Source of the DNA: an uncultured Sphingomonadaceae bacterium
Lineage (GTDB): Bacteria > Pseudomonadota > Alphaproteobacteria > Sphingomonadales > Sphingomonadaceae
Direction: 5' to 3'
DNA length: 64,000 nucleotides
NCBI GenBank assembly: GCA_947488625.1
Contig: CANKZR010000001.1
Location: 930,001-994,000, forward strand
A model generated the notes under the pieces. The model did no database searches, was not told where the DNA came from, and worked only from the letters and a program-made list of their open reading frames with translations. Position numbers and translations under genes: made by a program. Below, piece after piece: positions 1-64,000 of the stretch (the first letter of the stretch is position 1; every line of letters starts with the position of its first letter).

Positions 1-2
1 CT

Positions 3-755
3 GCGCGCGATGATCGTTTCGTGCAGCAGGTGGAGGGGTGGCACGCTGACGGCGTCGTCGCCCGCTGGCCCGTGGCTGGAAACGATGCCTGGGTAGGCAC
101 CCCCGCCATGAACGCGCCGGTCAAGGCGATGGCAGCAGAGGCCGACGTGTCCTTTGGCGTGCGGATTTCATCCATCCGAAAAGTGGGAACAGGATGGAAG
201 CTGTTGGGTGAGGACGCCCCCGCCGAAATCTTCGACGCAGTAATTTGCGCCGTGCCTGCGGAGCAGGTCGCAGCATTGCTGGGTTCGCAAGCCCCCGAAA
301 TCGCCGCGCTTGCCGAGGCGACCGTTTCCGAGCCGTGCTGGACCTTGATGCTGGCGTTCGACGAACGTCCCGACTGTCCGGACACGATCCGCGATGCCGG
401 GCCGATCGGTTGGGCCGCGCGCAACGCGTCTAAACCCGGGCGCGGCGATGCGGAATGCTGGGTGGTCCAAGGCTCGCCCGAATGGTCTCGTGACCATCTG
501 GAGGACGAAGCGGCTACGGTGGAAACGCTGCTCTTGGATAGCTTCCGCCACCATGTGGACGGTACGCTACCCCCTGTGTGCCATTCCAGCGCCCACCGCT
601 GGCGCTATGCCATGTGCGGTGATGCAGGCGAGGGTGCCATCTGGAACGCCCATACCGGGATTGGTGCCTGCGGGGACTGGTTGCACGGTCCGCGGGTGGA
701 GAATGCGTTTCTGTCCGGATGGGAACTGGCGCAACGGGTGATCGACAATGACTGA
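3..755 (+). CDS. NAD(P)/FAD-dependent amine-oxidase-like protein, C-terminal part (5' end outside window)
   Basis: The reading frame is open to the first bases of the window, so only about the last 250 residues are seen and the N-terminal dinucleotide-binding motif lies outside. The end carries the C-terminal FAD signature of amine-oxidase/renalase-like flavoproteins, GDWLHGPRVENAFLSG followed by a hydrophobic helix. The middle has an AVICAVPAEQ segment, typical of the strand that returns to FAD in this fold. A flavin-dependent oxidoreductase is likely; the substrate cannot be read from sequence. The stop overlaps the start of the DUF393 gene by 8 bases, so the two are probably translationally coupled. 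Family assignment is fairly secure, exact function is not. Confidence 0.75.
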   Translation, partial: ARDDRFVQQVEGWHADGVVARWPVAGNDAWVGTPAMNAPVKAMAAEADVSFGVRISSIRKVGTGWKLLGEDAPAEIFDAVICAVPAEQVAALLGSQAPEIAALAEATVSEPCWTLMLAFDERPDCPDTIRDAGPIGWAARNASKPGRGDAECWVVQGSPEWSRDHLEDEAATVETLLLDSFRHHVDGTLPPVCHSSAHRWRYAMCGDAGEGAIWNAHTGIGACGDWLHGPRVENAFLSGWELAQRVIDND

Positions 756-1110
756 TGTTACGGTGTGGTACGATGGCGCTTGTCCGCTATGCCGCCGGGA
801 AATTGGCGGGCTGCGCAGGTTGGATCGACGCGGGGCGATCCAATTCGTGGATGTCAGCGAGGAATCGTCGCGCAGTTGTCCCGTCAGCCAGAAAGAACTG
901 CTGGCCCGATTTCACGCGCGCGAGAACGGCCGCTTGCTAAGCGGCGCGGCTGCCTTTGCAGCGATGTGGAGAGCGATCCCCGTGCTAAGGCCGCTGGGTG
1001 AACTGGCACGGATTCCACCAGTCCTTCGCCTTCTGGAATGGTCATACCGCCGTTTTCTCGTCGTGCGCCCACACTTGCAGAGGTTGCTCGCAGGAAAGAT
1101 CGCCTCGTGA
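748..1110 (+). CDS. DCC-family thiol-disulfide oxidoreductase-like protein (DUF393)
   Basis: A 120-residue protein opening with VTVWYDGACPLCRREI, which gives the DxxCxxC signature of the DUF393/DCC family at D9, C12 and C15. Family members are predicted thioredoxin-like redox proteins; few have been studied. The length is normal for the family and there is no signal peptide, so a cytoplasmic location is inferred. It starts inside the end of the upstream flavoprotein gene, and its TGA overlaps the ATG of the DUF427 gene by one base. The three genes therefore form a tightly coupled cluster, which suggests a shared redox role, but no pathway is evident. Confidence 0.85.
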   Translation: MTDVTVWYDGACPLCRREIGGLRRLDRRGAIQFVDVSEESSRSCPVSQKELLARFHARENGRLLSGAAAFAAMWRAIPVLRPLGELARIPPVLRLLEWSYRRFLVVRPHLQRLLAGKIAS

Positions 1111-1604
1111 TGCTCCCGAAGCCCGATCCCGCAGGGCCGGGCCAGGAAAGCGTGTGGGACTATCCGCGTCCCGCCGTCGCACAAGCGACCGATGCGCATA
1201 TAGTGATCGAACATGGCGGAGTGCGCATCGTCGACACCCGCAATGCAGTGCGCGTGCTGGAAACAAGCCATCCGCCCAACTACTACCTCCCGCCTGACGA
1301 GATCGCGGATGACGTGCTGCAGCGCGCACACGGCAGTTCCATGTGCGAGTGGAAAGGATCAGCGAGATATTGGGACGTGGTCGTGGGTGATGACGTGCTG
1401 CCACGGGTTGGATGGTCTTATCCCAATCCCACCCCCGACTTCGCCATTCTCGCCAATTTCATCGCCTTCTATGCCGCGCCTTTCGATGCCTGTTTTGTCG
1501 ATGGCGAAAAAGTGGTTCCACAGCCCGGAGAATTTTACGGCGGGTGGATAACCGGCAAGGTAACAGGGCCGTTCAAGGGTGTGCCCGGCAGCCGGTTCTG
1601 GTAG
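1110..1604 (+). CDS. DUF427 domain-containing protein
   Basis: A 164-residue protein with the hallmarks of DUF427: WDYPRP near the start, ETSHPPNYYLP, CEWKGSARYWD, and a terminal block with GPFKGVPGS. The ATG at 1110 was chosen because it overlaps the TGA of the DUF393 gene and directly precedes the conserved region; in-frame codons further upstream would lie deep inside the preceding gene. DUF427 proteins are small beta-rich proteins without an established biochemical role. It is the third gene of the overlapping flavoprotein-DUF393-DUF427 set. Family identity is clear; function is unknown. Confidence 0.85.
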   Translation: MLPKPDPAGPGQESVWDYPRPAVAQATDAHIVIEHGGVRIVDTRNAVRVLETSHPPNYYLPPDEIADDVLQRAHGSSMCEWKGSARYWDVVVGDDVLPRVGWSYPNPTPDFAILANFIAFYAAPFDACFVDGEKVVPQPGEFYGGWITGKVTGPFKGVPGSRFW

Positions 1605-1659
1605 GAATGGGCCGACTTATCCTTGGCAATTGAAGCATCTAGCGTTAGCGAGCTTCGCC

Positions 1660-3042
1660 ATGCACAAACAGCTTCTTACGGCCGTTGCAGCCGTCTCGCT
1701 CGTCCTTCCTGCAACTGCGCAGGCAGACCATCATTCGGACCCCGTGGCATCTCAGGCCGATCGCGCGCTGGAAACAGATGGCGCCGCCTGGGATTTCCTG
1801 GAAGGGATCACGACCGAAGTCGGCCCGCGCCAGCCGGGTACTCCGGCAGAGGCACGCGGGCGCGCATGGGCGATGGACTGGATGAACGCGCGCGGTTTCG
1901 CCAATGTGGCGGACGAGCCTTTCCAGATGCGCACCTGGGTTCGCGGCGAGGAAGAGGCGCGCGTTACGGCGCCGTTCCCACAGCCCATGCACATAACCGC
2001 GCTGGGTAACACGGCGTCCACCGGGGCCGACGGGATTGAGGCCGAGGTCGTGTATTTTCCCAGCTATGCCGATCTGGTGGCAGCGCCCGCTGGCAGTCTT
2101 GCCGGAAAGATCGCCTTTATCAGCCATGACATGCGCCCGACGCAGGACGGTTCTGGCTACGGCTTTGCAGGTCCTGCGCGATGGACCGGACCGGGCGTTG
2201 CGGCCAGCAAGGGGGCGGTTGCCACGGTGATCCGTTCCATCGGTACGGAAAATCATCGCACACCGCATACGGGCGGCACCAGTTTCCCCGATGGGGTGGA
2301 GCCTACACCGGCGGGCGCATTGTCCAACCCCGATGCCGACAACCTTGAACGCATGTTCGCGCGCGCTGGTGATCGACCTGTAACGATGCATCTTACGCTC
2401 ACCCCGCGTTGGCTGGGCGATACCACCAGCGGTAACGTCGTGGGAGAAATTACCGGCAGCAATCCTGCGCTACCGCCGGTGCTGGTGGCTTGCCACCTCG
2501 ATAGCTGGGACCTGGGGACAGGCGCGATCGACGATGCCGCTGGTTGCGGCATCGTGGCAGCCGCTGCGCTGAACGTTGCCGAGGCCGGACAGCCGCTGCG
2601 CACCATCCGCGTGCTGATGGCAGGTGCTGAGGAGACCGGCCTTTGGGGCAGCGAAGCCTACAGTGCTGCTCATCTTGACGAGCCTATCGGTGTCGGGCTG
2701 GAAAGCGATTTCGGCGCGGATCGTATCTGGCGTTTCGAGAGTAATTTCCGCGAAAGTAATCCCGATCTGCACGCGACGCTCGCACAGTCCGTAGCGCGTT
2801 TCGGCGTCGCCAATTCGACGATTACCGCCACCGGCGGCGCAGATATCAATATCTCGCGCGATCAGGGCGGAGCGATCATCGATCTGCAGCAGGATGGAAC
2901 GCGCTATTTCGAGCTGCACCACACGCCCGACGATACGCTGGACAAGGTGGACCCTGTGCAGTTGCGCCAGAACGTGGCCGTATGGACTCAGGTGGTCGGC
3001 ATTCTTGCCAACGAGCCGGGCAATATCCAGACGGGCGAATAG
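1660..3042 (+). CDS. Secreted M28-family zinc aminopeptidase
   Basis: A 460-residue exported peptidase. The ATG at 1660 is preferred because it gives a clear signal peptide (MHKQLLTAVAAVSLVLPA then TAQA), whereas the longer frame would bury it. A PA-like insert at roughly residues 125-230 is followed by the co-catalytic zinc peptidase domain. Likely metal and catalytic residues are H279 and D281 in CHLDSWD, D291 in AIDDAAG, E324-E325 in AGAEETG, D350 in ESDFG, and H421 in HHTPDD. All expected M28 positions are present, so it should be active, releasing N-terminal amino acids from peptides in the periplasm or outside the cell. It stands alone, 55 bases after the DUF427 gene and before a tRNA. 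Confidence 0.9.
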   Translation: MHKQLLTAVAAVSLVLPATAQADHHSDPVASQADRALETDGAAWDFLEGITTEVGPRQPGTPAEARGRAWAMDWMNARGFANVADEPFQMRTWVRGEEEARVTAPFPQPMHITALGNTASTGADGIEAEVVYFPSYADLVAAPAGSLAGKIAFISHDMRPTQDGSGYGFAGPARWTGPGVAASKGAVATVIRSIGTENHRTPHTGGTSFPDGVEPTPAGALSNPDADNLERMFARAGDRPVTMHLTLTPRWLGDTTSGNVVGEITGSNPALPPVLVACHLDSWDLGTGAIDDAAGCGIVAAAALNVAEAGQPLRTIRVLMAGAEETGLWGSEAYSAAHLDEPIGVGLESDFGADRIWRFESNFRESNPDLHATLAQSVARFGVANSTITATGGADINISRDQGGAIIDLQQDGTRYFELHHTPDDTLDKVDPVQLRQNVAVWTQVVGILANEPGNIQTGE

Positions 3043-3106
3043 ATTCGCACGCTTGCGGCTCCGCCATGTGGAAGCTAGGGGCGATTTCACACGCAAGGTT
3101 CGGTTT

Positions 3107-3182
3107 GGGCCTGTAGCTCAGTGGTTAGAGCTGGCCGCTCATAACGGCTAGGTCGCGGGTTCGAATCCTGCCGGGCCCACCA
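3107..3182 (+). tRNA. tRNA with CAU anticodon, probably tRNA-Ile2 (lysidine type), possibly elongator Met
   Basis: A 76-base cloverleaf with an encoded CCA. The acceptor strands GGGCCTG and CGGGCCC pair, the D arm is TAGCTCAGTGGTTAGAGC, the anticodon loop CTCATAA gives CAU, and the T arm is GCGGGTTCGAATCCTGC. The D-loop lacks one T compared with typical elongator Met tRNAs, and GGTCGC follows the anticodon stem. Both features resemble bacterial tRNA-Ile(CAU), whose C34 is modified to lysidine by TilS. The choice between Ile2 and Met is an inference. Confidence 0.9.
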
Positions 3183-3199
3183 CCTTGCGTGCCGTCATC

Positions 3200-3586
3200 T
3201 CAAATACGGCGCTCGGCAGCCAGCAACGGGCAATCGGCGGCAACCAGTCCGTCATCATCCCACCGCTCGATATAGAAGGCCTGCTGCACTGCCAGCTGGG
3301 CGCAGGCCACATTCAGACCATCGGCATAAACCACGCCCAGCGTGCGGCCATAGCGATCCTGACCTAGCCTTATGATCGAAAGCCGTGCGCCGCCGACCAG
3401 TTGATCCAGCGTGCGCGTGGAAGCATGTCCATCCCCCGGCACGCACTGGCGCCCCTTGCGGCATGCGCGCGTTTCTGGGGCGTCGATCCCTGTGATCCGA
3501 ATACGTTCGTCGCCGCAGCGGATGGTATCTCCATCAGTGACGGTGCAGGACATGGCGAGGGCGATAGCGGTCGAGATTGCAAACAT
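3200..3586 (-). CDS. Small thermonuclease-like (SNase-fold) protein
   Basis: A 128-residue protein of the staphylococcal nuclease family. The core motifs are DGDTIRC (residues 18-24), RIRITGIDAPETR (28-40) and DRYGRTLG (77-84). Catalytic residues of the family correspond to R30, E38 and R81, with D20 and D35 as calcium ligands, so it appears catalytically complete. A short hydrophobic N-terminus (MFAISTAIALAMS) may be a signal peptide, which would place it in the periplasm. It sits between two tRNA genes on the opposite strand and has no operon partner. Confidence 0.85.
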   Translation of the reverse strand: MFAISTAIALAMSCTVTDGDTIRCGDERIRITGIDAPETRACRKGRQCVPGDGHASTRTLDQLVGGARLSIIRLGQDRYGRTLGVVYADGLNVACAQLAVQQAFYIERWDDDGLVAADCPLLAAERRI

Positions 3587-3783
3587 GGCGCAGGGCTAGG
3601 CCGCCTGTTCAGCGGCTACCGCCTGCTTCTGCCTCCGTTACGGACGCGTAAGACTAGGGGGGATTACCTATTGCGCGACCTTGCTGGAGGGTCGCCACGC
3701 TCGGCAGTTTCCAGATTAATTTCGCTTTGGGGTGGATTGGAGCTTGCACCGTTTTCGTGCAAAACCTAAGGGCGGTCCCGGTC

Positions 3784-3862
<79 letters not shown>

Positions 3863-3897
3863 CTTGTGAGCCAAGAGCCCACAATGACCTTATTACC

Positions 3898-4896
3898 CTA
3901 GCGCTTCACCGCCGCCATTATGTCGCGCAAGTTGCTGGGGACTACCCCGCGCTGGTCGAGATAGGCGAAGATTTGCCGCCACCAGTCGTACAGGGCATCC
4001 AGATCATCCTCGTTGCGCACATAGGGCGTGGAACCCGGGCGCAAGGATGGACTGTGAAACGATAGCACGAGTACCGGCAATCCATCGTCCAGCGCGATGT
4101 CGATGCCGCGAATGGCTTCCTCTACACTCACGCCTTCAGGCGTCAGGGGCACGCGTTCAAGCAATCCCAGTCGTGCCAGTACGCCGCGCGTTGCCGGTGC
4201 GCGCCACAGGCGGGGATAGATGAAGTCACCCTGACGTCGCAACACACCCCAAAATGTGCTGGTGAGCGGCAACTCCAGCAGCGTCTTGGCGTCGTCCACC
4301 CAGTATGGCTGCGCGGGATGCGTGCGATAATCCGGACCCCCGCCGCTGGAATAGTCGAACAGGGGACGGACCGAGCTGTCTATGGCGATCCCGTGGTCTG
4401 CCAGCAGTTCTGCGGTGTTTGGCCCAAGTCCGTATCGCCCGGCGCGGTATATCAGCGGCGCAATGCCAAAACCGTTTTCTATGGCGTCGCGCAACGCCGT
4501 CAGCTTGGCGCTTTCCAGCTCTCTTGGCAGGTTGCCAGCGAAGGAATTGGATTGCGTCACCTCTTCGTGAAACGGCGGGTTTACCCACGGGTGCAGCTGT
4601 ACGCCAATCTCGGCGCGGCCCGTCTTTAAAGGTTCGCGCAATATCTCTTGCGCGGTGCGGGAATTGGCGATCGGCCAGTCGACCAGATAGATCGGGACAA
4701 CGCCGTGACCCTCGCAGAAGTCCTGAAACTTGGCGAGGTTGCGGACATGGCGCGTATCGTGACTATCGCGCGCCAGCGGTTGCTCCCAGTCAAAATCCTC
4801 TTCGGTATCGACTGTCAGCAGGAAGCGCGGCGTATCATCCGCAAATCGCGCCATGGCGTGTGGCGCCGGCGGTTCGAGCAGATTGCCCATCGCCAT
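3898..4896 (-). CDS. WalW-like polysaccharide-deacetylase-fold protein
   Basis: A 332-residue protein starting its conserved part with [13 protein letters not shown] (residues 25-37). This is the metal-binding D-x-E/D motif of the NodB/polysaccharide deacetylase fold in the WalW-like branch. An HPWVNPPF segment (102-109) fits the family's histidine region, and [17 protein letters not shown] near the end is a further conserved block. Members act on sugar polymers or are of unknown specificity. No signal peptide is seen, so it is probably cytoplasmic and may act on lipid-linked sugars. It lies 31 bases downstream of the degenerate kinase gene on the same strand and is probably co-transcribed with it. 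Confidence 0.75.
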
Positions 4897-4927
4897 CGGC
4901 GATTCTCCCTGTCGTCAAATCAAGGGG

Positions 4928-6730
4928 TCAGCCCCTTGCCATCCCGCCCTTGGTGCTATGGGGCGTGGCTTGCGAGGTCAAGGAAGGCAGGCAAAGTGTT
5001 GCCCTGTCCCCTTCGCAGGTCAGCGAACCGCCTGCGGCTTTGGCCTCTGCCTCTGCCAGGCGGAAAGCAAACTTCGGGCCGAACATGCCTGCGCTGATCG
5101 CGCGCCGGCGCTGTGCTTCGCGCGAGGTATCGCCTGCGCCGCTGCGCAGATTTTCGGGTACGTCGAGTTCCACCCTTATCGTAGTGCCGTCGCCGGACAG
5201 ATCGATCTGCGATGTCTCGCCTGGCGCCAGGGCGCTGGCGGCTGTGGCCAGCAATCGCCAGCACATGGCCATCACTTCGCCGCGATCCAGCGCAACCTCG
5301 AAATCGGAACCTGCTACCGTGAGCGCAAATCCGGCATTGCGCCCGCGCAGCACGCCGTCCAGCCGTTGCACCGTATCGGCCAGCGCGGTGCGAAAATCGC
5401 TGGTGCCTTCCTCCAGTTCCATCGCGCGGCTTTCCAGCTTTGCGAGCCTGTCCACCTCGTCAAAACCAGCGAGGAGCTTTGCCGCATCTACTGCGATGGA
5501 GGCGGCGTGAGCGCGGTATTCGTGCGGTACGGTTCCGAAAATCTGCTGCTGGATGATCTCCGCAAAGCCCTGGATCGCATTCACCGGGGTCCGCAATTCG
5601 TGCAAGACCTGTCGCATGGCATCTGCATGCGAATCAGGCGCATCGGACGGTGCGGCGAGGGAGCGACGGTATAGCCGTGCGGCATAGCCGTTGAACGCGC
5701 CTGTCTGCCGATCGAACAGGGGCGCTGCATCCATAAGCCATTCGCCGCTGATCTCTGGCGCAGCATCGATCGTAAGTCGGGCCTGGCGCAACGGCTGGCG
5801 ACGGCGCAGTTTCAGTGCCGTATCATAGGAGAAATCCACCAGCGAACTTCCTCTTGGCGACATCAGCGCAAGGCCAGCAAGCATCGGCGCTGCCAAACCG
5901 TCGGCGCGCACGATAATGCCGGTGCTGTCGGTAACGACATCCAGCACAGGACTGGACGCATCCTGGCCGTGTGACGCGGCAATAGCTGATGGGACGCGCG
6001 GTGCCGGGCGGCCCTGCTGACGGTTTTCGCGAAATGCCTCTATCCGGCGACGCAGCGCGCCGATGCCATCCTCCGGCGGGGACGAATTCGGCGCTTCTGC
6101 GGGCAAGGATGCAAATTGTATGGCGGGCCGGGGCGCGGGTACCGGTGCGGGTTCTGCTGCGCGTTCCACGTCGAGCGAGTCCGTCGGCGGCGCGAACGTC
6201 GGGATGACCAGATCGCCTACACCAAGCTGGGCGAGCAGGCGCTTTACCGCAGAGGGCAGGTCGCGGCGATGGCGAAGGAAACCGCGAGCGGTAACCGGCA
6301 GGCGCGGGATAAGCTCCAGCCATTCCTGTTCGGTAAGGCGCGCCGTAGCGACAGCGGCCGCGGAAGCCTTGGGCCCGCCTTCTGCCAGGAATGCGACGAT
6401 TTCAGGACGACGCAGTCGCTGTCCCGGTTCGCGCAAAATGGCCGACTGAGTCTCTTGTGGAATCGTCGTCTGCAATTCTCGTAGCCGGAGATAACCGCTA
6501 AGTGTGACAAACCGCGGATCATTTTTTTTCAGTGCCGAACGCGCCATGACACGATCGACCTCGGATGCCGAAAGCGATGCTGCCATACGGGCAATGCGCG
6601 CCAGCGCCCGTGCCGAGAGCTGTGAATCTCGCGTTCCCAACAGATCGAGCAACTGCCTGAATTGTGTGCGCAAAGCCGCCTCGCTTCCGGCGCGCATGCG
6701 CAGCACGGTGGCTAGGCGGTCATCGAACAA
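4928..6730 (-). CDS. Cytoplasmic histidine-kinase-like protein with degenerate ATPase domain
   Basis: A 600-residue protein without membrane segments. Residues 1-160 are an alanine/leucine-rich helical region. Roughly 175-260 is proline/alanine-rich linker, and 260-355 looks PAS-like (DSTGIIVRADGLAAPML). The dimerisation/phospho-acceptor helix is intact, with HELRTPVNAIQGFAEII and H377. The ATPase part is abnormal: the N-box region near residue 490 reads WRLLATAASAL without the Mg-binding Asn. No DxGxG motif is visible, and the GxGxG segment is replaced by ISAGMFGPKFAFRLAEA. It may therefore be unable to autophosphorylate and instead act as a phosphotransfer or scaffold protein. It lies upstream of the deacetylase-like gene and divergent from the Lrp gene. 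Confidence 0.75.
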   Translation of the reverse strand: MFDDRLATVLRMRAGSEAALRTQFRQLLDLLGTRDSQLSARALARIARMAASLSASEVDRVMARSALKKNDPRFVTLSGYLRLRELQTTIPQETQSAILREPGQRLRRPEIVAFLAEGGPKASAAAVATARLTEQEWLELIPRLPVTARGFLRHRRDLPSAVKRLLAQLGVGDLVIPTFAPPTDSLDVERAAEPAPVPAPRPAIQFASLPAEAPNSSPPEDGIGALRRRIEAFRENRQQGRPAPRVPSAIAASHGQDASSPVLDVVTDSTGIIVRADGLAAPMLAGLALMSPRGSSLVDFSYDTALKLRRRQPLRQARLTIDAAPEISGEWLMDAAPLFDRQTGAFNGYAARLYRRSLAAPSDAPDSHADAMRQVLHELRTPVNAIQGFAEIIQQQIFGTVPHEYRAHAASIAVDAAKLLAGFDEVDRLAKLESRAMELEEGTSDFRTALADTVQRLDGVLRGRNAGFALTVAGSDFEVALDRGEVMAMCWRLLATAASALAPGETSQIDLSGDGTTIRVELDVPENLRSGAGDTSREAQRRRAISAGMFGPKFAFRLAEAEAKAAGGSLTCEGDRATLCLPSLTSQATPHSTKGGMARG

Positions 6731-6940
6731 TACTCATGCTCCGGCTGAAACGCGGTTAAGAAAACATCAACCATCGCATTAGCCGGGTCTTTCAGGGCAA
6801 GCATGGTTAAGGACCGATGCGTTGCAAAAGGGGACAATTGCCGTCATAGGGAACTTTGTTATACGACGACACATTATGACGATTTGTATGTTGCGCGAAC
6901 CGTGCGCTGGGTCACGGATCGCGCATAGGGGGACTATACG

Positions 6941-7408
6941 ATGTCCACACTCGACAAGATTGATCGCCGCCTGCTGGCAGAGCTTCAGGCAGAAGGCCGG
7001 GTTACCAATGTCGATCTGGCGCGCCGCGTCGGATTAACCGCGCCGCCGTGCCTGCGCCGCGTGCGTTCGCTTGAGGAAGACGGCGTGATTCGCGGCTATC
7101 ATGCCGATCTGGATGCGTCCAAACTCGGTTTCGCGATAACCGTTTTTGCCATGGTGTCGCTGCGCAGCCAGGCGGAGGAGGATCTGAAGGCCTTCGAGGA
7201 TCACATCGCCAAGCTCGAAGAGGTACGAGAGTGCCACATGCTTAATGGCGAGATCGACTTCATCCTGAAGATCGTGAGCAGGGACCTTCAGAGCTTCCAG
7301 GAATTTCTCACCAGCAAGCTGACCCCGGCACCCAACGTGGCAAGCGTGAAAACCTCGCTGACGATTCGCACCGCCAAGCACAAGCCGGGCGTTCCGCTGG
7401 AACAATAG
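6941..7408 (+). CDS. Lrp/AsnC-family transcriptional regulator
   Basis: A 155-residue protein with the standard Lrp layout. An N-terminal winged HTH covers LDKIDRRLLAELQAEGRV and NVDLARRVGLTAPPCLRRV (residues 4-45). A linker follows, then a C-terminal RAM effector-binding domain (about 65-150) with the family's GEIDFILKIV strand. Such proteins form dimers to octamers and respond to amino acids, commonly leucine or a branched-chain substrate. The start is supported by GGGGA ahead of the ATG. The 210-base gap to the divergent kinase gene should hold both promoters. The target genes cannot be deduced; Lrp proteins often autoregulate. Confidence 0.92.
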   Translation: MSTLDKIDRRLLAELQAEGRVTNVDLARRVGLTAPPCLRRVRSLEEDGVIRGYHADLDASKLGFAITVFAMVSLRSQAEEDLKAFEDHIAKLEEVRECHMLNGEIDFILKIVSRDLQSFQEFLTSKLTPAPNVASVKTSLTIRTAKHKPGVPLEQ

Positions 7409-7630
7409 GACACGGGCATCGACTGCCATTGCGTTCGCGAAGCGACGCGATGCGCATCAGCGTAAGACAGCCAAATCATTATCTGGAAATCTGCCGTGGC
7501 GAGATGTTGTCATCGCCTGAACGGGGCATACTGCGGTGCATTTGCGGGGACAGTTTCACCGTCGCCGGAGAAGATGCGATCACTGCGTAAGGTAGCCGGG
7601 TTCGGATTCGACTAACCGAGCCGACTGGGG

Positions 7631-8647
7631 TCAGATCAAACCGGACGTGAAGCCGGTGTAGGCGACATAGGCCGCCAGGAGGAGCCCGCCTTCACGCCGG
7701 GAAAGCCGCCCGCCGGTATAGGCAAACACCATGACCACCAGTGCGGCAAAGGCGGACAGCGGGAGGTCGAACTCCACGATCTGCACGGGGAAAGCGCTGG
7801 GCGCCGCCATGCCGGTAACACCGCCAATGAACAGCAGGTTGTAGATGTTGGAGCCCAGCACGTTGCCAAGCGCGATGTCGCTTTGCCCGCGTATCGCCGC
7901 GATGACGGACGTCACCAGTTCGGGTGCGGAGGTCCCGATGGCAACGATGGTAAGCCCGATGACCGTCTCGCTGACGCCAAGGGCGGAAGCGATGGACACC
8001 GCGCCGTTCACCAGCAACGTGCCTCCGCCAACGATCAGGGCAAGACCAACGATAAACAGCAGCAGCGCCTTCGCCAGGCTGCCCTCAGGCTTGTCATGCG
8101 GGGCGAGCTCGGGATCGAAACCTTCGGACGCGGCGGCCCTGTCATAAGCGGCACTATGGTCGACAGGCTGGCTTGCGCTTCCGTCGGCGGGCGCCAGCTT
8201 CTCCTGCTTGTAGGCGCTCCAGATGTACATCACGAGGCCGATCAGCAGGATCGTGGCCACGATCCGGTCCAGCCCGAGGGTGAAGGAGGCGACGATCATT
8301 GCCAGTGCAGCCGCAAGGCCCACACCGCCATCGCGCCACAGGGAAGTGCGATCGACTGCCATCGGAGCAATGAGGGCCGCGCTGCCCAGTACCAGCAGCA
8401 GGTTGGCGAGGTTGGAGCCCACGATATTGCCGATTGCCAAGCCCGGCGATCCAGCCAGTGCGGCCTGTACGCTGGCGGCCAGTTCCGGGCTGGAGGTGCC
8501 CAGCCCGACAACTACCAGGCCGATCAGCATGGGCGAAAGGTTGAGCCGTTCGGCAATCCGTACGGCTCCGCGCACCATGACATCCCCGCCGACCATCAGC
8601 AGGACGAGCCCTGCAAGCAAGAGGCCGATATCGGTGATTGAAGGCAT
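7631..8647 (-). CDS. Calcium/sodium antiporter of the CaCA family
   Basis: A 338-residue inner-membrane protein with about ten hydrophobic segments and the internal duplication of the Ca/cation antiporter family. The alpha-1 repeat (residues 47-87) contains GLGTSSPELAASV and IVGSNLANLL. The alpha-2 repeat (about 229-268) contains AIGTSAPELVTSV and VLGSNIYNLL. The paired Glu in TSSPE and TSAPE are the family's ion-binding residues. A hydrophilic stretch around residues 150-195 is the central cytoplasmic loop. It most resembles YrbG-type K+-independent exchangers. It is followed upstream by accC on the same strand with an 17-base gap, but functional linkage is not apparent. Confidence 0.93.
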   Translation of the reverse strand: MPSITDIGLLLAGLVLLMVGGDVMVRGAVRIAERLNLSPMLIGLVVVGLGTSSPELAASVQAALAGSPGLAIGNIVGSNLANLLLVLGSAALIAPMAVDRTSLWRDGGVGLAAALAMIVASFTLGLDRIVATILLIGLVMYIWSAYKQEKLAPADGSASQPVDHSAAYDRAAASEGFDPELAPHDKPEGSLAKALLLFIVGLALIVGGGTLLVNGAVSIASALGVSETVIGLTIVAIGTSAPELVTSVIAAIRGQSDIALGNVLGSNIYNLLFIGGVTGMAAPSAFPVQIVEFDLPLSAFAALVVMVFAYTGGRLSRREGGLLLAAYVAYTGFTSGLI

Positions 8648-8664
8648 TGATGGCGTCCCTGTCG

Positions 8665-10038
8665 TCAGCTTTCGGCGTCAGCCGCCTGTGCTTCCGCGCG
8701 CGTCGCCAGCCATTCTTCCAGCCACTTGATCGTGTAATTGCCGCTCAGCACGTCAGGCTGCTTCAACAATTCCTGATGGAGCGGGATCGAGGTTTTTACA
8801 CCCTGGATCACCATCTCTTCCAACGCGCGGCGCAAGCGCATCAGGCACCCCTCACGCGTGCGACCGTAAACGATCAGCTTGGCAATCATGGAATCGTAGT
8901 AGGGAGGGATAGTGTAACCCGCGTAGAGGCCGCTATCCACGCGCACATGCATACCGCCAGCCTGGTGATAATACTCGATCTTGCCGGGGCTGGGGGCAAA
9001 GGTGAACGGGTCTTCGGCATTGATCCGGCATTCGATGGCGTGACCGGTGAAAACGATATCTTCCTGCTTCACCGACAGATCCTTGCCATCGGCGATGCGG
9101 ATTTGTTCGCGCACCAGATCCATGCCGGTGATCGCTTCGGTAACCGGATGTTCCACCTGCAGGCGGGTGTTCATCTCGATGAAATAGAACTCGCCGTTCT
9201 CCCACAGGAACTCGATCGTGCCCGCGCCGCGATATTCCATCGCCGCCATGGCATCGGCCACGATGCCGCCCATGCGCAGGCGATCTTCCTGTGAGATAAC
9301 AGGCGACGGCGCTTCCTCGAACACCTTCTGGTGGCGGCGCTGCAAGGAACAATCGCGCTCGCCCAGGTGGATGGCATTGCCGCGGCCGTCGCCGAACACC
9401 TGGAATTCGATATGGCGCGGATTGCCGAGGTATTTTTCCAGATACATCGTGTCGTCGCCGAACGCGGACTTCGCCTCGTTCATGGCCTGCTTCACGAGCG
9501 GCTCGAGTTGGTCCTCGCTCGGGATGACCTTCATGCCGCGCCCGCCACCGCCGCTGGCGGCCTTGGCCAGTACGGGATAGCCGATTTCGGCGGCGACTTC
9601 GCGCATCTCGTCAAAATCGGAGACGGCACCATCGCTGCCGGGTACGAGAGGAAGGCCCAGAGCTCCGGCTGTTTTCTTTGCCTGCACCTTGTCGCCCATG
9701 GTGCGGATATGTTCGGGCTTCGGACCGATCCACGCAATGTCATGCGCTTCAACGATGTCGGCGAACTTCGCGTTCTCTGACAGGAAGCCGTAGCCAGGGT
9801 GGATCGCATCGGCCCCGGTGATTTCCGCAGCAGAGATGATCGCCGCGTGGTTCAGATAGCTTTCCGTGGCAGACGGCGGACCGATGCAGACCGCATGATC
9901 TGCCAGACGCACATGCATGGCATCGGCATCGGCGGTGGAGTGGACCGCCACCGTCTCTATGCCCATTTCATGCGCGGCGCGGTGAATGCGCAACGCGATT
10001 TCACCGCGGTTGGCGATCAGGATGCGGGAAATGCCCAT
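8665..10038 (-). CDS. accC: Acetyl-CoA carboxylase, biotin carboxylase subunit
   Basis: A 457-residue ATP-grasp enzyme that carboxylates the biotin carried by AccB using ATP and bicarbonate, the first half-reaction of malonyl-CoA formation for fatty acid synthesis. It opens with ILIANRGEIALRIHRAAHEM. The glycine-rich ATP lid KAASGGGGRGMKVI lies near residue 160, and the catalytic loop MNTRLQVEHPVTEAITG near 290. The length matches the family. It is the last gene of the minus-strand aroQ-accB-accC group, 12 bases after accB, an arrangement common in proteobacteria. Confidence 0.98.
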   Translation of the reverse strand: MGISRILIANRGEIALRIHRAAHEMGIETVAVHSTADADAMHVRLADHAVCIGPPSATESYLNHAAIISAAEITGADAIHPGYGFLSENAKFADIVEAHDIAWIGPKPEHIRTMGDKVQAKKTAGALGLPLVPGSDGAVSDFDEMREVAAEIGYPVLAKAASGGGGRGMKVIPSEDQLEPLVKQAMNEAKSAFGDDTMYLEKYLGNPRHIEFQVFGDGRGNAIHLGERDCSLQRRHQKVFEEAPSPVISQEDRLRMGGIVADAMAAMEYRGAGTIEFLWENGEFYFIEMNTRLQVEHPVTEAITGMDLVREQIRIADGKDLSVKQEDIVFTGHAIECRINAEDPFTFAPSPGKIEYYHQAGGMHVRVDSGLYAGYTIPPYYDSMIAKLIVYGRTREGCLMRLRRALEEMVIQGVKTSIPLHQELLKQPDVLSGNYTIKWLEEWLATRAEAQAADAES

Positions 10039-10050
10039 TTTGTGCGCCCC

Positions 10051-10545
10051 CTATGCAACGATGGCGAGGGGCTGGTCGAATTCAACCGGTTCGCCATTGC
10101 CGATCATCATTTCCTTCACCGTGCCATCCTTGGTGGCAGTGATCGGGTTCATCACCTTCATGGCTTCAACGATCAGCAGGGTATCGCCGGCCTTCACGCT
10201 GTCACCCACTTTCACGAAGTTGGGCGAGCCGGGATCGGGAGCCAGATAGGCTGTGCCGACCATCGGCGATTTTACCGCGTTGGCAAGATCGACAGGTGCA
10301 TCGCCATCCGGTGCGGCGTCCGTCGTGGATGAAGCTGGCGCAGGCGCTGCCGGTGCCGCAGGCGCGACATGCGATACGGGCGCGCTGGCCACGGCCGCGC
10401 GCGAGACGCGGATCTTGCGATCATCGTCCTCCACCTCGATTTCGGTCAGGCCGGTTTCGGCCAGGATATCGGCCAGTTCGCGAACCAGCGCGGTATCGAC
10501 GCTCAGTCCCCCCTTGCGGGCGGTAGTTGCCTTCTTCTCAGGCAT
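10051..10545 (-). CDS. accB: Acetyl-CoA carboxylase, biotin carboxyl carrier protein
   Basis: A 164-residue BCCP. An N-terminal helical region contains VRELADILAETGLTEIEVED. A flexible Ala/Pro linker spans about residues 52-82. The C-terminal biotinyl domain (about 88-164) has the biotin-accepting lysine K130 in EAMKVMNPI. That motif reads AMKVM rather than the textbook AMKM, the usual variant in AccB. The biotin shuttles between AccC and the carboxyltransferase. It lies between aroQ and accC. Confidence 0.97.
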   Translation of the reverse strand: MPEKKATTARKGGLSVDTALVRELADILAETGLTEIEVEDDDRKIRVSRAAVASAPVSHVAPAAPAAPAPASSTTDAAPDGDAPVDLANAVKSPMVGTAYLAPDPGSPNFVKVGDSVKAGDTLLIVEAMKVMNPITATKDGTVKEMMIGNGEPVEFDQPLAIVA

Positions 10546-10648
10546 GTATTCCCCGTTTCTGCGACCATTGTCAGGAGTATCTGCGGCTAGAGCCTGTCGC
10601 GCCGCAAGGCAAGTGTCACGGCGACGTCATGCTGCCGCGACAGCGGCT

Positions 10649-11083
10649 TCAAAGCTTTGCGGCAGCATCCAGCGCGAGTTCGTATCCGAAAGCGCCAAAG
10701 CCCGCGATGGAGCCAAGCGCCGCCATGCCGACATAGCTTTTATGACGGTAGGCTTCGCGCGCGGCGGGATTGGAAATGTGCACTTCTATCACCGGTGTCT
10801 TGATCGACCGAATTGCGTCGTAAAGCGCCAGCGATGTGTGGGTGAGGGCGCCTGCATTGACGATCACCGCCTTGGCCCCGTCAGCCTGCGCTTCGTGCAA
10901 CCAGTCGACCAGATGGCCCTCGTGATTGGACTGGCGCATCTCGATCTCGATACCGAGCGGCCTTGCGCGATCTTCCAGGCGGGAGGCGATATCGTCCAGC
11001 GTTTCGGCGCCGTAGATTTCGGGCTCTCTCACGCCAAGCAGGTTCAGATTGGGTCCGTTGAGGACAAAAACAGTATCAGTCAT
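10649..11083 (-). CDS. aroQ: Type II 3-dehydroquinate dehydratase
   Basis: A 144-residue enzyme of the shikimate pathway that dehydrates 3-dehydroquinate to 3-dehydroshikimate. Type II signatures are all visible: GPNLNLLGVREPEIYG with catalytic Tyr24, the Asn76/His82 region VNAGALTHTS, the general acid His102 in EVHISNP, and REAYRHKSYV. The enzyme forms a dodecamer in known members. It is the first gene of the aroQ-accB-accC group, with about 100 bases before accB. The shikimate-fatty-acid gene pairing is widespread in proteobacteria. Confidence 0.97.
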   Translation of the reverse strand: MTDTVFVLNGPNLNLLGVREPEIYGAETLDDIASRLEDRARPLGIEIEMRQSNHEGHLVDWLHEAQADGAKAVIVNAGALTHTSLALYDAIRSIKTPVIEVHISNPAAREAYRHKSYVGMAALGSIAGFGAFGYELALDAAAKL

Positions 11084-11151
11084 GTTTGCAGCCCTTAGCC
11101 GCCCGGGAGGGGTGCGGCCAAGGGCTGATTGCGTCTAACGGCGCGAGAAGA

Positions 11152-11565
11152 CTATTTCTCGACGCCCTTCACCTTGCCCCATTGGCGCGCGGCTGTGTAG
11201 CCGAGGTAGCCGGTGCCAAACAGCGCATAGAGCGGCTCGGGAAGCCCTCCGAGGTAGTCGTTCATGCCCTTGGCGATGTCATGCGCGGTAATGGGCGAAA
11301 CGGCGGACAATATTCCCATTGGCAGCGCCGTCAGCAGCAGGATGTACATGACATATAGAAAGCTGGGGCGGGCCCGGCTTGTCCATGGGTCTTTCGAACT
11401 CGCTTCTGCAATGATGGCTGACAGGCGCGCCTCGATTCGTTGCATTTCCTGTGTGCCTTCCAGCTTTATCAGCTCGATCTTGGCCTGTGCCCGCGCTTCC
11501 TTGTCGGGAATGATCTTGTCGATGATGGAGGCGATGGGACCGATGAGGGATTCGATGATAGCCAT
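11152..11565 (-). CDS. Holin of the 3TMs phage/GTA family
   Basis: A 137-residue protein starting MAIIESLIGPIASIIDKIIP. This start was chosen because the conserved region begins there; longer frames add a basic, unrelated extension. The middle is a charged helix (KEARAQAKIELIKLEGTQEM). It is followed by WTSRARPSFLYVMYILLL and two further hydrophobic stretches, ending in YTAARQWGKVKGVEK. This matches the three-TM holin family found in phages and gene transfer agents, which permeabilises the inner membrane for endolysin release. No other phage gene is nearby, so it is an orphan or a host-adapted relic. Confidence 0.8.
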   Translation of the reverse strand: MAIIESLIGPIASIIDKIIPDKEARAQAKIELIKLEGTQEMQRIEARLSAIIAEASSKDPWTSRARPSFLYVMYILLLTALPMGILSAVSPITAHDIAKGMNDYLGGLPEPLYALFGTGYLGYTAARQWGKVKGVEK

Positions 11566-11702
11566 AAGGTGCTGGTTCCGCTTGTTTTTGAAAGTCGCGA
11601 GCCTGTGCGGTCCCTTGCAGGCAGTAGGAAAGGGGCCTACGGGATTGATCGCCACGATGCGATGAGCGAGAAAAGGACCTAGCCAGATGCGGAGGAGTGT
11701 AA

Positions 11703-13007
11703 TTGAGCAAAGCCGAGCGATATTCGAAGGGTGCTATCGCGCTGCACTGGCTGATCGCGCTGGCGCTGGCGGGGCAGATCGCGCTGGGCTTCGCAATGCC
11801 GAAGGACGCCAGCGGCTTTGCGCAATACCAGCTGCACAAGTCCATCGGCATCACCATTCTTGTGCTCAGCCTTCTGCGACTGGGCTGGCGTTTCACCCAC
11901 CCGCGCCCCGCGCCATTGGAGGGCGGATTTACCGGTTTCCTCGCCAGCGCAGTGCATGCAGGCTTTTACGTTTTCATGATTGCAATGCCGCTGACGGGCT
12001 GGGTTCTGGTTTCGACAGATGCGATGGACGTGCCGACCTTGCTTTTCGGCGTGGTGCCACTACCGCATTTGCCACTGGCCGAGGGAATGAACGGGCTGGC
12101 GCGTGACGCCCATGAATGGCTGGCGTGGGGCGGCCTGGCATTGTTTGCGCTACACGTGGCGGGCGCCATGCGGCACCATTTCGTGATGCGGGACGGATTG
12201 TTAACGCGCATGAGCCCCCGGGGCAGCGGGTTCACGCTTGTCATGCTGGCAGCCGTATTGCTGACAGGCGGCGCCATATTCGCGGCGCAGGGCGGGTTCA
12301 CCCAGCGCGAGGAGCACGATCACGCGACCGACCACGCGCCCGCTACGCAAGCGACCGACGAGGGCCCAACGCTTGCTGACGACGGACACGATCACGTGCA
12401 TGAGGATGAGGCGGGTAATATCGCCGGAGAAGATGCCAAACAGGTTGAGATCGATGAGCCCGAGCAAGGGGCGACCGACGAAGAAGGCGTGGCATCCGAA
12501 GCCGTAGAGCCTGCCGGTCCGCCGCCGAGCTGGGAAATCCAGCCCGGTGCAAGCCTGCGCTTCAGCGTCGATAACGCTGGCAACATGTTAAATGGCAACT
12601 TTGCCAATTGGCGAGGTGATATCGTGATGGACCCCGCCGCGCCGCAAAGCGCCGAGATTACCATTACCGTCGATCTGGCCAGCGCCAGCCTTGGCGATGC
12701 AACACAGGATAACATGCTACGCGGCGGCAATTTCCTTGATACTTCCGCCTATCCGCAGGCCACCTGGCGCAGCACCAACGTGCGCCGCGTATCGGGCAAC
12801 CGCTACGAAGCTGACGGCACCCTTTCGCTCAAAGGCGCAAGTCGTCCGCAGCGGATAGTTTTCACGCTGGAGGGCAGCGGAAGCCGTCGGTCCGTCAACG
12901 GCAGCGCGCGCATCGATCGTACAGCGTTTTCTGTCGGTACAGGCTCGAATGCCGACAATTTGGCAGGTACAGTCAATCTCTCATTCGCTTTTGACGCCAC
13001 ATCCTGA
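11703..13007 (+). CDS. Cytochrome b561 - YceI fusion protein
   Basis: A 434-residue fusion. Residues 1-200 form a four-helix cytochrome b561 domain with likely haem histidines in ALHWLIA (H15), QLHKSIG and HEWLAWGGLALFALHVAG. A fifth hydrophobic segment (about 180-200) precedes a linker rich in His, Asp and Glu (about 205-265) with REEHDHATDHA and DGHDHVHEDEAG. The rest (about 270-434) is a YceI lipocalin-like domain, which binds polyprenoid-type ligands in known members, and should be periplasmic. The start is a TTG with GGAGGAG just upstream. It probably links quinone electron transfer to a periplasmic isoprenoid or antioxidant carrier; the acidic linker may bind metal. That role is inferred. 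Confidence 0.9.
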   Translation: MSKAERYSKGAIALHWLIALALAGQIALGFAMPKDASGFAQYQLHKSIGITILVLSLLRLGWRFTHPRPAPLEGGFTGFLASAVHAGFYVFMIAMPLTGWVLVSTDAMDVPTLLFGVVPLPHLPLAEGMNGLARDAHEWLAWGGLALFALHVAGAMRHHFVMRDGLLTRMSPRGSGFTLVMLAAVLLTGGAIFAAQGGFTQREEHDHATDHAPATQATDEGPTLADDGHDHVHEDEAGNIAGEDAKQVEIDEPEQGATDEEGVASEAVEPAGPPPSWEIQPGASLRFSVDNAGNMLNGNFANWRGDIVMDPAAPQSAEITITVDLASASLGDATQDNMLRGGNFLDTSAYPQATWRSTNVRRVSGNRYEADGTLSLKGASRPQRIVFTLEGSGSRRSVNGSARIDRTAFSVGTGSNADNLAGTVNLSFAFDATS

Positions 13008-13125
13008 TCGCCGATGCATCTTGCACAAGCCTGTCACCATTGCGCCAGCGCGTATTTGCCAGAAGGGTGTCACTGCAGAGACCTGGATACATCGAGTCTA
13101 ACCGAATTATTTCGATAGGAATGCC

Positions 13126-14415
13126 ATGACCGACCACAAGATCGAAACGCTCACCATTCACGCCGGGCAGCAGCCTGATCCCACCACCAATGCGCGAATT
13201 ACGCCGATCTATCAGACGGCGAGCTATGTTTTCGACGATGCCGAACATGCAGCGAACCTGTTCGCGCTCAAGGAATTCGGCAATATCTACAGTCGGATCA
13301 TGAATCCAACCAACGATGCGCTGGAGCAGAAGATCGCCGCGCTGGAAGGGGGCGTCGGCGCGCTGGGCGTGGCGTCCGGCCATGCCGCGCAGCTGATCGC
13401 TTTCCACACGCTGATGGAGACAGGCTGCAACATCGTGGCAGCGAACAAGCTTTATGGCGGATCGCTCAACCAGATGGGGGAGGCGTTCAAGAAGTTCGGT
13501 TGGGAAACCCGCTTCGTCGATGCGGACGATCCGGAAAATATCCGCGCAGCAATGGACGACATGACGCGCTGCGTCTTTATCGAAAGTCTCGCCAATCCGG
13601 GTGGGGTCGTCACCGATATTGCCGCGATTGCCGATGTGGCGCACGAAGGCGGCGTGCCACTCATCGTGGACAACACGATGGCCAGCCCCGCGCTGTGCCG
13701 CCCGTTCGAACACGGCGCGGATATCGTCACGCATTCCACCACCAAGTTCCTGAACGGCCATGGCAATTCCATTGGCGGCGTGATCGTGGATAGTGGCAAG
13801 TTCGACTGGAAGGCGCAGGGCGACAAGTTCCCCAGCCTGACGCAGCCGAACGGCTCCTATCACGGCGCGGTGCTGGTGGAGGCGCTGGAGCCCATCGGCC
13901 CGATCGCCTTCATCGTTGCCTGCCGCGTGCTTGGCTTGCGTGATCTGGGCCCGGCAATGGCACCACAGAACGCCTGGCTGGCGCTGACGGGCATGGAAAC
14001 GCTTGCCCTGCGGATGGAGAGACATTGCGACAATGCGCTGGCGGTAGCCAAATGGCTGCAGAACCATGAAAAGATCGAATGGGTCAGCTACGCCGGTCTG
14101 GATGACAACGAGTACAAGCCGCTGGCGGACAAGTACCTTGGCGGCAAGGGCGGGGCAGTGTTCACCTTCGGCGTGAAGGGCGGATACGACGCGGGCGTGA
14201 AGCTGGTGCAGGGGGTGGAGCTGTTCAGCCACCTTGCCAATATCGGCGACACCCGCTCGCTCATCATCCATCCGGCATCCACGACTCACAGCCAGCTTGA
14301 GGGCGATGCACTGGTGGCAGCGGGCGCCGGGCCGGACGTGGTGCGCATCTCCGTCGGGATCGAACACGTCGACGATATCATCGCAGACCTGGAGAAGGGG
14401 CTTGCCAGCATTTGA
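13126..14415 (+). CDS. metY: O-acetylhomoserine sulfhydrylase (PLP enzyme)
   Basis: A 429-residue Cys/Met-metabolism PLP enzyme that makes homocysteine from O-acetylhomoserine and sulfide. The start is typical (ETLTIHAGQQPDPTTNAR), followed by PIYQTASYVF and YSRIMNPT. The PLP-binding lysine is K207 in HSTTKFLNGHG and its aspartate lies in LIVDNTMASP. The length of about 430 with insertions relative to cystathionine enzymes (about 390) favours MetY over MetB/MetC or MetZ. I looked for a SAM-II riboswitch in the 118-base leader and saw none. The gene is monocistronic in this window. Confidence 0.95.
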   Translation: MTDHKIETLTIHAGQQPDPTTNARITPIYQTASYVFDDAEHAANLFALKEFGNIYSRIMNPTNDALEQKIAALEGGVGALGVASGHAAQLIAFHTLMETGCNIVAANKLYGGSLNQMGEAFKKFGWETRFVDADDPENIRAAMDDMTRCVFIESLANPGGVVTDIAAIADVAHEGGVPLIVDNTMASPALCRPFEHGADIVTHSTTKFLNGHGNSIGGVIVDSGKFDWKAQGDKFPSLTQPNGSYHGAVLVEALEPIGPIAFIVACRVLGLRDLGPAMAPQNAWLALTGMETLALRMERHCDNALAVAKWLQNHEKIEWVSYAGLDDNEYKPLADKYLGGKGGAVFTFGVKGGYDAGVKLVQGVELFSHLANIGDTRSLIIHPASTTHSQLEGDALVAAGAGPDVVRISVGIEHVDDIIADLEKGLASI

Positions 14416-14690
14416 GATTGGCAGGGCAATTCTTTCGCTTTCTGCCTTGCGGAATCGTAACCCGATGACGGCTGCTATCATCGAACGGGCATAACGGACT
14501 TTAGGGCAGGTTTTGCGATTCCTCTTGGATTTGGCGCTGGCGGCCTTATTCAGGTGAATGCGGATACCGGGCCCCTCTGGCGGGCGGCGAAAGCCTCTCG
14601 TGATGTCGGACCGCATCGGACAGCCGATGCAGTTTATCAGGGGCGTACTCCTCCGATCTCATCGGCAGACAAGAGAAGAGGAGAATACTT

Positions 14691-15425
14691 ATGACTACGC
14701 GCAGGAAATTTATCGGCGGGGTCGGCGCTGCGGGCGCTGCTACGTTTGTTGGCGGGCAGCCAGCCTTTGCTCAGAACAGCGATGGTGGCCTTACGCCTGC
14801 CCCTCTGGCGACGGACCTGACCCCGCAACAGGCGCTGGATTTCCTGCGCGAAGGCAATGCCGCATTCCTGCGCGGCGATCAGACCCGCGTGCTTACAAGC
14901 GCACAGCGTCGGCTGGATCTGGCACGTGGCCAGTCCCCCTTTGCTGCCTATGTCACCTGCTCCGACAGCCGCGTGCCGCCCGAATTGCTGTTCGGTCGCG
15001 GGCTGGGCGAATTGTTCATCATTCGCAACGCGGGCAACACGGTCGATACAGTTGCGCTGGGATCGATCGAATACGCCGTGGCGCAGCTCAATACGCCACT
15101 GGTCGTCGTAATGGGCCACGAAAGCTGCGGAGCGGTGGATGCAGCAACGAAGGTCGTGACCGAGAATGCCACGTTCCCCGGATCGATCGGGCCAATGGTA
15201 GAGCCGATCATTCCAGCAGTGCTGAGCGTTCGTGACGAGCCGGGCGATCTGCTGGATAACTCCGTACGCGCAAACGTGCGCCGCGTGGTGAGACAGCTAC
15301 GCAGCCAGACGGACCCCATCATGCTTGAACCGCAGCAGGAAGGCAGGCTGTGGGTGGTTGGTGCCTATTACCATCTCGATACGGGCGAGGTTGACTTCTT
15401 CGACCTGCCCGAGGGGGCGGAATAG
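14691..15425 (+). CDS. Tat-exported beta-carbonic anhydrase
   Basis: A 244-residue beta-class carbonic anhydrase interconverting CO2 and bicarbonate. Zinc ligands are C90 (in CSDSR, with the D92-R94 dyad), H143 and C146 in MGHESCGAV. The N-terminus is [15 protein letters not shown] with a hydrophobic stretch and PAFAQ, a twin-arginine signal, so the folded zinc enzyme should be periplasmic rather than cytoplasmic. GAGGAG precedes the ATG. The 275 bases upstream contain no recognisable gene. A strong bidirectional hairpin follows the stop. Confidence 0.94.
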
Positions 15426-15440
15426 GCCGCATCGCATTGC

Positions 15441-15488
15441 AACAAAAAAGGCCGGCAGTGTCACGAGGACGCTGCCGGCCTTTTTGTT
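15441..15488. terminator. Bidirectional intrinsic terminator after the carbonic anhydrase gene
   Basis: Two arms, AAAAAGGCCGGCAG and CTGCCGGCCTTTTTG, form a long GC-rich hairpin with A-tracts on one side and T-tracts on the other. A further few bases pair with one G-T wobble. It can end transcription of the carbonic anhydrase gene (+) and of the tRNA-Pro gene (-). Confidence 0.9.
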
Positions 15489-15495
15489 AAACCAC

Positions 15496-15572
15496 TGGTC
15501 GGGAAGACAGGATTCGAACCTGCGACCCCCACACCCCCAGTGTGATGCGCTACCAGGCTGCGCTACTTCCCG
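15496..15572 (-). tRNA. tRNA-Pro (GGG)
   Basis: Read on the minus strand this is a 77-base cloverleaf with CCA. The acceptor CGGGAAG pairs with CTTCCCG, the D arm GTAGCGCAGCCTGGTAGCGC is the proline type, the anticodon loop CTGGGGG gives GGG, and the T arm is GCAGGTTCGAATCCTGT. It faces the carbonic anhydrase gene across the shared terminator. Confidence 0.96.
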
Positions 15573-15749
15573 AGCCCAGTGGAGAGCGGCCCTATAGTTG
15601 TCCATTTCCGGTCTGGCAACCACCTCGATTGCCTCAATTTGTCAATGCTGCTAGGCGCGCTCCGCAATGTGCCGTGGAGGGGCGACACTTGAACCTCGCG
15701 TCGGCCTCCCCACTCTACTATTTCCAATGTTCGGGATGGACCTCGATTG

Positions 15750-16073
15750 ATGTTTGATATTCTTTCCGCCGCAGCCGCCGCTGATGCGCCTCCGGGCTGG
15801 CTGCAGTTCCTGCCTATCGTCGGCATGATCGTGATTTTCTGGTTCCTGCTGTTCCGCCCGCAGATGAAGCGAGCCAAGGAACACCAGCAGAAGGTCGAGA
15901 GTCTGAAGAAGAACGACCAGGTGGTTACCGCAGGCGGCCTTGTGGGCAAGGTCGTGAAGGTGGACGATACCTACGCCGAAGTCGAAATCGCACAGGGCAC
16001 GCGGGTGAAAGTGGTGAAGAGCACCATTGGCGATATCCTGAAGCCGGGCGGCGCCAAGCCTGCCAACGACTGA
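15750..16073 (+). CDS. yajC: Preprotein translocase accessory subunit YajC
   Basis: A 107-residue single-pass membrane protein. The transmembrane helix FLPIVGMIVIFWFLLFRPQ (about residues 20-38) is followed by the family's RPQMKRAKEH motif and a cytoplasmic domain with VVTAGGLVGKVVKV. YajC joins SecD and SecF in the holotranslocon that assists SecYEG. ATG 15750 was taken over an in-frame TTG one codon upstream. It is the first gene of yajC-secD-secF, 22 bases before secD. Confidence 0.97.
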   Translation: MFDILSAAAAADAPPGWLQFLPIVGMIVIFWFLLFRPQMKRAKEHQQKVESLKKNDQVVTAGGLVGKVVKVDDTYAEVEIAQGTRVKVVKSTIGDILKPGGAKPAND

Positions 16074-16095
16074 TCATACTGGCGGATAGCTGACC

Positions 16096-17694
16096 ATGCT
16101 CGATTTTCCTCTCTGGAAGCGTATCTCGCTCTGGGCCATCACGCTGTTGCTGGCGCTGGCGGCGATACCTTCCATCACCTCGCTTTCGGGCGTGGACCTG
16201 CCGGAATGGGCTGACGGACCAGAAGTGAACCTGGGCCTGGACCTTGCCGGCGGCAGTCATATCCTGCTGGAAGCAGACCCCTCACAGGTCGCCGCGCAGC
16301 GGTTGGAAACCATGGAGGAGAACGTTCGCGGGCTCCTGCGTGACGCAGAACCGCGCATTCGCATTGGCGACGTTTCCACGGCAAACGAACGCCTTTCCTT
16401 CATGATGGAGGATGCGAGCGAGATTGACCGCGCGCGCGAAATCCTGACACCCCTGATAAACGGTCAGGGGCTGGTGCGCGAATGGAACCTCGCCGTGATG
16501 GACGGCAATCGCATGGTTCTAACCCAGACCGAACAGGGTCTGGACCAGGCTGTGACCGATGCGATGGATTCGGCCACGGACGTGGTGCGCCGCCGTATCG
16601 ACGATCTGGGTACGCGAGAGCCGACGATCATCCGCCAGGGCGACACCCGCATCGTGGTGCAGGTTCCCGGCCTCGAAGATCCGCAGCAGTTGAAAGACCT
16701 TCTGGGTCAGACGGCACGGCTGGAATTCAAGCTGGTCGACGCCAATGCGCTGCCAAGCGACATTGCGCAGGGCGTCGCCAACCCCGGCAGTGAACTCGTA
16801 CCCTATGCCGATGACAGCGATTTTGCCGGCCAGTTCGAAGCGGTACGCCGCCTCGGCGGTATTCGCGGAGATAGCCTGACCGGCGCGCAGCAAAGCTTCG
16901 ACGCGCAGACCAACGAGCCTGTTGTTTCCATAACGTTCGACGCTCAGGGCGGGGCACGCTTTGCCCAGCTTTCTACCGAGAACGTGGGACGCCGCTTCGC
17001 CATCATCCTCGATGACGAGGTTATATCCGCGCCCAACTTCAACGAACCGATTCTTTCGGGCAGCGCGCAGATTTCCGGTGGCTTCACCGTCGAAAGCGCC
17101 AATGCCCTGGCGATCTCGCTTCGCTCTGGCGCGCTGCCGGTGGACCTTACCATTATCGAAGAACGCACCGTCGGGCCTGACCTTGGTCGCGATTCAATCG
17201 TGGCAGGCGCGCTGGCAATGGGCGTGGGTTCGCTGCTGGTGGTGCTCCTGATGATCGCCACCTACGGCCGCTTCGGTGTCTATGCCACCATCGCGCTGGG
17301 TTTCAACGTGCTGATGGTGCTGGGCATCATGGCGTTCATGAACACCACGCTCACGCTACCCGGCATTGCCGGTTTCGTGCTGACGATTGGCGCGGCGGTG
17401 GATGCCAACGTGCTTATCAGCGAACGCATCCGTGAGGAGCGGCGACGCGGCAGGCGGGTGGTTGCCGCAGTGGAAAATGGCTACAAGGAAGCCAGCCGCG
17501 CCATTTACGATGCCAACGTCACCAACTTCATCGCCGGTGTGCTGCTGTTCCTGTTCGGCAGCGGCCCGGTACGCGGCTTTGCCGTCGTGCTGATCATCGG
17601 CCTGTTCACTTCGGTCTTCACCGCGGTGGTGCTCACCCGCATGTGGGTTGCCGGTTGGCTGCGCGACAAGCGCCCCGCCGAAATCAATGTGTAA
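16096..17694 (+). CDS. secD: Protein translocase subunit SecD
   Basis: A 532-residue RND-type inner-membrane protein. TM1 lies near the N-terminus (ISLWAITLLLALAAIPSI), followed by VNLGLDLAGGSHILLE, the family D1 motif. A large periplasmic domain follows (about 60-360), then five helices; TM4-type motifs include GAAVDANVLISERIREERR. SecD and SecF use the proton gradient to pull exported proteins through SecYEG from the periplasmic side. It sits 15 bases before secF and reaches the family's usual length. Confidence 0.98.
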   Translation: MLDFPLWKRISLWAITLLLALAAIPSITSLSGVDLPEWADGPEVNLGLDLAGGSHILLEADPSQVAAQRLETMEENVRGLLRDAEPRIRIGDVSTANERLSFMMEDASEIDRAREILTPLINGQGLVREWNLAVMDGNRMVLTQTEQGLDQAVTDAMDSATDVVRRRIDDLGTREPTIIRQGDTRIVVQVPGLEDPQQLKDLLGQTARLEFKLVDANALPSDIAQGVANPGSELVPYADDSDFAGQFEAVRRLGGIRGDSLTGAQQSFDAQTNEPVVSITFDAQGGARFAQLSTENVGRRFAIILDDEVISAPNFNEPILSGSAQISGGFTVESANALAISLRSGALPVDLTIIEERTVGPDLGRDSIVAGALAMGVGSLLVVLLMIATYGRFGVYATIALGFNVLMVLGIMAFMNTTLTLPGIAGFVLTIGAAVDANVLISERIREERRRGRRVVAAVENGYKEASRAIYDANVTNFIAGVLLFLFGSGPVRGFAVVLIIGLFTSVFTAVVLTRMWVAGWLRDKRPAEINV

Positions 17695-17709
17695 GGGGAG
17701 GGGAAAACA

Positions 17710-18687
17710 ATGAAATTGCTCAAACTCGTTCCCGAAAACACCAATATCAGGTTCCTGAAGTGGCGCGTGCCATTCTATATTGTCAGCCTGCTGCTGATTG
17801 CGGCAAGCTGGGCATTGGTACTGACCAAAGGTCTCAATTACGGTGTTGATTTCGCCGGCGGCCAGGAAATCACCGGGACCTTCCTGGAAGAGCAGGACGC
17901 CCCAATCGGGGAGCTCCGCGATACTCTGGGAACGCTGGGACTGGGTGAGCCCGTGATCCAGCGGTTCGGCGAAGCAAACCAGGTTTCCATTCGCGTGCGT
18001 CTGCCCGAAAGCGCAGAAGGCGATCCGGCTGCAGCGAACCGCATTGCAACGCAGATCATCGATACGGTGACAGCCGAGCACGAGGATTTTCGCGTCGATT
18101 CCAATAACACCGTATCCGGCAAGGTCTCGGGCGAATTCCGCGAAAAGTCGGTTTATGCCCTGCTGTTCGCCATGCTGGCGATTGCGGCATATATCTGGAT
18201 CCGGTTCGAGTGGCAGTTTGGCGTAGGAGCCCTGTTCGCGCTGTTCCACGATGTCTCGCTCACGCTGGGCATGTTCGCCCTGTTCCAGATGGAATTCAGC
18301 CTCCAGATCATCGCTGCGATCCTGGCGATCATCGGCTATTCGCTGAACGATACCATCGTGGTTTATGACCGTATTCGCGAGAACCTGAAGAAATATCGCA
18401 AGATGCCCTTGCCCGAACTGCTTGACCTGTCGGTGAACGAAACGCTGGCACGCACGGTTATGACCAGTCTTACGCTGCTGGTCGCTTTGCTGCCGCTGCT
18501 GTTGTTCGGCCCTGCCAGCCTGTTCGGCATGGTCGCTGCAATCGTGCTGGGCATATTCGTCGGTACCTATTCGTCCGTCTACATGGCCGCGCCGATCCTG
18601 GTTTGGCTGGGGGTGACCAGCAATAGCTTCGTACCAGAAGAGACGGTCGCGGAACGCCAGGAAAAGAAGGCCCGCGGCGAGATCTGA
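17710..18687 (+). CDS. secF: Protein translocase subunit SecF
   Basis: A 325-residue partner of SecD. TM1 (FYIVSLLLIAASWALVL) precedes GLNYGVDFAGGQEITG, the SecF version of the D1 motif. A short periplasmic domain (about 60-140) follows. The five remaining helices include GYSLNDTIVVYDRIREN, the characteristic SecF TM4 segment. A GGGAGGGG box lies just ahead of the ATG. It is the last gene of yajC-secD-secF and ends 7 bases before the convergent glycosyltransferase gene, so there is no room for a dedicated terminator. Confidence 0.98.
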   Translation: MKLLKLVPENTNIRFLKWRVPFYIVSLLLIAASWALVLTKGLNYGVDFAGGQEITGTFLEEQDAPIGELRDTLGTLGLGEPVIQRFGEANQVSIRVRLPESAEGDPAAANRIATQIIDTVTAEHEDFRVDSNNTVSGKVSGEFREKSVYALLFAMLAIAAYIWIRFEWQFGVGALFALFHDVSLTLGMFALFQMEFSLQIIAAILAIIGYSLNDTIVVYDRIRENLKKYRKMPLPELLDLSVNETLARTVMTSLTLLVALLPLLLFGPASLFGMVAAIVLGIFVGTYSSVYMAAPILVWLGVTSNSFVPEETVAERQEKKARGEI

Positions 18688-18694
18688 GTGGAAT

Positions 18695-19873
18695 CTAGAC
18701 GATTAGTTTAGCGTAATAGGACGCCAGCGCCGCTGCGTTGGCGTCCCAGCTGAATTGCGCGACCGTGTTGGCGACTTCCGCCTGATCGTAGCTAGCCTCC
18801 AGCAAATCCTGTACGCCGGCGGCGATCGCACGGGCATCACGCGCCACGATGCGACCGGCTTGGGGAGCGGTGAGCAGTTCCTTCGCGCCGCCCGCATCGG
18901 TGATTATCAGCGGTGTGCCGCAGGCAAGCGCCTCCACCCAGGCATTGGCCAGCCCTTCGCTGGAAGATGGCATTACCACGGCATCTGCTGCTGATAGGAC
19001 GGTGGGCAGGCTGCCGTGGTCCAGACTGCCCAGGAAATGCACGCGTTGTTCCAGCCCCAGTTCCTGCACCTGCGCCGCCAGGGCAGCGCGATCAGGACCG
19101 ATGCCAACCAGAACCAGGTGTGTGTCCGGCAGGAGGGGAAGGGAATCGACGACGAAATCCTGCCCTTTGCGCGGGATCAAGGCGCCGACCGTTGCGAGCA
19201 GGCACTCTTCATCTCTCAGCACGATGCCGAACTCCTCGACAAGCGCTCGTCGACTTTCGGCCTTTCCGCGCGGTCGGAACAGTTCGCGATCCAGACCGGT
19301 GTAATGTACCGTGATCTTGTCTTCGGGCATCCCGAGCTTGGCCATGTCGCGCTTCAGGGCTTCGCTAACAGCCAGTAGTCCCGCGGCCTGCTTGCTTGCC
19401 GCGCGCATCTTGGCGAGGGCGTAGGACTTTTGCCCCCAATGCTGAATATCCGCTCCGCGTGCCTTGATGCTAAGCGGTAGACCGAGCTCTTTCGCTATGT
19501 CCGCTGCGGCAGGCCCATCGGGGTAGAAGAACTGCGCATCGACCAGATCGAACGGCTCGGCCTCGTGCAGCCGTCTCGCCATTGGCATCACCGCCCGAAC
19601 GATCAGAGCCGGATTGAAAGCGCCGCCCACGCCGGGGATCAAGTTGAACCGTGGCCGGTGCACCTCGACACCACCTTCCTCTCCGGAGGCAGCGGCTGCT
19701 GCCAACGGCTTATAGCGCCCCATGGGGATCGGCGGCACTCCGATGGGGTTGATAACGGTGACACTCCAGTCCCCGCGCACAGCCAGCGCTTCCATCTGGC
19801 GTGCGACGAAAGTGCCGAAGCGCGGTAAGTGAGTGTTGGGGTAAAGTGTGGCGATGGACAGAACTCGCGACAT
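18695..19873 (-). CDS. GT4-type glycosyltransferase
   Basis: A 392-residue two-domain (GT-B) glycosyltransferase of family GT4. The N-terminal acceptor domain has LYPNTHLPRFGTFVARQM. The C-terminal donor domain includes GALIPRKGQDFVV, LVGIGPDR, FLGSLDHGSLP and the nucleotide-sugar motif SSSEGLANAWVEALACGTP with the two spaced glutamates. The start MSRVLSIATLYPN was preferred over an upstream in-frame one because the family alignment begins there. Such enzymes add sugars to exopolysaccharide, lipid or O-antigen carriers; the substrate is unknown. It is cytoplasmic or membrane-associated and follows the XRE regulator by 14 bases on the same strand. Confidence 0.85.
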   Translation of the reverse strand: MSRVLSIATLYPNTHLPRFGTFVARQMEALAVRGDWSVTVINPIGVPPIPMGRYKPLAAAAASGEEGGVEVHRPRFNLIPGVGGAFNPALIVRAVMPMARRLHEAEPFDLVDAQFFYPDGPAAADIAKELGLPLSIKARGADIQHWGQKSYALAKMRAASKQAAGLLAVSEALKRDMAKLGMPEDKITVHYTGLDRELFRPRGKAESRRALVEEFGIVLRDEECLLATVGALIPRKGQDFVVDSLPLLPDTHLVLVGIGPDRAALAAQVQELGLEQRVHFLGSLDHGSLPTVLSAADAVVMPSSSEGLANAWVEALACGTPLIITDAGGAKELLTAPQAGRIVARDARAIAAGVQDLLEASYDQAEVANTVAQFSWDANAAALASYYAKLIV

Positions 19874-19887
19874 CGAAGCAGTGCCTT

Positions 19888-20460
19888 TTATAGTTTGCGC
19901 ACGAGCATTTCGGCCACAGCGAGCCATCCGGGGTTGTCGATCACGATCTGCCGTTGCCCGATACCGGGCGGCAACAAGCCCACCATGCTTCCCTGCCGGT
20001 CGATCAGGCGACCGAAGGCAAACCTGCCGCCGGATCGCGGCGCCAGCACGTCCCTGTTGATGAGCTGCGACGCGTCATCCGGGGATACCTGCCGCATCCA
20101 CAACTGGTCTCCGCTGCGATATTCGCCTTGGCTGGTTTCGATGGACAGACATACCAGCGCGCCTCCATCTACCAGTTCGGTCGGCAATATCGCATCGCGC
20201 GTGGTGGCCAGTGCATCGGCGCCAGCCTCTGTCAGTCGGGCGATAATTTGCGGCTGGTCTTGCGCTTCACCTTTCACCAGGGTCTCCGGATCGACAGCCA
20301 GCGCTTCTCCGATACGGTTCATCCACGCGAGCGAAAGGTTGCGCATGCCCGTTTCCAGTCGTCCGATTGTCTGTGCGGTGGTGGGCGGCGTGCAGGCCGC
20401 AGCGACTTCCGCCAGGGTCATGCTTTTCTGTTTGCGGATATCGCGAATGCGATTGATCAT
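19888..20460 (-). CDS. XRE-family regulator with S24-like C-terminal domain
   Basis: A 190-residue protein. An N-terminal Cro/CI HTH (residues about 1-60) contains MINRIRDIRKQKSMTLAEVA and RLETGMRNLSL. The C-terminal half (about 75-190) resembles a LexA/S24 fold, with VDGGALVCLSIETSQG and GQRQIVIDNPGW. No clear Ser-Lys catalytic pair could be identified, so self-cleavage is not claimed. ATG 20460 is preferred to one 24 bases upstream because GGAG lies at good spacing before it. The neighbouring DUF6456 gene is divergent, so the shared gap of about 100 bases may be its operator. Confidence 0.75.
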   Translation of the reverse strand: MINRIRDIRKQKSMTLAEVAAACTPPTTAQTIGRLETGMRNLSLAWMNRIGEALAVDPETLVKGEAQDQPQIIARLTEAGADALATTRDAILPTELVDGGALVCLSIETSQGEYRSGDQLWMRQVSPDDASQLINRDVLAPRSGGRFAFGRLIDRQGSMVGLLPPGIGQRQIVIDNPGWLAVAEMLVRKL

Positions 20461-20557
20461 CGGACTGGCTCCAAAATAACCCATCTGGTTGCAAATTTCT
20501 CTTTCCTACACCCGGTTTGTTTTTGCAAGGCGCCTTTGCCGCAAGAAGGGGAAGACG

Positions 20558-21034
20558 ATGAACGACCGCAAACTGGTGGAACGCGAACTTACCGAAGAAG
20601 GACCACGGCGACGCGGTCGAGCGATCGGCAAGCGGCGCAGCGTCACAGTGAACCTTGCCGAGAGTCCACTCGGCTGGCTGCACGCGCATGGGCACCTCGA
20701 TAATCGCCTGTTCGACGCAGGCGAGCGGCTGCGGGCTGATTACGAGCGAGCCCAACTTGGCGCGAATGTCACCATGCGATGGGATCCCGTGCGGGTGCGC
20801 GGCACGGGCGAGCAGGGCCTGACACAAACGGAACGTCAGATCTCAGCCCACACGCGCTTCAACGGCGCGTTGAAGCATGCTGGCCGTGGTCTTGAAGATA
20901 TCTTGTGGCGTGTAGTGTGTGCAGGAGAGACCCTGCCGGTGGCGGAGAAGGCACTGGCCTGGCCTGCGCGCAGTGGAAAGCTTGTTCTGAAGCTGGCACT
21001 GGACCGGGTTGCGGATTTCTACCGGATTACCTAG
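20558..21034 (+). CDS. DUF6456 domain-containing protein
   Basis: A 158-residue basic protein of the alphaproteobacterial DUF6456 family. It starts MNDRKLVERELTEEGPRRRG. The conserved core (about residues 40-150) has SPLGWLHAHGHLDNRLFDAGERLR, here split by the limit on quotes as SPLGWLHAHG then LDNRLFDAGE. It continues with RWDPVRVRG and a terminal WPARSGKLVLKLALDRV. Length and composition suggest a DNA-associated protein, but no function is established. The ATG at 20558 is preceded by GAAGGGGAAG. Its TAG overlaps the stop of the convergent acidic-protein gene by 4 bases (CTAG serves both). Confidence 0.75.
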   Translation: MNDRKLVERELTEEGPRRRGRAIGKRRSVTVNLAESPLGWLHAHGHLDNRLFDAGERLRADYERAQLGANVTMRWDPVRVRGTGEQGLTQTERQISAHTRFNGALKHAGRGLEDILWRVVCAGETLPVAEKALAWPARSGKLVLKLALDRVADFYRIT

Positions 21035-22422
21035 CCCAGCAAACCCCGTAGCCAACCGGTGAACCGGGCCCAGATCGATGGTTTGTCATCGAATTCGTTG
21101 TGCTCGGCCAATGCAGCCTCGCGCTCCTTGATGAGCTTCGCGCGAAGCGAGTTGCTTTCGCCTTCCGCCAAGGCGTGGATCGTGCGCCCGCGCGGGTTGT
21201 GCGCATACATGAAGGCGTAACCGTCTACCTGATCGTCTTCGACTTCGGTGTAGCTGCCGTCGTCTTGCGGTCCGGGTTGCAATTCGGGTTCGGACTCTGG
21301 ATCCGAATCTTGGACGTGCGAATGCTGGTCTTCCAACGCGCGGTCCTGGTTGGGCTCGACCAGATCTTCCTCGTCCTCGTAAGCCCACTCGAAGTGGTTG
21401 GAAGGTCCGCCCACATCTTCCGCCGTTCCGGCAACGTCACGATCCGCAGCAAACTCGACCTTCGCACCTTCGGAATCCGATTCGGCTTCCTGCATCGATG
21501 TGTCTTCCGGTACCCAGCAGACGCGTTGGCTTGGGAAATCGAGAAAAGGCCGGTCGCCAAAGACTGCTTGAGCCGAAGCAATCGGTTCGGATGCTTCACT
21601 GGTTTCGGTCTGCGTATCTGGCGGGGTGTTATCGTCAGACTCGTTATCTGTCGGATGGAGACTCGCCAATTCGGCTTCTGGTTCGGGCAGAGGATTGACC
21701 GGGAAAGCGGGCGTAGCTCTTGGTGCGGTGGTTTCGGATTGGCTATCTGGGGCAGTCGCCGCTGCTGACGGGGCGATCGCGGGAGCGCGACTTTCCTCCA
21801 GGAATCTGGTGTCGAAATCGGTGTTGACTGTACGGTCGAGAGGAGCATCGAAGTGATCTTCGTCATCGTCACCGTCCAGCGCCGCATCATCCAGCGAGGC
21901 CGCGCGCTCGGCGGCCAGTCGCTCCTCCTCTTCCTCTGCGGCGATTTGATCTTCGGGTTTCAGTGGCAAGCTGGGGAAGATGCGACGGTCGAAGTCCAGA
22001 CCTTCGAGCTGCTCTGCAATCGCTGCTGCGTCGGTTTCCGCAGGGGCGGGGCGCGATGCCGTCATGCGGAGGACGTCTTCGGCCGAAGGTATATCGTCGT
22101 CGCTGATATCCGTGTCGTCGTCCGACGTGTCTGCCGCTTCGGCTTCGGGATCGTCCATGTCCATGGGCGCCAGGCCAAGCAGCGGGGCAGAACGTTCGGG
22201 CCGCTCGACGTCCTCGCCCAGCAATTCGGCAGAGGCATCCTGAAACAGCATGTGCGCCTTTTCCAGTTCCTCCGGATCGAGGACAAGGACAGGCTTCTTC
22301 TTGAATTTTCTGGGGCCGCCCAGCGACGAAAGGCTGCCGAAAGCAGGACCATCGGCACCCGGCAAAGTCGCCGATGTCACCGGATCGTCAGTACGCAGAG
22401 CAGAGCTGGTCGCATTCCCCAT
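21031..22422 (-). CDS. Large acidic protein of unknown function
   Basis: A 463-residue protein I do not recognise. Residues about 20-60 hold a basic patch (GGPRKFKKKPVLVLDPEELE). The long middle is highly acidic, rich in D, E, S, P and T and low in hydrophobic residues, so mostly disordered. The last 60 residues look folded and conserved, with YAFMYAHNPRGRTIHALAEG, a charged helix (RAKLIKEREAALAEH) and a Trp-rich amphipathic tail, WARFTGWLRGLLG. No signal peptide or full TM helix is present; the tail could bind membrane. ATG 22422 is preferred to a TTG upstream. It ends in a 4-base convergent overlap with the DUF6456 gene. Confidence 0.65.
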   Translation of the reverse strand: MGNATSSALRTDDPVTSATLPGADGPAFGSLSSLGGPRKFKKKPVLVLDPEELEKAHMLFQDASAELLGEDVERPERSAPLLGLAPMDMDDPEAEAADTSDDDTDISDDDIPSAEDVLRMTASRPAPAETDAAAIAEQLEGLDFDRRIFPSLPLKPEDQIAAEEEEERLAAERAASLDDAALDGDDDEDHFDAPLDRTVNTDFDTRFLEESRAPAIAPSAAATAPDSQSETTAPRATPAFPVNPLPEPEAELASLHPTDNESDDNTPPDTQTETSEASEPIASAQAVFGDRPFLDFPSQRVCWVPEDTSMQEAESDSEGAKVEFAADRDVAGTAEDVGGPSNHFEWAYEDEEDLVEPNQDRALEDQHSHVQDSDPESEPELQPGPQDDGSYTEVEDDQVDGYAFMYAHNPRGRTIHALAEGESNSLRAKLIKEREAALAEHNEFDDKPSIWARFTGWLRGLLG

Positions 22423-22496
22423 GCGGCTCTTATTCAACAGGTTTGGTGCAAACGATATGACCAAGCGTGGTTAATGCAAATTAACCTTGCAGATGG

Positions 22497-24317
22497 TCAG
22501 CCCTCGACCAGTTCGGCAAGTTCCAGCCAGCGTTCTTCCGCTTCGTCCTTCTCGGTACGGGCAAGGTCCAGCGATTTCGAGATACGCGCGAAGCGATCGG
22601 GGTCTTTCGCATAGAGGTCCGGATCGGCCAGCGCTGCTTCGCCCTTTGCTATCAGCCCTTCGAGTTCCTCGATCCGCTCGGGCAAATTCTCGTAATCCCG
22701 CTGATCCTTGTACGAAAGCTTGGCAGGATCCTTCGGCGGCGGGGTGGGCGTGGGCGCTGTCGACTTTTGCTGCGCAGGACTGTCGCTGCCGGCGGTCTTC
22801 CTTGCGGGCTTCTGCTTGCGCTTTGCCTGCCAGTCCTCATAGCCGCCTGCCACAATGTCTACCGTGCCGCTGCCATCGAGGCCCAGGGTAACGGTAACCG
22901 TTCGATCCAGAAAATCGCGATCGTGACTGACGAGCAGGACGGTGCCTTCGTAATCGGCGATCACTTCCTGCAGCAGGTCCAGCGTTTCCAGGTCGAGGTC
23001 GTTGGTCGGTTCGTCAAGCACCAGGAGGTTGGACGTGCGGGAGAATTCCCGGGCCAGCAGCAACCTGCTGCGCTCGCCACCGGAGAAGGTGCCGATTTTC
23101 GCCTCCACTAGGCCAGGATCGAACAGGAAGTCCTTCATGTAGGCTTGAACGTGTTTGCGCTGTCCGCGCACGTCGATCCAGTCGCCGCCTTCCGCCAGCA
23201 CATCGCGCACGGTCTTGCCGGGATCGAGCAGTGCGCGCTGCTGATCTATCATCACGCCTGCGAGGGTATTCGCATGGGTTACTGTGCCCGTATCCGGTTC
23301 CAGCTCCTTGGTCAGCATCTTCAGCAAGGTCGTCTTGCCCGCACCGTTGCCGCCCACGATGCCGATGCGGTCGCCGCGCTGGATGCGCAGGGAAAAAGGC
23401 TTGATGACCTCCCGCCCATCGTAGGTCTTGGAAATTTCTTCGGCAACAATCACCGATTTGGATTTGAAGTCGGAATCGCTCGCCAGTTTCAGCTTGGCGG
23501 TACCACCAGGAGACACCATCGCGGCACGCGCGGCGCGCATCTCCCACAGCTTTTCCAGCCGCCCCATGTTGCGCTTGCGCCGGGCGGTTACGCCGCGCTC
23601 CAGCCAGTGCGCCTCGATTTTCAGCTTGGCGTCCATCTTCTCTGCGGCGCGCGCTTCCTCGGCATAGACCTGCTCTTCCCAAGCATCGTATCCGCCAAAG
23701 CCTACGTCCTTGCGGCGCAGCGCCCCGCGATCCAACCACAGGGTGGAGCGGGTAAGGCGTTTCAGGAACGTGCGGTCATGGCTGATGACGATGAAGGCGC
23801 CCTTGTAGCGGGTGAGCCAGCTTTCCAGCCAATCGATGGCGGAAAGATCGAGGTGGTTCGTCGGCTCATCCAGCAACAGCAGGTCTGGTTCCAGCGCCAG
23901 GGCGCGGGCGATGGCGGCGCGGCGTTTCTCGCCCCCGCTGGCACCTGCCGTACCTGTGGCCATGTCTATGCCAAGCTGCCCGGCGATTGCCTCCACTTCG
24001 TGTTCGGCGGGCGGGCGTTCGCCCGAGAGGGCATAGTCCATCAAAGTGCCGAAACCACGGAAGTCCGGGTCCTGCTCAAGCCACACGATGTTCATGTGCG
24101 GCTTTACCTTGCGGATGCCGCGATCTGCCTCGATCTCGCCGGAAATCAGCTTCAACAGCGTAGTCTTGCCTGCACCGTTGCGGCCTATCAGCGCAAACCG
24201 GTCACGCGGGCCAATGTGCAGGTCCAGCCCGTCGCCGTGCGCGGGATCGCCGAACAGCCAGCGTCCGCCCTGTTGCAGGCCGAGTCCTTCCCAGCTCAAG
24301 ATCGGTGGTTCTGCCAT
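22497..24317 (-). CDS. ABC-F ATPase of the Uup type
   Basis: A 606-residue soluble protein with two ABC modules. The first has Walker A GRNGAGKT (45-52) and signature ASGGEKRRAAIARA; the second has GGNGAGKT (about 345) and FSGGERSRLLLARE, each with a DEPTN Walker B. There are no transmembrane segments. The C-terminal 90 residues are a charged, coiled-coil region (NLPERIEELEGLIAKGEAAL) like the DNA-binding tail of Uup, which separates it from EttA and YheS types. ABC-F proteins act on ribosomes; Uup is also linked to transposon excision and replication restart. The gene is monocistronic. Confidence 0.88.
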   Translation of the reverse strand: MAEPPILSWEGLGLQQGGRWLFGDPAHGDGLDLHIGPRDRFALIGRNGAGKTTLLKLISGEIEADRGIRKVKPHMNIVWLEQDPDFRGFGTLMDYALSGERPPAEHEVEAIAGQLGIDMATGTAGASGGEKRRAAIARALALEPDLLLLDEPTNHLDLSAIDWLESWLTRYKGAFIVISHDRTFLKRLTRSTLWLDRGALRRKDVGFGGYDAWEEQVYAEEARAAEKMDAKLKIEAHWLERGVTARRKRNMGRLEKLWEMRAARAAMVSPGGTAKLKLASDSDFKSKSVIVAEEISKTYDGREVIKPFSLRIQRGDRIGIVGGNGAGKTTLLKMLTKELEPDTGTVTHANTLAGVMIDQQRALLDPGKTVRDVLAEGGDWIDVRGQRKHVQAYMKDFLFDPGLVEAKIGTFSGGERSRLLLAREFSRTSNLLVLDEPTNDLDLETLDLLQEVIADYEGTVLLVSHDRDFLDRTVTVTLGLDGSGTVDIVAGGYEDWQAKRKQKPARKTAGSDSPAQQKSTAPTPTPPPKDPAKLSYKDQRDYENLPERIEELEGLIAKGEAALADPDLYAKDPDRFARISKSLDLARTEKDEAEERWLELAELVEG

Positions 24318-24426
24318 CGCGGTGCGCAGGTAAGCGCGCAGGAGGTTGCTGGCAAGGAACTCGGGCGTTCAGCGCCGAGTTATCCTTGCAACCGTAAGTC
24401 AAACGCCCGTTTCCAAGGAATTCATC

Positions 24427-25137
24427 ATGATGCGACCAATCCTGCCAATCGCCGCTGCCGCCATGATCGCGACCCCTGCCGCTGCCGAGGTTGTTATCGA
24501 ATCGAACGGTCCCGTCGTGGCTCTTTCTGTGAACGAAAGCGTCTCGCTCGATCCCGATATTGCCAATCTCAGCGCCGGCGTGACGACCACCGCACCCACT
24601 GCGGTTGAGGCCATGCGCCGGAACGCGGTGCAGATGCGCGGCGTGGTCGATCGGATTGAGGCTCTGGATGTGGACCAGGACGATATCCAGACGAGCGGAG
24701 TGTCGCTGAGCGCCGAATACGACTACGATCAGCAGACGCGTGAGCAGGTGTTTCGCGGCTATCGCGTGTCCAACCGGGTGAATATCACGCTGCGCGATAT
24801 CCAGCGCACCGGGCAGGTTCTGGACGCACTGGTAGCCGCCGGTGCGACCGACCTGGGTGGTATTGGCTGGGCAGTGGAGAATTCGGCCCCTGCGATCGAG
24901 CAGGCACGACAGGCCGCTTTCGACACCGCCATGCGGCGGGCGCGCAATTATGCCGAAGCCGCTGGATACGCCAGTGTACGCTTGCTGGAAATCAGCGAAA
25001 ACGTGACTAGCAACCGCCCCATGCCGATGATGCGGCAAATGGCAGCCGCCGATGTGGCGGAGGAATCCACGCCGGTCAGGCCCGGACAGGTAGAAACGGG
25101 TGTCACCGTCAATTTCAGCTTTGAAATGGTGCAGTAG
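24427..25137 (+). CDS. Secreted SIMPL-domain protein (DUF541)
   Basis: A 236-residue exported protein. The start at 24427 gives a signal peptide (MMRPILPIAAAAMIATPAAA). The SIMPL fold follows, with LSVNESVSLDPDIANLSAGV, NRVNITLRDIQRTGQVLDAL and GIGWAVENS. The family includes periplasmic proteins such as E. coli YggE, associated with oxidative stress, and outer-membrane proteins; the molecular role is unsettled. An upstream in-frame codon at 24346 was rejected because it would place the signal peptide inside the protein. It reads away from the Uup gene. Confidence 0.88.
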   Translation: MMRPILPIAAAAMIATPAAAEVVIESNGPVVALSVNESVSLDPDIANLSAGVTTTAPTAVEAMRRNAVQMRGVVDRIEALDVDQDDIQTSGVSLSAEYDYDQQTREQVFRGYRVSNRVNITLRDIQRTGQVLDALVAAGATDLGGIGWAVENSAPAIEQARQAAFDTAMRRARNYAEAAGYASVRLLEISENVTSNRPMPMMRQMAAADVAEESTPVRPGQVETGVTVNFSFEMVQ

Positions 25138-25221
25138 CCTATTTGCAACAGGATGCTGAACAGGTGGCCGCGCCGATATTCACTCCTTGTTCAATGGCCT
25201 GGCTTTAGGCAGGATTCCAGC

Positions 25222-25530
25222 ATGAAACCATTCCTCGCCCTTCTCGCATCCGCCGCGCTTGCCGTATCTTTGGCGGTAACGCCTGCTTATGCTGCGCAAT
25301 CGCGTGGCGATCAGCAGAGCGCGCGCGCGGAGATGCAGGCAGGCCGGAACATGCCGATCCGGGAGATCGAGCGGCGGATCATCCCCCGTATGGAGCGGGA
25401 TGACGAATACATCGGTTTCGAATATGATGCGACGGCGCAGGCCTACCGCCTGAAATTCATTCGCAACGGTCGTATGATCTGGGTCGATGTGGACGCGCAG
25501 ACCGCGCGTATCCTGCGTATCTCGCGCTGA
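25222..25530 (+). CDS. Small exported PepSY-like protein
   Basis: A 102-residue protein with a signal peptide (MKPFLALLASAALAVSLAVT then PAYAA). The mature part resembles a single PepSY domain, ending YRLKFIRNGRMIWVDVDAQT with ARILRISR. PepSY domains are often placed beside two-component systems or peptidases and are thought to modulate protease or sensor activity. Here it lies 95 bases ahead of a PhoP/PhoQ-like pair on the same strand, the common arrangement, so it may be part of that regulon. The ATG at 25222 was chosen for the signal peptide. Confidence 0.8.
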   Translation: MKPFLALLASAALAVSLAVTPAYAAQSRGDQQSARAEMQAGRNMPIREIERRIIPRMERDDEYIGFEYDATAQAYRLKFIRNGRMIWVDVDAQTARILRISR

Positions 25531-25625
25531 CGCTATCCTTTCACCGGCGGAAACTTCCCTCTCGCTTGACGCGTATATAGCAAAAGCCCAATTGTCGGGC
25601 CTGATTGCAGGGGAGAAATAATCGA

Positions 25626-26303
25626 ATGCGCATCCTGATCGTCGAGGACGAGCCTACGCTCGGCCAGCAACTGAAGTCGACGCTGGAGCAGAACGGCTAT
25701 GCGGTAGATCTCTCCACCGATGGGGAGGACGGCCATTTTCTCGGTAGCACCGAAGAGTATGACGCTGTCGTGCTAGATCTCGGCCTGCCGGAAATCGACG
25801 GCCTTACCGTGCTTGGCATGTGGCGCAAAGAAGGCCGCAATTTCCCCGTTCTGGTGCTGACCGCGCGCGACAGCTGGTCTGACAAGGTGGCAGGACTGGA
25901 CGCAGGCGCGGACGATTATCTTGCCAAGCCCTTTCAGACAGAAGAGCTTATTGCTCGCCTGCGCGCACTGATACGGCGCGCCTCGGGCAATGCCTCTTCC
26001 GAACTCACCGCCGGCGACGTACGGCTGGACACCCGCTCGGGCCGTGTCACGCTGGCAGGCGAACCGGTGAAGCTGACGGCACAGGAATACAAGCTGCTTA
26101 GCTACCTGATGCATCACAAGGGCAAGGTCGTCAGCCGAACCGAACTTATCGAACATATCTATGACCAGGATTTCGATCGCGATTCCAACACGATCGAGGT
26201 TTTCGTCACCCGCATCCGCAAGAAGCTCGGCGCAGAAGTGATCACAACGATCCGTGGCCTCGGTTACAGTCTCGACGACCCGGACGACCCCTCCCGCGAA
26301 TAA
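25626..26303 (+). CDS. OmpR/PhoP-family response regulator
   Basis: A 225-residue regulator. The receiver domain (1-115) has the acidic pocket EDE at 7-9, phosphorylation site D51 in VVLDLGLPEIDG, and K near residue 101 in DDYLAKPFQTEEL. The C-terminal winged helix (about 130-222) carries LTAQEYKLLSYLMHHKGK and VFVTRIRKKLGAEVIT, the OmpR-type DNA-binding wing. GGGGAGAAATA precedes the start. It is paired with the histidine kinase 25 bases downstream, which should phosphorylate D51. Sequence alone does not show the target genes. Confidence 0.94.
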   Translation: MRILIVEDEPTLGQQLKSTLEQNGYAVDLSTDGEDGHFLGSTEEYDAVVLDLGLPEIDGLTVLGMWRKEGRNFPVLVLTARDSWSDKVAGLDAGADDYLAKPFQTEELIARLRALIRRASGNASSELTAGDVRLDTRSGRVTLAGEPVKLTAQEYKLLSYLMHHKGKVVSRTELIEHIYDQDFDRDSNTIEVFVTRIRKKLGAEVITTIRGLGYSLDDPDDPSRE

Positions 26304-26328
26304 ACCCGCGGCGGAGGGAAACTCTGCG

Positions 26329-27726
26329 ATGTCTGCACCAGGCGATGCTGCCGATTCCGGCGGTGGCATTCGCTATGGGCCGCGGCACACGGGTAGCCTT
26401 GCCCAGCGGATGATGCTGATCGCAGCGGGGTGGATCTTTGCCCTGCTGCTGCTGGGCGGACTGGCTCTTGATCGGGCGCTTACCAACCTCGTGTCGAACC
26501 AGTTCGACGAACAACTTGAAATTTCGCTCACCTCGATGGTGCTGTCGGCTGATCTGGATCCCTTCGGCGAGGTCTTCTTCAATCGTATCCTGGGCGATCA
26601 ACGCTTTCTGGAGCCTAACAGCGGCTATTACTGGCAGATCAACGGTGAAGGCGTCGCTCCATTGCTGTCGCGCTCCTTGTGGGACGAGGAACTGGTCATT
26701 CGAGAGGATGCGGCTGCCTACGATCCGGTCTTTTACGATTCCAGCCAGCCGGAGCTTGGATCGCTGCGGCTGGCACAGCGTACGGTGGCCTTGCCCGGCA
26801 GCGATATCGAATGGCAATTCGTGGTGGCTGCCAACCGCGAAGAACTGGACCAGCAGATCGCCGATATCCGTTCAATCCTCGTCTGGTCTTTCGCCATACT
26901 GGGCATCGGCCTGATCCTGATGGCCATGGCGCAGACATGGTACGGGCTTGGCCCCTTGCGCCGCATTCGCAAGGCGATTGCGCGTATCCGGTCATCCGGC
27001 AGCAATCGCGTGACCGATCCGCTGCCGCTGGAAGTGCAGCCCATGGTGGACGAGTTGAACGCGCTGCTGGAACACTCCGAATTGCAGGCGGAGGAGGCGA
27101 GGCGCCATGCTGGCAATCTGGCCCATGCCCTGAAGACGCCGCTCACCGTGGTGACGAATGCCGCCAGTGCAGGCGCGCCGGATCTGGACGACACGGTATT
27201 ACGAGAGGCTGCCACGATGCGGCGGCAGGTCGATCACCACCTCGCCAGGGCGCGCGCCGTGGGTCGCCGGGCCGTGGGCCTGTCACGTGCCAATCTGATG
27301 GACAGCGCCGTTGCGGTGGAGCGCGCCGTGGGTCGTCTTTATCCGCAGGTCCGCTTCGATATCGACGGGAATGGCGATGCCCATGTCGCTGTCGAACCGC
27401 AGGATCTCGATGAACTGCTCGGCAACCTGATCGAAAATGCGGCGAAGTACGGTGGCGGCAGCGTTTTCGTCACCGTCGATGCGGAGCCCGATGCGGCACT
27501 ATGCGCGGTGCTGGTCGAGGATGACGGAATGGGAATTCCCGAAGCGCAGCGGGTCGACATCTTCGGGCGCGGAGCGCGCCTGGATACAGAGAAACCGGGC
27601 ACCGGCCTTGGCCTCGCCATCGTGCGCGACGTGGCCGAAATTTATGGCGGCAGTGTGCAACTTGATGAGAGCGAAGATCTAGGGGGTCTGCTGATCACCT
27701 TGCGACTGCCGCGCGCCAGCGAATAG
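26329..27726 (+). CDS. PhoQ-like membrane sensor histidine kinase
   Basis: A 465-residue kinase. Residues about 25-50 form TM1 (MLIAAGWIFALLLLGGLAL). The periplasmic sensor spans about 50-185, and TM2 is near 190-210 (ILVWSFAILGIGLILM). After a HAMP-like segment comes the H-box with H266 in NLAHALKTPLTVV. The ATPase has N-box NLIENAAKYGGG, DDGMGIP and GTGLGLAIVRDVAE, all intact. ATG 26329 with GCGGAGGGAA upstream is preferred to an earlier codon that overlaps the regulator gene. The HALKTPL box and layout resemble PhoQ-class sensors, but the stimulus (Mg, peptides or other) is not evident. Confidence 0.9.
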   Translation: MSAPGDAADSGGGIRYGPRHTGSLAQRMMLIAAGWIFALLLLGGLALDRALTNLVSNQFDEQLEISLTSMVLSADLDPFGEVFFNRILGDQRFLEPNSGYYWQINGEGVAPLLSRSLWDEELVIREDAAAYDPVFYDSSQPELGSLRLAQRTVALPGSDIEWQFVVAANREELDQQIADIRSILVWSFAILGIGLILMAMAQTWYGLGPLRRIRKAIARIRSSGSNRVTDPLPLEVQPMVDELNALLEHSELQAEEARRHAGNLAHALKTPLTVVTNAASAGAPDLDDTVLREAATMRRQVDHHLARARAVGRRAVGLSRANLMDSAVAVERAVGRLYPQVRFDIDGNGDAHVAVEPQDLDELLGNLIENAAKYGGGSVFVTVDAEPDAALCAVLVEDDGMGIPEAQRVDIFGRGARLDTEKPGTGLGLAIVRDVAEIYGGSVQLDESEDLGGLLITLRLPRASE

Positions 27727-27762
27727 CATCCGTCGAGCAGTCTTCGTATGAATAACCCGGAC

Positions 27763-28125
27763 TTATGCGTCCTCTTTCAGCAAATTCAGCGCCGTCTCGA
27801 TGACAAGTTCTGAATCCGCAGGTTTAGGCAGGTGGATGGCACCAAGCCTGCGCACCCTTTCCTCCGCACGGTTCAAGTCCCCGGAATGCAGGAGGTAGGG
27901 TATTCCGCGCCGATCCAGTTCCTCTGCCACCGGAACGCAATTTTCTTTTCCCTTCAGCGTCACATCCAGAATGGCCACATCGATATCCTGTTGTTCCAGG
28001 TATGATAGCGCCTTTTCCACGTTGGACGCGCAGAACGCTGTGCAGCCTTCGTCTTCGGCGGCGAATTCCAAGTCCATGAGGATCAACGGTTCGTCCTCCA
28101 GCAAGAGGATCGCGGCTTTCGACAT
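27763..28125 (-). CDS. Single-domain response regulator, LovR-like
   Basis: A 120-residue stand-alone receiver domain. The acidic pair is in LLEDEPLIL (E10-D11), the phosphorylation site is D54 in VAILDVTLKGKENC, and K near 101 lies in IHLPKPADSE. No output domain exists, so it passes or removes phosphate rather than binding DNA. It follows the LOV kinase gene by 15 bases on the same strand, so the two are almost certainly a pair. In Brucella, Erythrobacter and Caulobacter, LOV kinases are accompanied by a LovR protein of this type that feeds the general stress response. That assignment is by analogy. Confidence 0.88.
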   Translation of the reverse strand: MSKAAILLLEDEPLILMDLEFAAEDEGCTAFCASNVEKALSYLEQQDIDVAILDVTLKGKENCVPVAEELDRRGIPYLLHSGDLNRAEERVRRLGAIHLPKPADSELVIETALNLLKEDA

Positions 28126-28140
28126 CAGGTTTTCTTTCGC

Positions 28141-29241
28141 TTAACTGGCAGGAAACGCGATGGTGACCTGAAGGCCCTCGGCGTTCCATTCGCGGTGTAT
28201 CGTGCCATCGGCGTGCCTGATCAATCGGTCAATGATTGCATTTCCAGAACCCGTCTTGCCCGAAGGGGCATTGATACGCGGGCCCCCGCGTTCGACCCAG
28301 GAAATCACGAGCTCATCCTGCTCTCCGCCGACTATACGCCAACTCACCTCGACCGTTCCACCGCCTTCCGACCATGCGCCGTGCTTTTCCGCGTTGGCGG
28401 CGAGTTCATGAAGCGTAACTCCGACGCCCGAGACCACGTTGAATGGCACTCTCGCCCCGTTGCCCTGCAACTCGAGCCGACCCGGTTCAAGATCGTAGGG
28501 TGCGAGGATTGCGCGAATGGCTTGTCCGATCTGGATATCACCGCTTGAGGCCTCGTCCAACGTCGTTTCATACGCGCGGCCCAAGGCCTGGACCCGATTG
28601 TTGATTTCGCGCGCTTCGCTCTCCACGCCGCGCATCCTGCCGGTGATGTTCACGATGCCGGAGATAACCGCGAACATGTTTTTCATGCGGTGCGAAAGTT
28701 CTCTCGCCATTTCCTTGGCATACAGCTCCTCCGCCCGTGCGGCGCGCACGTCGGAAACATCCCACTGGCTGCCGAAGAAATACAGCAGTTCTCCCTCGCT
28801 ATTGTAGATCGGGCCGATATGGAGAGCGTTCCAGAACTTTTCGCCGTTCTTGCGATAATTCACCAGTTCCACGACCGTGACGTCTTCGTCCTCTATAGCC
28901 TTGCGGATCTTGGCAATGGCGGCAGGATCGGTATCCGGACCCTGGAGGAACCGGCAGTTCTTGCCGGTAATTTCCTCTTCGGAATAGCCCGTAAGTTCCC
29001 GAAAGGCGCGGTTGGAGAAGATGATCGCGTCATCCGGATCGTGCGGATCTGTCAGACACATTGCCATTCGGGTCTGCGCCATTGCCTGTTCGAACAGGAC
29101 CCCGGATGCGCCGGAGAACTGATCATCCGGATGGGCTTCACGAAATCTGTCGGGACTTGAATCGAAGTTGGGGCCAGCGTCATAGGCTTGCCCGCTCCCC
29201 TTCGACATCTGGCCGGGATTGATTTTTGTTGATTTGTCCAT
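28141..29241 (-). CDS. LOV-domain HWE histidine kinase (blue-light sensor)
   Basis: A 366-residue soluble photoreceptor kinase. The LOV domain (about 50-165) has the flavin-adduct motif GKNCRFLQ with C96. Flavin-contacting Asn lie in VNYRKNGEKFWNAL (N128 and N138) and Gln in FGSQWDVS (Q159). The kinase part has H184 in LSHRMKNMF, LHELAANAEKHGAW and SWVERGG, the His and W-x-E pattern that defines HWE kinases. Light forms a Cys-flavin bond and controls autophosphorylation in characterised relatives such as the Erythrobacter LOV-HKs of about 346 and 368 residues. ATG 29241 avoids overlap with the chorismate mutase gene; a GTG at 29316 is possible. Confidence 0.93.
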   Translation of the reverse strand: MDKSTKINPGQMSKGSGQAYDAGPNFDSSPDRFREAHPDDQFSGASGVLFEQAMAQTRMAMCLTDPHDPDDAIIFSNRAFRELTGYSEEEITGKNCRFLQGPDTDPAAIAKIRKAIEDEDVTVVELVNYRKNGEKFWNALHIGPIYNSEGELLYFFGSQWDVSDVRAARAEELYAKEMARELSHRMKNMFAVISGIVNITGRMRGVESEAREINNRVQALGRAYETTLDEASSGDIQIGQAIRAILAPYDLEPGRLELQGNGARVPFNVVSGVGVTLHELAANAEKHGAWSEGGGTVEVSWRIVGGEQDELVISWVERGGPRINAPSGKTGSGNAIIDRLIRHADGTIHREWNAEGLQVTIAFPAS

Positions 29242-29305
29242 TTCGCCAGCGAAACACCTCGAAGGCGGCTTTGGTTCCACAACAGTAAAATCAGACTGTT
29301 GCCGA

Positions 29306-29638
29306 TTAGTCACCACGCGCGATGCGGTGGTGCCGGATCACTTCGTCTATGACGAAGCGAATGAACTTCTCGCTGAACTCGGGATCGAGATCGGCTTCTA
29401 CAGCGAGTTTTCGCAGCCGCTCGATCTGTCTCGCCTCGCGATCGGGATCGGCGGGTGGAAGCTGGGTCTTCGCCTTGTATTCGCCAACCGCCTGCGTGAT
29501 GCGAAAACGCTCTGCCAGCATGTGGATCAGCGCAGCATCGATATTGTCGATACTCCTGCGAAATCCGGCAAGGACGGGGTCAGGATTTTGGTTGGCCATC
29601 GGTTCAATCGGGGAAGGCTGCTGGGTTTGGCTGGGCAT
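29306..29638 (-). CDS. AroQ-class chorismate mutase
   Basis: A 110-residue all-helical enzyme that converts chorismate to prephenate for Phe and Tyr synthesis. The characteristic residues sit in RRSIDNIDAALIHMLAERF, VGEYKAKTQLPPADPDRE (Lys and Arg that bind the substrate) and KFIRFVIDEVIRHHR. It is a single-domain form, not fused to prephenate dehydratase or dehydrogenase. ATG 29638 has AAGGGA at suitable spacing; a shorter start at 29599 is also possible. It lies just upstream of the LOV kinase gene on the same strand with a 64-base gap, so they may share a transcript. Confidence 0.9.
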   Translation of the reverse strand: MPSQTQQPSPIEPMANQNPDPVLAGFRRSIDNIDAALIHMLAERFRITQAVGEYKAKTQLPPADPDREARQIERLRKLAVEADLDPEFSEKFIRFVIDEVIRHHRIARGD

Positions 29639-29703
29639 GCGTCCCTTCTTGCGGGAGAAATGTACGCTTGCCAACACCCCTGTGCATCCCCATTGAGGCC
29701 CGC

Positions 29704-30726
29704 ATGAGCGACAACGTCGTCCCCATCAAGCGCGGTCCGGAGGCATCACCGCCGACCCTGGCACCGATCCTGTCGCTGACCGCGACGTCGATGAATTCGG
29801 TAAACTCGATCATCCTTGACCGGATGCAGAGCGAAATTCCGTTGATCCCGGCATTGGCCGGCCATCTGATCGCGGGTGGAGGCAAACGCATGCGCCCCAT
29901 GCTCACGCTGGCTGGGGCCGAGGTGGTGGGATACCAGGGCACGCGTCATCACAAGCTGGCCGCTGCTGTGGAATTCATCCACACCGCCACCCTGCTGCAC
30001 GACGACGTTGTGGACGGCAGCGAGATGCGGCGCGGCAAGTCTGCGGCCAACATCGTCTATGGCAATCCCGCCACGGTGCTGGTCGGCGATTTCCTGTTTT
30101 CCCGCGCTTTCGAGCTGATGGTGGAGGATGGCAGCCTGAAGGTTCTGAAAATCCTTTCCGGTGCCAGTGCCATCATCGCGCAGGGCGAAGTCGACCAGTT
30201 GACCGCGCAGCGCAAGATCGAGACGAGCGAGGAACGCTATCTCACCATCATCGGCGCCAAGACCGCCGCGCTATTTGCTGCCGCCAGTCGCATTTCCGCT
30301 GTCGTTGCTGAAAAGAGCGAAGAAGAGGAACTGGCGCTGGATTCCTATGGTCGCAATCTGGGCATCGCCTTCCAGCTGGTGGACGATGCCATCGACTACG
30401 ATTCCGAAGCCGCCGAGATGGGCAAGGACCGCGGTGACGACTTCCGCGAAGGCAAGATGACGTTGCCCGTCATCCTCGCTTATGCCCGCGGGAACGAGGA
30501 GGAGCGTCGTTTCTGGCAGGATGCCATCGCCGGTTTCAGTACCGAGGATGAAGACCTGACCCATGCGATCGACCTGATCCGCAAGCACGATTGCGTGACC
30601 GCGACGCGTGACCGCGCCCGCCATTACGCCCAGCGCGCCTGCGATGCCCTTTCGATCTTCCCCGATACCGCCGCCCGCCGTGCCATGGTGGAAGCGGCAC
30701 AATTCGCGGTTGCGCGAGGGTATTGA
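29704..30726 (+). CDS. ispB: Long-chain trans-polyprenyl diphosphate synthase
   Basis: A 340-residue trans-prenyltransferase. The first Asp-rich motif is DDVVD at D100-D104 after LLHD, the second DDAID starts at D227, and KRMRP (61-65) binds isopentenyl diphosphate. It extends farnesyl diphosphate to the ubiquinone side chain; sphingomonads use ubiquinone-10, so decaprenyl diphosphate synthase is likely, although chain length cannot be read from motifs. ATG 29704 was chosen over an upstream in-frame one. It lies divergently from chorismate mutase, and the two biosynthetic starts share the intervening control region. Confidence 0.92.
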   Translation: MSDNVVPIKRGPEASPPTLAPILSLTATSMNSVNSIILDRMQSEIPLIPALAGHLIAGGGKRMRPMLTLAGAEVVGYQGTRHHKLAAAVEFIHTATLLHDDVVDGSEMRRGKSAANIVYGNPATVLVGDFLFSRAFELMVEDGSLKVLKILSGASAIIAQGEVDQLTAQRKIETSEERYLTIIGAKTAALFAAASRISAVVAEKSEEEELALDSYGRNLGIAFQLVDDAIDYDSEAAEMGKDRGDDFREGKMTLPVILAYARGNEEERRFWQDAIAGFSTEDEDLTHAIDLIRKHDCVTATRDRARHYAQRACDALSIFPDTAARRAMVEAAQFAVARGY

Positions 30727-30769
30727 GCACAGCGCCGTGCAATAGCACCCGGCGAATGCGGAAACGGAA

Positions 30770-33202
30770 GTGGTAGAAAACCTTCCCATCCACGCAGTAT
30801 TGCCGGACCTGCTGGCCGCTCTGCGCCAGCGCAACGGCGCAGTCCTCGTCGCACCGCCCGGAGCGGGAAAGACCACTGCGGTTGCGCCGGCCTTTCTTGC
30901 CGAAGAATGGTGTACGGGTCAGATCATCCTGACCTCTCCACGCCGCGTGGCCGCGCGGGCTGCGGCGGAGCGAATCGCCAGCCTGTTGGGAGAGAAGCCG
31001 GGTGAGCGCGTCGGCTACCTTACCCGATTGGACAGCAGGCAATCGAAGGCCACGCGTATCCTCGTTGTGACAGAAGCAATCCTGGTGAACCGCCTGCTGG
31101 AAGATCAGGAACTGAATGGCATATCCGCCATCCTGTTCGACGAGGCTCACGAGCGACATCTCGATTCCGATCTTGGGCTGGCCCTGGCGCTGGAAAGCCA
31201 GCAGGTGCTGCGTGAAGACCTGCGCATCGCGGTAATGTCTGCCACCATCGATGGAGCGCGGTTTGCCCGGCTGATGGGGCCAAGCACACCGGTTGTCGAG
31301 AGTGAGGGGAAAGCATTTCCCTTGCGGATTGAATGGCTTGGTGCCCGGCCCGAAGATCGAATCGAAGCCGCTATGACGTCCGCCGTGTTGCAGGCATGGC
31401 GCGAGGAGCAGGGCGATATACTCGCTTTCCTGCCCGGTGTGGGCGAGATCGAACGCACGCGCGAACGCTTGATGGAGCGGCTTGCAGGTGTGCCCATCCT
31501 GCCCTTGCACGGGCAGGTCCAGCCGCAGGACCAGCGCGCCGCCCTTCGGCGAGATCCCGATGGCAGGCGGCGCATCGTACTGGCAACCAGTATCGCGGAG
31601 ACTTCGCTGACGCTGGAAGGCGTATCGGTCGTGGTCGACAGCGGGCTGGCGCGCCGGGCAGAGTTCGACAAGGCGGCAGGGACCACCCACCTCGTTACGC
31701 AGCGTGCCAGCCAGGCTGCGGCAGCACAAAGGGCAGGGCGCGCCGCCCGCACCGGGCCGGGCGTGGCCTACCGATTGTGGGAAGAAGCCGGTCATGCGGG
31801 GCGACCGGCGTTCGATCCACCAGAGATGCTGACGTCGGACCTAGCGCCCCTGATGCTGAGCCTGGCGCGATGGGGCGTTACGGAGCCTGCCAACCTGCAA
31901 TGGCTAGACCCCCCGCCAGATGCCGCGGTCGCATCCGCCCGCGAACGCCTGCGCAAACTGGGCGCGTTGGACGGTGCTGGCGCTATCACGCCATGGGGTG
32001 AGAATATTGCGACGCTCCCACTCGACCCGGAAAGCGCTGCGGCCGTGCTGTTCGGAGCGCGCACCGGGCAAGCGGAGGAGGCGGCAAAGCTGGTGCTGTT
32101 GTCGCAGGAGCGAGGACTTGGTGGACGGGGCGAGGACCTGCTGCAGCGCCTGCAACGCTGGAACGGCGACCGGGGCAAGCGGGCTGATGCCTCGCGCAGA
32201 TTGGCCCAGAGGTGGGCGAGGGCAGCAGACCGCTTGATTGAAGGCGACGACAACAAGCCATTGAGCCCTGCGCTTCATATCGCCTTTGCACGGCCCGACT
32301 TCATCGCACGGCGCAGGGACCACACGGGTGAGCAATGGGCCTCTGCTGGTGGACGTGGTTTCATGCTTGATCCTGCTTCGCCGCTGGCGCGAGCCGAATG
32401 GATTGTCATCGCCGACGCTACCGGTCAGGCGAAGGGTGCGCGCGTCTTGGCGGCGGCGGAATTGGCGCGATCCGACATCGAGGAGCATCTTGCTTATCTG
32501 ATCGAGGAACGCACCGTAGCCCGCTGGAACAATTCCGAAAAACGGGCGGAGGCGAGGCGCGAGAAGCGGCTGGGTGCCATCACCATGGCAAGCGGCCCTG
32601 ACCCCGACCCTGACCCCGATGCGATTGCGGATATCCTTGTGGAAAAGGCGGTGGAGAACCTGGGGACGCTGCTTCCATCCGCCCTGCTGGCCCGCGCGCG
32701 TTTCGCCGGGATCGAGACGCTTTCACCTTCCACGCTCGCCAGCCGCGCAGACGAGTGGCTGATGCCCCTGCTGGAGGGGAAGCGCAATCTCGACATTTCC
32801 CAGTCGCGCACCGCGGAAGCTGCGCTGAACCTGCTGTCGTGGGAGGATCGCCAGTCGCTCGACACGATTGCCCCGCGCCATTTCACCAGCCCGGCTGGCA
32901 CGACGCACCAGATCGATTATGCAGGCGACGACGCGCCATCGGTTGAGGTGCGCGTACAGGCGCTGTTCGGTCTGGAGCGTCATCCGATGATCGGCGATAC
33001 CCCGCTATTGCTGAAGCTCACCAGCCCCGCAGGTCGACCCATTCAATCAACCCGCGATCTGCCCGCGTTCTGGCGCGGGAGCTGGGATGATGTGCGCAAG
33101 GACATGAAGGGTCGCTATCCAAAGCACCGCTGGCCGGATGAGCCGTGGACCGAAAAACCGAGCCTGAAAACGAAGAACGCCTTTTCAAAAGGCGGCGGTT
33201 GA
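30770..33202 (+). CDS. hrpB: ATP-dependent RNA helicase HrpB
   Basis: An 810-residue DEAH-box helicase. Walker A is PPGAGKTTAV (K34), the Walker B DEAH is D124-H127 in LFDEAHERHLD, and motif III is MSATIDG. Later motifs include ATSIAETSLTLEGV and QRAGRAARTGPG. A helicase-associated domain and the HrpB-type C-terminus (GTTHQIDYAGDDAP) follow. The start is a GTG. Residues PDPDPDPD near position 612 are a small coding repeat (32599-32622). HrpB is non-essential in E. coli and its substrate is uncertain. It ends 18 bases before the NDUFS4-like gene. Confidence 0.95.
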   Translation: MVENLPIHAVLPDLLAALRQRNGAVLVAPPGAGKTTAVAPAFLAEEWCTGQIILTSPRRVAARAAAERIASLLGEKPGERVGYLTRLDSRQSKATRILVVTEAILVNRLLEDQELNGISAILFDEAHERHLDSDLGLALALESQQVLREDLRIAVMSATIDGARFARLMGPSTPVVESEGKAFPLRIEWLGARPEDRIEAAMTSAVLQAWREEQGDILAFLPGVGEIERTRERLMERLAGVPILPLHGQVQPQDQRAALRRDPDGRRRIVLATSIAETSLTLEGVSVVVDSGLARRAEFDKAAGTTHLVTQRASQAAAAQRAGRAARTGPGVAYRLWEEAGHAGRPAFDPPEMLTSDLAPLMLSLARWGVTEPANLQWLDPPPDAAVASARERLRKLGALDGAGAITPWGENIATLPLDPESAAAVLFGARTGQAEEAAKLVLLSQERGLGGRGEDLLQRLQRWNGDRGKRADASRRLAQRWARAADRLIEGDDNKPLSPALHIAFARPDFIARRRDHTGEQWASAGGRGFMLDPASPLARAEWIVIADATGQAKGARVLAAAELARSDIEEHLAYLIEERTVARWNNSEKRAEARREKRLGAITMASGPDPDPDPDAIADILVEKAVENLGTLLPSALLARARFAGIETLSPSTLASRADEWLMPLLEGKRNLDISQSRTAEAALNLLSWEDRQSLDTIAPRHFTSPAGTTHQIDYAGDDAPSVEVRVQALFGLERHPMIGDTPLLLKLTSPAGRPIQSTRDLPAFWRGSWDDVRKDMKGRYPKHRWPDEPWTEKPSLKTKNAFSKGGG

Positions 33203-33220
33203 ATTATCCGGTCAAGAATT

Positions 33221-33499
33221 ATGGAAGCTCGTATCTACAAGCGCCCCAAGAGCGCCATGCAATCCGGCAAGGCACTGGTTGACCAGTGGGTGCTGGATTT
33301 CGTCCCCGCAGAAGCCAAGCGTCCCGATCCGCTGATGGGATGGGCAGGCAGCGGCGATACGCGCCAGCAGGTGCAGCTGAAGTTTGCCACCTGCGAAGCT
33401 GCGCAAGCCTATGCGGAGAAGTACGGCATCGCTGCGCGCGTGCATTCGGTGCCACCCAAGAAGCTGAAGATCCAGGCTTACGCCGACAACTTCCGGTAG
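33221..33499 (+). CDS. NDUFS4-like complex I accessory subunit
   Basis: A 92-residue protein starting MEARIYKRPKSAMQSGK, with WVLDFVPAEAKRPDPLMGW and ending RVHSVPPKKLKIQAYADNF. This is the ETC complex I subunit conserved region known from mitochondrial NDUFS4 (18 kDa/AQDQ) and found in alphaproteobacteria. It is expected to attach to the peripheral arm of NADH:ubiquinone oxidoreductase and stabilise it. It is encoded far from any nuo cluster here, which is usual for this accessory subunit. Its role in bacteria is known mainly by homology. Confidence 0.9.
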   Translation: MEARIYKRPKSAMQSGKALVDQWVLDFVPAEAKRPDPLMGWAGSGDTRQQVQLKFATCEAAQAYAEKYGIAARVHSVPPKKLKIQAYADNFR

Positions 33500-33572
33500 G
33501 GTTGCAGCGCGAACGCGCTTCTCGATCACTTCGCGGTTGAACTAATCGTGGACAACCGCCATATGGCCCACC

Positions 33573-33660
33573 GGGAGTCGGGTGGACGTTCGCGTTTGCT
33601 CACCGGGTCAGGTCCGGAAGGAAGCAGCCCAGGTAAATGGCAGCGGGTCGCTCGGCTCCT
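33573..33660 (+). ncRNA. ffs: Signal recognition particle RNA (small bacterial type)
   Basis: The universally conserved SRP domain IV sequence GGTCAGGTCCGGAAGGAAGC is present at 33606-33625 with its GGAA tetraloop. A flanking helix can form between GGAGTCGGGTG (33574-33584) and CGCTCGGCTCC (33649-33659), eleven pairs with a few G-U wobbles, which sets the ends. The about 88-base size fits the short 4.5S RNA of proteobacteria. It lies just upstream of dnaX, a widely conserved neighbour. Confidence 0.92.
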
Positions 33661-33716
33661 TTATCCACCACATTGTTGCAATGACATTCGCAGCGCGAGG
33701 GCCTACCTTTGCGCGC

Positions 33717-35594
33717 ATGAGTGATTCACCGGAAAATCCGGATACACCTCCGTGGGAGGGTAACGGCGAGGCAGAAGAGGCAAAACCCTCGGTTGAGGAG
33801 TTGGAGGCGGCTGGCCAGAATTCCATGTTCGGCGATCCGGAACCTGCATCCGCGCCTGCGCCTGCACCGGTGAAAGGGGCTCCCGTGCCGACGACGCCTG
33901 CGCCCGAAGAACCCGCCGCTGCGGAACCTGCTGCAGCCGCACCGCTCCCTGATCCCGCGCAACCTTACCGCGTGCTGGCGCGTAAATACCGTCCGCAGAC
34001 TTTTTCCGAATTGATCGGACAGGAGCCGATGGTCCGTACGCTGGGCAATGCGATAGAGCGTGACCGGCTGGCCCATGCCTTTTTGATGACCGGCGTTCGC
34101 GGAGTGGGCAAGACCTCAACTGCGCGCCTCATTGCAAAGGCATTGAACTGTGTCGGGCCTGACGGGCAGGGCGGTCCCACTATCAATCCGTGCGGCGTGT
34201 GCGAGCCATGCACCGCGATTGCCGAAGGGCGGCATATCGATGTGATCGAGATGGACGCCGCCAGCCATACCGGTGTCGACGACGTGCGCGAGATTATCGA
34301 GGCGGTGCGCTATTCCGCCGTTTCCGCACGCTACAAGATCTACATCATCGACGAAGTGCACATGCTTTCGCGCAATGCCTTCAACGCGTTGCTGAAAACG
34401 CTGGAAGAACCGCCTGCGCATGTGAAATTCCTCTTCGCCACGACGGAGGTGGACAAGCTGCCGGTGACGGTACTCAGCCGTACCCAGCGTTTCGATCTGA
34501 GGCGCATCCCGCGCGAAATGTTGCAGGATCACTTCGCCGCCATCTGCCAGAAGGAAGGCGTGGAGGCGGAGGACGAGGCGCTGGCGATGATCGCCGCCGC
34601 TGCGGAAGGGTCAGTGCGCGACGGCCTTTCCATCCTCGACCAGGCGATTGCCCACGCGGACATGGATTCAGCCGAAGCGGGCACCACGGTGCGCGCCGCC
34701 AAGGTGCGCGACATGCTGGGGCTGGCCGACAAGGGGGCGCAGCGCAGGCTTTTCCAGCACCTGCTGGAAGGAAATCCGCAGGCTCTGCTGGCCGCTGTCG
34801 ATCAGCAATATGCACTGGGTGTGGAACCGCTGGCGCTGGTGCGGGCGCTGATGGAATTCACCCATCGCATCGCCGTGACGCAGGTCGGCGGCGGAGAAGC
34901 GGACGCGCCCACTTCGGAAGAACGGGATGCTCTGGGCGAATGGGCGCAGAAACTCTCGCCCGGACAGGTCCATCGCTTGTGGCAACTGCTGCTGAAGGGC
35001 CATGACGAGGTGCGCACCGCGCCCGATCCGCTGGTTGCGGCGCAGATGGCGTTGCTGCGCGTGTTGCACGCTGCCGACATGCCCGATCCCGGCAAGCTGG
35101 CCAAGCAGTTGAAGGACGCAGCGCTCGTCGGCGGTATCGCGGGTGGGGGCGGCACAAATGTCGGACAGGGCGGCGGCGCACCGCAGGCGCTCAACTGGCT
35201 GGAACTGGTGGAGCGGGTGGACAGGTCGCACCTGCCCAATGCCATGTCGCTATCCACCAAGCTGCGCATGCAGGTGCGCGTAATCGAACTGGGGCCGGGC
35301 AAGCTGGTGTTTGCCCAGCCGGATGGTTTCGAGGATGATATCGTCCCTGAAATCAAACAAGCCCTGCTGGAACTGACGGGAGAGCGTTGGGACATCCAGC
35401 GCACCGAAGGCAACGAAGAAAACAGGGGCACGCCCACGCTGGTGGAGCAGGACGAGGCCATGCGCCGCGCCGCCAAGCAACGCCTGGAATCGCATCCGAT
35501 GATGGAGGCCGTACGCACCCATTTTCCCGACGCGCAACTGGTGGAGCCGGTGGAACCCGTGCGGGGTCGCAAGGATTGGTCCCGCACCGGCTGA
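33717..35594 (+). CDS. dnaX: DNA polymerase III subunits gamma/tau
   Basis: A 625-residue clamp-loader ATPase. Residues 1-80 are acidic and then Ala/Pro-rich, an N-terminal extension common in alphaproteobacteria. The AAA+ module has Walker A GVRGVGKTSTARL (K132), zinc-module cysteines C145, C159, C162 and C165 (CGVCEPC), and Walker B IDEVHMLSRNAFNALLKTLE. A tau-like C-terminus (about 560-625) follows. The ATG at 33717 lies beyond the SRP RNA; an earlier in-frame start would run through that RNA gene and was rejected. No clear slippery site for a gamma frameshift was identified. It is followed by ebfC, the usual order. Confidence 0.97.
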   Translation: MSDSPENPDTPPWEGNGEAEEAKPSVEELEAAGQNSMFGDPEPASAPAPAPVKGAPVPTTPAPEEPAAAEPAAAAPLPDPAQPYRVLARKYRPQTFSELIGQEPMVRTLGNAIERDRLAHAFLMTGVRGVGKTSTARLIAKALNCVGPDGQGGPTINPCGVCEPCTAIAEGRHIDVIEMDAASHTGVDDVREIIEAVRYSAVSARYKIYIIDEVHMLSRNAFNALLKTLEEPPAHVKFLFATTEVDKLPVTVLSRTQRFDLRRIPREMLQDHFAAICQKEGVEAEDEALAMIAAAAEGSVRDGLSILDQAIAHADMDSAEAGTTVRAAKVRDMLGLADKGAQRRLFQHLLEGNPQALLAAVDQQYALGVEPLALVRALMEFTHRIAVTQVGGGEADAPTSEERDALGEWAQKLSPGQVHRLWQLLLKGHDEVRTAPDPLVAAQMALLRVLHAADMPDPGKLAKQLKDAALVGGIAGGGGTNVGQGGGAPQALNWLELVERVDRSHLPNAMSLSTKLRMQVRVIELGPGKLVFAQPDGFEDDIVPEIKQALLELTGERWDIQRTEGNEENRGTPTLVEQDEAMRRAAKQRLESHPMMEAVRTHFPDAQLVEPVEPVRGRKDWSRTG

Positions 35595-35648
35595 CAAAAT
35601 TTACCCTGTAACAGGGAATGACATTCCTACTCTCGAGGAGAAACGCAC

Positions 35649-35990
35649 ATGGAAAACATGGAAGAAATGATGAAGGCCGCGCAGGAAGCGGCGCAGAAGA
35701 TCCAGCAGCAGATGAACGATGCACAGGTCAAGCTGGACGAGATCGAGGTTGAAGGCAGCGCCGGTGGCGGCCTGGTGAAAGTGCGCGCCAGTGCACGGGG
35801 CCGTATCATCGGCGTGAACATCGACGACAGCCTGTTCAAGGAAGAGGAAAAATCGATCCTCGAAGACCTCGTTACCGCCGCTTTCAATGATGCACGCGAC
35901 AAGGCCGACCGCAAGGCGGGCGAACACATGGCGGAAATGCAGCAGGGCCTGGGCCTGCCGCCGGGGTTCAACCTGCCTGGCATGGGGTGA
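35649..35990 (+). CDS. Nucleoid-associated protein of the YbaB/EbfC family
   Basis: A 113-residue helical protein: MENMEEMMKAAQEAAQKIQQ, then VKLDEIEVEGSAGGGLVKVR and a C-terminal DLVTAAFNDARDKADRKAG. YbaB/EbfC dimers bind DNA as tweezers and shape the nucleoid. A strong GAGGAG precedes the ATG. The dnaX-ebfC order is conserved widely; recR, usually the next gene, is absent here and is replaced by two secreted-protein genes. Confidence 0.95.
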   Translation: MENMEEMMKAAQEAAQKIQQQMNDAQVKLDEIEVEGSAGGGLVKVRASARGRIIGVNIDDSLFKEEEKSILEDLVTAAFNDARDKADRKAGEHMAEMQQGLGLPPGFNLPGMG

Positions 35991-36027
35991 TCTTGACGGC
36001 TTGAATCTCTCAAGCCATGATCGCAGG

Positions 36028-36921
36028 ATGAGTAATCGAAACAAGGGCTTGGCGTTAGCCCTGTCTGCGATCCTTGCAGCGCAACCTGCAGTCGCTCAAA
36101 CCGAGCCCACGGTTCAGCCGGCAGCCGTTGAATACGCGCCGGCCGGCCCCTGGACGGTGGATTACGCCGAAGACAGCTGCGCGCTTTTTCGCGAGTTTAG
36201 CGATGGTGAGAATGAGCTCTGGATCGAATTCCGCCAGATTGCGCCCGGAAGCATGGCCCGTGTCTTGATCGGTGGCAGCCATCTGCTTCTAACCGAGACT
36301 GCACCACACGTCACGATCTACCCTGAGGGCGAGGCCTTCGATCACTGGGCGAAGACCTTCACCAGCGAAGACGGCAGCGTACGCGCTATCATCACCTCGC
36401 TATACTTGCATTTGTTGCAATCGGGCGAACCGTCAGAGCAGGGCGATGAGGAAGAGGTAACGCCCGATCCTTTGCCCGAAATTGCGGGCATACAGATCGC
36501 CCGCGCATTCGATCATACCGTCGCTATCCGTACCGGCGAAATGGACACACCTGTCCAAGCGCTGCAAACCTGCATGACTGACCTGGTGCGGACATGGGGT
36601 ATCGATCCTGAAGAGCTTGAACGGGCTGTAACACCTCCGGTGCCTGAATTTGAAAAGCAGTGGAGGGCACGCGTACGAAATTATTATCCGCGCACTGGAA
36701 TTCACAGTAGCCGCAACACACGTTTTCCAGTTGTCCTGCTTGTCGGGCCAGACGGCAGGGTAGCAAGGTGCCGCTCGCCCAATGCGCTGGGTGACGAAGA
36801 TTTCGAAGCAGTGGCGTGCGCTGCGCTGACCAGGTTTGCGCGCTTCAACCCTGCTGTCGATGACGAGGGAGAGCCGACCTACGGATTTTGGTCAACATTC
36901 ATGGTTTACATCACGACCTAG
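36028..36921 (+). CDS. Secreted protein with TonB C-terminal-like domain, paralogue A
   Basis: A 297-residue exported protein. The signal peptide is MSNRNKGLALALSAILAAQPAVAQ. The first domain contains the motif WTVDYAEDSCALFREFSDG, shared with the next gene. The C-terminal about 75 residues resemble the TonB C-terminal fold, with FPVVLLVGPDGRVARCRSP and ARFNPAVDDEGEPTYGFW. No N-terminal membrane anchor or proline-rich spacer is seen, so a classic TonB role is unlikely; it is probably a soluble periplasmic protein. ATG 36028 is the first with a signal peptide. Its function is unknown. Confidence 0.75.
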   Translation: MSNRNKGLALALSAILAAQPAVAQTEPTVQPAAVEYAPAGPWTVDYAEDSCALFREFSDGENELWIEFRQIAPGSMARVLIGGSHLLLTETAPHVTIYPEGEAFDHWAKTFTSEDGSVRAIITSLYLHLLQSGEPSEQGDEEEVTPDPLPEIAGIQIARAFDHTVAIRTGEMDTPVQALQTCMTDLVRTWGIDPEELERAVTPPVPEFEKQWRARVRNYYPRTGIHSSRNTRFPVVLLVGPDGRVARCRSPNALGDEDFEAVACAALTRFARFNPAVDDEGEPTYGFWSTFMVYITT

Positions 36922-37002
36922 GTTGAGACGGGTCATTTTCATTCATCGGATGTCGAGCAGAATTGTCGGCACAATCAACAGAGACAACAGGGCGGGAACA
37001 TA

Positions 37003-37923
37003 ATGCAACGGGGCTTTCGTAAATTCGGCTACGGTATTGTTGCGGCAGCCAGTGTTCTGGCAAGTCCGGCGTCGTTGCGCGCTGACGAAGCATCGATTCT
37101 TCTGCCACCAACATCTGCATGGAATGCCGACTATGCGGAAGACAGTTGTGCCCTGCGTCGCACGTTCGGAAACGGGGACCAGAACGCCTATCTAGAATTG
37201 CGGCAGTTCGCGCCGGACACCGAGACGCAAGTCATCGTTTCCAGTGACCAGCAGAGGCTTCGTACCCGCCGCCTCGGCCTGACGTTCGTCCCGGATTCCG
37301 AGGCTATCCTTCCCACGAACGTGATGCAGGTCGAAGTTGGTGAATTCGGCAAGGGTTTTATCTCTACCATCGTACTCCTTCCTGCTGAACTGCGCGAACC
37401 GGTCGCGGCTTCGCAATATCAGCAGAGTTTAGGGTATCGGGGACAGTGGTCCGACGAAGAACGCGACGCGCGCGAGGCCGAAATTACCGGCCTGGCCGTC
37501 ACCCACGGTTTCCGCCGCGATTTCACGCTTCAGACCGGTCCGATGCATCAACCGATGGAGGTTATGCGCCATTGTCTGGACGAATTGTTGAACCACTGGG
37601 GCATCGATGTTGAAGCGCACCGTTCCTTGCTTCGCCCCGTACAGCCGGTGGAAATGGAGCGATGGTCTCGTAGAGTGACGGAGCGGTATCCACGCCATTT
37701 GGCTAAAACCGGAGAGCAGGCCGTTGTGCGCATCCGGCTGAACGTGTCTGCGACGGGATCACCCACCGACTGCGCAGTCCAAATTCCCATGAGCGATACC
37801 GACTTTAACGAGCTCGCCTGTTCGCTCCTGCTGGAACACGCCCGGTTCGAACCGGCAATTGACGGCAATGGAGATCCCATCGCCAGCTATTGGCTGACGT
37901 CCATTATCTACATTATGGAATAG
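37003..37923 (+). CDS. Secreted protein with TonB C-terminal-like domain, paralogue B
   Basis: A 306-residue exported protein and tandem paralogue of the gene 81 bases upstream. The signal peptide is MQRGFRKFGYGIVAAASVLA. The shared motif is WNADYAEDSCALRRTFGNG, and the C-terminal TonB-like part reads VRIRLNVSATGSPTDCAVQ then ARFEPAIDGNGDPIASYW. A Cys pair in the first and last domains is conserved in both copies. Sequence identity is moderate, so the duplication is old. Like its neighbour it has no known role; a heat-shock or envelope role is only suggested by the adjacent lon gene. Confidence 0.75.
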   Translation: MQRGFRKFGYGIVAAASVLASPASLRADEASILLPPTSAWNADYAEDSCALRRTFGNGDQNAYLELRQFAPDTETQVIVSSDQQRLRTRRLGLTFVPDSEAILPTNVMQVEVGEFGKGFISTIVLLPAELREPVAASQYQQSLGYRGQWSDEERDAREAEITGLAVTHGFRRDFTLQTGPMHQPMEVMRHCLDELLNHWGIDVEAHRSLLRPVQPVEMERWSRRVTERYPRHLAKTGEQAVVRIRLNVSATGSPTDCAVQIPMSDTDFNELACSLLLEHARFEPAIDGNGDPIASYWLTSIIYIME

Positions 37924-38158
37924 CCCATCGGCACTAAGCGGCAGTTGCCTACATTGTAGAAAGTCTCGCAATCCGCAGCACTGGGGAAGTCACGTCGCTT
38001 CTTCGTCGTGCAGAACGGATGGGTGAATTGAGGGCGGCGGGCGTTTCTTTGCCTGTAAACACCGTTCCAGGTGTTCCACATTACCTATCCACCCCTAAGC
38101 GCACACCGGACGTTGCAGCCGCGCAGGGTCGCCCCCATATTCGGCATCAAGCCTAAAT

Positions 38159-40561
38159 ATGGAAATCGAAATGACTGCATTCCCCCTTCTCCCCTTGCGC
38201 GACATCGTCGTTTTTCCCGGCATGGTGGTGCCCCTGTTCGTGGGGCGCGACAAGTCGGTGGCGGCGCTGGAAGCGGCGATGGAAAACGGCAAGGATATCT
38301 TCCTTGTCGCCCAGCTTGATCCTGCCTGTGACGACCCGGAGGCAGAGGACCTCTACGATCTGGGCGTGGTGGCGCAAGTGCTGCAGATGCTCAAACTTCC
38401 CGACGGCACCGTGCGCGTGCTGGTGGAAGGCCAGTACCGCGCGAGGATGAGCGAAATGCGCCTGTCCGATGACTTCGTGATGGCTCAGACCGAAGAAGTG
38501 GAGGAAACCACCGCCAGCGGTACCGAGGTTTCGGCCATGATGCGCAGCGCGCTGGGCCAGTTCACCGAATATGCCAAGTCGAACAAGAAGATGTCCGACG
38601 AGCTTGAGGAAGAGTTGAACGCTATCGACGATGCTGGTCGCCTGGCGGATGCGATTGCCGCCAACCTTTCGGCCAAGGTCGAGACGAAGCAGCAATTGCT
38701 GGCAGAGGGCGACGCGCTGAAGCGACTGGAAATGGTCTTCTCCGTAATGGAGGGGGAGCTTTCCGTGCTGCAGGTGGAGAAGAAGATCCGCGGTCGCGTG
38801 AAGCGGCAGATGGAGAAGACCCAGCGCGAATATTACCTCAACGAGCAGCTCAAGGCTATCCAGAGCGAGCTGGGCGGCGAGGGCGAGGACGGTGACGAAC
38901 TTGCCGCGCTTGCCAAGCAGATCGAGGAAACCAAGCTTTCCAAGGAAGCCAAGGCAAAGGCCGAGGGTGAACTGAAGAAGTTGCGTTCCATGCAGCCGAT
39001 GAGCGCCGAGGCGACCGTCGTTCGCAATTACCTGGAGGTTTTGCTGGGCCTGCCGTGGGGCAAGAAGTCCAAGTTAAAGAAGGATATCGGCAAGGCGCAG
39101 GAAGTGCTGGATGCCGATCACTACGCGCTGGAAAAGGTGAAGGATCGCATCGTCGAATACCTTGCCGTGCAGGCGCGCACCAACAAGCTGAAGGGGCCGA
39201 TCCTGTGCCTCGTCGGCCCGCCGGGCGTGGGCAAGACCAGCCTGGGCAAGTCCATCGCCAAGGCGACCGGTCGCGAATTTATCCGCCAGTCGCTGGGCGG
39301 TGTGCGGGACGAGGCCGAGATCCGCGGCCACCGGCGTACCTACATCGGTTCGCTGCCGGGCAAGATCGTCTCCAACCTGAAGAAGGCCGGCACCAGCAAT
39401 CCGCTGTTCCTGCTGGACGAGATCGACAAGCTTGGTCAGGATTTCCGCGGCGATCCGGCATCGGCGCTGCTGGAAGTTCTGGATCCTGAACAGAACAACA
39501 AGTTCCAGGACCATTACCTGGAACTGGATATCGACCTCTCGGACATCATGTTCGTCACCACGGCCAACAGCCTGAACCTGCCGCAGCCACTACTGGACCG
39601 GATGGAGATCATTCGGCTGGAAGGGTACACCGAAGACGAGAAGGTCGAAATTGCGCAGCGCCACCTGATCGCCAAGCAGGTGAGCGACCACGGCCTGAAG
39701 GACGGCGAGTTCGAACTGACCGAGGCGGGCCTTCGCGATCTGATCCGCTATTACACGCGTGAGGCTGGCGTGCGTACGCTGGAACGCGAGATAGCCAAGC
39801 TGTGTCGCAAGGTGCTGCGCAAGATCCTTGAAAAAGAGGTGGAAGGGGTGACGATCACACCGGAAAACCTTGGCGATTTTATGGGCGTACGCAAATTCAA
39901 GCACGGCGTTTCGGAGGAAGAGGCGCAGGTCGGTGCGGTAACTGGGCTCGCCTGGACATCGGTCGGCGGCGAACTGCTTACCATCGAAAGCGTCACCACG
40001 CCCGGCAAGGGGGAGGCGAAGACGACTGGCAAGTTGGGCGACGTGATGAACGAATCCGTCGCGGCGGCCTTCAGCTTCGTGAAGGCGAGGGCGCCTGCCT
40101 ATGGCATCAAACCCAGCATCTTCCAGCGCAAGAACATCCATATCCATCTGCCCGAAGGCGCCGTACCCAAGGACGGACCGAGCGCGGGTATCGGCATGGT
40201 CACCTCGATCGTATCCACCCTGACCGGTATCACCGTGCGCCCCGACGTTGCGATGACGGGCGAAGTCACCTTGCGCGGGCGCGTACTGCCTATCGGCGGT
40301 TTGAAGGAAAAACTGCTGGCGGCGTTGCGCGGTGGCATCAAGACAGTGCTGATTCCGGAAGAGAACGAGAAGGACCTCGCGGAGATTCCGGACAACGTGA
40401 AGGAAGGGCTGACGATCATTCCGGTGAGCCATGTCGACGAAGTGCTGGAGCATGCGCTCACAGCGATCCCGGCGCCGATCGAATGGACCGAAGCGGACGA
40501 TCTTGCCAGCCAGCCTCGCGGGACAGGTGGGGGCGATTTATCCGCCACGACGGCGCATTGA
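38159..40561 (+). CDS. lon: ATP-dependent Lon protease
   Basis: An 800-residue hexameric AAA+ protease that degrades misfolded and regulatory proteins. The LON substrate-binding domain (about 5-200) begins [20 protein letters not shown]. The AAA+ module has Walker [20 protein letters not shown]. The protease domain has catalytic S675 in [11 protein letters not shown] and K718 in [15 protein letters not shown], with the expected 43-residue spacing. The length is normal. The ATG at 38159 lacks a clear ribosome site; a second ATG at 38171 ([11 protein letters not shown]) is equally plausible. The 235-base leader showed no obvious sigma-32 box to me. Confidence 0.98.
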
Positions 40562-40584
40562 AGCGATCGCTATATGGAGTTTGT

Positions 40585-40619
40585 GGCGCGCTGACTGATC
40601 GCAACATGGTTAGCGCGCC
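40585..40619 (+). terminator. Possible terminator hairpin after lon
   Basis: GGCGCGCT (40585-40592) and AGCGCGCC (40612-40619) are a perfect 8-base inverted repeat with a 19-base loop, followed by GTAACTTTTGC. The loop is large and the T-tract short, so it could instead be a protein-binding palindrome between lon and the HU gene. Confidence 0.4.
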
Positions 40620-40789
40620 GTAACTTTTGCGCAGTCAGAAGTGGCAAAGCTGCGTGTCGGGCGAAAAATACTGCCAGTGGAGCGGCTTTGCCTTTGACAG
40701 CGCGCCGAAAACTCGCTCAATTCCTGCCATCGCAGAGCGATTCACAACTTTCGTCTCGAGCACATAGATTTGAGGGGGTTCTCCAGAAC

Positions 40790-41062
40790 ATGAATAAGAA
40801 TGAACTGATTGGCGCAGTAGCGGATGCAAGCGGCCTGTCGCGCAATGATGCCACCAAGGCAGTAGAGGCCGTTTTCGACACCATCACCGGCACCCTGTCC
40901 AAGGGTGACGAAGTGCGTCTCGTCGGTTTCGGCACCTTCTCTGTTGCCAAGCGCAAGGCTTCCACGGGGCGCAACCCGCGCACGGGCGAACCAATGACGA
41001 TCAAGGCTTCTACCCAGCCTAAATTCAAGGCAGGCAAAGGTCTGAAGGACGCCGTGAACTAA
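40790..41062 (+). CDS. DNA-binding protein HU
   Basis: A 90-residue histone-like protein that bends DNA non-specifically as a dimer. The features are MNKNELIGAVADASGLSRND, the beta-arm sequence RKASTGRNPRTGEPMTIKAS (with the conserved RNPxTG), and the terminal FKAGKGLKDAVN. ATG 40790, after TGAGGGGG, gives the standard HU length; a longer in-frame extension upstream is not part of the family. HU following lon is a common gene order in proteobacteria. A strong terminator follows. Confidence 0.98.
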   Translation: MNKNELIGAVADASGLSRNDATKAVEAVFDTITGTLSKGDEVRLVGFGTFSVAKRKASTGRNPRTGEPMTIKASTQPKFKAGKGLKDAVN

Positions 41063-41097
41063 GCCACACCGAATGATATTCTGCAATTGCAGGATCC

Positions 41098-41131
41098 AAA
41101 GGGCCGTCCGCTGGGGCGGCCCTTTTCTTTT
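41098..41131 (+). terminator. Intrinsic terminator after the HU gene
   Basis: GGGCCGTCC and GGGCGGCCC form a 9-base stem (one G-U pair) around a short GCTG loop. An A-run lies on the left and TTTTCTTTT on the right, so it can also serve the convergent lipoprotein gene. Confidence 0.9.
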
Positions 41132-41162
41132 GCGCCTACCGCTTCGAGCTGCAGAAACGATG

Positions 41163-41981
41163 TTACCGCGCGAATTCGATTAGCGCAGTTGGCGCCGCCC
41201 TGCTGTTTGCATCGATATCCCAGGCCAGCATCTCTCCGCGCGGATCGGCCATCGGTCCCTCGTCCGTGTTGTTGGCCAGGATGCGCGCGTCGGTCACAAT
41301 GCGAAATGTGCCTTCGATCGGTTGCGTGTCGAGGCCGGATTCGTCCAAAGGTCGTCCATCAGCCTCCGCCATGGCGCCGAACATGCCCATCATCGCACCC
41401 ATCGGGTTGCCGCCCGTCGGCGCGAAACCGGGTGCCGAAATGCGTGCGCGACCATCATCGCGGAGACGGATGCTCACGAAGGAACTGGCCATCGGCATGT
41501 CCTCGAAAGTCGGAAAGTCGAAATCGTGCCCGAGCGTGCTGGTAATGGCGAAATCCACGACGAATACGCCATCACCGATAAATTCAACGCTGTTCCAGCC
41601 GCGTTGCCGTTCCAGCATTGCAGCCATTTGTGCAATCTCTTCCTCGTCGGACATGTCGACCCCGCCGATCATGCCCTCGATCATCTGGCGACCCATCGCG
41701 TCCTTGCGGGCACGTTCCGCAATTTCATCCTCGGTACAGGGGCGTTCCTTGCCGCTACCCGGTTCGAAACACGGTTCCGGCCCTTCAGCCTCTTGCGCCA
41801 TGTCGGCCAGGTCATTCAGGCCCGCCGCCACGATTTCACCCTGATAGGAAAAGGCAAACTGGCGATCGGCGTTGATATGCAGCATCGCGTCGAAGCTGCC
41901 CGGCTTGAACAGGCAGCCGGAAAGCATGGTCGTGGAAGCCAGCAGAGCAGCGCCCGCAGCCAAGCGTGTGAAATTGGTCAT
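41163..41981 (-). CDS. Predicted lipoprotein of unknown function
   Basis: A 272-residue protein with a lipoprotein signal: MTNFTRLAAGAALLASTTM then LSGC, so C23 is the lipid-modified residue. Mature segments include MLHINADRQFAFSYQGEIV, DLADMAQEAEGPEP and a Met/Gly-rich stretch GGNPMGAMMGMFGAMAEA. I do not recognise a named domain. It is envelope-located by the lipobox and lies 5 bases after the RlmB-type gene on the same strand, hence probably in the same transcript, without an obvious functional link. Confidence 0.75.
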   Translation of the reverse strand: MTNFTRLAAGAALLASTTMLSGCLFKPGSFDAMLHINADRQFAFSYQGEIVAAGLNDLADMAQEAEGPEPCFEPGSGKERPCTEDEIAERARKDAMGRQMIEGMIGGVDMSDEEEIAQMAAMLERQRGWNSVEFIGDGVFVVDFAITSTLGHDFDFPTFEDMPMASSFVSIRLRDDGRARISAPGFAPTGGNPMGAMMGMFGAMAEADGRPLDESGLDTQPIEGTFRIVTDARILANNTDEGPMADPRGEMLAWDIDANSRAAPTALIEFAR

Positions 41982-41986
41982 CGCAA

Positions 41987-42787
41987 TTATTCCCCCGTCG
42001 TTCGTGTCGCCACCGCGTATAGCGCAATTGCACCAGCGTTGGAGACGTTCAGGCTTTCCATAGCTTCACTGATCGGGAGCCGTGCCAGTGCATCGCAGTG
42101 CTGGGCAACGTTGTGGCGCATGCCTTCTCCCTCTGCGCCTAGCACGATAGCTACGGGGCCGGCGGGCAGGGCCTCTGCAAATTCCGCCTCTGCTTCCCCT
42201 GCAAGGCCCAGCCGCCAGTAGCCGGCCTCCGCGATATCTTCCAGCGCGCGTGAAAGGTTCACCACGCGAATCCACGGAACGACTTCCAGCGCGCCGGAGG
42301 CCGATTTGCCAATGACGCCGCCTTCGGGAGGAGCGTGTCGATCCTGCGTGACGATAGCAGCGGCGTTAAATGCGGCAGCAGATCGCAGCAGCGCGCCAAC
42401 GTTGTGGGGGTCCGTCACCTGGTCCAGCACGATGATGGGGCGCGATGGGTCGCCATCCAGCACATCGGCAAGGAGCAGGTCTTCAAGCGGATAACATTCC
42501 AGCACCAGTCCCTGATGCGGTGCATCCTTGGCCACCAGTCTGGCGAGGTCCGTCACCTCGGCATATTCGAGCGGAAAATCAGCCGGCAGTTCACCGTCCA
42601 GCGATTCGATGCCTTCGCGCGTGGCCCATAGCTTGCGGTGCTGGCGTCGTGGGTTCATCAAGGCCGCCTGCACTGCATGACGTCCCCACAGGCGCACATG
42701 CCCCTTCGCTGCCTTGCCTGATCCGCGCCCACCCTGCATGCGTCCGGCGCGCCCGCGAAGTGCTTTCTTGTCCTTGCCCTTGGCCAT
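41987..42787 (-). CDS. rlmB: RlmB-type 23S rRNA/tRNA 2'-O-ribose methyltransferase
   Basis: A 266-residue SpoU/TrmH-family enzyme using SAM. A basic N-terminus precedes the substrate-binding domain (LWGRHAVQAALMNPRRQHRK). The knotted catalytic domain shows LDQVTDPHNVGALLRSAAAF (motif 1), IVLGAEGEGMR (motif 2) and PISEAMESLNVSNAGAIAL (motif 3), the trefoil-knot residues. It matches RlmB, which methylates G2251 of 23S rRNA, but TrmH-like paralogues are similar, so the exact substrate is an inference. It precedes the lipoprotein gene. Confidence 0.85.
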   Translation of the reverse strand: MAKGKDKKALRGRAGRMQGGRGSGKAAKGHVRLWGRHAVQAALMNPRRQHRKLWATREGIESLDGELPADFPLEYAEVTDLARLVAKDAPHQGLVLECYPLEDLLLADVLDGDPSRPIIVLDQVTDPHNVGALLRSAAAFNAAAIVTQDRHAPPEGGVIGKSASGALEVVPWIRVVNLSRALEDIAEAGYWRLGLAGEAEAEFAEALPAGPVAIVLGAEGEGMRHNVAQHCDALARLPISEAMESLNVSNAGAIALYAVATRTTGE

Positions 42788-42940
42788 TTTGTCTCGCTTT
42801 CATCAATCTTTCGCGCCTCCTGCCAGCACGCCCATTGACAGGCAAGCGGCGCTTCGCCAAAGAGCCGCCTCTCGGCTGGACCGCTCCTGATTGCAGGGGC
42901 AAACCAAGGCAGGCGAAAGCTTGGCTCCCGGCTCTGGTGT

Positions 42941-43026
42941 GGACAGGTGGCCGAGTGGTTAAAGGCAGCAGACTGTAAATCTGCCCGCGCAAGCGTACGC
43001 TGGTTCGAATCCAGCCCTGTCCACCA
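42941..43026 (+). tRNA. tRNA-Tyr (GUA)
   Basis: An 86-base class II tRNA with a long variable arm and CCA. The acceptor GGACAGG pairs with CCTGTCC, the anticodon loop CTGTAAA gives GUA, the variable arm is CGCGCAAGCGTACG, and the T arm is GCTGGTTCGAATCCAGC. The 3' end is the insertion site of the downstream element, and the tRNA remains intact because the element supplies or restores the last bases. Confidence 0.96.
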
Positions 43027-43028
43027 CC
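43002..43028. repeat. attL: 3' end of tRNA-Tyr
   Basis: GGTTCGAATCCAGCCCTG followed by TCCACCACC, covering the T-loop to the CCA end of the tRNA and two bases beyond. A near copy stands at 59329-59354 with two substitutions and one deletion. Confidence 0.75.
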
Positions 43029-43140
43029 GCCCTTTCTCAGAACATCCCTGAAAAGCCCTAGAAATCGCAGAAAACCAAGGGTATTATCGCCCTTGCTGTC
43101 CGCATTTGACCGCTGCAATTTACCTGCAACCGGAACCAAG

Positions 43141-43218
43141 TGTGGGGGTAGTGTGGGGGTAAAGTGGCTTACCCCCACACTTTGGTTTCGCAACTCGGTC
43201 CCAAAAAATGTGGGGGTA
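43141..43218. repeat. Four integrase arm-type repeats at the left end
   Basis: TGTGGGGGTA occurs at 43141-43150, 43152-43161 and 43209-43218, and in inverted form (TACCCCCACA) at 43170-43179. The last copy overlaps the ribosome-binding region of the integrase ATG at 43224. Clusters of short repeats beside an integrase gene are typical arm-binding sites of phage-type tyrosine recombinases. Related copies lie at the right end. Confidence 0.8.
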
Positions 43219-43223
43219 GAGCA

Positions 43224-44435
43224 ATGGGCAAACTCACGGCGGTGGCGGTCAAGGCTGCCTTGGCGAATCCGGGCACCTATCAGGATGGTGACGGATTATT
43301 CCTGAAAGTGGACAAACGCGGCGGTGCCTACTGGAATTTGCGACTCCAGCAGGATGGCAAGCGACGGGATATCGGTGTGGGCAGCGCAAAGCTGGTGACG
43401 CTGGCGGAGGCGCGGGCGAAAGCCGCCGAACTCCGCAAGGCGGTTAAGGTCGAGAAGCGCGACGTACTGACGGAGCGCAGAGACGAGGAAGCCGCCAAAG
43501 TCACCTTCCGCGAAGCTGCCACCCAATATCATTCGGAGAACGAGGCCGGCTGGAAAAGCGATGTCTACGGTCGCCAGTGGCTCGCCAGTCTGGAAAACTA
43601 CGCCTTCCCAAAGCTGGGCGACATGACGACTGGCGGAATCACCGCTGCCGACATCATCTCGGTCCTGACGCCGATATGGCAGGAAATTCCCGAAACTGCT
43701 CGCCAGGTTCGCAACCGGATTTGCGCCGTGCTCGACTACTCCCACGCAAAGGGTTGGCGCTCCACGGAGGCTCCATCGGGCAACAGCAGCCTGAAAGCAG
43801 GGCGGGGGCTGCCTAGGCAGGTCAAGAAACCGGCAAACCGTAAGGCGATGCCATACGTCGCCGTTCCTCCATTCCTGACCGCCTTACGGCGCAAGCCATC
43901 CTATTCGCGTTTGGCGCTCGACTTGCTCATTTTGACCGGCGTTCGCTCGCAGGAAGTGCGGCTCGCGAAATGGGACGAGTTCGATCTCGATCAGCGCCTT
44001 TGGACCATCCCCGCCGAGCACATGAAGCGCAGCAGGGCGCACATCGTGCCGCTTTCAGAAGCTGCGATGGCGGTTCTTGTGAAGGCGGATGCAATGCGGC
44101 TCGAGGGAGCTGAAGTGGTCTTCCCCGGCATTACGGGCAAGGCGATGTCCAACATGACCCTGCTCAAGGTTATGCGCGACATGCAGGAGCCTTTCCACGT
44201 CCACGGTTTCCGCTCCAGCTTTACAGACTGGGCGGCAAACGAAGGCTTCTCCAACGCGGTCGTCGAAGCGGCACTGGCGCACAAGACACCTGATGCGGTC
44301 CAGGCCGCCTATCGCCGCACGACCTATCTCGGCACGCCGGAGAATCCCGGCGCGCGGGTGAAACTGATGGAGGCGTGGGGTAGCTACTGTTCTGGCAATT
44401 CGGCTTCTAGGAGCCTCGATCAGAGCGAAGCATAG
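43224..44435 (+). CDS. int: Tyrosine integrase of the element
   Basis: A 403-residue site-specific recombinase with an N-terminal arm-binding domain (DUF4102-like, GTYQDGDGLFLKVDKRGG). The core domain lies around residues 90-180. The catalytic domain contains R241 (LTGVRSQEVRLAKW), H327 and R330 (HGFRSSF), H353 (LAHKTPDAV) and nucleophile Y363 (AAYRRTTYLG). All catalytic residues are present, so it should be active. ATG 43224 is preferred to an earlier in-frame codon. It directly follows tRNA-Tyr, its attachment site, and its start lies among the arm-type repeats, suggesting autorepression by the integrase. Confidence 0.95.
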   Translation: MGKLTAVAVKAALANPGTYQDGDGLFLKVDKRGGAYWNLRLQQDGKRRDIGVGSAKLVTLAEARAKAAELRKAVKVEKRDVLTERRDEEAAKVTFREAATQYHSENEAGWKSDVYGRQWLASLENYAFPKLGDMTTGGITAADIISVLTPIWQEIPETARQVRNRICAVLDYSHAKGWRSTEAPSGNSSLKAGRGLPRQVKKPANRKAMPYVAVPPFLTALRRKPSYSRLALDLLILTGVRSQEVRLAKWDEFDLDQRLWTIPAEHMKRSRAHIVPLSEAAMAVLVKADAMRLEGAEVVFPGITGKAMSNMTLLKVMRDMQEPFHVHGFRSSFTDWAANEGFSNAVVEAALAHKTPDAVQAAYRRTTYLGTPENPGARVKLMEAWGSYCSGNSASRSLDQSEA

Positions 44436-44521
44436 GTTACGCACAAAAAGCGCGGGTCGAGTAGGTATTGCTCGACTGGCCGAAGCATTGCCCATCGCGC
44501 TGAATTCGCTAATCAATGCAA

Positions 44522-45442
44522 ATGGCCATACCTGATTATCAAACACTGATGCTGCCTGTCTTGAAAGTTGCGGCGCAAGGAGAGACTAGGGTCCCGATTG
44601 CATCGGAGACGATTGCTGACCATTTTGGCCTTTCCCAAGATGAGCGCGAAGAGTTGCTACCAAGCGGAAAGCAGGAGCTGCTCCATAACCGCGTCCATTG
44701 GGCGAAGTTTTATATGACCAAGGCTGGTTTGATAGACAGTCCAGCGCGGGGCGTATTTATCGCTTCCGATGCCGGGAAGGCCTTGTTGGCGAAGGACCCC
44801 GAGCGGATCGATGTTGATCTTCTAAAGACATATCCAGAGTTCATGGAGTTCTACGACAAGAGCAACTCGAGCAAGAGTGACGGCCAGGACACTGCCCAGG
44901 AACAGTCCGCGACTTCTGATGCGACGCCAGAAGAACAAATTGATGCCGCTCACTCCATACTAACTAAGGCGCTCAAGGCTGACCTTCTCACGCGTGTGCA
45001 TGATCAGACGCCCACATTCTTTGAGCATCTCATTGTCGAGTTACTCGTCGCAATGGGTTACGGCGGCTCACACGATAGCGCGGCGCGGCGGCTCGGCAAA
45101 TCAGGCGACGGTGGCATTGATGGGATCATCGATGAGGATCGTCTCGGGCTCGACCGGATATATGTTCAAGCAAAGCGCTATAGTCCTGAACAGACAATTG
45201 GGCGTCCAGCCATCCAAGGCTTCGTAGGAAGTCTGATCGGCTTTGGGGCAACCAAGGGAGTTTTTGTAGCGACCTGCACATTCAGTAAGCAGGCGCTCGA
45301 CTATGTGGAAAATCTCCAACAGCGCGTCATATTGATCGACGGCGATAGACTCGCCGAGTTGATGATCGAGTTCGGTATCGGAGTCAGGGTCAGCCGCATT
45401 GTTCAGGTGAAGCGTCTCGACGAGGATTTCTTTGCCGATTGA
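44522..45442 (+). CDS. Mrr-type restriction endonuclease
   Basis: A 306-residue protein of the Mrr class. The N-terminal Mrr_N winged domain (MAIPDYQTLMLPVLKVAAQG) matches the E. coli Mrr start, and ATG 44522 was chosen for that reason over one 6 bases upstream. A linker around residues 115-140 is rich in D, E, S and Q. The C-terminal PD-(D/E)xK nuclease domain has the catalytic acid in GKSGDGGIDGII (D200) and VQAKRY (Q216-K218). Mrr proteins cut methylated DNA and are type IV restriction enzymes. It stands alone between the integrase and the mobilization genes. Confidence 0.9.
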   Translation: MAIPDYQTLMLPVLKVAAQGETRVPIASETIADHFGLSQDEREELLPSGKQELLHNRVHWAKFYMTKAGLIDSPARGVFIASDAGKALLAKDPERIDVDLLKTYPEFMEFYDKSNSSKSDGQDTAQEQSATSDATPEEQIDAAHSILTKALKADLLTRVHDQTPTFFEHLIVELLVAMGYGGSHDSAARRLGKSGDGGIDGIIDEDRLGLDRIYVQAKRYSPEQTIGRPAIQGFVGSLIGFGATKGVFVATCTFSKQALDYVENLQQRVILIDGDRLAELMIEFGIGVRVSRIVQVKRLDEDFFAD

Positions 45443-45546
45443 TGGAGGAGTGGGACAAGCAAGATCGGGATCCAGCTTTGACAGACGAACAGCTTTTGGC
45501 ACGCGTGCTCGCTGAACGATGATCCGGAAGTTTGGAAGTGCACAGG

Positions 45547-46311
45547 TTAAGGTATCAGCTCGATCGAACAACTCACCGACCCTTCCTTCTCCCGCGCCCT
45601 CTCCTTGCACCGATGCAGCGCCTCGCGGTTAGCGCTCAATATGCTGTGGGCCGCCATCAACTCTTCAAAGCCTTCTGGATTCTGTGTCCGAATAAGCCGC
45701 ATTCCTGCTTCCACGATGGTCGGCTCGCCCACGGCCTTACGAGCCATCCGTTCGGGCCAATGCCAGCTTTCGGGCATGGCCCGCGCGATGGTGCCGGGCA
45801 GGATCGCCCATAGCAGCATACCGGCAGCCAACCCGATGCCCGCGAAGCGCCAGGTCTGGCGCTTCTGCTCGGCCTCCGTGCGGACTCGCCCGACAATTGC
45901 GGCGAGCCGACCGGTTGCAAGGTCGAGGTCTTTGCGTCCGTGCCGGAACAGGTCGCTGCTGTCGCGCAGCATGTCGAGCGAGGCGCGCTTGATTTGAACT
46001 GCAATGTCTTCCGGCGTCAGCTCGATGGCAGGCTTGTTGCCGATTGCGGTCAGCGTCTTGGAGACCTGTGCGAGCTGATCGGCCATCTGGCCTAGTGTCG
46101 CTGTGTAGTCCGGGATCACGATGTCGGCTCGCTCCCTGGCCAAGTTTTGGACCGTATGGCGCACCATCGCCATTTCCCCTTCGAGGCGGGCGAATGCTTC
46201 CGTCGCCGGATCGGACTCCTCCACCGCGTCCATTCCCGGACTGGGCTGCGGGGCGGGTGGTTCCTCGACTTCGAGGTCCAGTTGCACTTCTTCGATGTGG
46301 TCGTCTTCCAT
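45547..46311 (-). CDS. TraA-linked coiled-coil/membrane protein (DUF6118-like)
   Basis: A 254-residue protein with an acidic start (MEDDHIEEVQLDLEVEEPP), a helical, coiled-coil-prone middle (about 40-165) with ELTPEDIAVQIKRASLDML, and one hydrophobic segment (WRFAGIGLAAGMLLWAILPG, about residues 168-187). The C-terminal region is NREALHRCKERAREKEGSVS. It follows the relaxase gene by 10 bases on the same strand with a good TAGGAGAA site. DUF6118 proteins are repeatedly found next to TraA relaxases; the role in mobilization is unknown. A longer frame extending upstream runs into traA and was rejected. Confidence 0.7.
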   Translation of the reverse strand: MEDDHIEEVQLDLEVEEPPAPQPSPGMDAVEESDPATEAFARLEGEMAMVRHTVQNLARERADIVIPDYTATLGQMADQLAQVSKTLTAIGNKPAIELTPEDIAVQIKRASLDMLRDSSDLFRHGRKDLDLATGRLAAIVGRVRTEAEQKRQTWRFAGIGLAAGMLLWAILPGTIARAMPESWHWPERMARKAVGEPTIVEAGMRLIRTQNPEGFEELMAAHSILSANREALHRCKERAREKEGSVSCSIELIP

Positions 46312-46321
46312 GTTGGTTCTC

Positions 46322-49207
46322 CTAAATGCCCATGTCGAAAGCGCGGGTGCGTTCGCGGGCGAGGGTTGCGGTGAGTTCATTGGCGATGCTGCGTTCGGGC
46401 TTCCGATTGATGCCGAGTTCGCGGGACTTGGCGCGCAGCAGGCCTTCGACCTGCGGATCGCGTTCAAGCCTCTTCGCAAGTTCGGTTAGCTTGGCCGACA
46501 GGCGGGCTGCGCCTGCACGGTCGCCTTGCTGCTCAAGCTGCTTGCGCGCCGTGCTCAACCCTTGCCAGTCGCTGACAAAGCGCTCGGTTCGCAGCGCCGG
46601 ATCGGTGCGCACGGCGGCCTCGTGCTGCATGGCGCGCATGGCCTCCTGACTGCGTCCGCCAGCAGCCTCTGCAATCAGCTCAGAATGCCGCTCCAGCGCC
46701 TTGGCGAGATCGGCTGCGGCATGGGGTCGGATCGCTTCGAGCGCCTTTCCTGCCTTCTCCAGCGCGTCCTTCTGGTGCGGCAGGACGGGCAAGCCCTGAG
46801 CCTGCATCGTGCCGATATCGCCAAGCGCACGGGCGTAGCGTTCGACCGCGCGGCGCTGATCGTTCTGCGAGTTCGTTTTTGCCGGAAGCGGCTCAAGCTG
46901 GCGGGCCTGCGGACGGAAGTTTCCGAACATGGACTTGGCGCGTTGCGGCACCTGCCGAACCATCTCCAAGATCCGCTCGCGGAAGCTGATGCCGCGCAGT
47001 TCGGCAAAGGCCTGCTCGGGCCTGTAATCGCCCGCCATGTCCTTCCCGCGCTCACGGCTGAGCGTGCTGACAAGTTTGGACTGATCGGCAAAATCATCGC
47101 GGCCATAGTGAAGGGCAAGACCCTCGCGGTGGCGCGACATGGCGACATAGGCGGAATGGCTATCCATGCCCGGTGTGGCGAGCACATGGGCGCGGTCCAC
47201 CGTCATTCCCTGCGCCTTGTGGATCGTGGCGGCGTAACCATGATCGATGTGGGCATATTGCTTCGTATCGAAACCAACTTCGCGGCCATCGTCGGTGCGC
47301 ACGGCCATGCTTTGCGCGCTGGCCATCTCGACCGTGCCGAGTGTCCCGTTCTTTACTCCAAGCCCGCGCTCGTTGCGCAGGAATATGATGCGGTCTCCGG
47401 AAGCAAATTGCCGCTCACCGCGTGCCACATTGATCTTGGCATCCGCGCCCAAAGCGCCAGCCTCGCGCATCTTCTCACGTGCCATTGTGTTCAGCCCGCG
47501 GACCTCGTCATTGGTGTGGGTGAGAATGATCCGGCTGTCGCCAGGGCTGGCCTGCCGTTCCTGATTCCAGCGCTCGATCAGCGCCGTCCGTGCATCCTCG
47601 CGCGTGTCGGCGGCATGGACCATGCCGCGTTCTTCATAGGTGCCGATTGCTTCACCGGTTCGGTCCGTGGCGAGCTGCCTGGTGGCATCCTGTTGCCAAG
47701 CCGAAAGCTGGCGGCGAACTTCGCTGATCTCGACGCCGCCGTGGCGTTCGTGGATCGCCCGGAACGCCGCGCCCGCCTCGATGGCCTGAAGCTGCTGCTG
47801 GTCGCCGACCAGGACCACTTTCGCTCCGGCCTTTTCGGCATGGGACAGCACGCGCTCCATCTGCCGCGTGCCGACCATGCCTGCTTCGTCAATAACGAGC
47901 ACGTCGCGCGAAGTGAGCTGTTCGCGTCCCTTGCCCCACTGATGCTCAAGGCTGGCGATGGTGCGCGATGCGATGCCGGAGCCGTTTTCCAGACCCTCGG
48001 CAGCGATGCCGGACAGGGCTGCACCGCGCACAGTGTAGCCCGCGTTTTCCCATGCCTCGCGTGCCACGCCGAGCATCGCGCTTTTGCCCGTTCCTGCGTA
48101 GCCCACGACAATGGCAAGACCGCCGTTCTCGGTGACGTGCTCGAAGGCGGATTTCTGCTCGCCCGAGAGCACCAGGCCGCGCTTGGTAGCGCTGGCGAAT
48201 GCGGCGTTTCGTTGGACATCGCTGACGTTGTGCTTGGCCTGCGCGGCCATTGCTTCGGCAGCGCGGTACAGGCGCTGTTCGGTCTCGATCATCGCCCGCG
48301 AAGTGAACCGATCCTGCCCGCGTCCATCCTTGCCCAAAGCAATCAGGTCAGACGATGCGCGCACCGCATTGTAGGCGGCATCGAACTGCTCCTTTCCGTC
48401 GCTATGCCGGTGAACGAATGCGGCAAGGTCGCGCTTGGTGAACGTCGCTTGCTGGTGCGTGATGGCATCCAGGGCCAGCGCCGGATTGGCGATGATCCGC
48501 TCGCCGTTGCGCTGGGCAATGGCGCGGTGATCTTCGATCCGTTCCGCTTCCAGCCCGCGTCCACCAATGCGCGAGGCGGCGGGACCGATCTTGTCCTGTG
48601 GTTCGAGCGCAATACCCTGCGCTTCCAGGCTGCGATGATCGATCCGCGCATCGATGTCGCGCTCCACCAGCGCGCGGTTGACATGATCGGCCCAGCGTTC
48701 GCGCCATTGCTCAATGAGCGCGGTCTTGTTCCAGTCGCGGACCTTTGCGCCAAAGCCGTCCTTGGTCACTTCGCGCATGGTCAGCATGACGTGCGCATGG
48801 GGCTTGGCCTTGCCATCTTCGCCGATATCCCAATGGACATTGAGATCGGCGATCATGCCTTTCTCAACGAACTCGGCTTTCACGAACTCGCGCGCCAGCT
48901 TGATGTTGTCTTTCTTTGGAAGCTCGCGGGGGAGGGCGAACTCGACCTCGCGGGCAAGCTGTGCATCCTTGCGCTTCTCGGCGGCCTCGACCGCGTTCCA
49001 CAAGGTTGCCCGGTCGGCAAAGGCTTCGGGTGCGCCTTTGGGCAGCATCACTTCGGAATGCAGGACGCCCGCCTTGTTGGTGAAGTCGTGGTCGCGGTCG
49101 ATGCGTTCATCGTGCAACCGCTCGCCAGCACGATAGGCCGCAGCCGCAACGGCACTGCGTCCGCTCGACCTTCCGATAACCTTTGCGCTGAAGTGAAAGA
49201 TTGCCAT
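46322..49207 (-). CDS. traA: Ti-type conjugal relaxase-helicase TraA (MOB-Q)
   Basis: A 961-residue fusion. The N-terminal MobA/MobL relaxase (1-250) has the nicking Tyr region AAAAYRAGE (Y25) and the metal-binding histidines H125 (NVHWD), H137 and H139 (PHAHVML). A RecD-like helicase follows, with Walker A GYAGTGKSAML (about 367-377), DEAGMVGTRQ and, near residue 700, a QGMTV motif and AYVAMSRHREG. A C-terminal helical region completes it. It nicks oriT, covalently binds the 5' end and unwinds the strand for transfer. ATG 49207 begins the relaxase motif MAIFHFSAKVIGRSSGRS. It diverges from traC across the oriT. Confidence 0.95.
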   Translation of the reverse strand: MAIFHFSAKVIGRSSGRSAVAAAAYRAGERLHDERIDRDHDFTNKAGVLHSEVMLPKGAPEAFADRATLWNAVEAAEKRKDAQLAREVEFALPRELPKKDNIKLAREFVKAEFVEKGMIADLNVHWDIGEDGKAKPHAHVMLTMREVTKDGFGAKVRDWNKTALIEQWRERWADHVNRALVERDIDARIDHRSLEAQGIALEPQDKIGPAASRIGGRGLEAERIEDHRAIAQRNGERIIANPALALDAITHQQATFTKRDLAAFVHRHSDGKEQFDAAYNAVRASSDLIALGKDGRGQDRFTSRAMIETEQRLYRAAEAMAAQAKHNVSDVQRNAAFASATKRGLVLSGEQKSAFEHVTENGGLAIVVGYAGTGKSAMLGVAREAWENAGYTVRGAALSGIAAEGLENGSGIASRTIASLEHQWGKGREQLTSRDVLVIDEAGMVGTRQMERVLSHAEKAGAKVVLVGDQQQLQAIEAGAAFRAIHERHGGVEISEVRRQLSAWQQDATRQLATDRTGEAIGTYEERGMVHAADTREDARTALIERWNQERQASPGDSRIILTHTNDEVRGLNTMAREKMREAGALGADAKINVARGERQFASGDRIIFLRNERGLGVKNGTLGTVEMASAQSMAVRTDDGREVGFDTKQYAHIDHGYAATIHKAQGMTVDRAHVLATPGMDSHSAYVAMSRHREGLALHYGRDDFADQSKLVSTLSRERGKDMAGDYRPEQAFAELRGISFRERILEMVRQVPQRAKSMFGNFRPQARQLEPLPAKTNSQNDQRRAVERYARALGDIGTMQAQGLPVLPHQKDALEKAGKALEAIRPHAAADLAKALERHSELIAEAAGGRSQEAMRAMQHEAAVRTDPALRTERFVSDWQGLSTARKQLEQQGDRAGAARLSAKLTELAKRLERDPQVEGLLRAKSRELGINRKPERSIANELTATLARERTRAFDMGI

Positions 49208-49236
49208 GTCGGCAATCCAGTTACACTCCAAACGCA

Positions 49237-49264
49237 ACGTCGGCACGACGTATAAGCGCGCCCT
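49237..49264. other. Candidate origin of transfer (oriT)
   Basis: A perfect 6-base inverted repeat, ACGTCG-GCA-CGACGT (49237-49251), abuts TATAAGCGCGCCCT (49251-49264). The latter resembles the nick region of the RSF1010/Ti class (TAAGTGCGCCCT). The site sits in the 173-base gap between divergent traA and traC, where Ti-type plasmids keep oriT. The nick is expected near the GCGC|CC step. Confidence 0.75.
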
Positions 49265-49380
49265 CTCATGATAAAATCCTGATCGGGACTAGGCGGTATC
49301 ACACTGTCCCGGCGACCTTACTGCATTGGATTACAAGCACGATTATCATGGCTCCATCACACCAACGATGGAGATAACAC

Positions 49381-49686
49381 ATGCGCAAACCCCGCGATTT
49401 TGATTCGGAACTGAAGGCACTTGCCGACAAGGCGAAGCAGTTGAAGGAGCGCCGTGTGCGCGACCTTGGTGCGCTGGTCATGGCAACCGGAGCCGACGCG
49501 CTCGATGCCGAGACCCTTGCAGGCGCACTGCTCGATGCAGCGGCCAACACAGACAAGGGAACTGGGGAGGGCTGGCGCAAGCGCGGCGCGGCCTTTTTTC
49601 AGGGCAAGTCACGCGACACTGCGAGCGGACCTCGCCAGCGGCCGGAAGGCACTCTCCCGCTCGATGGCGGCGCGGCATCGGCTTGA
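49381..49686 (+). CDS. traC: Conjugal transfer protein TraC-like
   Basis: A 101-residue basic protein: MRKPRDFDSELKALADKAKQ, LKERRVRDLGALVMATGADA and LDAETLAGALLDAA. This is the small TraC-type protein encoded beside oriT in Ti/MOB-Q systems, thought to be part of the relaxosome. GGAG precedes the ATG. It faces traA across the oriT, and the next gene, traD, starts about 22 bases after its stop. The last 15 residues look non-conserved. Confidence 0.85.
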   Translation: MRKPRDFDSELKALADKAKQLKERRVRDLGALVMATGADALDAETLAGALLDAAANTDKGTGEGWRKRGAAFFQGKSRDTASGPRQRPEGTLPLDGGAASA

Positions 49687-49708
49687 GGCGGCAAAGGCAC
49701 GAACAGAC

Positions 49709-49939
49709 ATGCGCGAATGGCAGGTCAAACGCCGCGAACGGACCCGGCAACTGATCGAGTTGGGTGGCCTGGTAGCGAAGGCCGATCTGGTCGAGCTCAC
49801 CGATGATGATCGCGCCGCGCTTTACGGCGCGTTACTCACCGTTGCCGCCAAGTTGCGCGGGCTTGACGGCGCGCAGGCGTTGGTACTTTTTCGGCGCAAG
49901 GGAAAGCGGGCGTTCGAAGCGGAAGAAGCGTCCCCGTGA
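49709..49939 (+). CDS. traD: Conjugal transfer protein TraD-like
   Basis: A 76-residue protein starting MREWQVKRRERTRQLIELGG, continuing LVAKADLVELTDDDRAALYG and ending RKGKRAFEAEEAS. It matches the small TraD of Ti-type systems, an accessory relaxosome protein. The start at 49709 has GGCAAAGG about 12 bases upstream; an in-frame ATG at 49664 would give a 91-residue form with a 5' part overlapping traC. Its stop abuts the end of the convergent PLD-like gene. Confidence 0.85.
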   Translation: MREWQVKRRERTRQLIELGGLVAKADLVELTDDDRAALYGALLTVAAKLRGLDGAQALVLFRRKGKRAFEAEEASP

Positions 49940-51169
49940 TTAGACTTCTTCGTAGTAGATCGCATCGACAAGGGCGGCTCGACAATCCCAAGCTTCCGCT
50001 TGCTTACCGCTGGGGCGTTTGGAGTTATACCAATCCGCCATCTTGATTGGCTCCACGACTCGTTCCCAATAGTTGTCCAAGCCTAATGTCGATGGAGCAA
50101 AGCTAAGTGCCTCTGCTAGGTTTGCCGTGTTGCCATTGTTCACGCACACAAAGACGTCAGGCCGTTTCATCGCCAGCAGCCTGGTCGCGGTGGGATGCCT
50201 TCCAACCCTTGCCGAATTTGAGAACGCGTCGGTAAACAGTTCGCAGAATTCATCGTAATCGGCTTTCGTGACCAAACCACGACTTGGAATTGCGTCAACT
50301 GCTTTTGCGATGTCCTCATCTTGGTTCGCGATTAAATTGGTGAACGAACCGGAGCCTTGCATCGATCCGAACCAGCCGATTTGATATTTCTCCAGCCCAG
50401 AATCCGTGACAGCATCGGGATGGACGATCCCCGCCACCGCCTTCCATTCTGCCACCGACAATTCAGAGAACGACCCCACCTTGGCGAACAGCGATTGCAG
50501 GTAGCGGAGAAACTTCATCCGCGTCGCAAAATGATGGTTTGGGTCCTTGCGGACCTCTCGAATGAATGTGGGCCAGTCCATCTTGAGCAACTCGGAATCG
50601 ATGCGCTGAAAATCTTTGGTTTCTGTCGGAAGCACTGGTGCTGCTGGTCGAGGTTTCCTGGCGGCAATTGCGGCTTGCCGCCGGTAGCTTTCGGCCAGCA
50701 GTTTGGTCACGGGCTGCCGATGCGGGGCGAATGAATCGAACATAGCAATAAGACTAGCGATTGCCGGGTCGGAAACACTGCAGCGGAGATGCACGCAAGC
50801 TTCGACATTGGAGCCGAGTCCGCCCTTGGTGAAGTTTGCGCTTCCGACGATTGCTTCGGCATTCTCGCCGGTCACGAACAGATATGCCTTCGGGTGGAAG
50901 CAAGCTCCCTGTTTCTTGAAAACGAATGAGTTTCGCACTCCTTGGAGGGCATCCACAAAGTCCGGATCGGTGGCGCAAAAATCCAACCCGACAGTGACTG
51001 ATTCAAACTTCCGCTTGTTCTCGATGAGCTTGTCGGCAACTGGCCCGCAGTTGGCCCAGGCGACCGCCATGTAGATCTTGTCATGCTTTGGAATGAGGCG
51101 AAGGAGCGTCTTGCGGAGCGAACTCGCATCGAGAATCGAAACTTTCAATTTGCATCTCCCACGTGCCAT
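49940..51169 (-). CDS. PLD-fold protein linked to the type I restriction operon
   Basis: A 409-residue protein. The N-terminal half (about 10-130) is a phospholipase-D-like nuclease domain with the HKD-type motif H92-x-K94 in CFHPKAYLF and GSANFTKGG (S110, N112). Only one such motif is seen, as in nuclease dimers (Nuc/BfiI type). The C-terminal half has no recognised domain and ends GKQAEAWDCRAALVDAIYYE. GGAAGGAGGGG, a strong site, precedes the ATG. It is the last gene of the hsd operon, 19 bases after hsdM, so it is likely an additional nuclease effector; the biochemical role is inferred. Confidence 0.7.
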   Translation of the reverse strand: MARGRCKLKVSILDASSLRKTLLRLIPKHDKIYMAVAWANCGPVADKLIENKRKFESVTVGLDFCATDPDFVDALQGVRNSFVFKKQGACFHPKAYLFVTGENAEAIVGSANFTKGGLGSNVEACVHLRCSVSDPAIASLIAMFDSFAPHRQPVTKLLAESYRRQAAIAARKPRPAAPVLPTETKDFQRIDSELLKMDWPTFIREVRKDPNHHFATRMKFLRYLQSLFAKVGSFSELSVAEWKAVAGIVHPDAVTDSGLEKYQIGWFGSMQGSGSFTNLIANQDEDIAKAVDAIPSRGLVTKADYDEFCELFTDAFSNSARVGRHPTATRLLAMKRPDVFVCVNNGNTANLAEALSFAPSTLGLDNYWERVVEPIKMADWYNSKRPSGKQAEAWDCRAALVDAIYYEEV

Positions 51170-51188
51170 TCCCAGCCCCTCCTTCCTG

Positions 51189-52814
51189 TCATGGGAGAGG
51201 TGGCAGACCCAGTTCCTTCAGGTAGGAATTGTGTTCGTCCGTCGCCGCACGGATGCGCTCATCCAACGCGAGTAGCTTCTGATGAACTGCCCCGAGATTT
51301 ATCTCTGGTTCCGGCTCGACCGTGCTGATGTAGCGTGAGATATTGAGGTTGAAATCGTTCTCCTCGATCTCGCCCATATCGACGCGGCGGGAATAGCGTG
51401 GCTCTTCAGTTCGGAGCTGATAGGTCGAGACGATCTTGCCGATGTGGTCGGGCTTGCCGTCCTTCCCGTCGCCCAGGTAATTCTGCCGCTTGCCCTTCTC
51501 GAAATGCTCTGCGGCGTTGATGAACAACACATCATCGGGCTTCTTGCACTTCTTCAACACCAGTATGCATACCGGGATGCCGGTGGAATAGAACAAGTTC
51601 GCGGGCAGCCCAATTACGGTATCGATGTGCCCGTCCTTGAGTAGCTTGGTGCGGATGCGCGCTTCGGCTCCTCCACGGAAAAGCACACCGTGCGGGAGGA
51701 TGATGGCCATGACGCCATCGTCTTTGAGATAATGGAACCCGTGCAAGAGAAACGCGAAGTCGGCGGCGGATTTCGGAGCAAGGCCGTAGTTCTTGAAGCG
51801 CGCATCTTCTCCCAAGGATTCGCTCGGGTCCCAGCGATAACTGAAGGGGGGATTGGCGACGATCGCATCGAAGCGCGGCATCTTTGCAGGGTTCGTTTCG
51901 CGCAGCTTATCCCAGTCATTGGTGAGCGTGTCGCCATGGAAAATCTCGAACTCGGTGTCCTTTACCCCGTGCAGCAGCATGTTCATGCGCGCGAGGTTGT
52001 AGGTAGTGATGTTCTTTTCCTGGCCGTAGATTTTGCCGATCCCGTGAGGCCCCATGCGATGTCGCACATTCAGCAACAGCGATCCCGATCCGCAGGCAAA
52101 GTCCATCAGACTGTCCATATGCGCGCGGGAGCCTGTCGCCGGATCCTGCCCGTCCAGAGTTACGATCTGCGAGAGGATATCGGACACGAATTGCGGCGTG
52201 TAGAATTCGCCAGCCTTCTTTCCTGATCCTGCGGCAAACTGGCCAATGAGATACTCGTAGGCATCCCCCAGCGTGTCGCTGTCGGTCGAAAATTCCTTCA
52301 GGCCTTTGGCGATTTCGGTGATGATCTTGCACAGGGCGGCATTGCGGTCGGTGTAGGTCTTGCCCAGCTTGTCCGAAGCGAGATTGATTTCGGAAAACAG
52401 TCCGCGAAACGTGCTCGCGAAGGATTCCGTCTCGATGTACTCCAAGCCCTTCTGAAGGGTGTCTAACAGCTCCTTTTGCTGCTTCCGCGCAAGCTCGGCG
52501 ATGCTGGTCCAGAGATATTCGGGGCGAATGACGTAATGCACCTTCCGCCGCATCTGCTTTTCAAATTCCTCGGTGTCCTCAGGATTCTCCGCGTACCAAA
52601 TAGATAGCGGCGTGCGCTTATCCTCATCCTTCAACTTCGGAAAATCTGACCCAAGCTCCTTGGCCGCTGCCTGCTCATAGTTGTCGGACAGGTAGCGGAG
52701 GAAAAGGAAAGCGAGCATATAGTCACGGAAGTCGTCCGCGTTCATCGCGCCTCTAAGGGAATCGGCGATAGCCCACAGGGTCTTGCCAAGTTTCTTCTGC
52801 TCTTGGTCGGTCAT
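51189..52814 (-). CDS. hsdM: Type I restriction-modification methyltransferase subunit
   Basis: A 541-residue N6-adenine methyltransferase. The N-terminal HsdM_N helical domain is followed by the catalytic SAM domain with MDFACGSGSLLLNVRH (near 238) and the NPPFSY catalytic motif (near 320). A C-terminal SPEVEEND-like helix region (GEIEENDFNLNISRYIS) follows. It forms M2S with HsdS, and with HsdR makes the full restriction enzyme. Its ATG overlaps the stop of the upstream ATPase gene by 4 bases, so both are translationally coupled. Confidence 0.96.
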   Translation of the reverse strand: MTDQEQKKLGKTLWAIADSLRGAMNADDFRDYMLAFLFLRYLSDNYEQAAAKELGSDFPKLKDEDKRTPLSIWYAENPEDTEEFEKQMRRKVHYVIRPEYLWTSIAELARKQQKELLDTLQKGLEYIETESFASTFRGLFSEINLASDKLGKTYTDRNAALCKIITEIAKGLKEFSTDSDTLGDAYEYLIGQFAAGSGKKAGEFYTPQFVSDILSQIVTLDGQDPATGSRAHMDSLMDFACGSGSLLLNVRHRMGPHGIGKIYGQEKNITTYNLARMNMLLHGVKDTEFEIFHGDTLTNDWDKLRETNPAKMPRFDAIVANPPFSYRWDPSESLGEDARFKNYGLAPKSAADFAFLLHGFHYLKDDGVMAIILPHGVLFRGGAEARIRTKLLKDGHIDTVIGLPANLFYSTGIPVCILVLKKCKKPDDVLFINAAEHFEKGKRQNYLGDGKDGKPDHIGKIVSTYQLRTEEPRYSRRVDMGEIEENDFNLNISRYISTVEPEPEINLGAVHQKLLALDERIRAATDEHNSYLKELGLPPLP

Positions 52815-53920
52815 GCAGCAGTCACCTGTTTGGGCAGATGAAGCACGAAATTGTACTTCTCTTTGAGTTTGTTGAAAACTTCATCAAACATCTCTCGGTT
52901 GTCTGGCGTCAGTTCATCGCTCTCGAAATAGTAGACCTTCTTGTGCGAAAGCGTGTTGATGATATTGGCCGACACCTGCTCATCGTCGATGCCGATTTGT
53001 TGAAGGACATATCCGAACTGTCCAACCCCGAGGAATGAGGCGACATTCTCCAGCGCTTGCCGAAGTAGAGCGAAGTGGAACGCCTTGACCTCATTATCGC
53101 GCTGAGCCTGCTCCAGCAGTTGCAGCAGCCGCAAATGGTATAGGAAGACATCATTCGAGCTGTTTTCCAAGACGATGTTTCCATCCCGCGTGCTGAGCAT
53201 GCAAACACGCGTGGCCTTACTGAACTTGCCCGCTTTCTGGCCCTTCTTGAGCCAGTCTGCGAGGATCGCAAAGAAGCCAAGATGGTGCGTTGTGATGATC
53301 AGCTTCCGCTTCTCGAAATGATCTTCAATGAGGTCGAACAGCGTTGAGGCTGTGATGAAGATGTTGTGATCGTCTAGGCTGGACACCGGATCGTCGATAA
53401 AGAAGTGCGAAGACTGTTTATCAGCCCAACCTTCAACCTCGAAAAGAGCGAGGAAAAAGCACCAAACAAAAATGCGCTCTTCGCCTCGAGAAATCTTGAT
53501 GGGCACCTTCGAGACGACATTTGGATCGTCCGAAGATGCCTCTTCGTAGAAGAACATTATGGAATCAATGCCCTCCTCGGGATTGGCATGATTGATGAAT
53601 TCAAACCGATAAGTAGGGCGATAGCGGTTCAGTTTGTCGCGGATGTTGTCTTCGGAAAGTGAGCTGTGGAACTTGTTCAGGCTGCTTTGTCTGACATCGA
53701 GCCTGATGGGTGAATCTTCGTCTACGCCGTCATTTTCCCATACGAAGATGTCTTCACTATATGCGTTGTAGTAGACACCAGTATGTGAGCCATCGGGTTC
53801 CTTTGTGAGGTCCTTGTAGGCAACTGATAGCCTAGTCTTTCCCGTCGCATTAAAGGCATAGACAAGGAATATTTGTTCCTTTGCATCTCGGATTTCGCTC
53901 GCGATTGCAGCGTGGCTCAT
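52811..53920 (-). CDS. ABC-type ATPase in an hsd operon; candidate PrrC-like anticodon nuclease
   Basis: A 369-residue protein. The N-terminal ABC ATPase has Walker A YAFNATGKTRL (21-31), signature ISRGEER (143-149), Walker B HFFIDDPVSSLDD (172-184) and the switch histidine in TTHH (H212). The C-terminal about 100 residues show R287-x3-E291 (LLRQALENVASFLG) and H326 (NTLSHKK). PrrC of E. coli is 396 residues and uses R320-x3-E324 and H356, so length, domain order and spacing fit closely. PrrC is held inactive by its type I enzyme and cuts tRNA-Lys when restriction is disarmed. Embedding between hsdS and hsdM supports this role; the function is inferred. Confidence 0.65.
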   Translation of the reverse strand: MSHAAIASEIRDAKEQIFLVYAFNATGKTRLSVAYKDLTKEPDGSHTGVYYNAYSEDIFVWENDGVDEDSPIRLDVRQSSLNKFHSSLSEDNIRDKLNRYRPTYRFEFINHANPEEGIDSIMFFYEEASSDDPNVVSKVPIKISRGEERIFVWCFFLALFEVEGWADKQSSHFFIDDPVSSLDDHNIFITASTLFDLIEDHFEKRKLIITTHHLGFFAILADWLKKGQKAGKFSKATRVCMLSTRDGNIVLENSSNDVFLYHLRLLQLLEQAQRDNEVKAFHFALLRQALENVASFLGVGQFGYVLQQIGIDDEQVSANIINTLSHKKVYYFESDELTPDNREMFDEVFNKLKEKYNFVLHLPKQVTAA

Positions 53921-53921
53921 T

Positions 53922-55127
53922 TTACGAGTTCTCTTGCGTTGGAAAGAGTTGCTGCATCAGAGCTGCTTTGTGAGAATCCAGAGTCTCTACCCGGTCGTTT
54001 TGCGCGCGTATCAACTCGTCAATGGTCAAAAGACAGCTAGCGATCATTTGTTGTTCACCCGTTTGAATATCTGGAAACGCAACTGCCTTCTGCTTCAAGT
54101 CAGTGAAATGTCTTTTGTAATCGCCGGAGTGCACCGGATAGGCTTGTAGCGCACCGTGCAGATACTCGACCGTCATTTTCTCGTTGGGTACGATGATCTT
54201 TATGCCGTCCGCACCTTGTGCGAATGGGAAGTCCACCAGCTTCAATGTGCACGTGTGATCACCAAACACAACCACTGGCAACGGTTCCCCGATCACCGAG
54301 CCAGCATCGTCGGTCCAACCTGCGACAATGCTTTGGCTTTGATCTATAATTGGGAATTTGCCTTGCTGCTTGTACTCCGATGTAGGGAGCTTTTTGGGCG
54401 GAGTGACAGTGTCCAAGTTTTCACCAAGCGGTGCCCACTGCCAATCCCCCGTACCTTGAAATTCCGGAAAGCGTAGACGCGGTTTCGCTTCGCCTGGCAA
54501 AGGAAAGAGGTGTTGGCTCAGCCCAAGCCTGAACTTCCGCAGCTGATTCAATTTTTCAGCTTCGGAATCGATGAGGCCGTCAATTGAAGAAAGGCAAGCA
54601 GCAATCTTCGATTGCTCGGAAACATCAGGAAGAGACAACTGCAAGCGAGCCAAGTCGCGGTAATAGACACGGACACGCACCCCTCCGTCGCCAGACCCAT
54701 TGACAAACGAGTCCCATTGCTTGGCTCGACGGAATTGATCGAGGTAGAAAGGCAATAGCCGTGTAGGCTTTGCCTGCTGAAGACAACGAAAGACAACGTA
54801 ATCAGGACTTACAAGCACGTCCTCCTGGCCTTGCCACCTGGCTATCGACCCAATGTTCAGCCGCATTGGATTATAGGCAAACCAGTTGTTCTTGACGACT
54901 TTGTAGCGTGTTGTGTCAGCGCCGACCAACCGTTCTTCCATTGGAACGATGCCGTCATCTTTGCGAACACCCATAACAAATTCGGATGGCAGATGCCCGT
55001 GATTCCTTGCCGATGGCTCCTCGGTGACATCGCCCAAGCAGACAGTATGAATGGGTAGGCCTTCAAACTCCGGAAATCGTAGTTCCGAAATTGGGCGCTC
55101 GCCATTTGCGGACCCTTTATTGCTCAT
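53922..55127 (-). CDS. hsdS: Type I restriction-modification specificity subunit
   Basis: A 401-residue DNA-recognition subunit with two target-recognition domains, each followed by a conserved helix. TRD1 (about 15-185) ends SKIAACLSSIDGLIDSEAEK, the first spacer helix. TRD2 (about 210-370) ends QQMIASCLLTIDELIRAQND, the second. It should recognise a bipartite sequence, but the target cannot be read. It begins within the end of hsdR (11-base overlap) and ends one base before the ATPase gene. TRDs are the fast-evolving part of these systems. Confidence 0.95.
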   Translation of the reverse strand: MSNKGSANGERPISELRFPEFEGLPIHTVCLGDVTEEPSARNHGHLPSEFVMGVRKDDGIVPMEERLVGADTTRYKVVKNNWFAYNPMRLNIGSIARWQGQEDVLVSPDYVVFRCLQQAKPTRLLPFYLDQFRRAKQWDSFVNGSGDGGVRVRVYYRDLARLQLSLPDVSEQSKIAACLSSIDGLIDSEAEKLNQLRKFRLGLSQHLFPLPGEAKPRLRFPEFQGTGDWQWAPLGENLDTVTPPKKLPTSEYKQQGKFPIIDQSQSIVAGWTDDAGSVIGEPLPVVVFGDHTCTLKLVDFPFAQGADGIKIIVPNEKMTVEYLHGALQAYPVHSGDYKRHFTDLKQKAVAFPDIQTGEQQMIASCLLTIDELIRAQNDRVETLDSHKAALMQQLFPTQENS

Positions 55128-58113
55128 AGGCGCTAAGCCCTGAGATTTCTCGACCTTGCGCCAGCTTGCGCAGCAGCGGAGCCAAATCCTCCATCAAGGC
55201 CAGTTCACGTTGCGTGCGTGCCTTCCACCCAAGATCGAGGGGAGCCATAAGTTCGCTCAACGCTTCCCCATCGAAGATGCGACGGCGAAGTACGAAGTCC
55301 ACAAAATCCTGCAGGTCAGTCGCGTCGATGCCGTGCTTTTCTGCCATCTCGGTCAGGAGGCGCTCCTGCTTGTCGGCCTTGAAGCGTTCGTAGCCTTCGC
55401 GGATTTCCTTCTCATCCAATGGCTGATCGGCAGACAGGCTGCGAATATATTCGGCGATGTCGTCGCGGTCGTCGATGAACTTTGCGTCTGACTGGATCAG
55501 CCCGATAAGCTCGTCCCGGCTCATCTTGGTCTTTCCGGGCAGGTTCTGTGTGTACCGCGCGATCAGGCCCATGATATAATCATAGTCGATCACCGCAGAG
55601 GCAAAGAGCACGAACTCGAAATCGAGCTGATCGACCTCCGGATCGTCCGCACCGCCAGGTTTGTCCTGCTTCTCCTTCAAACGTTTGGCCGTCTCGAGGT
55701 ACATCGTGCGGAAGCCCTGAAGCTCATCGGCGGGAACGGTCTGCTCGATCTGCTCCGCCTGTTCTGCACTCAGGTCCGTGTATTGATCGAGCTGGGTCTT
55801 CAGCCGCTGCACATCCTTGAACAGCGTGATGAACTGGCCGCGTGCCGCATCGCCCTTCAGGTTGGGGACGTCCTCTGGTGCATTGGACAATCCCTGCGAT
55901 TCCATAAATTCGCCGAGCGACTGCACAGCCGATTGCAGGCTCTGGATGACCTGCGGTGCCGGATCGACGAGCCAGATTTGGCGTGGATTGTCGATCTTCT
56001 CTCCGGAGAAGAGAGCGATAGCTTCGTTTACGGCGGGTTCCTGCTGCCTGAAATCGAGAATATTGCCGTATGGCTTGGAATCGTTGAGCACGCGGTTGGT
56101 GCGCGAGAATGCCTGTATCAACCCATGGTACTTCAGGTTCTTGTCGACATAGAGCGTGTTCAGGAACTTTGAATCGAAGCCGGTCAGCAACATGTCGACA
56201 ACGATGATGATGTCGATCTTCTCCGCGCCCTTCTTGGGCATATCGGCATTCGGAAACTGCTGATCCTTTATGCGCTTCTGGACATCCTGATAGTAGAGGT
56301 CGAACTCGCCAATGCGGTGGTTGGTGTCGTACCGCGCGTTGTAGTCCTCGATGATGGCCTTAAGCGCCTTCTTCTTCGCCTCCGGGTCTTGCGCGTTGTC
56401 ATGCTTTTCCTGCGGCAGATCCTCTTGAATCTGCTGCACGTCTTTGTTGCCCTCGGCAGGGGGAGAGAAAACGCACGCGATCTTCAGCGGTTTGAACTCG
56501 GGATCGGCAGCTAGCCGCGCAGCCTGAATTTCGGCGAATTTCTCATAGTACTCGATGGCGTCGTTGATCGAGCTTGTGGCGAGAACCGCGTTGAATTTCC
56601 GGTTGGCGGTCGCGGCGTCATGCTTGAGAAGGATCGTCTCAATCACCTTCTCCTTCTTCAGCGCCTCGCCAGGTTTGGGCAGCTTCTCCCCTTCCGGTTT
56701 GTAGTAGTCGATGTGGAACCGGAGCACGTTGCGGTCCTCGATGGCGTGCGTGATCGTGTACTGGTGCAGGCTTTGCTGAAACAGGTCGTCAGTGGTGCGG
56801 TAGCTGCCCTGGTCACCTTCAGCTTGCTGGTAGCTGGCATTCTGCTCGAAAATCGGGGTGCCGGTGAAACCGAAGAGTTGAGCCTTGGGAAAGAATTCCT
56901 TGATGGCTTTGTGGTTCTCGCCGAACTGGGACCGGTGGCACTCGTCGAAGATTATGGCGATCCGCTCATCCCTTAGCGGCTCCAGCCTTTCCTTGTAGGA
57001 TCGCGCTTTGCCCTTCTGACGACGGTTCGTGTCGTCGAGCGCCAAGCCAAGCTTCTGGATGGTGGTAACGATGACTTTGTCAGCGCGGTCGTCTGACAAG
57101 AGGCGGCGGACAAGTGTTTCGGTATTGGTATTCTCTTCGACGCAACCTTCCTGGAACCGGTTAAATTCTTCGCGTGTCTGCCGGTCGAGGTCTTTGCGAT
57201 CCACCACAAACAGGCATTTTGCTATGTCGTCGTTGTCTTTCAACAACGTGGACGCTTTGAATGACGTCAAAGTCTTCCCGCTGCCAGTCGTGTGCCAGAC
57301 ATAGCCATTTCCGCAGTTCTGATGAATGCACTCCACAATCGCCTTCACGGCGTAGATTTGATAGGGGCGCATCATCATCAGCTTCTGCTCGCTCGCAACG
57401 AGCACGGTGTAGCGGCTGACCATCTGACCCAGCGTGCATTTGGCGAGGAACTTTTCGGCAAAGCTGTCGAGATGTGTGATCTTCTTGTTGTCCTCGCTAG
57501 CAAACTGATAAATCGGCAGAAACCGTTCATCAGCGTTGAAGCTGAACTGGCGAGCGTTGTTGTTGGCGAAATACCAAGTGTCAGTGCGATTGCTGACGAC
57601 AAAAATTTGAATAAAGCACAGCAGCGTCTTCCCGTACCCGTTGCCGGGGTCGCTCTTGTAATCGACAATCTGCTGCATCGCACGACGGGGGCTGACGGCC
57701 ATCGTCTTCAGCTCGATTTGAACGGCAGGAACACCGTTGATCAGCAGGATGACGTCATAGCGATGGTGGCTGTTGTCGGTGTTGATCCGAAGCTGATTCA
57801 CGACCTCGAACGTGTTTTTGCACCAGTCCTTGATGTTGACGAGAGTGTAGTTGAGCGGCGTACCGTCATCGCGCTCAAAGCTGCTGTAGCCCCTTAGAAT
57901 GTTGGCGGCAGCAAATACATCAGGGGTGGTAATGTCCTCCAGGAGGCGCTGGAATTCCGTATCGGTCAACCGGACGCGATTCAACGCCTCGAACTTTTCC
58001 CGAAAATTCTGTTCGAGCGTCGCACGGTCCCGGATGTCCGGGCGATATACATACTTGAGCTCTTGGAGCTTCGATACGAGTTCTTGCTCGATGGCACTTT
58101 CCGACGTGCTCAT
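55117..58113 (-). CDS. hsdR: Type I restriction enzyme subunit R
   Basis: A 998-residue motor nuclease. The N-terminal PD-(D/E)xK nuclease has RYDVILLINGVPAVQIELKT with D120, E134 and K136. Helicase motifs include Walker A WHTTGSGKTLTSF (near 270), DECHRSQFG (near 390), VDMLLTGFDS and AFSRTNRVLND. A C-terminal helical part (about 800-998) binds HsdM. It translocates DNA and cuts at random distance from unmodified sites. The gene overlaps the stop of the small HTH gene by 4 bases and hsdS by 11, so the operon is tightly coupled from its first gene. Confidence 0.97.
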   Translation of the reverse strand: MSTSESAIEQELVSKLQELKYVYRPDIRDRATLEQNFREKFEALNRVRLTDTEFQRLLEDITTPDVFAAANILRGYSSFERDDGTPLNYTLVNIKDWCKNTFEVVNQLRINTDNSHHRYDVILLINGVPAVQIELKTMAVSPRRAMQQIVDYKSDPGNGYGKTLLCFIQIFVVSNRTDTWYFANNNARQFSFNADERFLPIYQFASEDNKKITHLDSFAEKFLAKCTLGQMVSRYTVLVASEQKLMMMRPYQIYAVKAIVECIHQNCGNGYVWHTTGSGKTLTSFKASTLLKDNDDIAKCLFVVDRKDLDRQTREEFNRFQEGCVEENTNTETLVRRLLSDDRADKVIVTTIQKLGLALDDTNRRQKGKARSYKERLEPLRDERIAIIFDECHRSQFGENHKAIKEFFPKAQLFGFTGTPIFEQNASYQQAEGDQGSYRTTDDLFQQSLHQYTITHAIEDRNVLRFHIDYYKPEGEKLPKPGEALKKEKVIETILLKHDAATANRKFNAVLATSSINDAIEYYEKFAEIQAARLAADPEFKPLKIACVFSPPAEGNKDVQQIQEDLPQEKHDNAQDPEAKKKALKAIIEDYNARYDTNHRIGEFDLYYQDVQKRIKDQQFPNADMPKKGAEKIDIIIVVDMLLTGFDSKFLNTLYVDKNLKYHGLIQAFSRTNRVLNDSKPYGNILDFRQQEPAVNEAIALFSGEKIDNPRQIWLVDPAPQVIQSLQSAVQSLGEFMESQGLSNAPEDVPNLKGDAARGQFITLFKDVQRLKTQLDQYTDLSAEQAEQIEQTVPADELQGFRTMYLETAKRLKEKQDKPGGADDPEVDQLDFEFVLFASAVIDYDYIMGLIARYTQNLPGKTKMSRDELIGLIQSDAKFIDDRDDIAEYIRSLSADQPLDEKEIREGYERFKADKQERLLTEMAEKHGIDATDLQDFVDFVLRRRIFDGEALSELMAPLDLGWKARTQRELALMEDLAPLLRKLAQGREISGLSAYEQ

Positions 58114-58328
58114 TGGCCTGATCCCGATGGCGAGGGAGTGCCAGTCTCATGTTCGTCAGCGCCGCCCAGCCTCACCCATTCATCAACCTCTGAAATTTGA
58201 AATTTCCATAGCCTTCCGATCCGATGGGCGGGCAGACCCTTCAGCTCTCGCCACCGATAGATAGTGTCTTTTGCTACCCCGAGATGGCGCGCGATTTCCT
58301 CTGCGGTTACCCAAGGTTCTGCTGCCAT
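58110..58328 (-). CDS. Small excisionase/MerR-like HTH protein, first gene of the hsd operon
   Basis: A 72-residue protein from ATG 58328 (a GTG 18 bases upstream is an alternative). The winged helix is EPWVTAEEIARHLGVAKDTI then YRWRELKGLPAHRIGRLWKF, and a SEVDEWVRL helix completes the domain. It resembles excisionase-type HTH proteins that stand at the start of type I systems. Its stop overlaps the hsdR ATG (ATGA). It may control the operon's expression, possibly coupling modification to restriction, but this is inferred. Confidence 0.8.
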   Translation of the reverse strand: MAAEPWVTAEEIARHLGVAKDTIYRWRELKGLPAHRIGRLWKFQISEVDEWVRLGGADEHETGTPSPSGSGQ

Positions 58329-58346
58329 GTCCCAATCCCATCTCAC

Positions 58347-58726
58347 ACGCCTTGTCGCTTGAATCGTTTTAACTCGGTCAAAATCAAATTCAATCGTCTA
58401 ATGCCGATGCGATCATGTGCGCCACTTGCGTTTTGCTAGCATCGATTCGGACGCGAAATTCGTCTTTGGGTTGGGGGAAACCCGTCGCTGGTCGCGCGAA
58501 TTTTGGCATGCCTCACGCAATATCCGGCGAATGGGAAAAAATTTTGGCACTGAAGTATGCTGAGCCGGTTTGTCCGTAGAAGTCTCTATCGGTCCATTGT
58601 TGTTGCAAATCCGACATTTACCGAATGATCGCACTCCGTTGCTGCTCGGTCTTCCTCTTGCGTCCCGTCAAAAAGTTCTCATTATGTTCCGTAGAGGGGC
58701 TGCCAATGTCAAAATGAGAAGGCCCA
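58347..58726. promoter_or_regulatory. Gene-free 380-base gap with the divergent promoters of the hsd operon and the AlpA pair
   Basis: I see no credible gene here; a 73-codon minus-strand frame (58413-58634) has no family features or ribosome site. The stretch is noticeably AT-richer than the rest (for example AAATCAAATTCAATCG and GGGAAAAAATTTTGGC at about 58380-58550). It should hold the start signals of the hsd operon (left) and of the AlpA gene (right). No clear palindromic operator was identified by eye. Confidence 0.5.
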
Positions 58727-58933
58727 ATGTCCAATACAGAACGCATCATCCGATTGAAGACAGTGCTCGAACGCACCGGTCTTTCCCGCTCCACCATCTA
58801 CCGCAAGATCGCTGAGGGCACTTTCCCGTCACAGGTAAAGATCAGCGTACATGGCGCCGGATGGCATGAATCAGCCATCAATCGTTGGATCGCCGATCCC
58901 GTACACTATCGTGAAGAGGAACCGGCTGAATGA
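58727..58933 (+). CDS. AlpA-family phage-type regulator
   Basis: A 68-residue HTH protein: MSNTERIIRLKTVLERTGLS, then RSTIYRKIAEGTFPSQVKIS and GAGWHESAINRWIADP. AlpA-type proteins activate integrase or act as excisionases in cryptic prophages and islands. AGAAGG precedes the ATG. It lies inside the right end of the element, 330 bases from the arm repeats, and overlaps the next HTH gene by 4 bases (ATGA). It is a plausible recombination directionality factor for the integrase at the left end. Confidence 0.85.
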   Translation: MSNTERIIRLKTVLERTGLSRSTIYRKIAEGTFPSQVKISVHGAGWHESAINRWIADPVHYREEEPAE

Positions 58934-59124
58934 GCAACCAGCGACCAGTCGAGCCGATCTGCGTCAGGGTCAATGACGCTGCCCGCATGATCGGTATTGG
59001 GCGCACAAAACTCTACGAGCTGATCTCAAGTGGCGAACTCGAAACGGTCAAGATCGGCAAGGCTACGCGGATTACGACTGCCAGTTTGCATAGGCTGGTT
59101 GAGCGGCATCGGGCATTGAACTGA
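58930..59124 (+). CDS. Excisionase-family HTH protein
   Basis: A 64-residue protein: VRVNDAARMIGIGRTKLYEL then ISSGELETVKIGKATRITTA and LHRLVERHRAL. This is the excisionase HTH_17 domain. It starts in the end of the AlpA gene, so both are translated together. Such pairs usually regulate excision and accompany integrases. Which of the two proteins is the true excisionase cannot be told. Confidence 0.8.
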   Translation: MSNQRPVEPICVRVNDAARMIGIGRTKLYELISSGELETVKIGKATRITTASLHRLVERHRALN

Positions 59125-59256
59125 CCAGGCCGTCAACTCGCAATTGGACAGTGTCAGAACGTGCAATTATGTTGCGATCAGGCGCGCTGCGAACCGCCCA
59201 TTTGTTCAGCTTCTTGGACAAGACGCTGAACCGAACCGCCGTTAAATGAACGAAAA

Positions 59257-59277
59257 TGTGGGGGAGAGTGTGGGGGA
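59257..59277. repeat. Two arm-type repeats at the right end
   Basis: TGTGGGGGA occurs at 59257-59265 and 59269-59277, 52 bases before the degraded tRNA copy. They match the TGTGGGGG core of the four repeats at 43141-43218 and are absent in the interior as far as I could see. They support a two-ended integrase recognition layout. Confidence 0.75.
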
Positions 59278-59328
59278 AGGTCTCTGTTCGTTCCAAGAAC
59301 AGGATTGATATCAAAGCGTTATTTTTCC

Positions 59329-59354
59329 GGTTCGATTCAAGCCCTGCCACCACC
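59329..59354. repeat. attR: degraded copy of the tRNA-Tyr 3' end
   Basis: GGTTCGATTCAAGCCCTG followed by CCACCACC differs from the tRNA copy at 43002-43028 by two substitutions and one deletion. The region from 59125 to 59517 (393 bases) holds only this copy, the arm repeats and a terminator; no gene is seen. Confidence 0.65.
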
Positions 59355-59464
59355 AAGCCTTATTTAACAGACATTCTGCTATGTAGCGGACGGCAGATCG
59401 TAGATGGTTCCGGAGATCCGCCGACCTCTCTTGCACGGATCGTCAAGCAATGCGGCACGAGCAC

Positions 59465-59500
59465 GAAAATGGCCGCCGCAGCTTACGCGGCGACGGCCAT
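59465..59500 (-). terminator. Intrinsic terminator after glcB
   Basis: ATGGCCGCCGC and GCGGCGACGGCCAT pair around a 7-base loop (59469-59500) with one unpaired base. On the minus strand the hairpin is followed by TTTTCG, so it ends the aceA-orf-glcB transcript. Confidence 0.75.
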
Positions 59501-59517
59501 TGCCCCCTCTCCGGCTT

Positions 59518-61668
59518 TTAAACCTGTTCCTTGACCAGCGCCCTGGCGCGATGCAGCACGGGTTCGGTATAACCCGAGGGTTGTTTCGAGCCCTGGACGA
59601 TGAGTTCACGCGCAGCGTTCAGGGCGATGGACTGGCGCTCGTTACCGGACATGGGGCGGTATGATGGATCGCCCGCATTCTGGGCATCGACCGTAGCGGC
59701 CATCCGATGCAGTGTTTCATCCACCATCAGGCGGTCGACGATCCCGTGGTGCAGCCAGTTTGCGATGTGCTGGCTGGAAATACGCAACGTGGCACGATCT
59801 TCCATCAGGCCGACATCGTGAATGTCTGGAACTTTCGAACAACCGACACCAGCGTCGATCCAGCGCACCATGTAGCCAAGAATGCCCTGAATGTTGTTGT
59901 CCAGTTCGGCTGCAATCTCTGCGGTAGACCAATCTGTATCCTCGGCCAGCGGCACCGTAAGCAGTTTTTCTACTGGAACGATGGGTTCGGCCAGCCGCTC
60001 TCGCTGACGCTGGGCAACTTCACAGCGCTGGTAATGGGTTGAATGAAGGGTAGCGGCCGTGGGGGAGGGCACCCACGCGGTGCTTGCCCCGCTCATCGGG
60101 TGGCCGATCTTCTGGGTGAGCATGTCACGCAGGGCATCGGGCGCGGCCCACATACCCTTTCCGATCTGCGCGCGGCCAGAAAAACCGCAGGCGAGACCGA
60201 TCTGGACATTGCGATCTTCATAGGCGGCGATCCATTCGGCGGTCTTTATGTCGGCCTTGCGCTGCATTGGGCCTGCCAGCATCGAGGTATGGATTTCGTC
60301 GCCTGTACGATCGAGGAAACCGGTGTTGATGAAGAACACGCGATCCTTCACCGCGTGGATACAGGCGGCCAGGTTCGCGCTGGTGCGCCGTTCCTCGTCC
60401 ATCACGCCGATCTTCAGCGTATGGCGAGGGAGGGCCAGCATGTCCTCCACAGCGTCGAACACGGCATCGGCGAAGGCGCATTCATCCGGCCCATGCATCT
60501 TGGGCTTCACGATATAGATCGACCCGGCGTGGCTGTTACGCAGTCGGCCAAGTTCCTTCAGGTCGTGCAGCCCGATCAGCGCGGTCATGGCGGCATCGAG
60601 CAGGCCTTCGTACATTTGGGAGCCGTCGGGCAAGCGGACGGCGGGCGTGGTCATCAAATGACCTACATTTCGCACCAGCAGCAAACTTCGGCTACGTAGG
60701 GCGTGTTCGTCGCCATGCAAATCGCGATAGGTGCGGTCCGGATTGGCAGTACGCACAACCTTCGTATCACCCTTTGTGAAATTCGCGACCAGATCGCCGC
60801 GCAGCGCGCCGAGCCAATTACGATAGGCCGCGACCTTGTCTTCGGCATCGACGGCTGCGACCGAATCTTCCAGGTCGACGATAGTCGAGAGGGCGGCTTC
60901 GAGGCGGATATCGGCCACGCCCGCAGGATCGTTTGCGCCGATGTCGGATGCACGATCTATAACGATCTCGATATGCAGACCGTTGCGGCGCAGAAGCAGA
61001 TTGTCACCGATGGTTCCGACGAGGTGATCTGGTTGGGCCATCTCGGGCAATCCGCCGGTCCAGTCGCTCCAGCTTCCATCTGCGAGCGGGACCGTATCAT
61101 CGAGAAAGGTCTTGGCCCAGGCGATCACACGGGCGCCGCGCTCTCGGTCATAGCCGGATCCTGTGGGTGTGGTGCCATCCAGCGCATCGGTTCCGTAAAG
61201 CGCGTCGTAAAGACTGCCCCACCGCGCGTTGACGGCGTTCAAAACGAAACGTGCATTAAGCGCTGGTACGACCAGCTGAGGTCCGGCAACTTTCGAAATT
61301 TCGTTGTCTATGCCGGTACTGTCGATGGTGAAGGGGGCAGGCTCGGGGACTAGATAACCCATCTCGCGCAAGAGCTTTGGCGGAACGCCAATACCGGCGC
61401 CGGGATTGTCGCGGTGCCATTGATCGATCGCTTTCTGCAGATCCTCCCGACGCTGCAGCAAGGCGCGATTTTGCGGCGTGAACCTGTCGGACAGTTCAGC
61501 CATTCCGGACCAGAAACGATCAGCATCGATGCCGGTGCCGGGCAGGGCTTCGGTTTCGACGAATGTGGCCAATTCCTCAGCAACGGCCAGCCCCGCGCGA
61601 TGGACGAAACCTTCGCGCGGGGTGGAATTGTCGCCTGGCGATCGATCGCGAAGCGCTGCGTCTGTCAT
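59518..61668 (-). CDS. glcB: Malate synthase G
   Basis: A 716-residue monomeric enzyme that condenses glyoxylate and acetyl-CoA to malate, the second step of the glyoxylate shunt. Typical segments are LHIEIVIDRASDIGANDPAG, DLEDSVAAVDAEDKVAAYRN (Mg/glyoxylate region), DRVFFINTGFLDRTGDEIHT and GPMQRKADIKTAEW. The length matches isoform G (about 720), not isoform A. It is the last gene of the aceA-orf-glcB operon and its ATG overlaps the stop of the 51-residue gene. Confidence 0.97.
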   Translation of the reverse strand: MTDAALRDRSPGDNSTPREGFVHRAGLAVAEELATFVETEALPGTGIDADRFWSGMAELSDRFTPQNRALLQRREDLQKAIDQWHRDNPGAGIGVPPKLLREMGYLVPEPAPFTIDSTGIDNEISKVAGPQLVVPALNARFVLNAVNARWGSLYDALYGTDALDGTTPTGSGYDRERGARVIAWAKTFLDDTVPLADGSWSDWTGGLPEMAQPDHLVGTIGDNLLLRRNGLHIEIVIDRASDIGANDPAGVADIRLEAALSTIVDLEDSVAAVDAEDKVAAYRNWLGALRGDLVANFTKGDTKVVRTANPDRTYRDLHGDEHALRSRSLLLVRNVGHLMTTPAVRLPDGSQMYEGLLDAAMTALIGLHDLKELGRLRNSHAGSIYIVKPKMHGPDECAFADAVFDAVEDMLALPRHTLKIGVMDEERRTSANLAACIHAVKDRVFFINTGFLDRTGDEIHTSMLAGPMQRKADIKTAEWIAAYEDRNVQIGLACGFSGRAQIGKGMWAAPDALRDMLTQKIGHPMSGASTAWVPSPTAATLHSTHYQRCEVAQRQRERLAEPIVPVEKLLTVPLAEDTDWSTAEIAAELDNNIQGILGYMVRWIDAGVGCSKVPDIHDVGLMEDRATLRISSQHIANWLHHGIVDRLMVDETLHRMAATVDAQNAGDPSYRPMSGNERQSIALNAARELIVQGSKQPSGYTEPVLHRARALVKEQV

Positions 61669-61820
61669 CGTGCGAAACGCCCCATGCGGTGATGCAGGTT
61701 CACCAGCTTGCGGGTTTCCGCCGTGTCCTCGCCATTGCGGATCGCTGTTGCCAGCGCGTTGCGAATCAGTCCGAAATCCTCGGTTGAGAAAACGGGGCGG
61801 GCGATTGTGGGTTCTGCCAT
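61665..61820 (-). CDS. 51-residue protein of unknown function between aceA and glcB
   Basis: A short gene starting MAEPTIARPVFSTEDFGLIR, followed by NALATAIRNGEDTAETRKLV and ending NLHHRMGRFAR. It has an excellent ribosome site (GAAGGAGAA, 6 bases before the ATG), and its TGA overlaps the glcB ATG as ATGA, which strongly suggests translation and coupling. It is predicted to be a basic, helical soluble peptide with no signal or membrane segment. I do not recognise the family. Placement between the two glyoxylate-shunt genes suggests a regulatory or assembly role, which is speculative. Confidence 0.75.
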   Translation of the reverse strand: MAEPTIARPVFSTEDFGLIRNALATAIRNGEDTAETRKLVNLHHRMGRFAR

Positions 61821-61847
61821 TGTACTTCTCCTTCGGGTATTGCCGGA

Positions 61848-63440
61848 TCAGGCGGCAAACTGGTTCATGGTGTTGTTGTCGCCGCTGGCCTTCAGAGCAG
61901 CCTCTCCGGCGAATGCTTCCTTGTGGTCGTCTCCGATATCGGACCCGGCCATGTTCTGGTGCTTCACACAGGCAATGCCTTGGCGAATTTCCTCGCGCTG
62001 CACCTGCTTGACGTAACCGAGCATTCCTTCTTCACCGAAGTAGCGCTTGGCCAGATTATCGGTGCTGAGCGCTGCCGTGTGATAGGTGGGCAGGGTAATC
62101 AGGTGGTGGAAGATACCGGCACGCTGCGCACCATCGCGCTGGAAGGTGCGGATCTTCTCGTCCGCTTCCTGCGCCAGTTCGCTGTCGTCGTAATGCTGGC
62201 TCATCAGTTGATCGCGCTCGTACATCGACAGGTCACGGCCCTCGGCTTCCCAGGCGTCATACACCTGCTGGCGGAAGTTCAGCGTCCAGTTGAAGCTAGG
62301 CGAATTATTATAAACCAGCTTGGCCTTGGGGCATACTTCGCGAATGCGGTCCACCATACCGGCGATCTGCTCCACATGCGGCTTCTCGGTCTCGATCCAG
62401 AGAAGGTCGGCGCCGTTCTGCAAAGCGGTGATGCAGTCGAGCACGCAGCGGTCCTCTCCGGTGCCGGGACGGAACTGGAACAGGTTGGACGGCAGACGCT
62501 TGGGGCGAACCAGCGAGCCGTCACGGTTGATCAGCACATCGCCGGGCTCGCCAACGCCATCCACTGTCTCGCAGTCGAGGAAACTGTTGTACTTATCACC
62601 AAGGTCGCCCGGCTGGCGGGTGAAGGCAATCTGCTTGGTCAGGCCAGCACCAAGGCTGTCCGTACGCGCGACGATAATGCCTTCAGGCACGCCCAGTTCG
62701 AGGAAGGCATAGCGGATAGCGCGGATCTTCTGGAGGAAGTCTTCGTGCGGGACGGTAACCTTGCCGTCCTGATGGCCGCACTGCTTCTCGTCAGAAACCT
62801 GGTTCTCGATCTGCAGGGCGCAGGCTCCTGCCTCGATCATCTTGCGCGCCAGCAGGTAGGTCGCCTCTGCATTGCCGAACCCTGCATCGATATCGGCGAT
62901 GATGGGCACGACATGGGTTTCGTGATTGTCGATGGCTTGCTGCGCCGTCGCAGCAGCGGCTTCATCACCCGCTCCGCGCGCGGCATCCAGATCGCGGAAC
63001 AGACCGCCCAGTTCGCGTGCATCGGCCTGACGCAGGAACGTGTAAAGTTCCTCGATCAGCGCGGGAACGCTGGTTTTCTCGTGCATGGATTGATCGGGCA
63101 GGGGGCCAAATTCGCTGCGCAGCGCGGCGATCATCCAGCCGGAAAGGTAGAGATAACGACCCTTGGTGGTGCCGAAATGTTTCTTGATGGAGATCATCTT
63201 CTGCTGGCCGATGAACCCATGCCAGCAGCCCAGCGACTGCGTGTAGGCAGCAGGATCGGCGTCATAAGCGTCCATGTCGGCACGCATGATTTTCGACGTG
63301 TATTTGGCGATATCCAGACCAGTCTGGAAACGGTTCTGGGTACGCAGCCGCGCTGCGAACTCGGGATCGATTCCCTGCCAGTCCGTACCCGTGCGGTGCT
63401 TGATCGCAGATTGGCGGTGGATCTCTTCGAAATAGGTCAT
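61848..63440 (-). CDS. aceA: Isocitrate lyase (531-residue class)
   Basis: A 530-residue enzyme that cleaves isocitrate to succinate and glyoxylate, bypassing the decarboxylating steps of the citrate cycle during growth on acetate or fatty acids. The catalytic loop is KQCGHQDGK with C221 and H223. ADIDAGFGNAEATY supplies the metal ligands. The extra length over E. coli AceA (434) identifies the long form found in Pseudomonas and many alphaproteobacteria. It lies 27 bases before the small gene and faces the divergent regulator across a repeat-rich control region. Confidence 0.96.
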   Translation of the reverse strand: MTYFEEIHRQSAIKHRTGTDWQGIDPEFAARLRTQNRFQTGLDIAKYTSKIMRADMDAYDADPAAYTQSLGCWHGFIGQQKMISIKKHFGTTKGRYLYLSGWMIAALRSEFGPLPDQSMHEKTSVPALIEELYTFLRQADARELGGLFRDLDAARGAGDEAAAATAQQAIDNHETHVVPIIADIDAGFGNAEATYLLARKMIEAGACALQIENQVSDEKQCGHQDGKVTVPHEDFLQKIRAIRYAFLELGVPEGIIVARTDSLGAGLTKQIAFTRQPGDLGDKYNSFLDCETVDGVGEPGDVLINRDGSLVRPKRLPSNLFQFRPGTGEDRCVLDCITALQNGADLLWIETEKPHVEQIAGMVDRIREVCPKAKLVYNNSPSFNWTLNFRQQVYDAWEAEGRDLSMYERDQLMSQHYDDSELAQEADEKIRTFQRDGAQRAGIFHHLITLPTYHTAALSTDNLAKRYFGEEGMLGYVKQVQREEIRQGIACVKHQNMAGSDIGDDHKEAFAGEAALKASGDNNTMNQFAA

Positions 63441-63512
63441 GGAATTGCAAGTCCTTCAGGTGTTGGCTTGCAGCCTTCCTGCCACGCGAATTCCCGCTCG
63501 TCGCAACGTCCG

Positions 63513-63559
63513 GTGTAATGTTGTCGAACTTTACAAGATTAGCGTGTAATGTTGTAAAG
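63513..63559. promoter_or_regulatory. Repeat-rich control region between aceA and the divergent XRE regulator
   Basis: GTGTAATGTTGT occurs twice in direct orientation, at 63513-63524 and 63544-63555 (31 bases apart, about three helical turns). CTTTACAA (63529-63536) and TTGTAAAG (63552-63559) form a perfect 8-base inverted pair. The layout suggests binding of a dimeric HTH protein, most likely the neighbouring regulator acting on itself and on aceA. Confidence 0.65.
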
Positions 63560-63581
63560 GTGGACACATCGGAGGAAAAGC

Positions 63582-64000
63582 ATGGCCGGCAAGACACTCT
63601 ACCTCGGACCACGATTGAAGAAATTGCGCCGCGAACTCGGTTTGACGCAAGCCAACATGGCCACCGATCTCGATATCTCTGCAAGCTACATTGCCCTGAT
63701 GGAGCGCAACCAGCGGCCGGTAACTGCGGAAATGCTGCTGAAGCTTGCCACAACCTATCGTATCAACGTGGCAGACCTTGCTGATGAAGATGCAGACGAG
63801 ACTGCTGCACGCCTGCAATCGGCACTGCGCGATCCTCTGTTCTCCGACATTGCGATCGAACCGCTCGATATAGACGACATCGCAACCAGCTATCCCGGCA
63901 TGGCAGAGGCATTGCTGCGATTGCATACCGCTTTCGGGGAAGAGCAACTGGCGCTGGCGGAAAAGCGGGAGGTTCGAGAGGGCAGCACGGGCGACGTCGC
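63582..64000 (+). CDS. XRE-family regulator, probable glyoxylate-shunt/short-chain-fatty-acid regulator (3' end outside window)
   Basis: About 139 residues are seen and the frame is open at the window end. The HTH (about 8-65) reads LGPRLKKLRRELGLTQANMA then TDLDISASYIALMERNQRPV. The following part (LQSALRDPLFSDIAIEPLDI) matches the RamB/MccR-like regulators of about 470 residues that control acetate and propionate metabolism. A GGAGG box lies at 63571. It is divergent from aceA behind repeated sequences, so regulation of the glyoxylate shunt is a reasonable inference. The effector domain cannot be judged because it is cut off. Confidence 0.8.
   Translation, partial: MAGKTLYLGPRLKKLRRELGLTQANMATDLDISASYIALMERNQRPVTAEMLLKLATTYRINVADLADEDADETAARLQSALRDPLFSDIAIEPLDIDDIATSYPGMAEALLRLHTAFGEEQLALAEKREVREGSTGDV

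Follow-up and report, generated by a model that had tools for sequence, protein, structure and literature searches.

The gene at positions 52811..53920 of the window (the whole 64,000-nucleotide stretch of DNA analysed here, from an uncultured Sphingomonadaceae bacterium) very probably encodes a PrrC-family anticodon nuclease whose activity is held in check by the type I restriction enzyme of the same operon. We base this reading on PrrC homology over the whole length of the protein, on its ABC ATPase motifs, on a conserved catalytic-type triad and on a tight hsdR-hsdS-prrC-hsdM layout. The protein belongs to B1, one of the two PrrC types with this gene order; because B1 and the other type, B2, interleave on one HsdM/HsdR lineage, prrC looks like an exchangeable effector cassette.

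The type I restriction operon

The operon lies on the minus strand in the order hsdR, hsdS, prrC, hsdM. These genes, and the gene that follows them, are:

55117..58113, minus strand: hsdR, which opens the operon and encodes the 998-aa restriction subunit of the type I system (PADLOC REase_I, residues 3-987, 1129.8 bits)
53922..55127, minus strand: hsdS, specificity subunit, 401 aa (PADLOC Specificity_I, E-value: 7.2e-85; Pfam Methylase_S)
52811..53920, minus strand: prrC homologue of clade B1, 369 aa, with an N-terminal ABC ATPase part and a C-terminal anticodon-nuclease-like domain containing R287, E291 and H326
51189..52814, minus strand: hsdM, methylase subunit, 541 aa (NCBIfam hsdM TIGR00497, 360.5 bits; Pfam HsdM_N and N6_Mtase)
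49940..51169, minus strand: 409-aa protein with a weak phospholipase-D-like stretch (PLDc_2, E-value: 4.6e-05, below the Pfam cut-off), 19 bp after hsdM

The HsdR product carries the Pfam domains HSDR_N, SWI2_SNF2 and EcoR124_C. The 3' end of hsdR overlaps hsdS by 11 bases, one nucleotide separates the hsdS stop from the prrC start (TAA-a-ATG) and the letters ATGA are shared by the prrC stop and the hsdM start. The prrC frame is intact from ATG (53920) to TGA (52811). An earlier sequence-only reading of this DNA had given the coordinates and the length of 369 residues correctly, leaving the minus strand unsaid. The sequence also confirmed that prrC sits between hsdS and hsdM and shares ATGA with the latter, as that reading had it.

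The 409-aa gene is possibly the fifth gene of the operon. A homologue is found after hsdM in locus L034 (95% identity) and after a partial hsdM in locus L070 (76%). A gene for a MobA/MobL relaxase lies next to the locus.

Identification of the PrrC homologue

The window protein matched the PADLOC PrrC model with an E-value of 7.7e-104 (345.7 bits; residues 3-361 of the protein, 21-349 of the 372 in the model). In Pfam, only the broad AAA_13 family was matched above cut-off (E-value: 1.7e-17). A tblastn search of plasmids with the protein gave matches in 113 records, all at less than 60% identity, and several of the best 40 of these 113 are annotated as 'anticodon nuclease'. Over 95% of its length, the window protein is 33.5% identical to one protein with this annotation, of 396 aa and from an E. 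coli plasmid, whose locus has the order hsdM-hsdS-prrC-hsdR and which has R320, E324, H356 and D287 at exactly those positions.

The translated reading frame contains GKT (residues 27-29), ISRGEER (143-149), IDDPVSSLDD (175-184) and TTHH (210-213). Its N-terminal two thirds hold the motifs of an ABC ATPase, namely the Walker A Lys and Thr, the SRGEE signature, IDDPVSSLDD and the switch His. The four sequence motifs and R287, E291 and H326 had all been named in the sequence-only reading, where the three residues were matched to R320, E324 and H356 of E. coli PrrC and their alignment across homologues was proposed as a check. In our PrrC alignment the columns coincide, and the triad is invariant in 55/55 rows, the window included. 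This alignment consists of 9 E. coli-type, 27 B1 and 19 B2 rows and leaves out loci L020-L033, for which the PrrC alignment is short or partial. The triad is also invariant in a smaller alignment (A1) of 22 rows, drawn from the window and 24 loci without L038-L040. The conserved stretch around YNAYSEDIFVWEND is a candidate for the 15-residue 'PrrC box' of the N-domain. Taken together, these comparisons strongly support the view that the window protein is a member of the known PrrC family embedded in a type I restriction operon.

The whole-protein structural model of the window PrrC had a pLDDT of 80.9 and a pTM of 0.78, and a long helix pair was absent from it. Prediction of the C-terminal region, which had likewise been proposed as a check, gave an all-helical five-helix domain for the last 120 residues (pLDDT 82.9), but comparison of this domain with PDB folds gave nothing at an E-value of 0.001. 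A designed protein ranked first, and the HEPN entries 2hsb and 4nqf (two chains) ranked second, third and fifth with TMq values of 0.43-0.51 and E-values of about 1. PrrC has been assigned to HEPN in print (PMC3710099), and these ranks are in keeping with that assignment, without proving a HEPN fold. When the whole chain was searched, the five matches at an E-value of 0.001 or lower were all chains of one retron complex (TMq 0.19-0.24), followed by a mixture of ATPases and other proteins. A PDB sequence search returned nothing relevant, the best match being a thiol transferase (E-value: 0.0041).

Gene order and distribution

Gene order was compared in 50 rows, counting only hsd genes and prrC, so that other genes may intervene. 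Leaving the E. coli-type group aside, the hsd gene that comes next after prrC is hsdM in 41/41 rows, one of them the window. An upstream hsdR was found in 30 of these 41, and in the other 11 hsdR was absent from the stretch examined. Among the E. coli-type rows, hsdR follows prrC in 8/9, while the remaining one has no hsdR in its short stretch. Spacing between prrC and hsdM was measured for 43 B1 and B2 loci: 22 have a four-base overlap (in both clades), 35 lie within 60 bp and five are separated by more than 500 bp. These overlaps are measured distances, the letters ATGA having been read in the window only.

For E. coli prr, the order listed in a review is hsdM-hsdS-prrC-hsdR (PMC3014915). 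The sequence-only reading had called the order in the window one that it had not seen described. However, the PrrC170 operon of Klebsiella quasipneumoniae was cloned as HsdR-HsdS-PrrC-HsdM, with 300 nt preceding hsdR, and is in print together with phage-defence and tRNA data (PMC11555353), which rules out a novel gene order.

A search of 398 genomes of the phylum with the PrrC model matched 55 at an E-value of 0.001. The match is near full length in 16 of these, including the genome of the window; the rest have partial matches, mostly inside much longer open reading frames that are RloC-like by length. A close HsdM (E-value: 1e-170) occurs in 12/398 genomes. It is preceded by prrC in nine of the 12 (again counting the genome of the window) and by another gene in three, RhuM-like in two (based on Pfam for one) and Bro-N in one. 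At an E-value of 1e-100, HsdM was found in 5/296 genomes of the order and was absent from 7/7 of the same-genus genomes listed, which indicates that the locus is sporadic.

Three PrrC types

A maximum-likelihood tree of the 55 PrrC rows separates three types. Support is 100/100 both for B1, the clade of the window (27 rows), whose stem is 1.77 changes per column long, and for the E. coli type (9 rows). B2, a second group with the order hsdR-hsdS-prrC-hsdM (19 rows), is less firmly supported (91/92) and contains the Klebsiella and IncC plasmid proteins L003, L058 and L059. Because two long stems meet in the tree, that of B1 and that of the E. coli type, the way in which the three types join is uncertain, and L072 is a long row in this tree.

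Median PrrC identity is 62.0% within B1, 61.2% within B2, 33.8% between B1 and B2 and 31.6% between B1 and the E. coli type. Identity between B1 and B2 ranges from 30.6 to 38.1%, while within either clade it is at least 46.4%. B1 hosts belong to the Pseudomonadota, Cyanobacteriota, Bacteroidota, Bdellovibrionota, Spirochaetota, Verrucomicrobiota and Campylobacterota, and many are metagenome-assembled. Sampling of B1 was non-random, as a single search with the window protein as query supplied 24 of the 27 rows; B2 rows came from the PrrC-model search, the HsdM search, plasmids and viral contigs.

Two PrrC types on one HsdM/HsdR chassis

The restriction subunits do not show the deep division seen in PrrC. 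Median HsdM identity between B1 and B2 operons is 75.2% (65.4-86.1), compared with 75.5% within B1 and 77.0% within B2. For HsdR, the corresponding medians are 68.6% (56.9-83.7) between the clades, 70.5% within B1 and 67.6% within B2.

An HsdM tree was built from 47 rows, leaving out L068 and L069 (which have no prrC) and loci with fewer than 430 aligned HsdM residues. On this tree the B1 label requires nine changes, six of them forced by well-supported branches. Of 200 bootstrap trees, 0% had a branch that set B1 apart from all other rows, and the AU test rejected a tree in which B1 was held together (p = 4e-81). The labels are still clustered, with nine changes against a mean of 15.6 after shuffling, which suggests that prrC exchange is occasional rather than free. 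On the HsdR tree (31 rows, made with a quick method without bootstrap and excluding loci with fewer than 600 aligned HsdR residues), the B1 label requires six changes, four of them forced. The seven changes counted there for the three-group label were reached by 29/200 shuffles, and the evidence of this tree is weaker because it has just seven B2 rows.

The same pattern was observed in DNA comparisons. L037 (B1) and L073 (E. coli-type by the motif rule and B2 by the tree, and counted as B2) show a 79% match across hsdR and the beginning of hsdS and a 77% match across hsdM, but no match across prrC. Similarly, hsdR and hsdM match between L034 and L058 but prrC does not. Between L071 and L075 there is a 44-base match inside prrC, and another match starts about 50 bases before the prrC end.

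The simplest reading of these sequences, and a well-supported one, is that the prrC occupying the slot between hsdS and hsdM has been exchanged repeatedly. An ancestor that carried both PrrC types, followed by repeated differential loss, is possible; no locus with both types was present among the loci listed. A search of the open-licence literature by titles and the beginnings of abstracts, which is weak as evidence of absence, found no description of exchange of prrC types on one chassis. A single chassis with HsdM about 75% identical between clades, carrying PrrC types that are one third identical, is a natural experiment: because it carries both types, the surface through which the restriction enzyme silences PrrC should lie within the small set of residues that B1 and B2 have in common.

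tRNA target and alternative explanations

D287 of E. coli PrrC is reported to make contact with the wobble base in its modified form, and PrrCs are said to differ in the recognition stretch (PMC3014915). In our alignment, which gaps make uncertain at this point, the D287 column is Asp in 7/9 E. coli-type, 3/27 B1 and 0/19 B2 rows; it is Ser in the window and S, G, C, D, P, I, F or K across B1. Because it varies, D287 is not a defining feature of PrrC, and because it is not conserved, cleavage of tRNA-Lys cannot be transferred by sequence from E. coli PrrC to the window protein. The sequence-only reading had proposed a guarded, second-line nuclease that cuts tRNA: homology, the triad and linkage strongly support its PrrC-like, guarded, second-line character.

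PrrC170 is reported to act against phages T1 and T7 and to arrest growth when overexpressed, with tRNA sequencing pointing to tRNA-Lys (PMC11555353). Based on its gene order, its Klebsiella host and its 35% identity to E. coli PrrC (compared with 34.5% for L058 of B2), PrrC170 probably belongs to B2. It is a better guide to the target of the window protein than E. coli PrrC. B2 also lacks D287, yet PrrC170, probably a B2 protein, targets tRNA-Lys; a missing D287 alone is therefore no predictor of a different target, and the argument from its loss to a different tRNA is weakened. No experiment on any B1 member was found in the open-licence literature, although this is weak evidence that none exists.

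It is possible, if on balance unlikely, that the window protein is an anticodon nuclease that cuts a tRNA other than tRNA-Lys, or that acts under a different inhibitor, with B1 and B2 as alternative warheads on one chassis. Such a role would fit the low PrrC identity between the clades next to HsdM and HsdR medians that stay near the within-clade ones, the interleaved labels on both trees and the variable D287 column in B1; the tRNA-Lys target of PrrC170 and the clustering of labels on the HsdM tree, which would make exchange occasional, argue against it. We also suggest, as a rather doubtful extension, that the two types might alternate because phages escape one of them (for example with a resistant phage tRNA), and that B1 might cut a different tRNA or site. 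Phage-borne tRNAs have been reported to rescue phages from PrrC170 (PMC11555353). If B1 does hit another tRNA, this would show that guards of this kind diversify in what they cut, plausibly as a response to tRNAs carried by phages.

It is very unlikely that the protein is a dead or repurposed ATPase with no role beyond assembly of the restriction complex. At position 43 (E. coli numbering), the P-loop has Gly in 9/9 E. coli-type and 17/19 B2 rows but Ala, Ser or Thr in 27/27 B1 rows, so that B1 Walker A does lack a residue mostly retained by the other two types. However, the Walker A Lys and Thr, the Walker B Asp pair and the switch His are present in 55/55 PrrC rows and, like the whole triad, in every one of the 27 B1 rows. 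As these rows are 49-96% identical among themselves, residues conserved throughout B1 would not be expected unless they were in use.

An RloC-type nuclease that senses DNA breaks itself and is merely located in the operon is hardly credible: although AAA_13 and the PADLOC PDC-S06 models match the C-terminal part of the window protein, its 369 aa fall within the published PrrC range of 341-416 aa (RloC being about twice that) and are too short for the coiled-coil/zinc-hook insert of the 658-897 aa RloC proteins, the PrrC model outscores the next PADLOC family by 345.7 to 48.5 bits, and hsdM is the next hsd gene in every non-E. coli-type row, whereas linkage of RloC to restriction-modification is described as rare (PMC2610378).

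Proposed mechanism

For a PrrC-family nuclease silenced by its own restriction enzyme, we propose the following steps by analogy with E. coli PrrC and PrrC170. The latent nuclease would dock on the HsdR/M/S complex. A phage anti-restriction factor that disturbs this complex would then release PrrC, or switch it via its nucleotide-binding domain. PrrC would then cut the anticodon loop of a tRNA (tRNA-Lys as a default guess), so that translation stops and the infection is aborted. The ATGA overlap may tie synthesis of HsdM to that of PrrC, in which case the toxin would not be made without its silencer.

Comparison with known systems

Like the window protein, RloC has an ABC ATPase with a C-terminal R-x3-E...H motif, but it is reported to be about twice as long, to contain a zinc-hook insert and to be rarely restriction-linked (PMC2610378).

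The window locus resembles E. coli PrrC and EcoprrI in the R320/E324/H356 triad, the ABC motifs, the length of the protein and the position of its gene behind hsdS of a type I system. It differs in gene order (hsdR-hsdS-prrC-hsdM, in contrast to hsdM-hsdS-prrC-hsdR for EcoprrI), in not sharing D287 and in the replacement of P-loop Gly43 in B1. The window HsdM and HsdR are just 36% and 33% identical to their counterparts in the E. coli-type locus, and the two systems are therefore not clearly of the same type I family. EcoR124 is the prototype of type IC. The EcoR124_C domain of the window HsdR and the TIGR00497 match of its HsdM would fit type IC, but the two proteins are no more than 33-36% identical to those of the E. 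coli-type locus.

PrrC170 shares with the window the HsdR-HsdS-PrrC-HsdM order and an ABC ATPase domain, and its reported 35% identity to E. coli PrrC (PMC11555353) is similar to the 35.4% identity of the window PrrC to the E. coli-type reference L002. The Klebsiella plasmid operons L058 and L059, which have this order, differ in carrying B2 PrrCs, that of L058 being 32.8% identical to the window protein. Both also have two extra genes between hsdR and hsdS, which PrrC170 is not described as having (PMC11555353). As a PrrC member the window protein is ordinary, and its gene order is already published, but its branch is deeply separate.

Genes next to hsdM

The position adjoining hsdM appears to accept accessory genes generally. 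RhuM-family genes were found next to hsdM at several of the compared loci (L numbers, each with its own coordinates), either following the putative anticodon nuclease gene prrC or without it, and a further partial copy (Pfam confirmed) is present in L042:

L048, 10084-11094: RhuM-family gene between prrC and hsdM (Pfam confirmed)
L041, 10376-11377: the same position (likeness only)
L036, 10041-11096: the same position (likeness only)
L040, 10038-11135: the same position (likeness only)
L076 and L077, 3202-4218, minus strand: RhuM-family gene before hsdM, no prrC (Pfam in L076, likeness only in L077)

L042 (2432-2761) and L076 and L077 (4209-4424, minus strand) each carry, upstream of the RhuM gene, a repeated fragment of roughly 28-50 codons from the 5' end of hsdM. 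These fragments are possible scars of cassette exchange, the proposed repeated swapping of prrC types between hsdS and hsdM. The stub in L076 and L077 continues into an apparent hsdS end.

Other genes are present in related operons, including three plasmid operons of the B2 type (L003, L058 and L059) that carry two extra genes each:

L003, 1910-5694: two genes between hsdR and hsdS
L058, 1934-5721: hsdR and hsdS separated by two genes, whose annotations read TrlF family AAA-like ATPase and RNA-binding domain protein
L059, 937-4724: two genes between hsdR and hsdS
L056, 5100-7779: DUF4917 and Schlafen-AlbA_2 genes between hsdS and prrC
L073, 9309-10307: YhcG/DUF1016 nuclease gene between prrC and hsdM
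L082, 3124-3975, minus strand: Bro-N gene immediately before hsdM, no prrC seen

In one genome, G670, hsdM matches lie in two separate places. Residues 1-432 adjoin a prrC of the window's own clade, B1 (L066, 1444-2835), and residues 223-541 accompany a PLD-like gene (L070, 1501-2619, minus strand); both are therefore incomplete.

Surroundings of the window operon

Genes beyond hsdM in the window include:

49940-51169, minus strand: gene for a 409-aa product weakly similar to phospholipase-D and DrmC, 19 bp past hsdM
49381-49686, plus strand: TraD-like gene, just outside the operon
46322-49246, minus strand: MobA/MobL relaxase-helicase gene, just outside the operon

The 409-aa gene is a possible additional effector. 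Its counterpart also adjoins hsdM in L034 and L070. Because the relaxase-helicase and TraD-like genes adjoin the operon, it may occupy a mobile or formerly mobile element.
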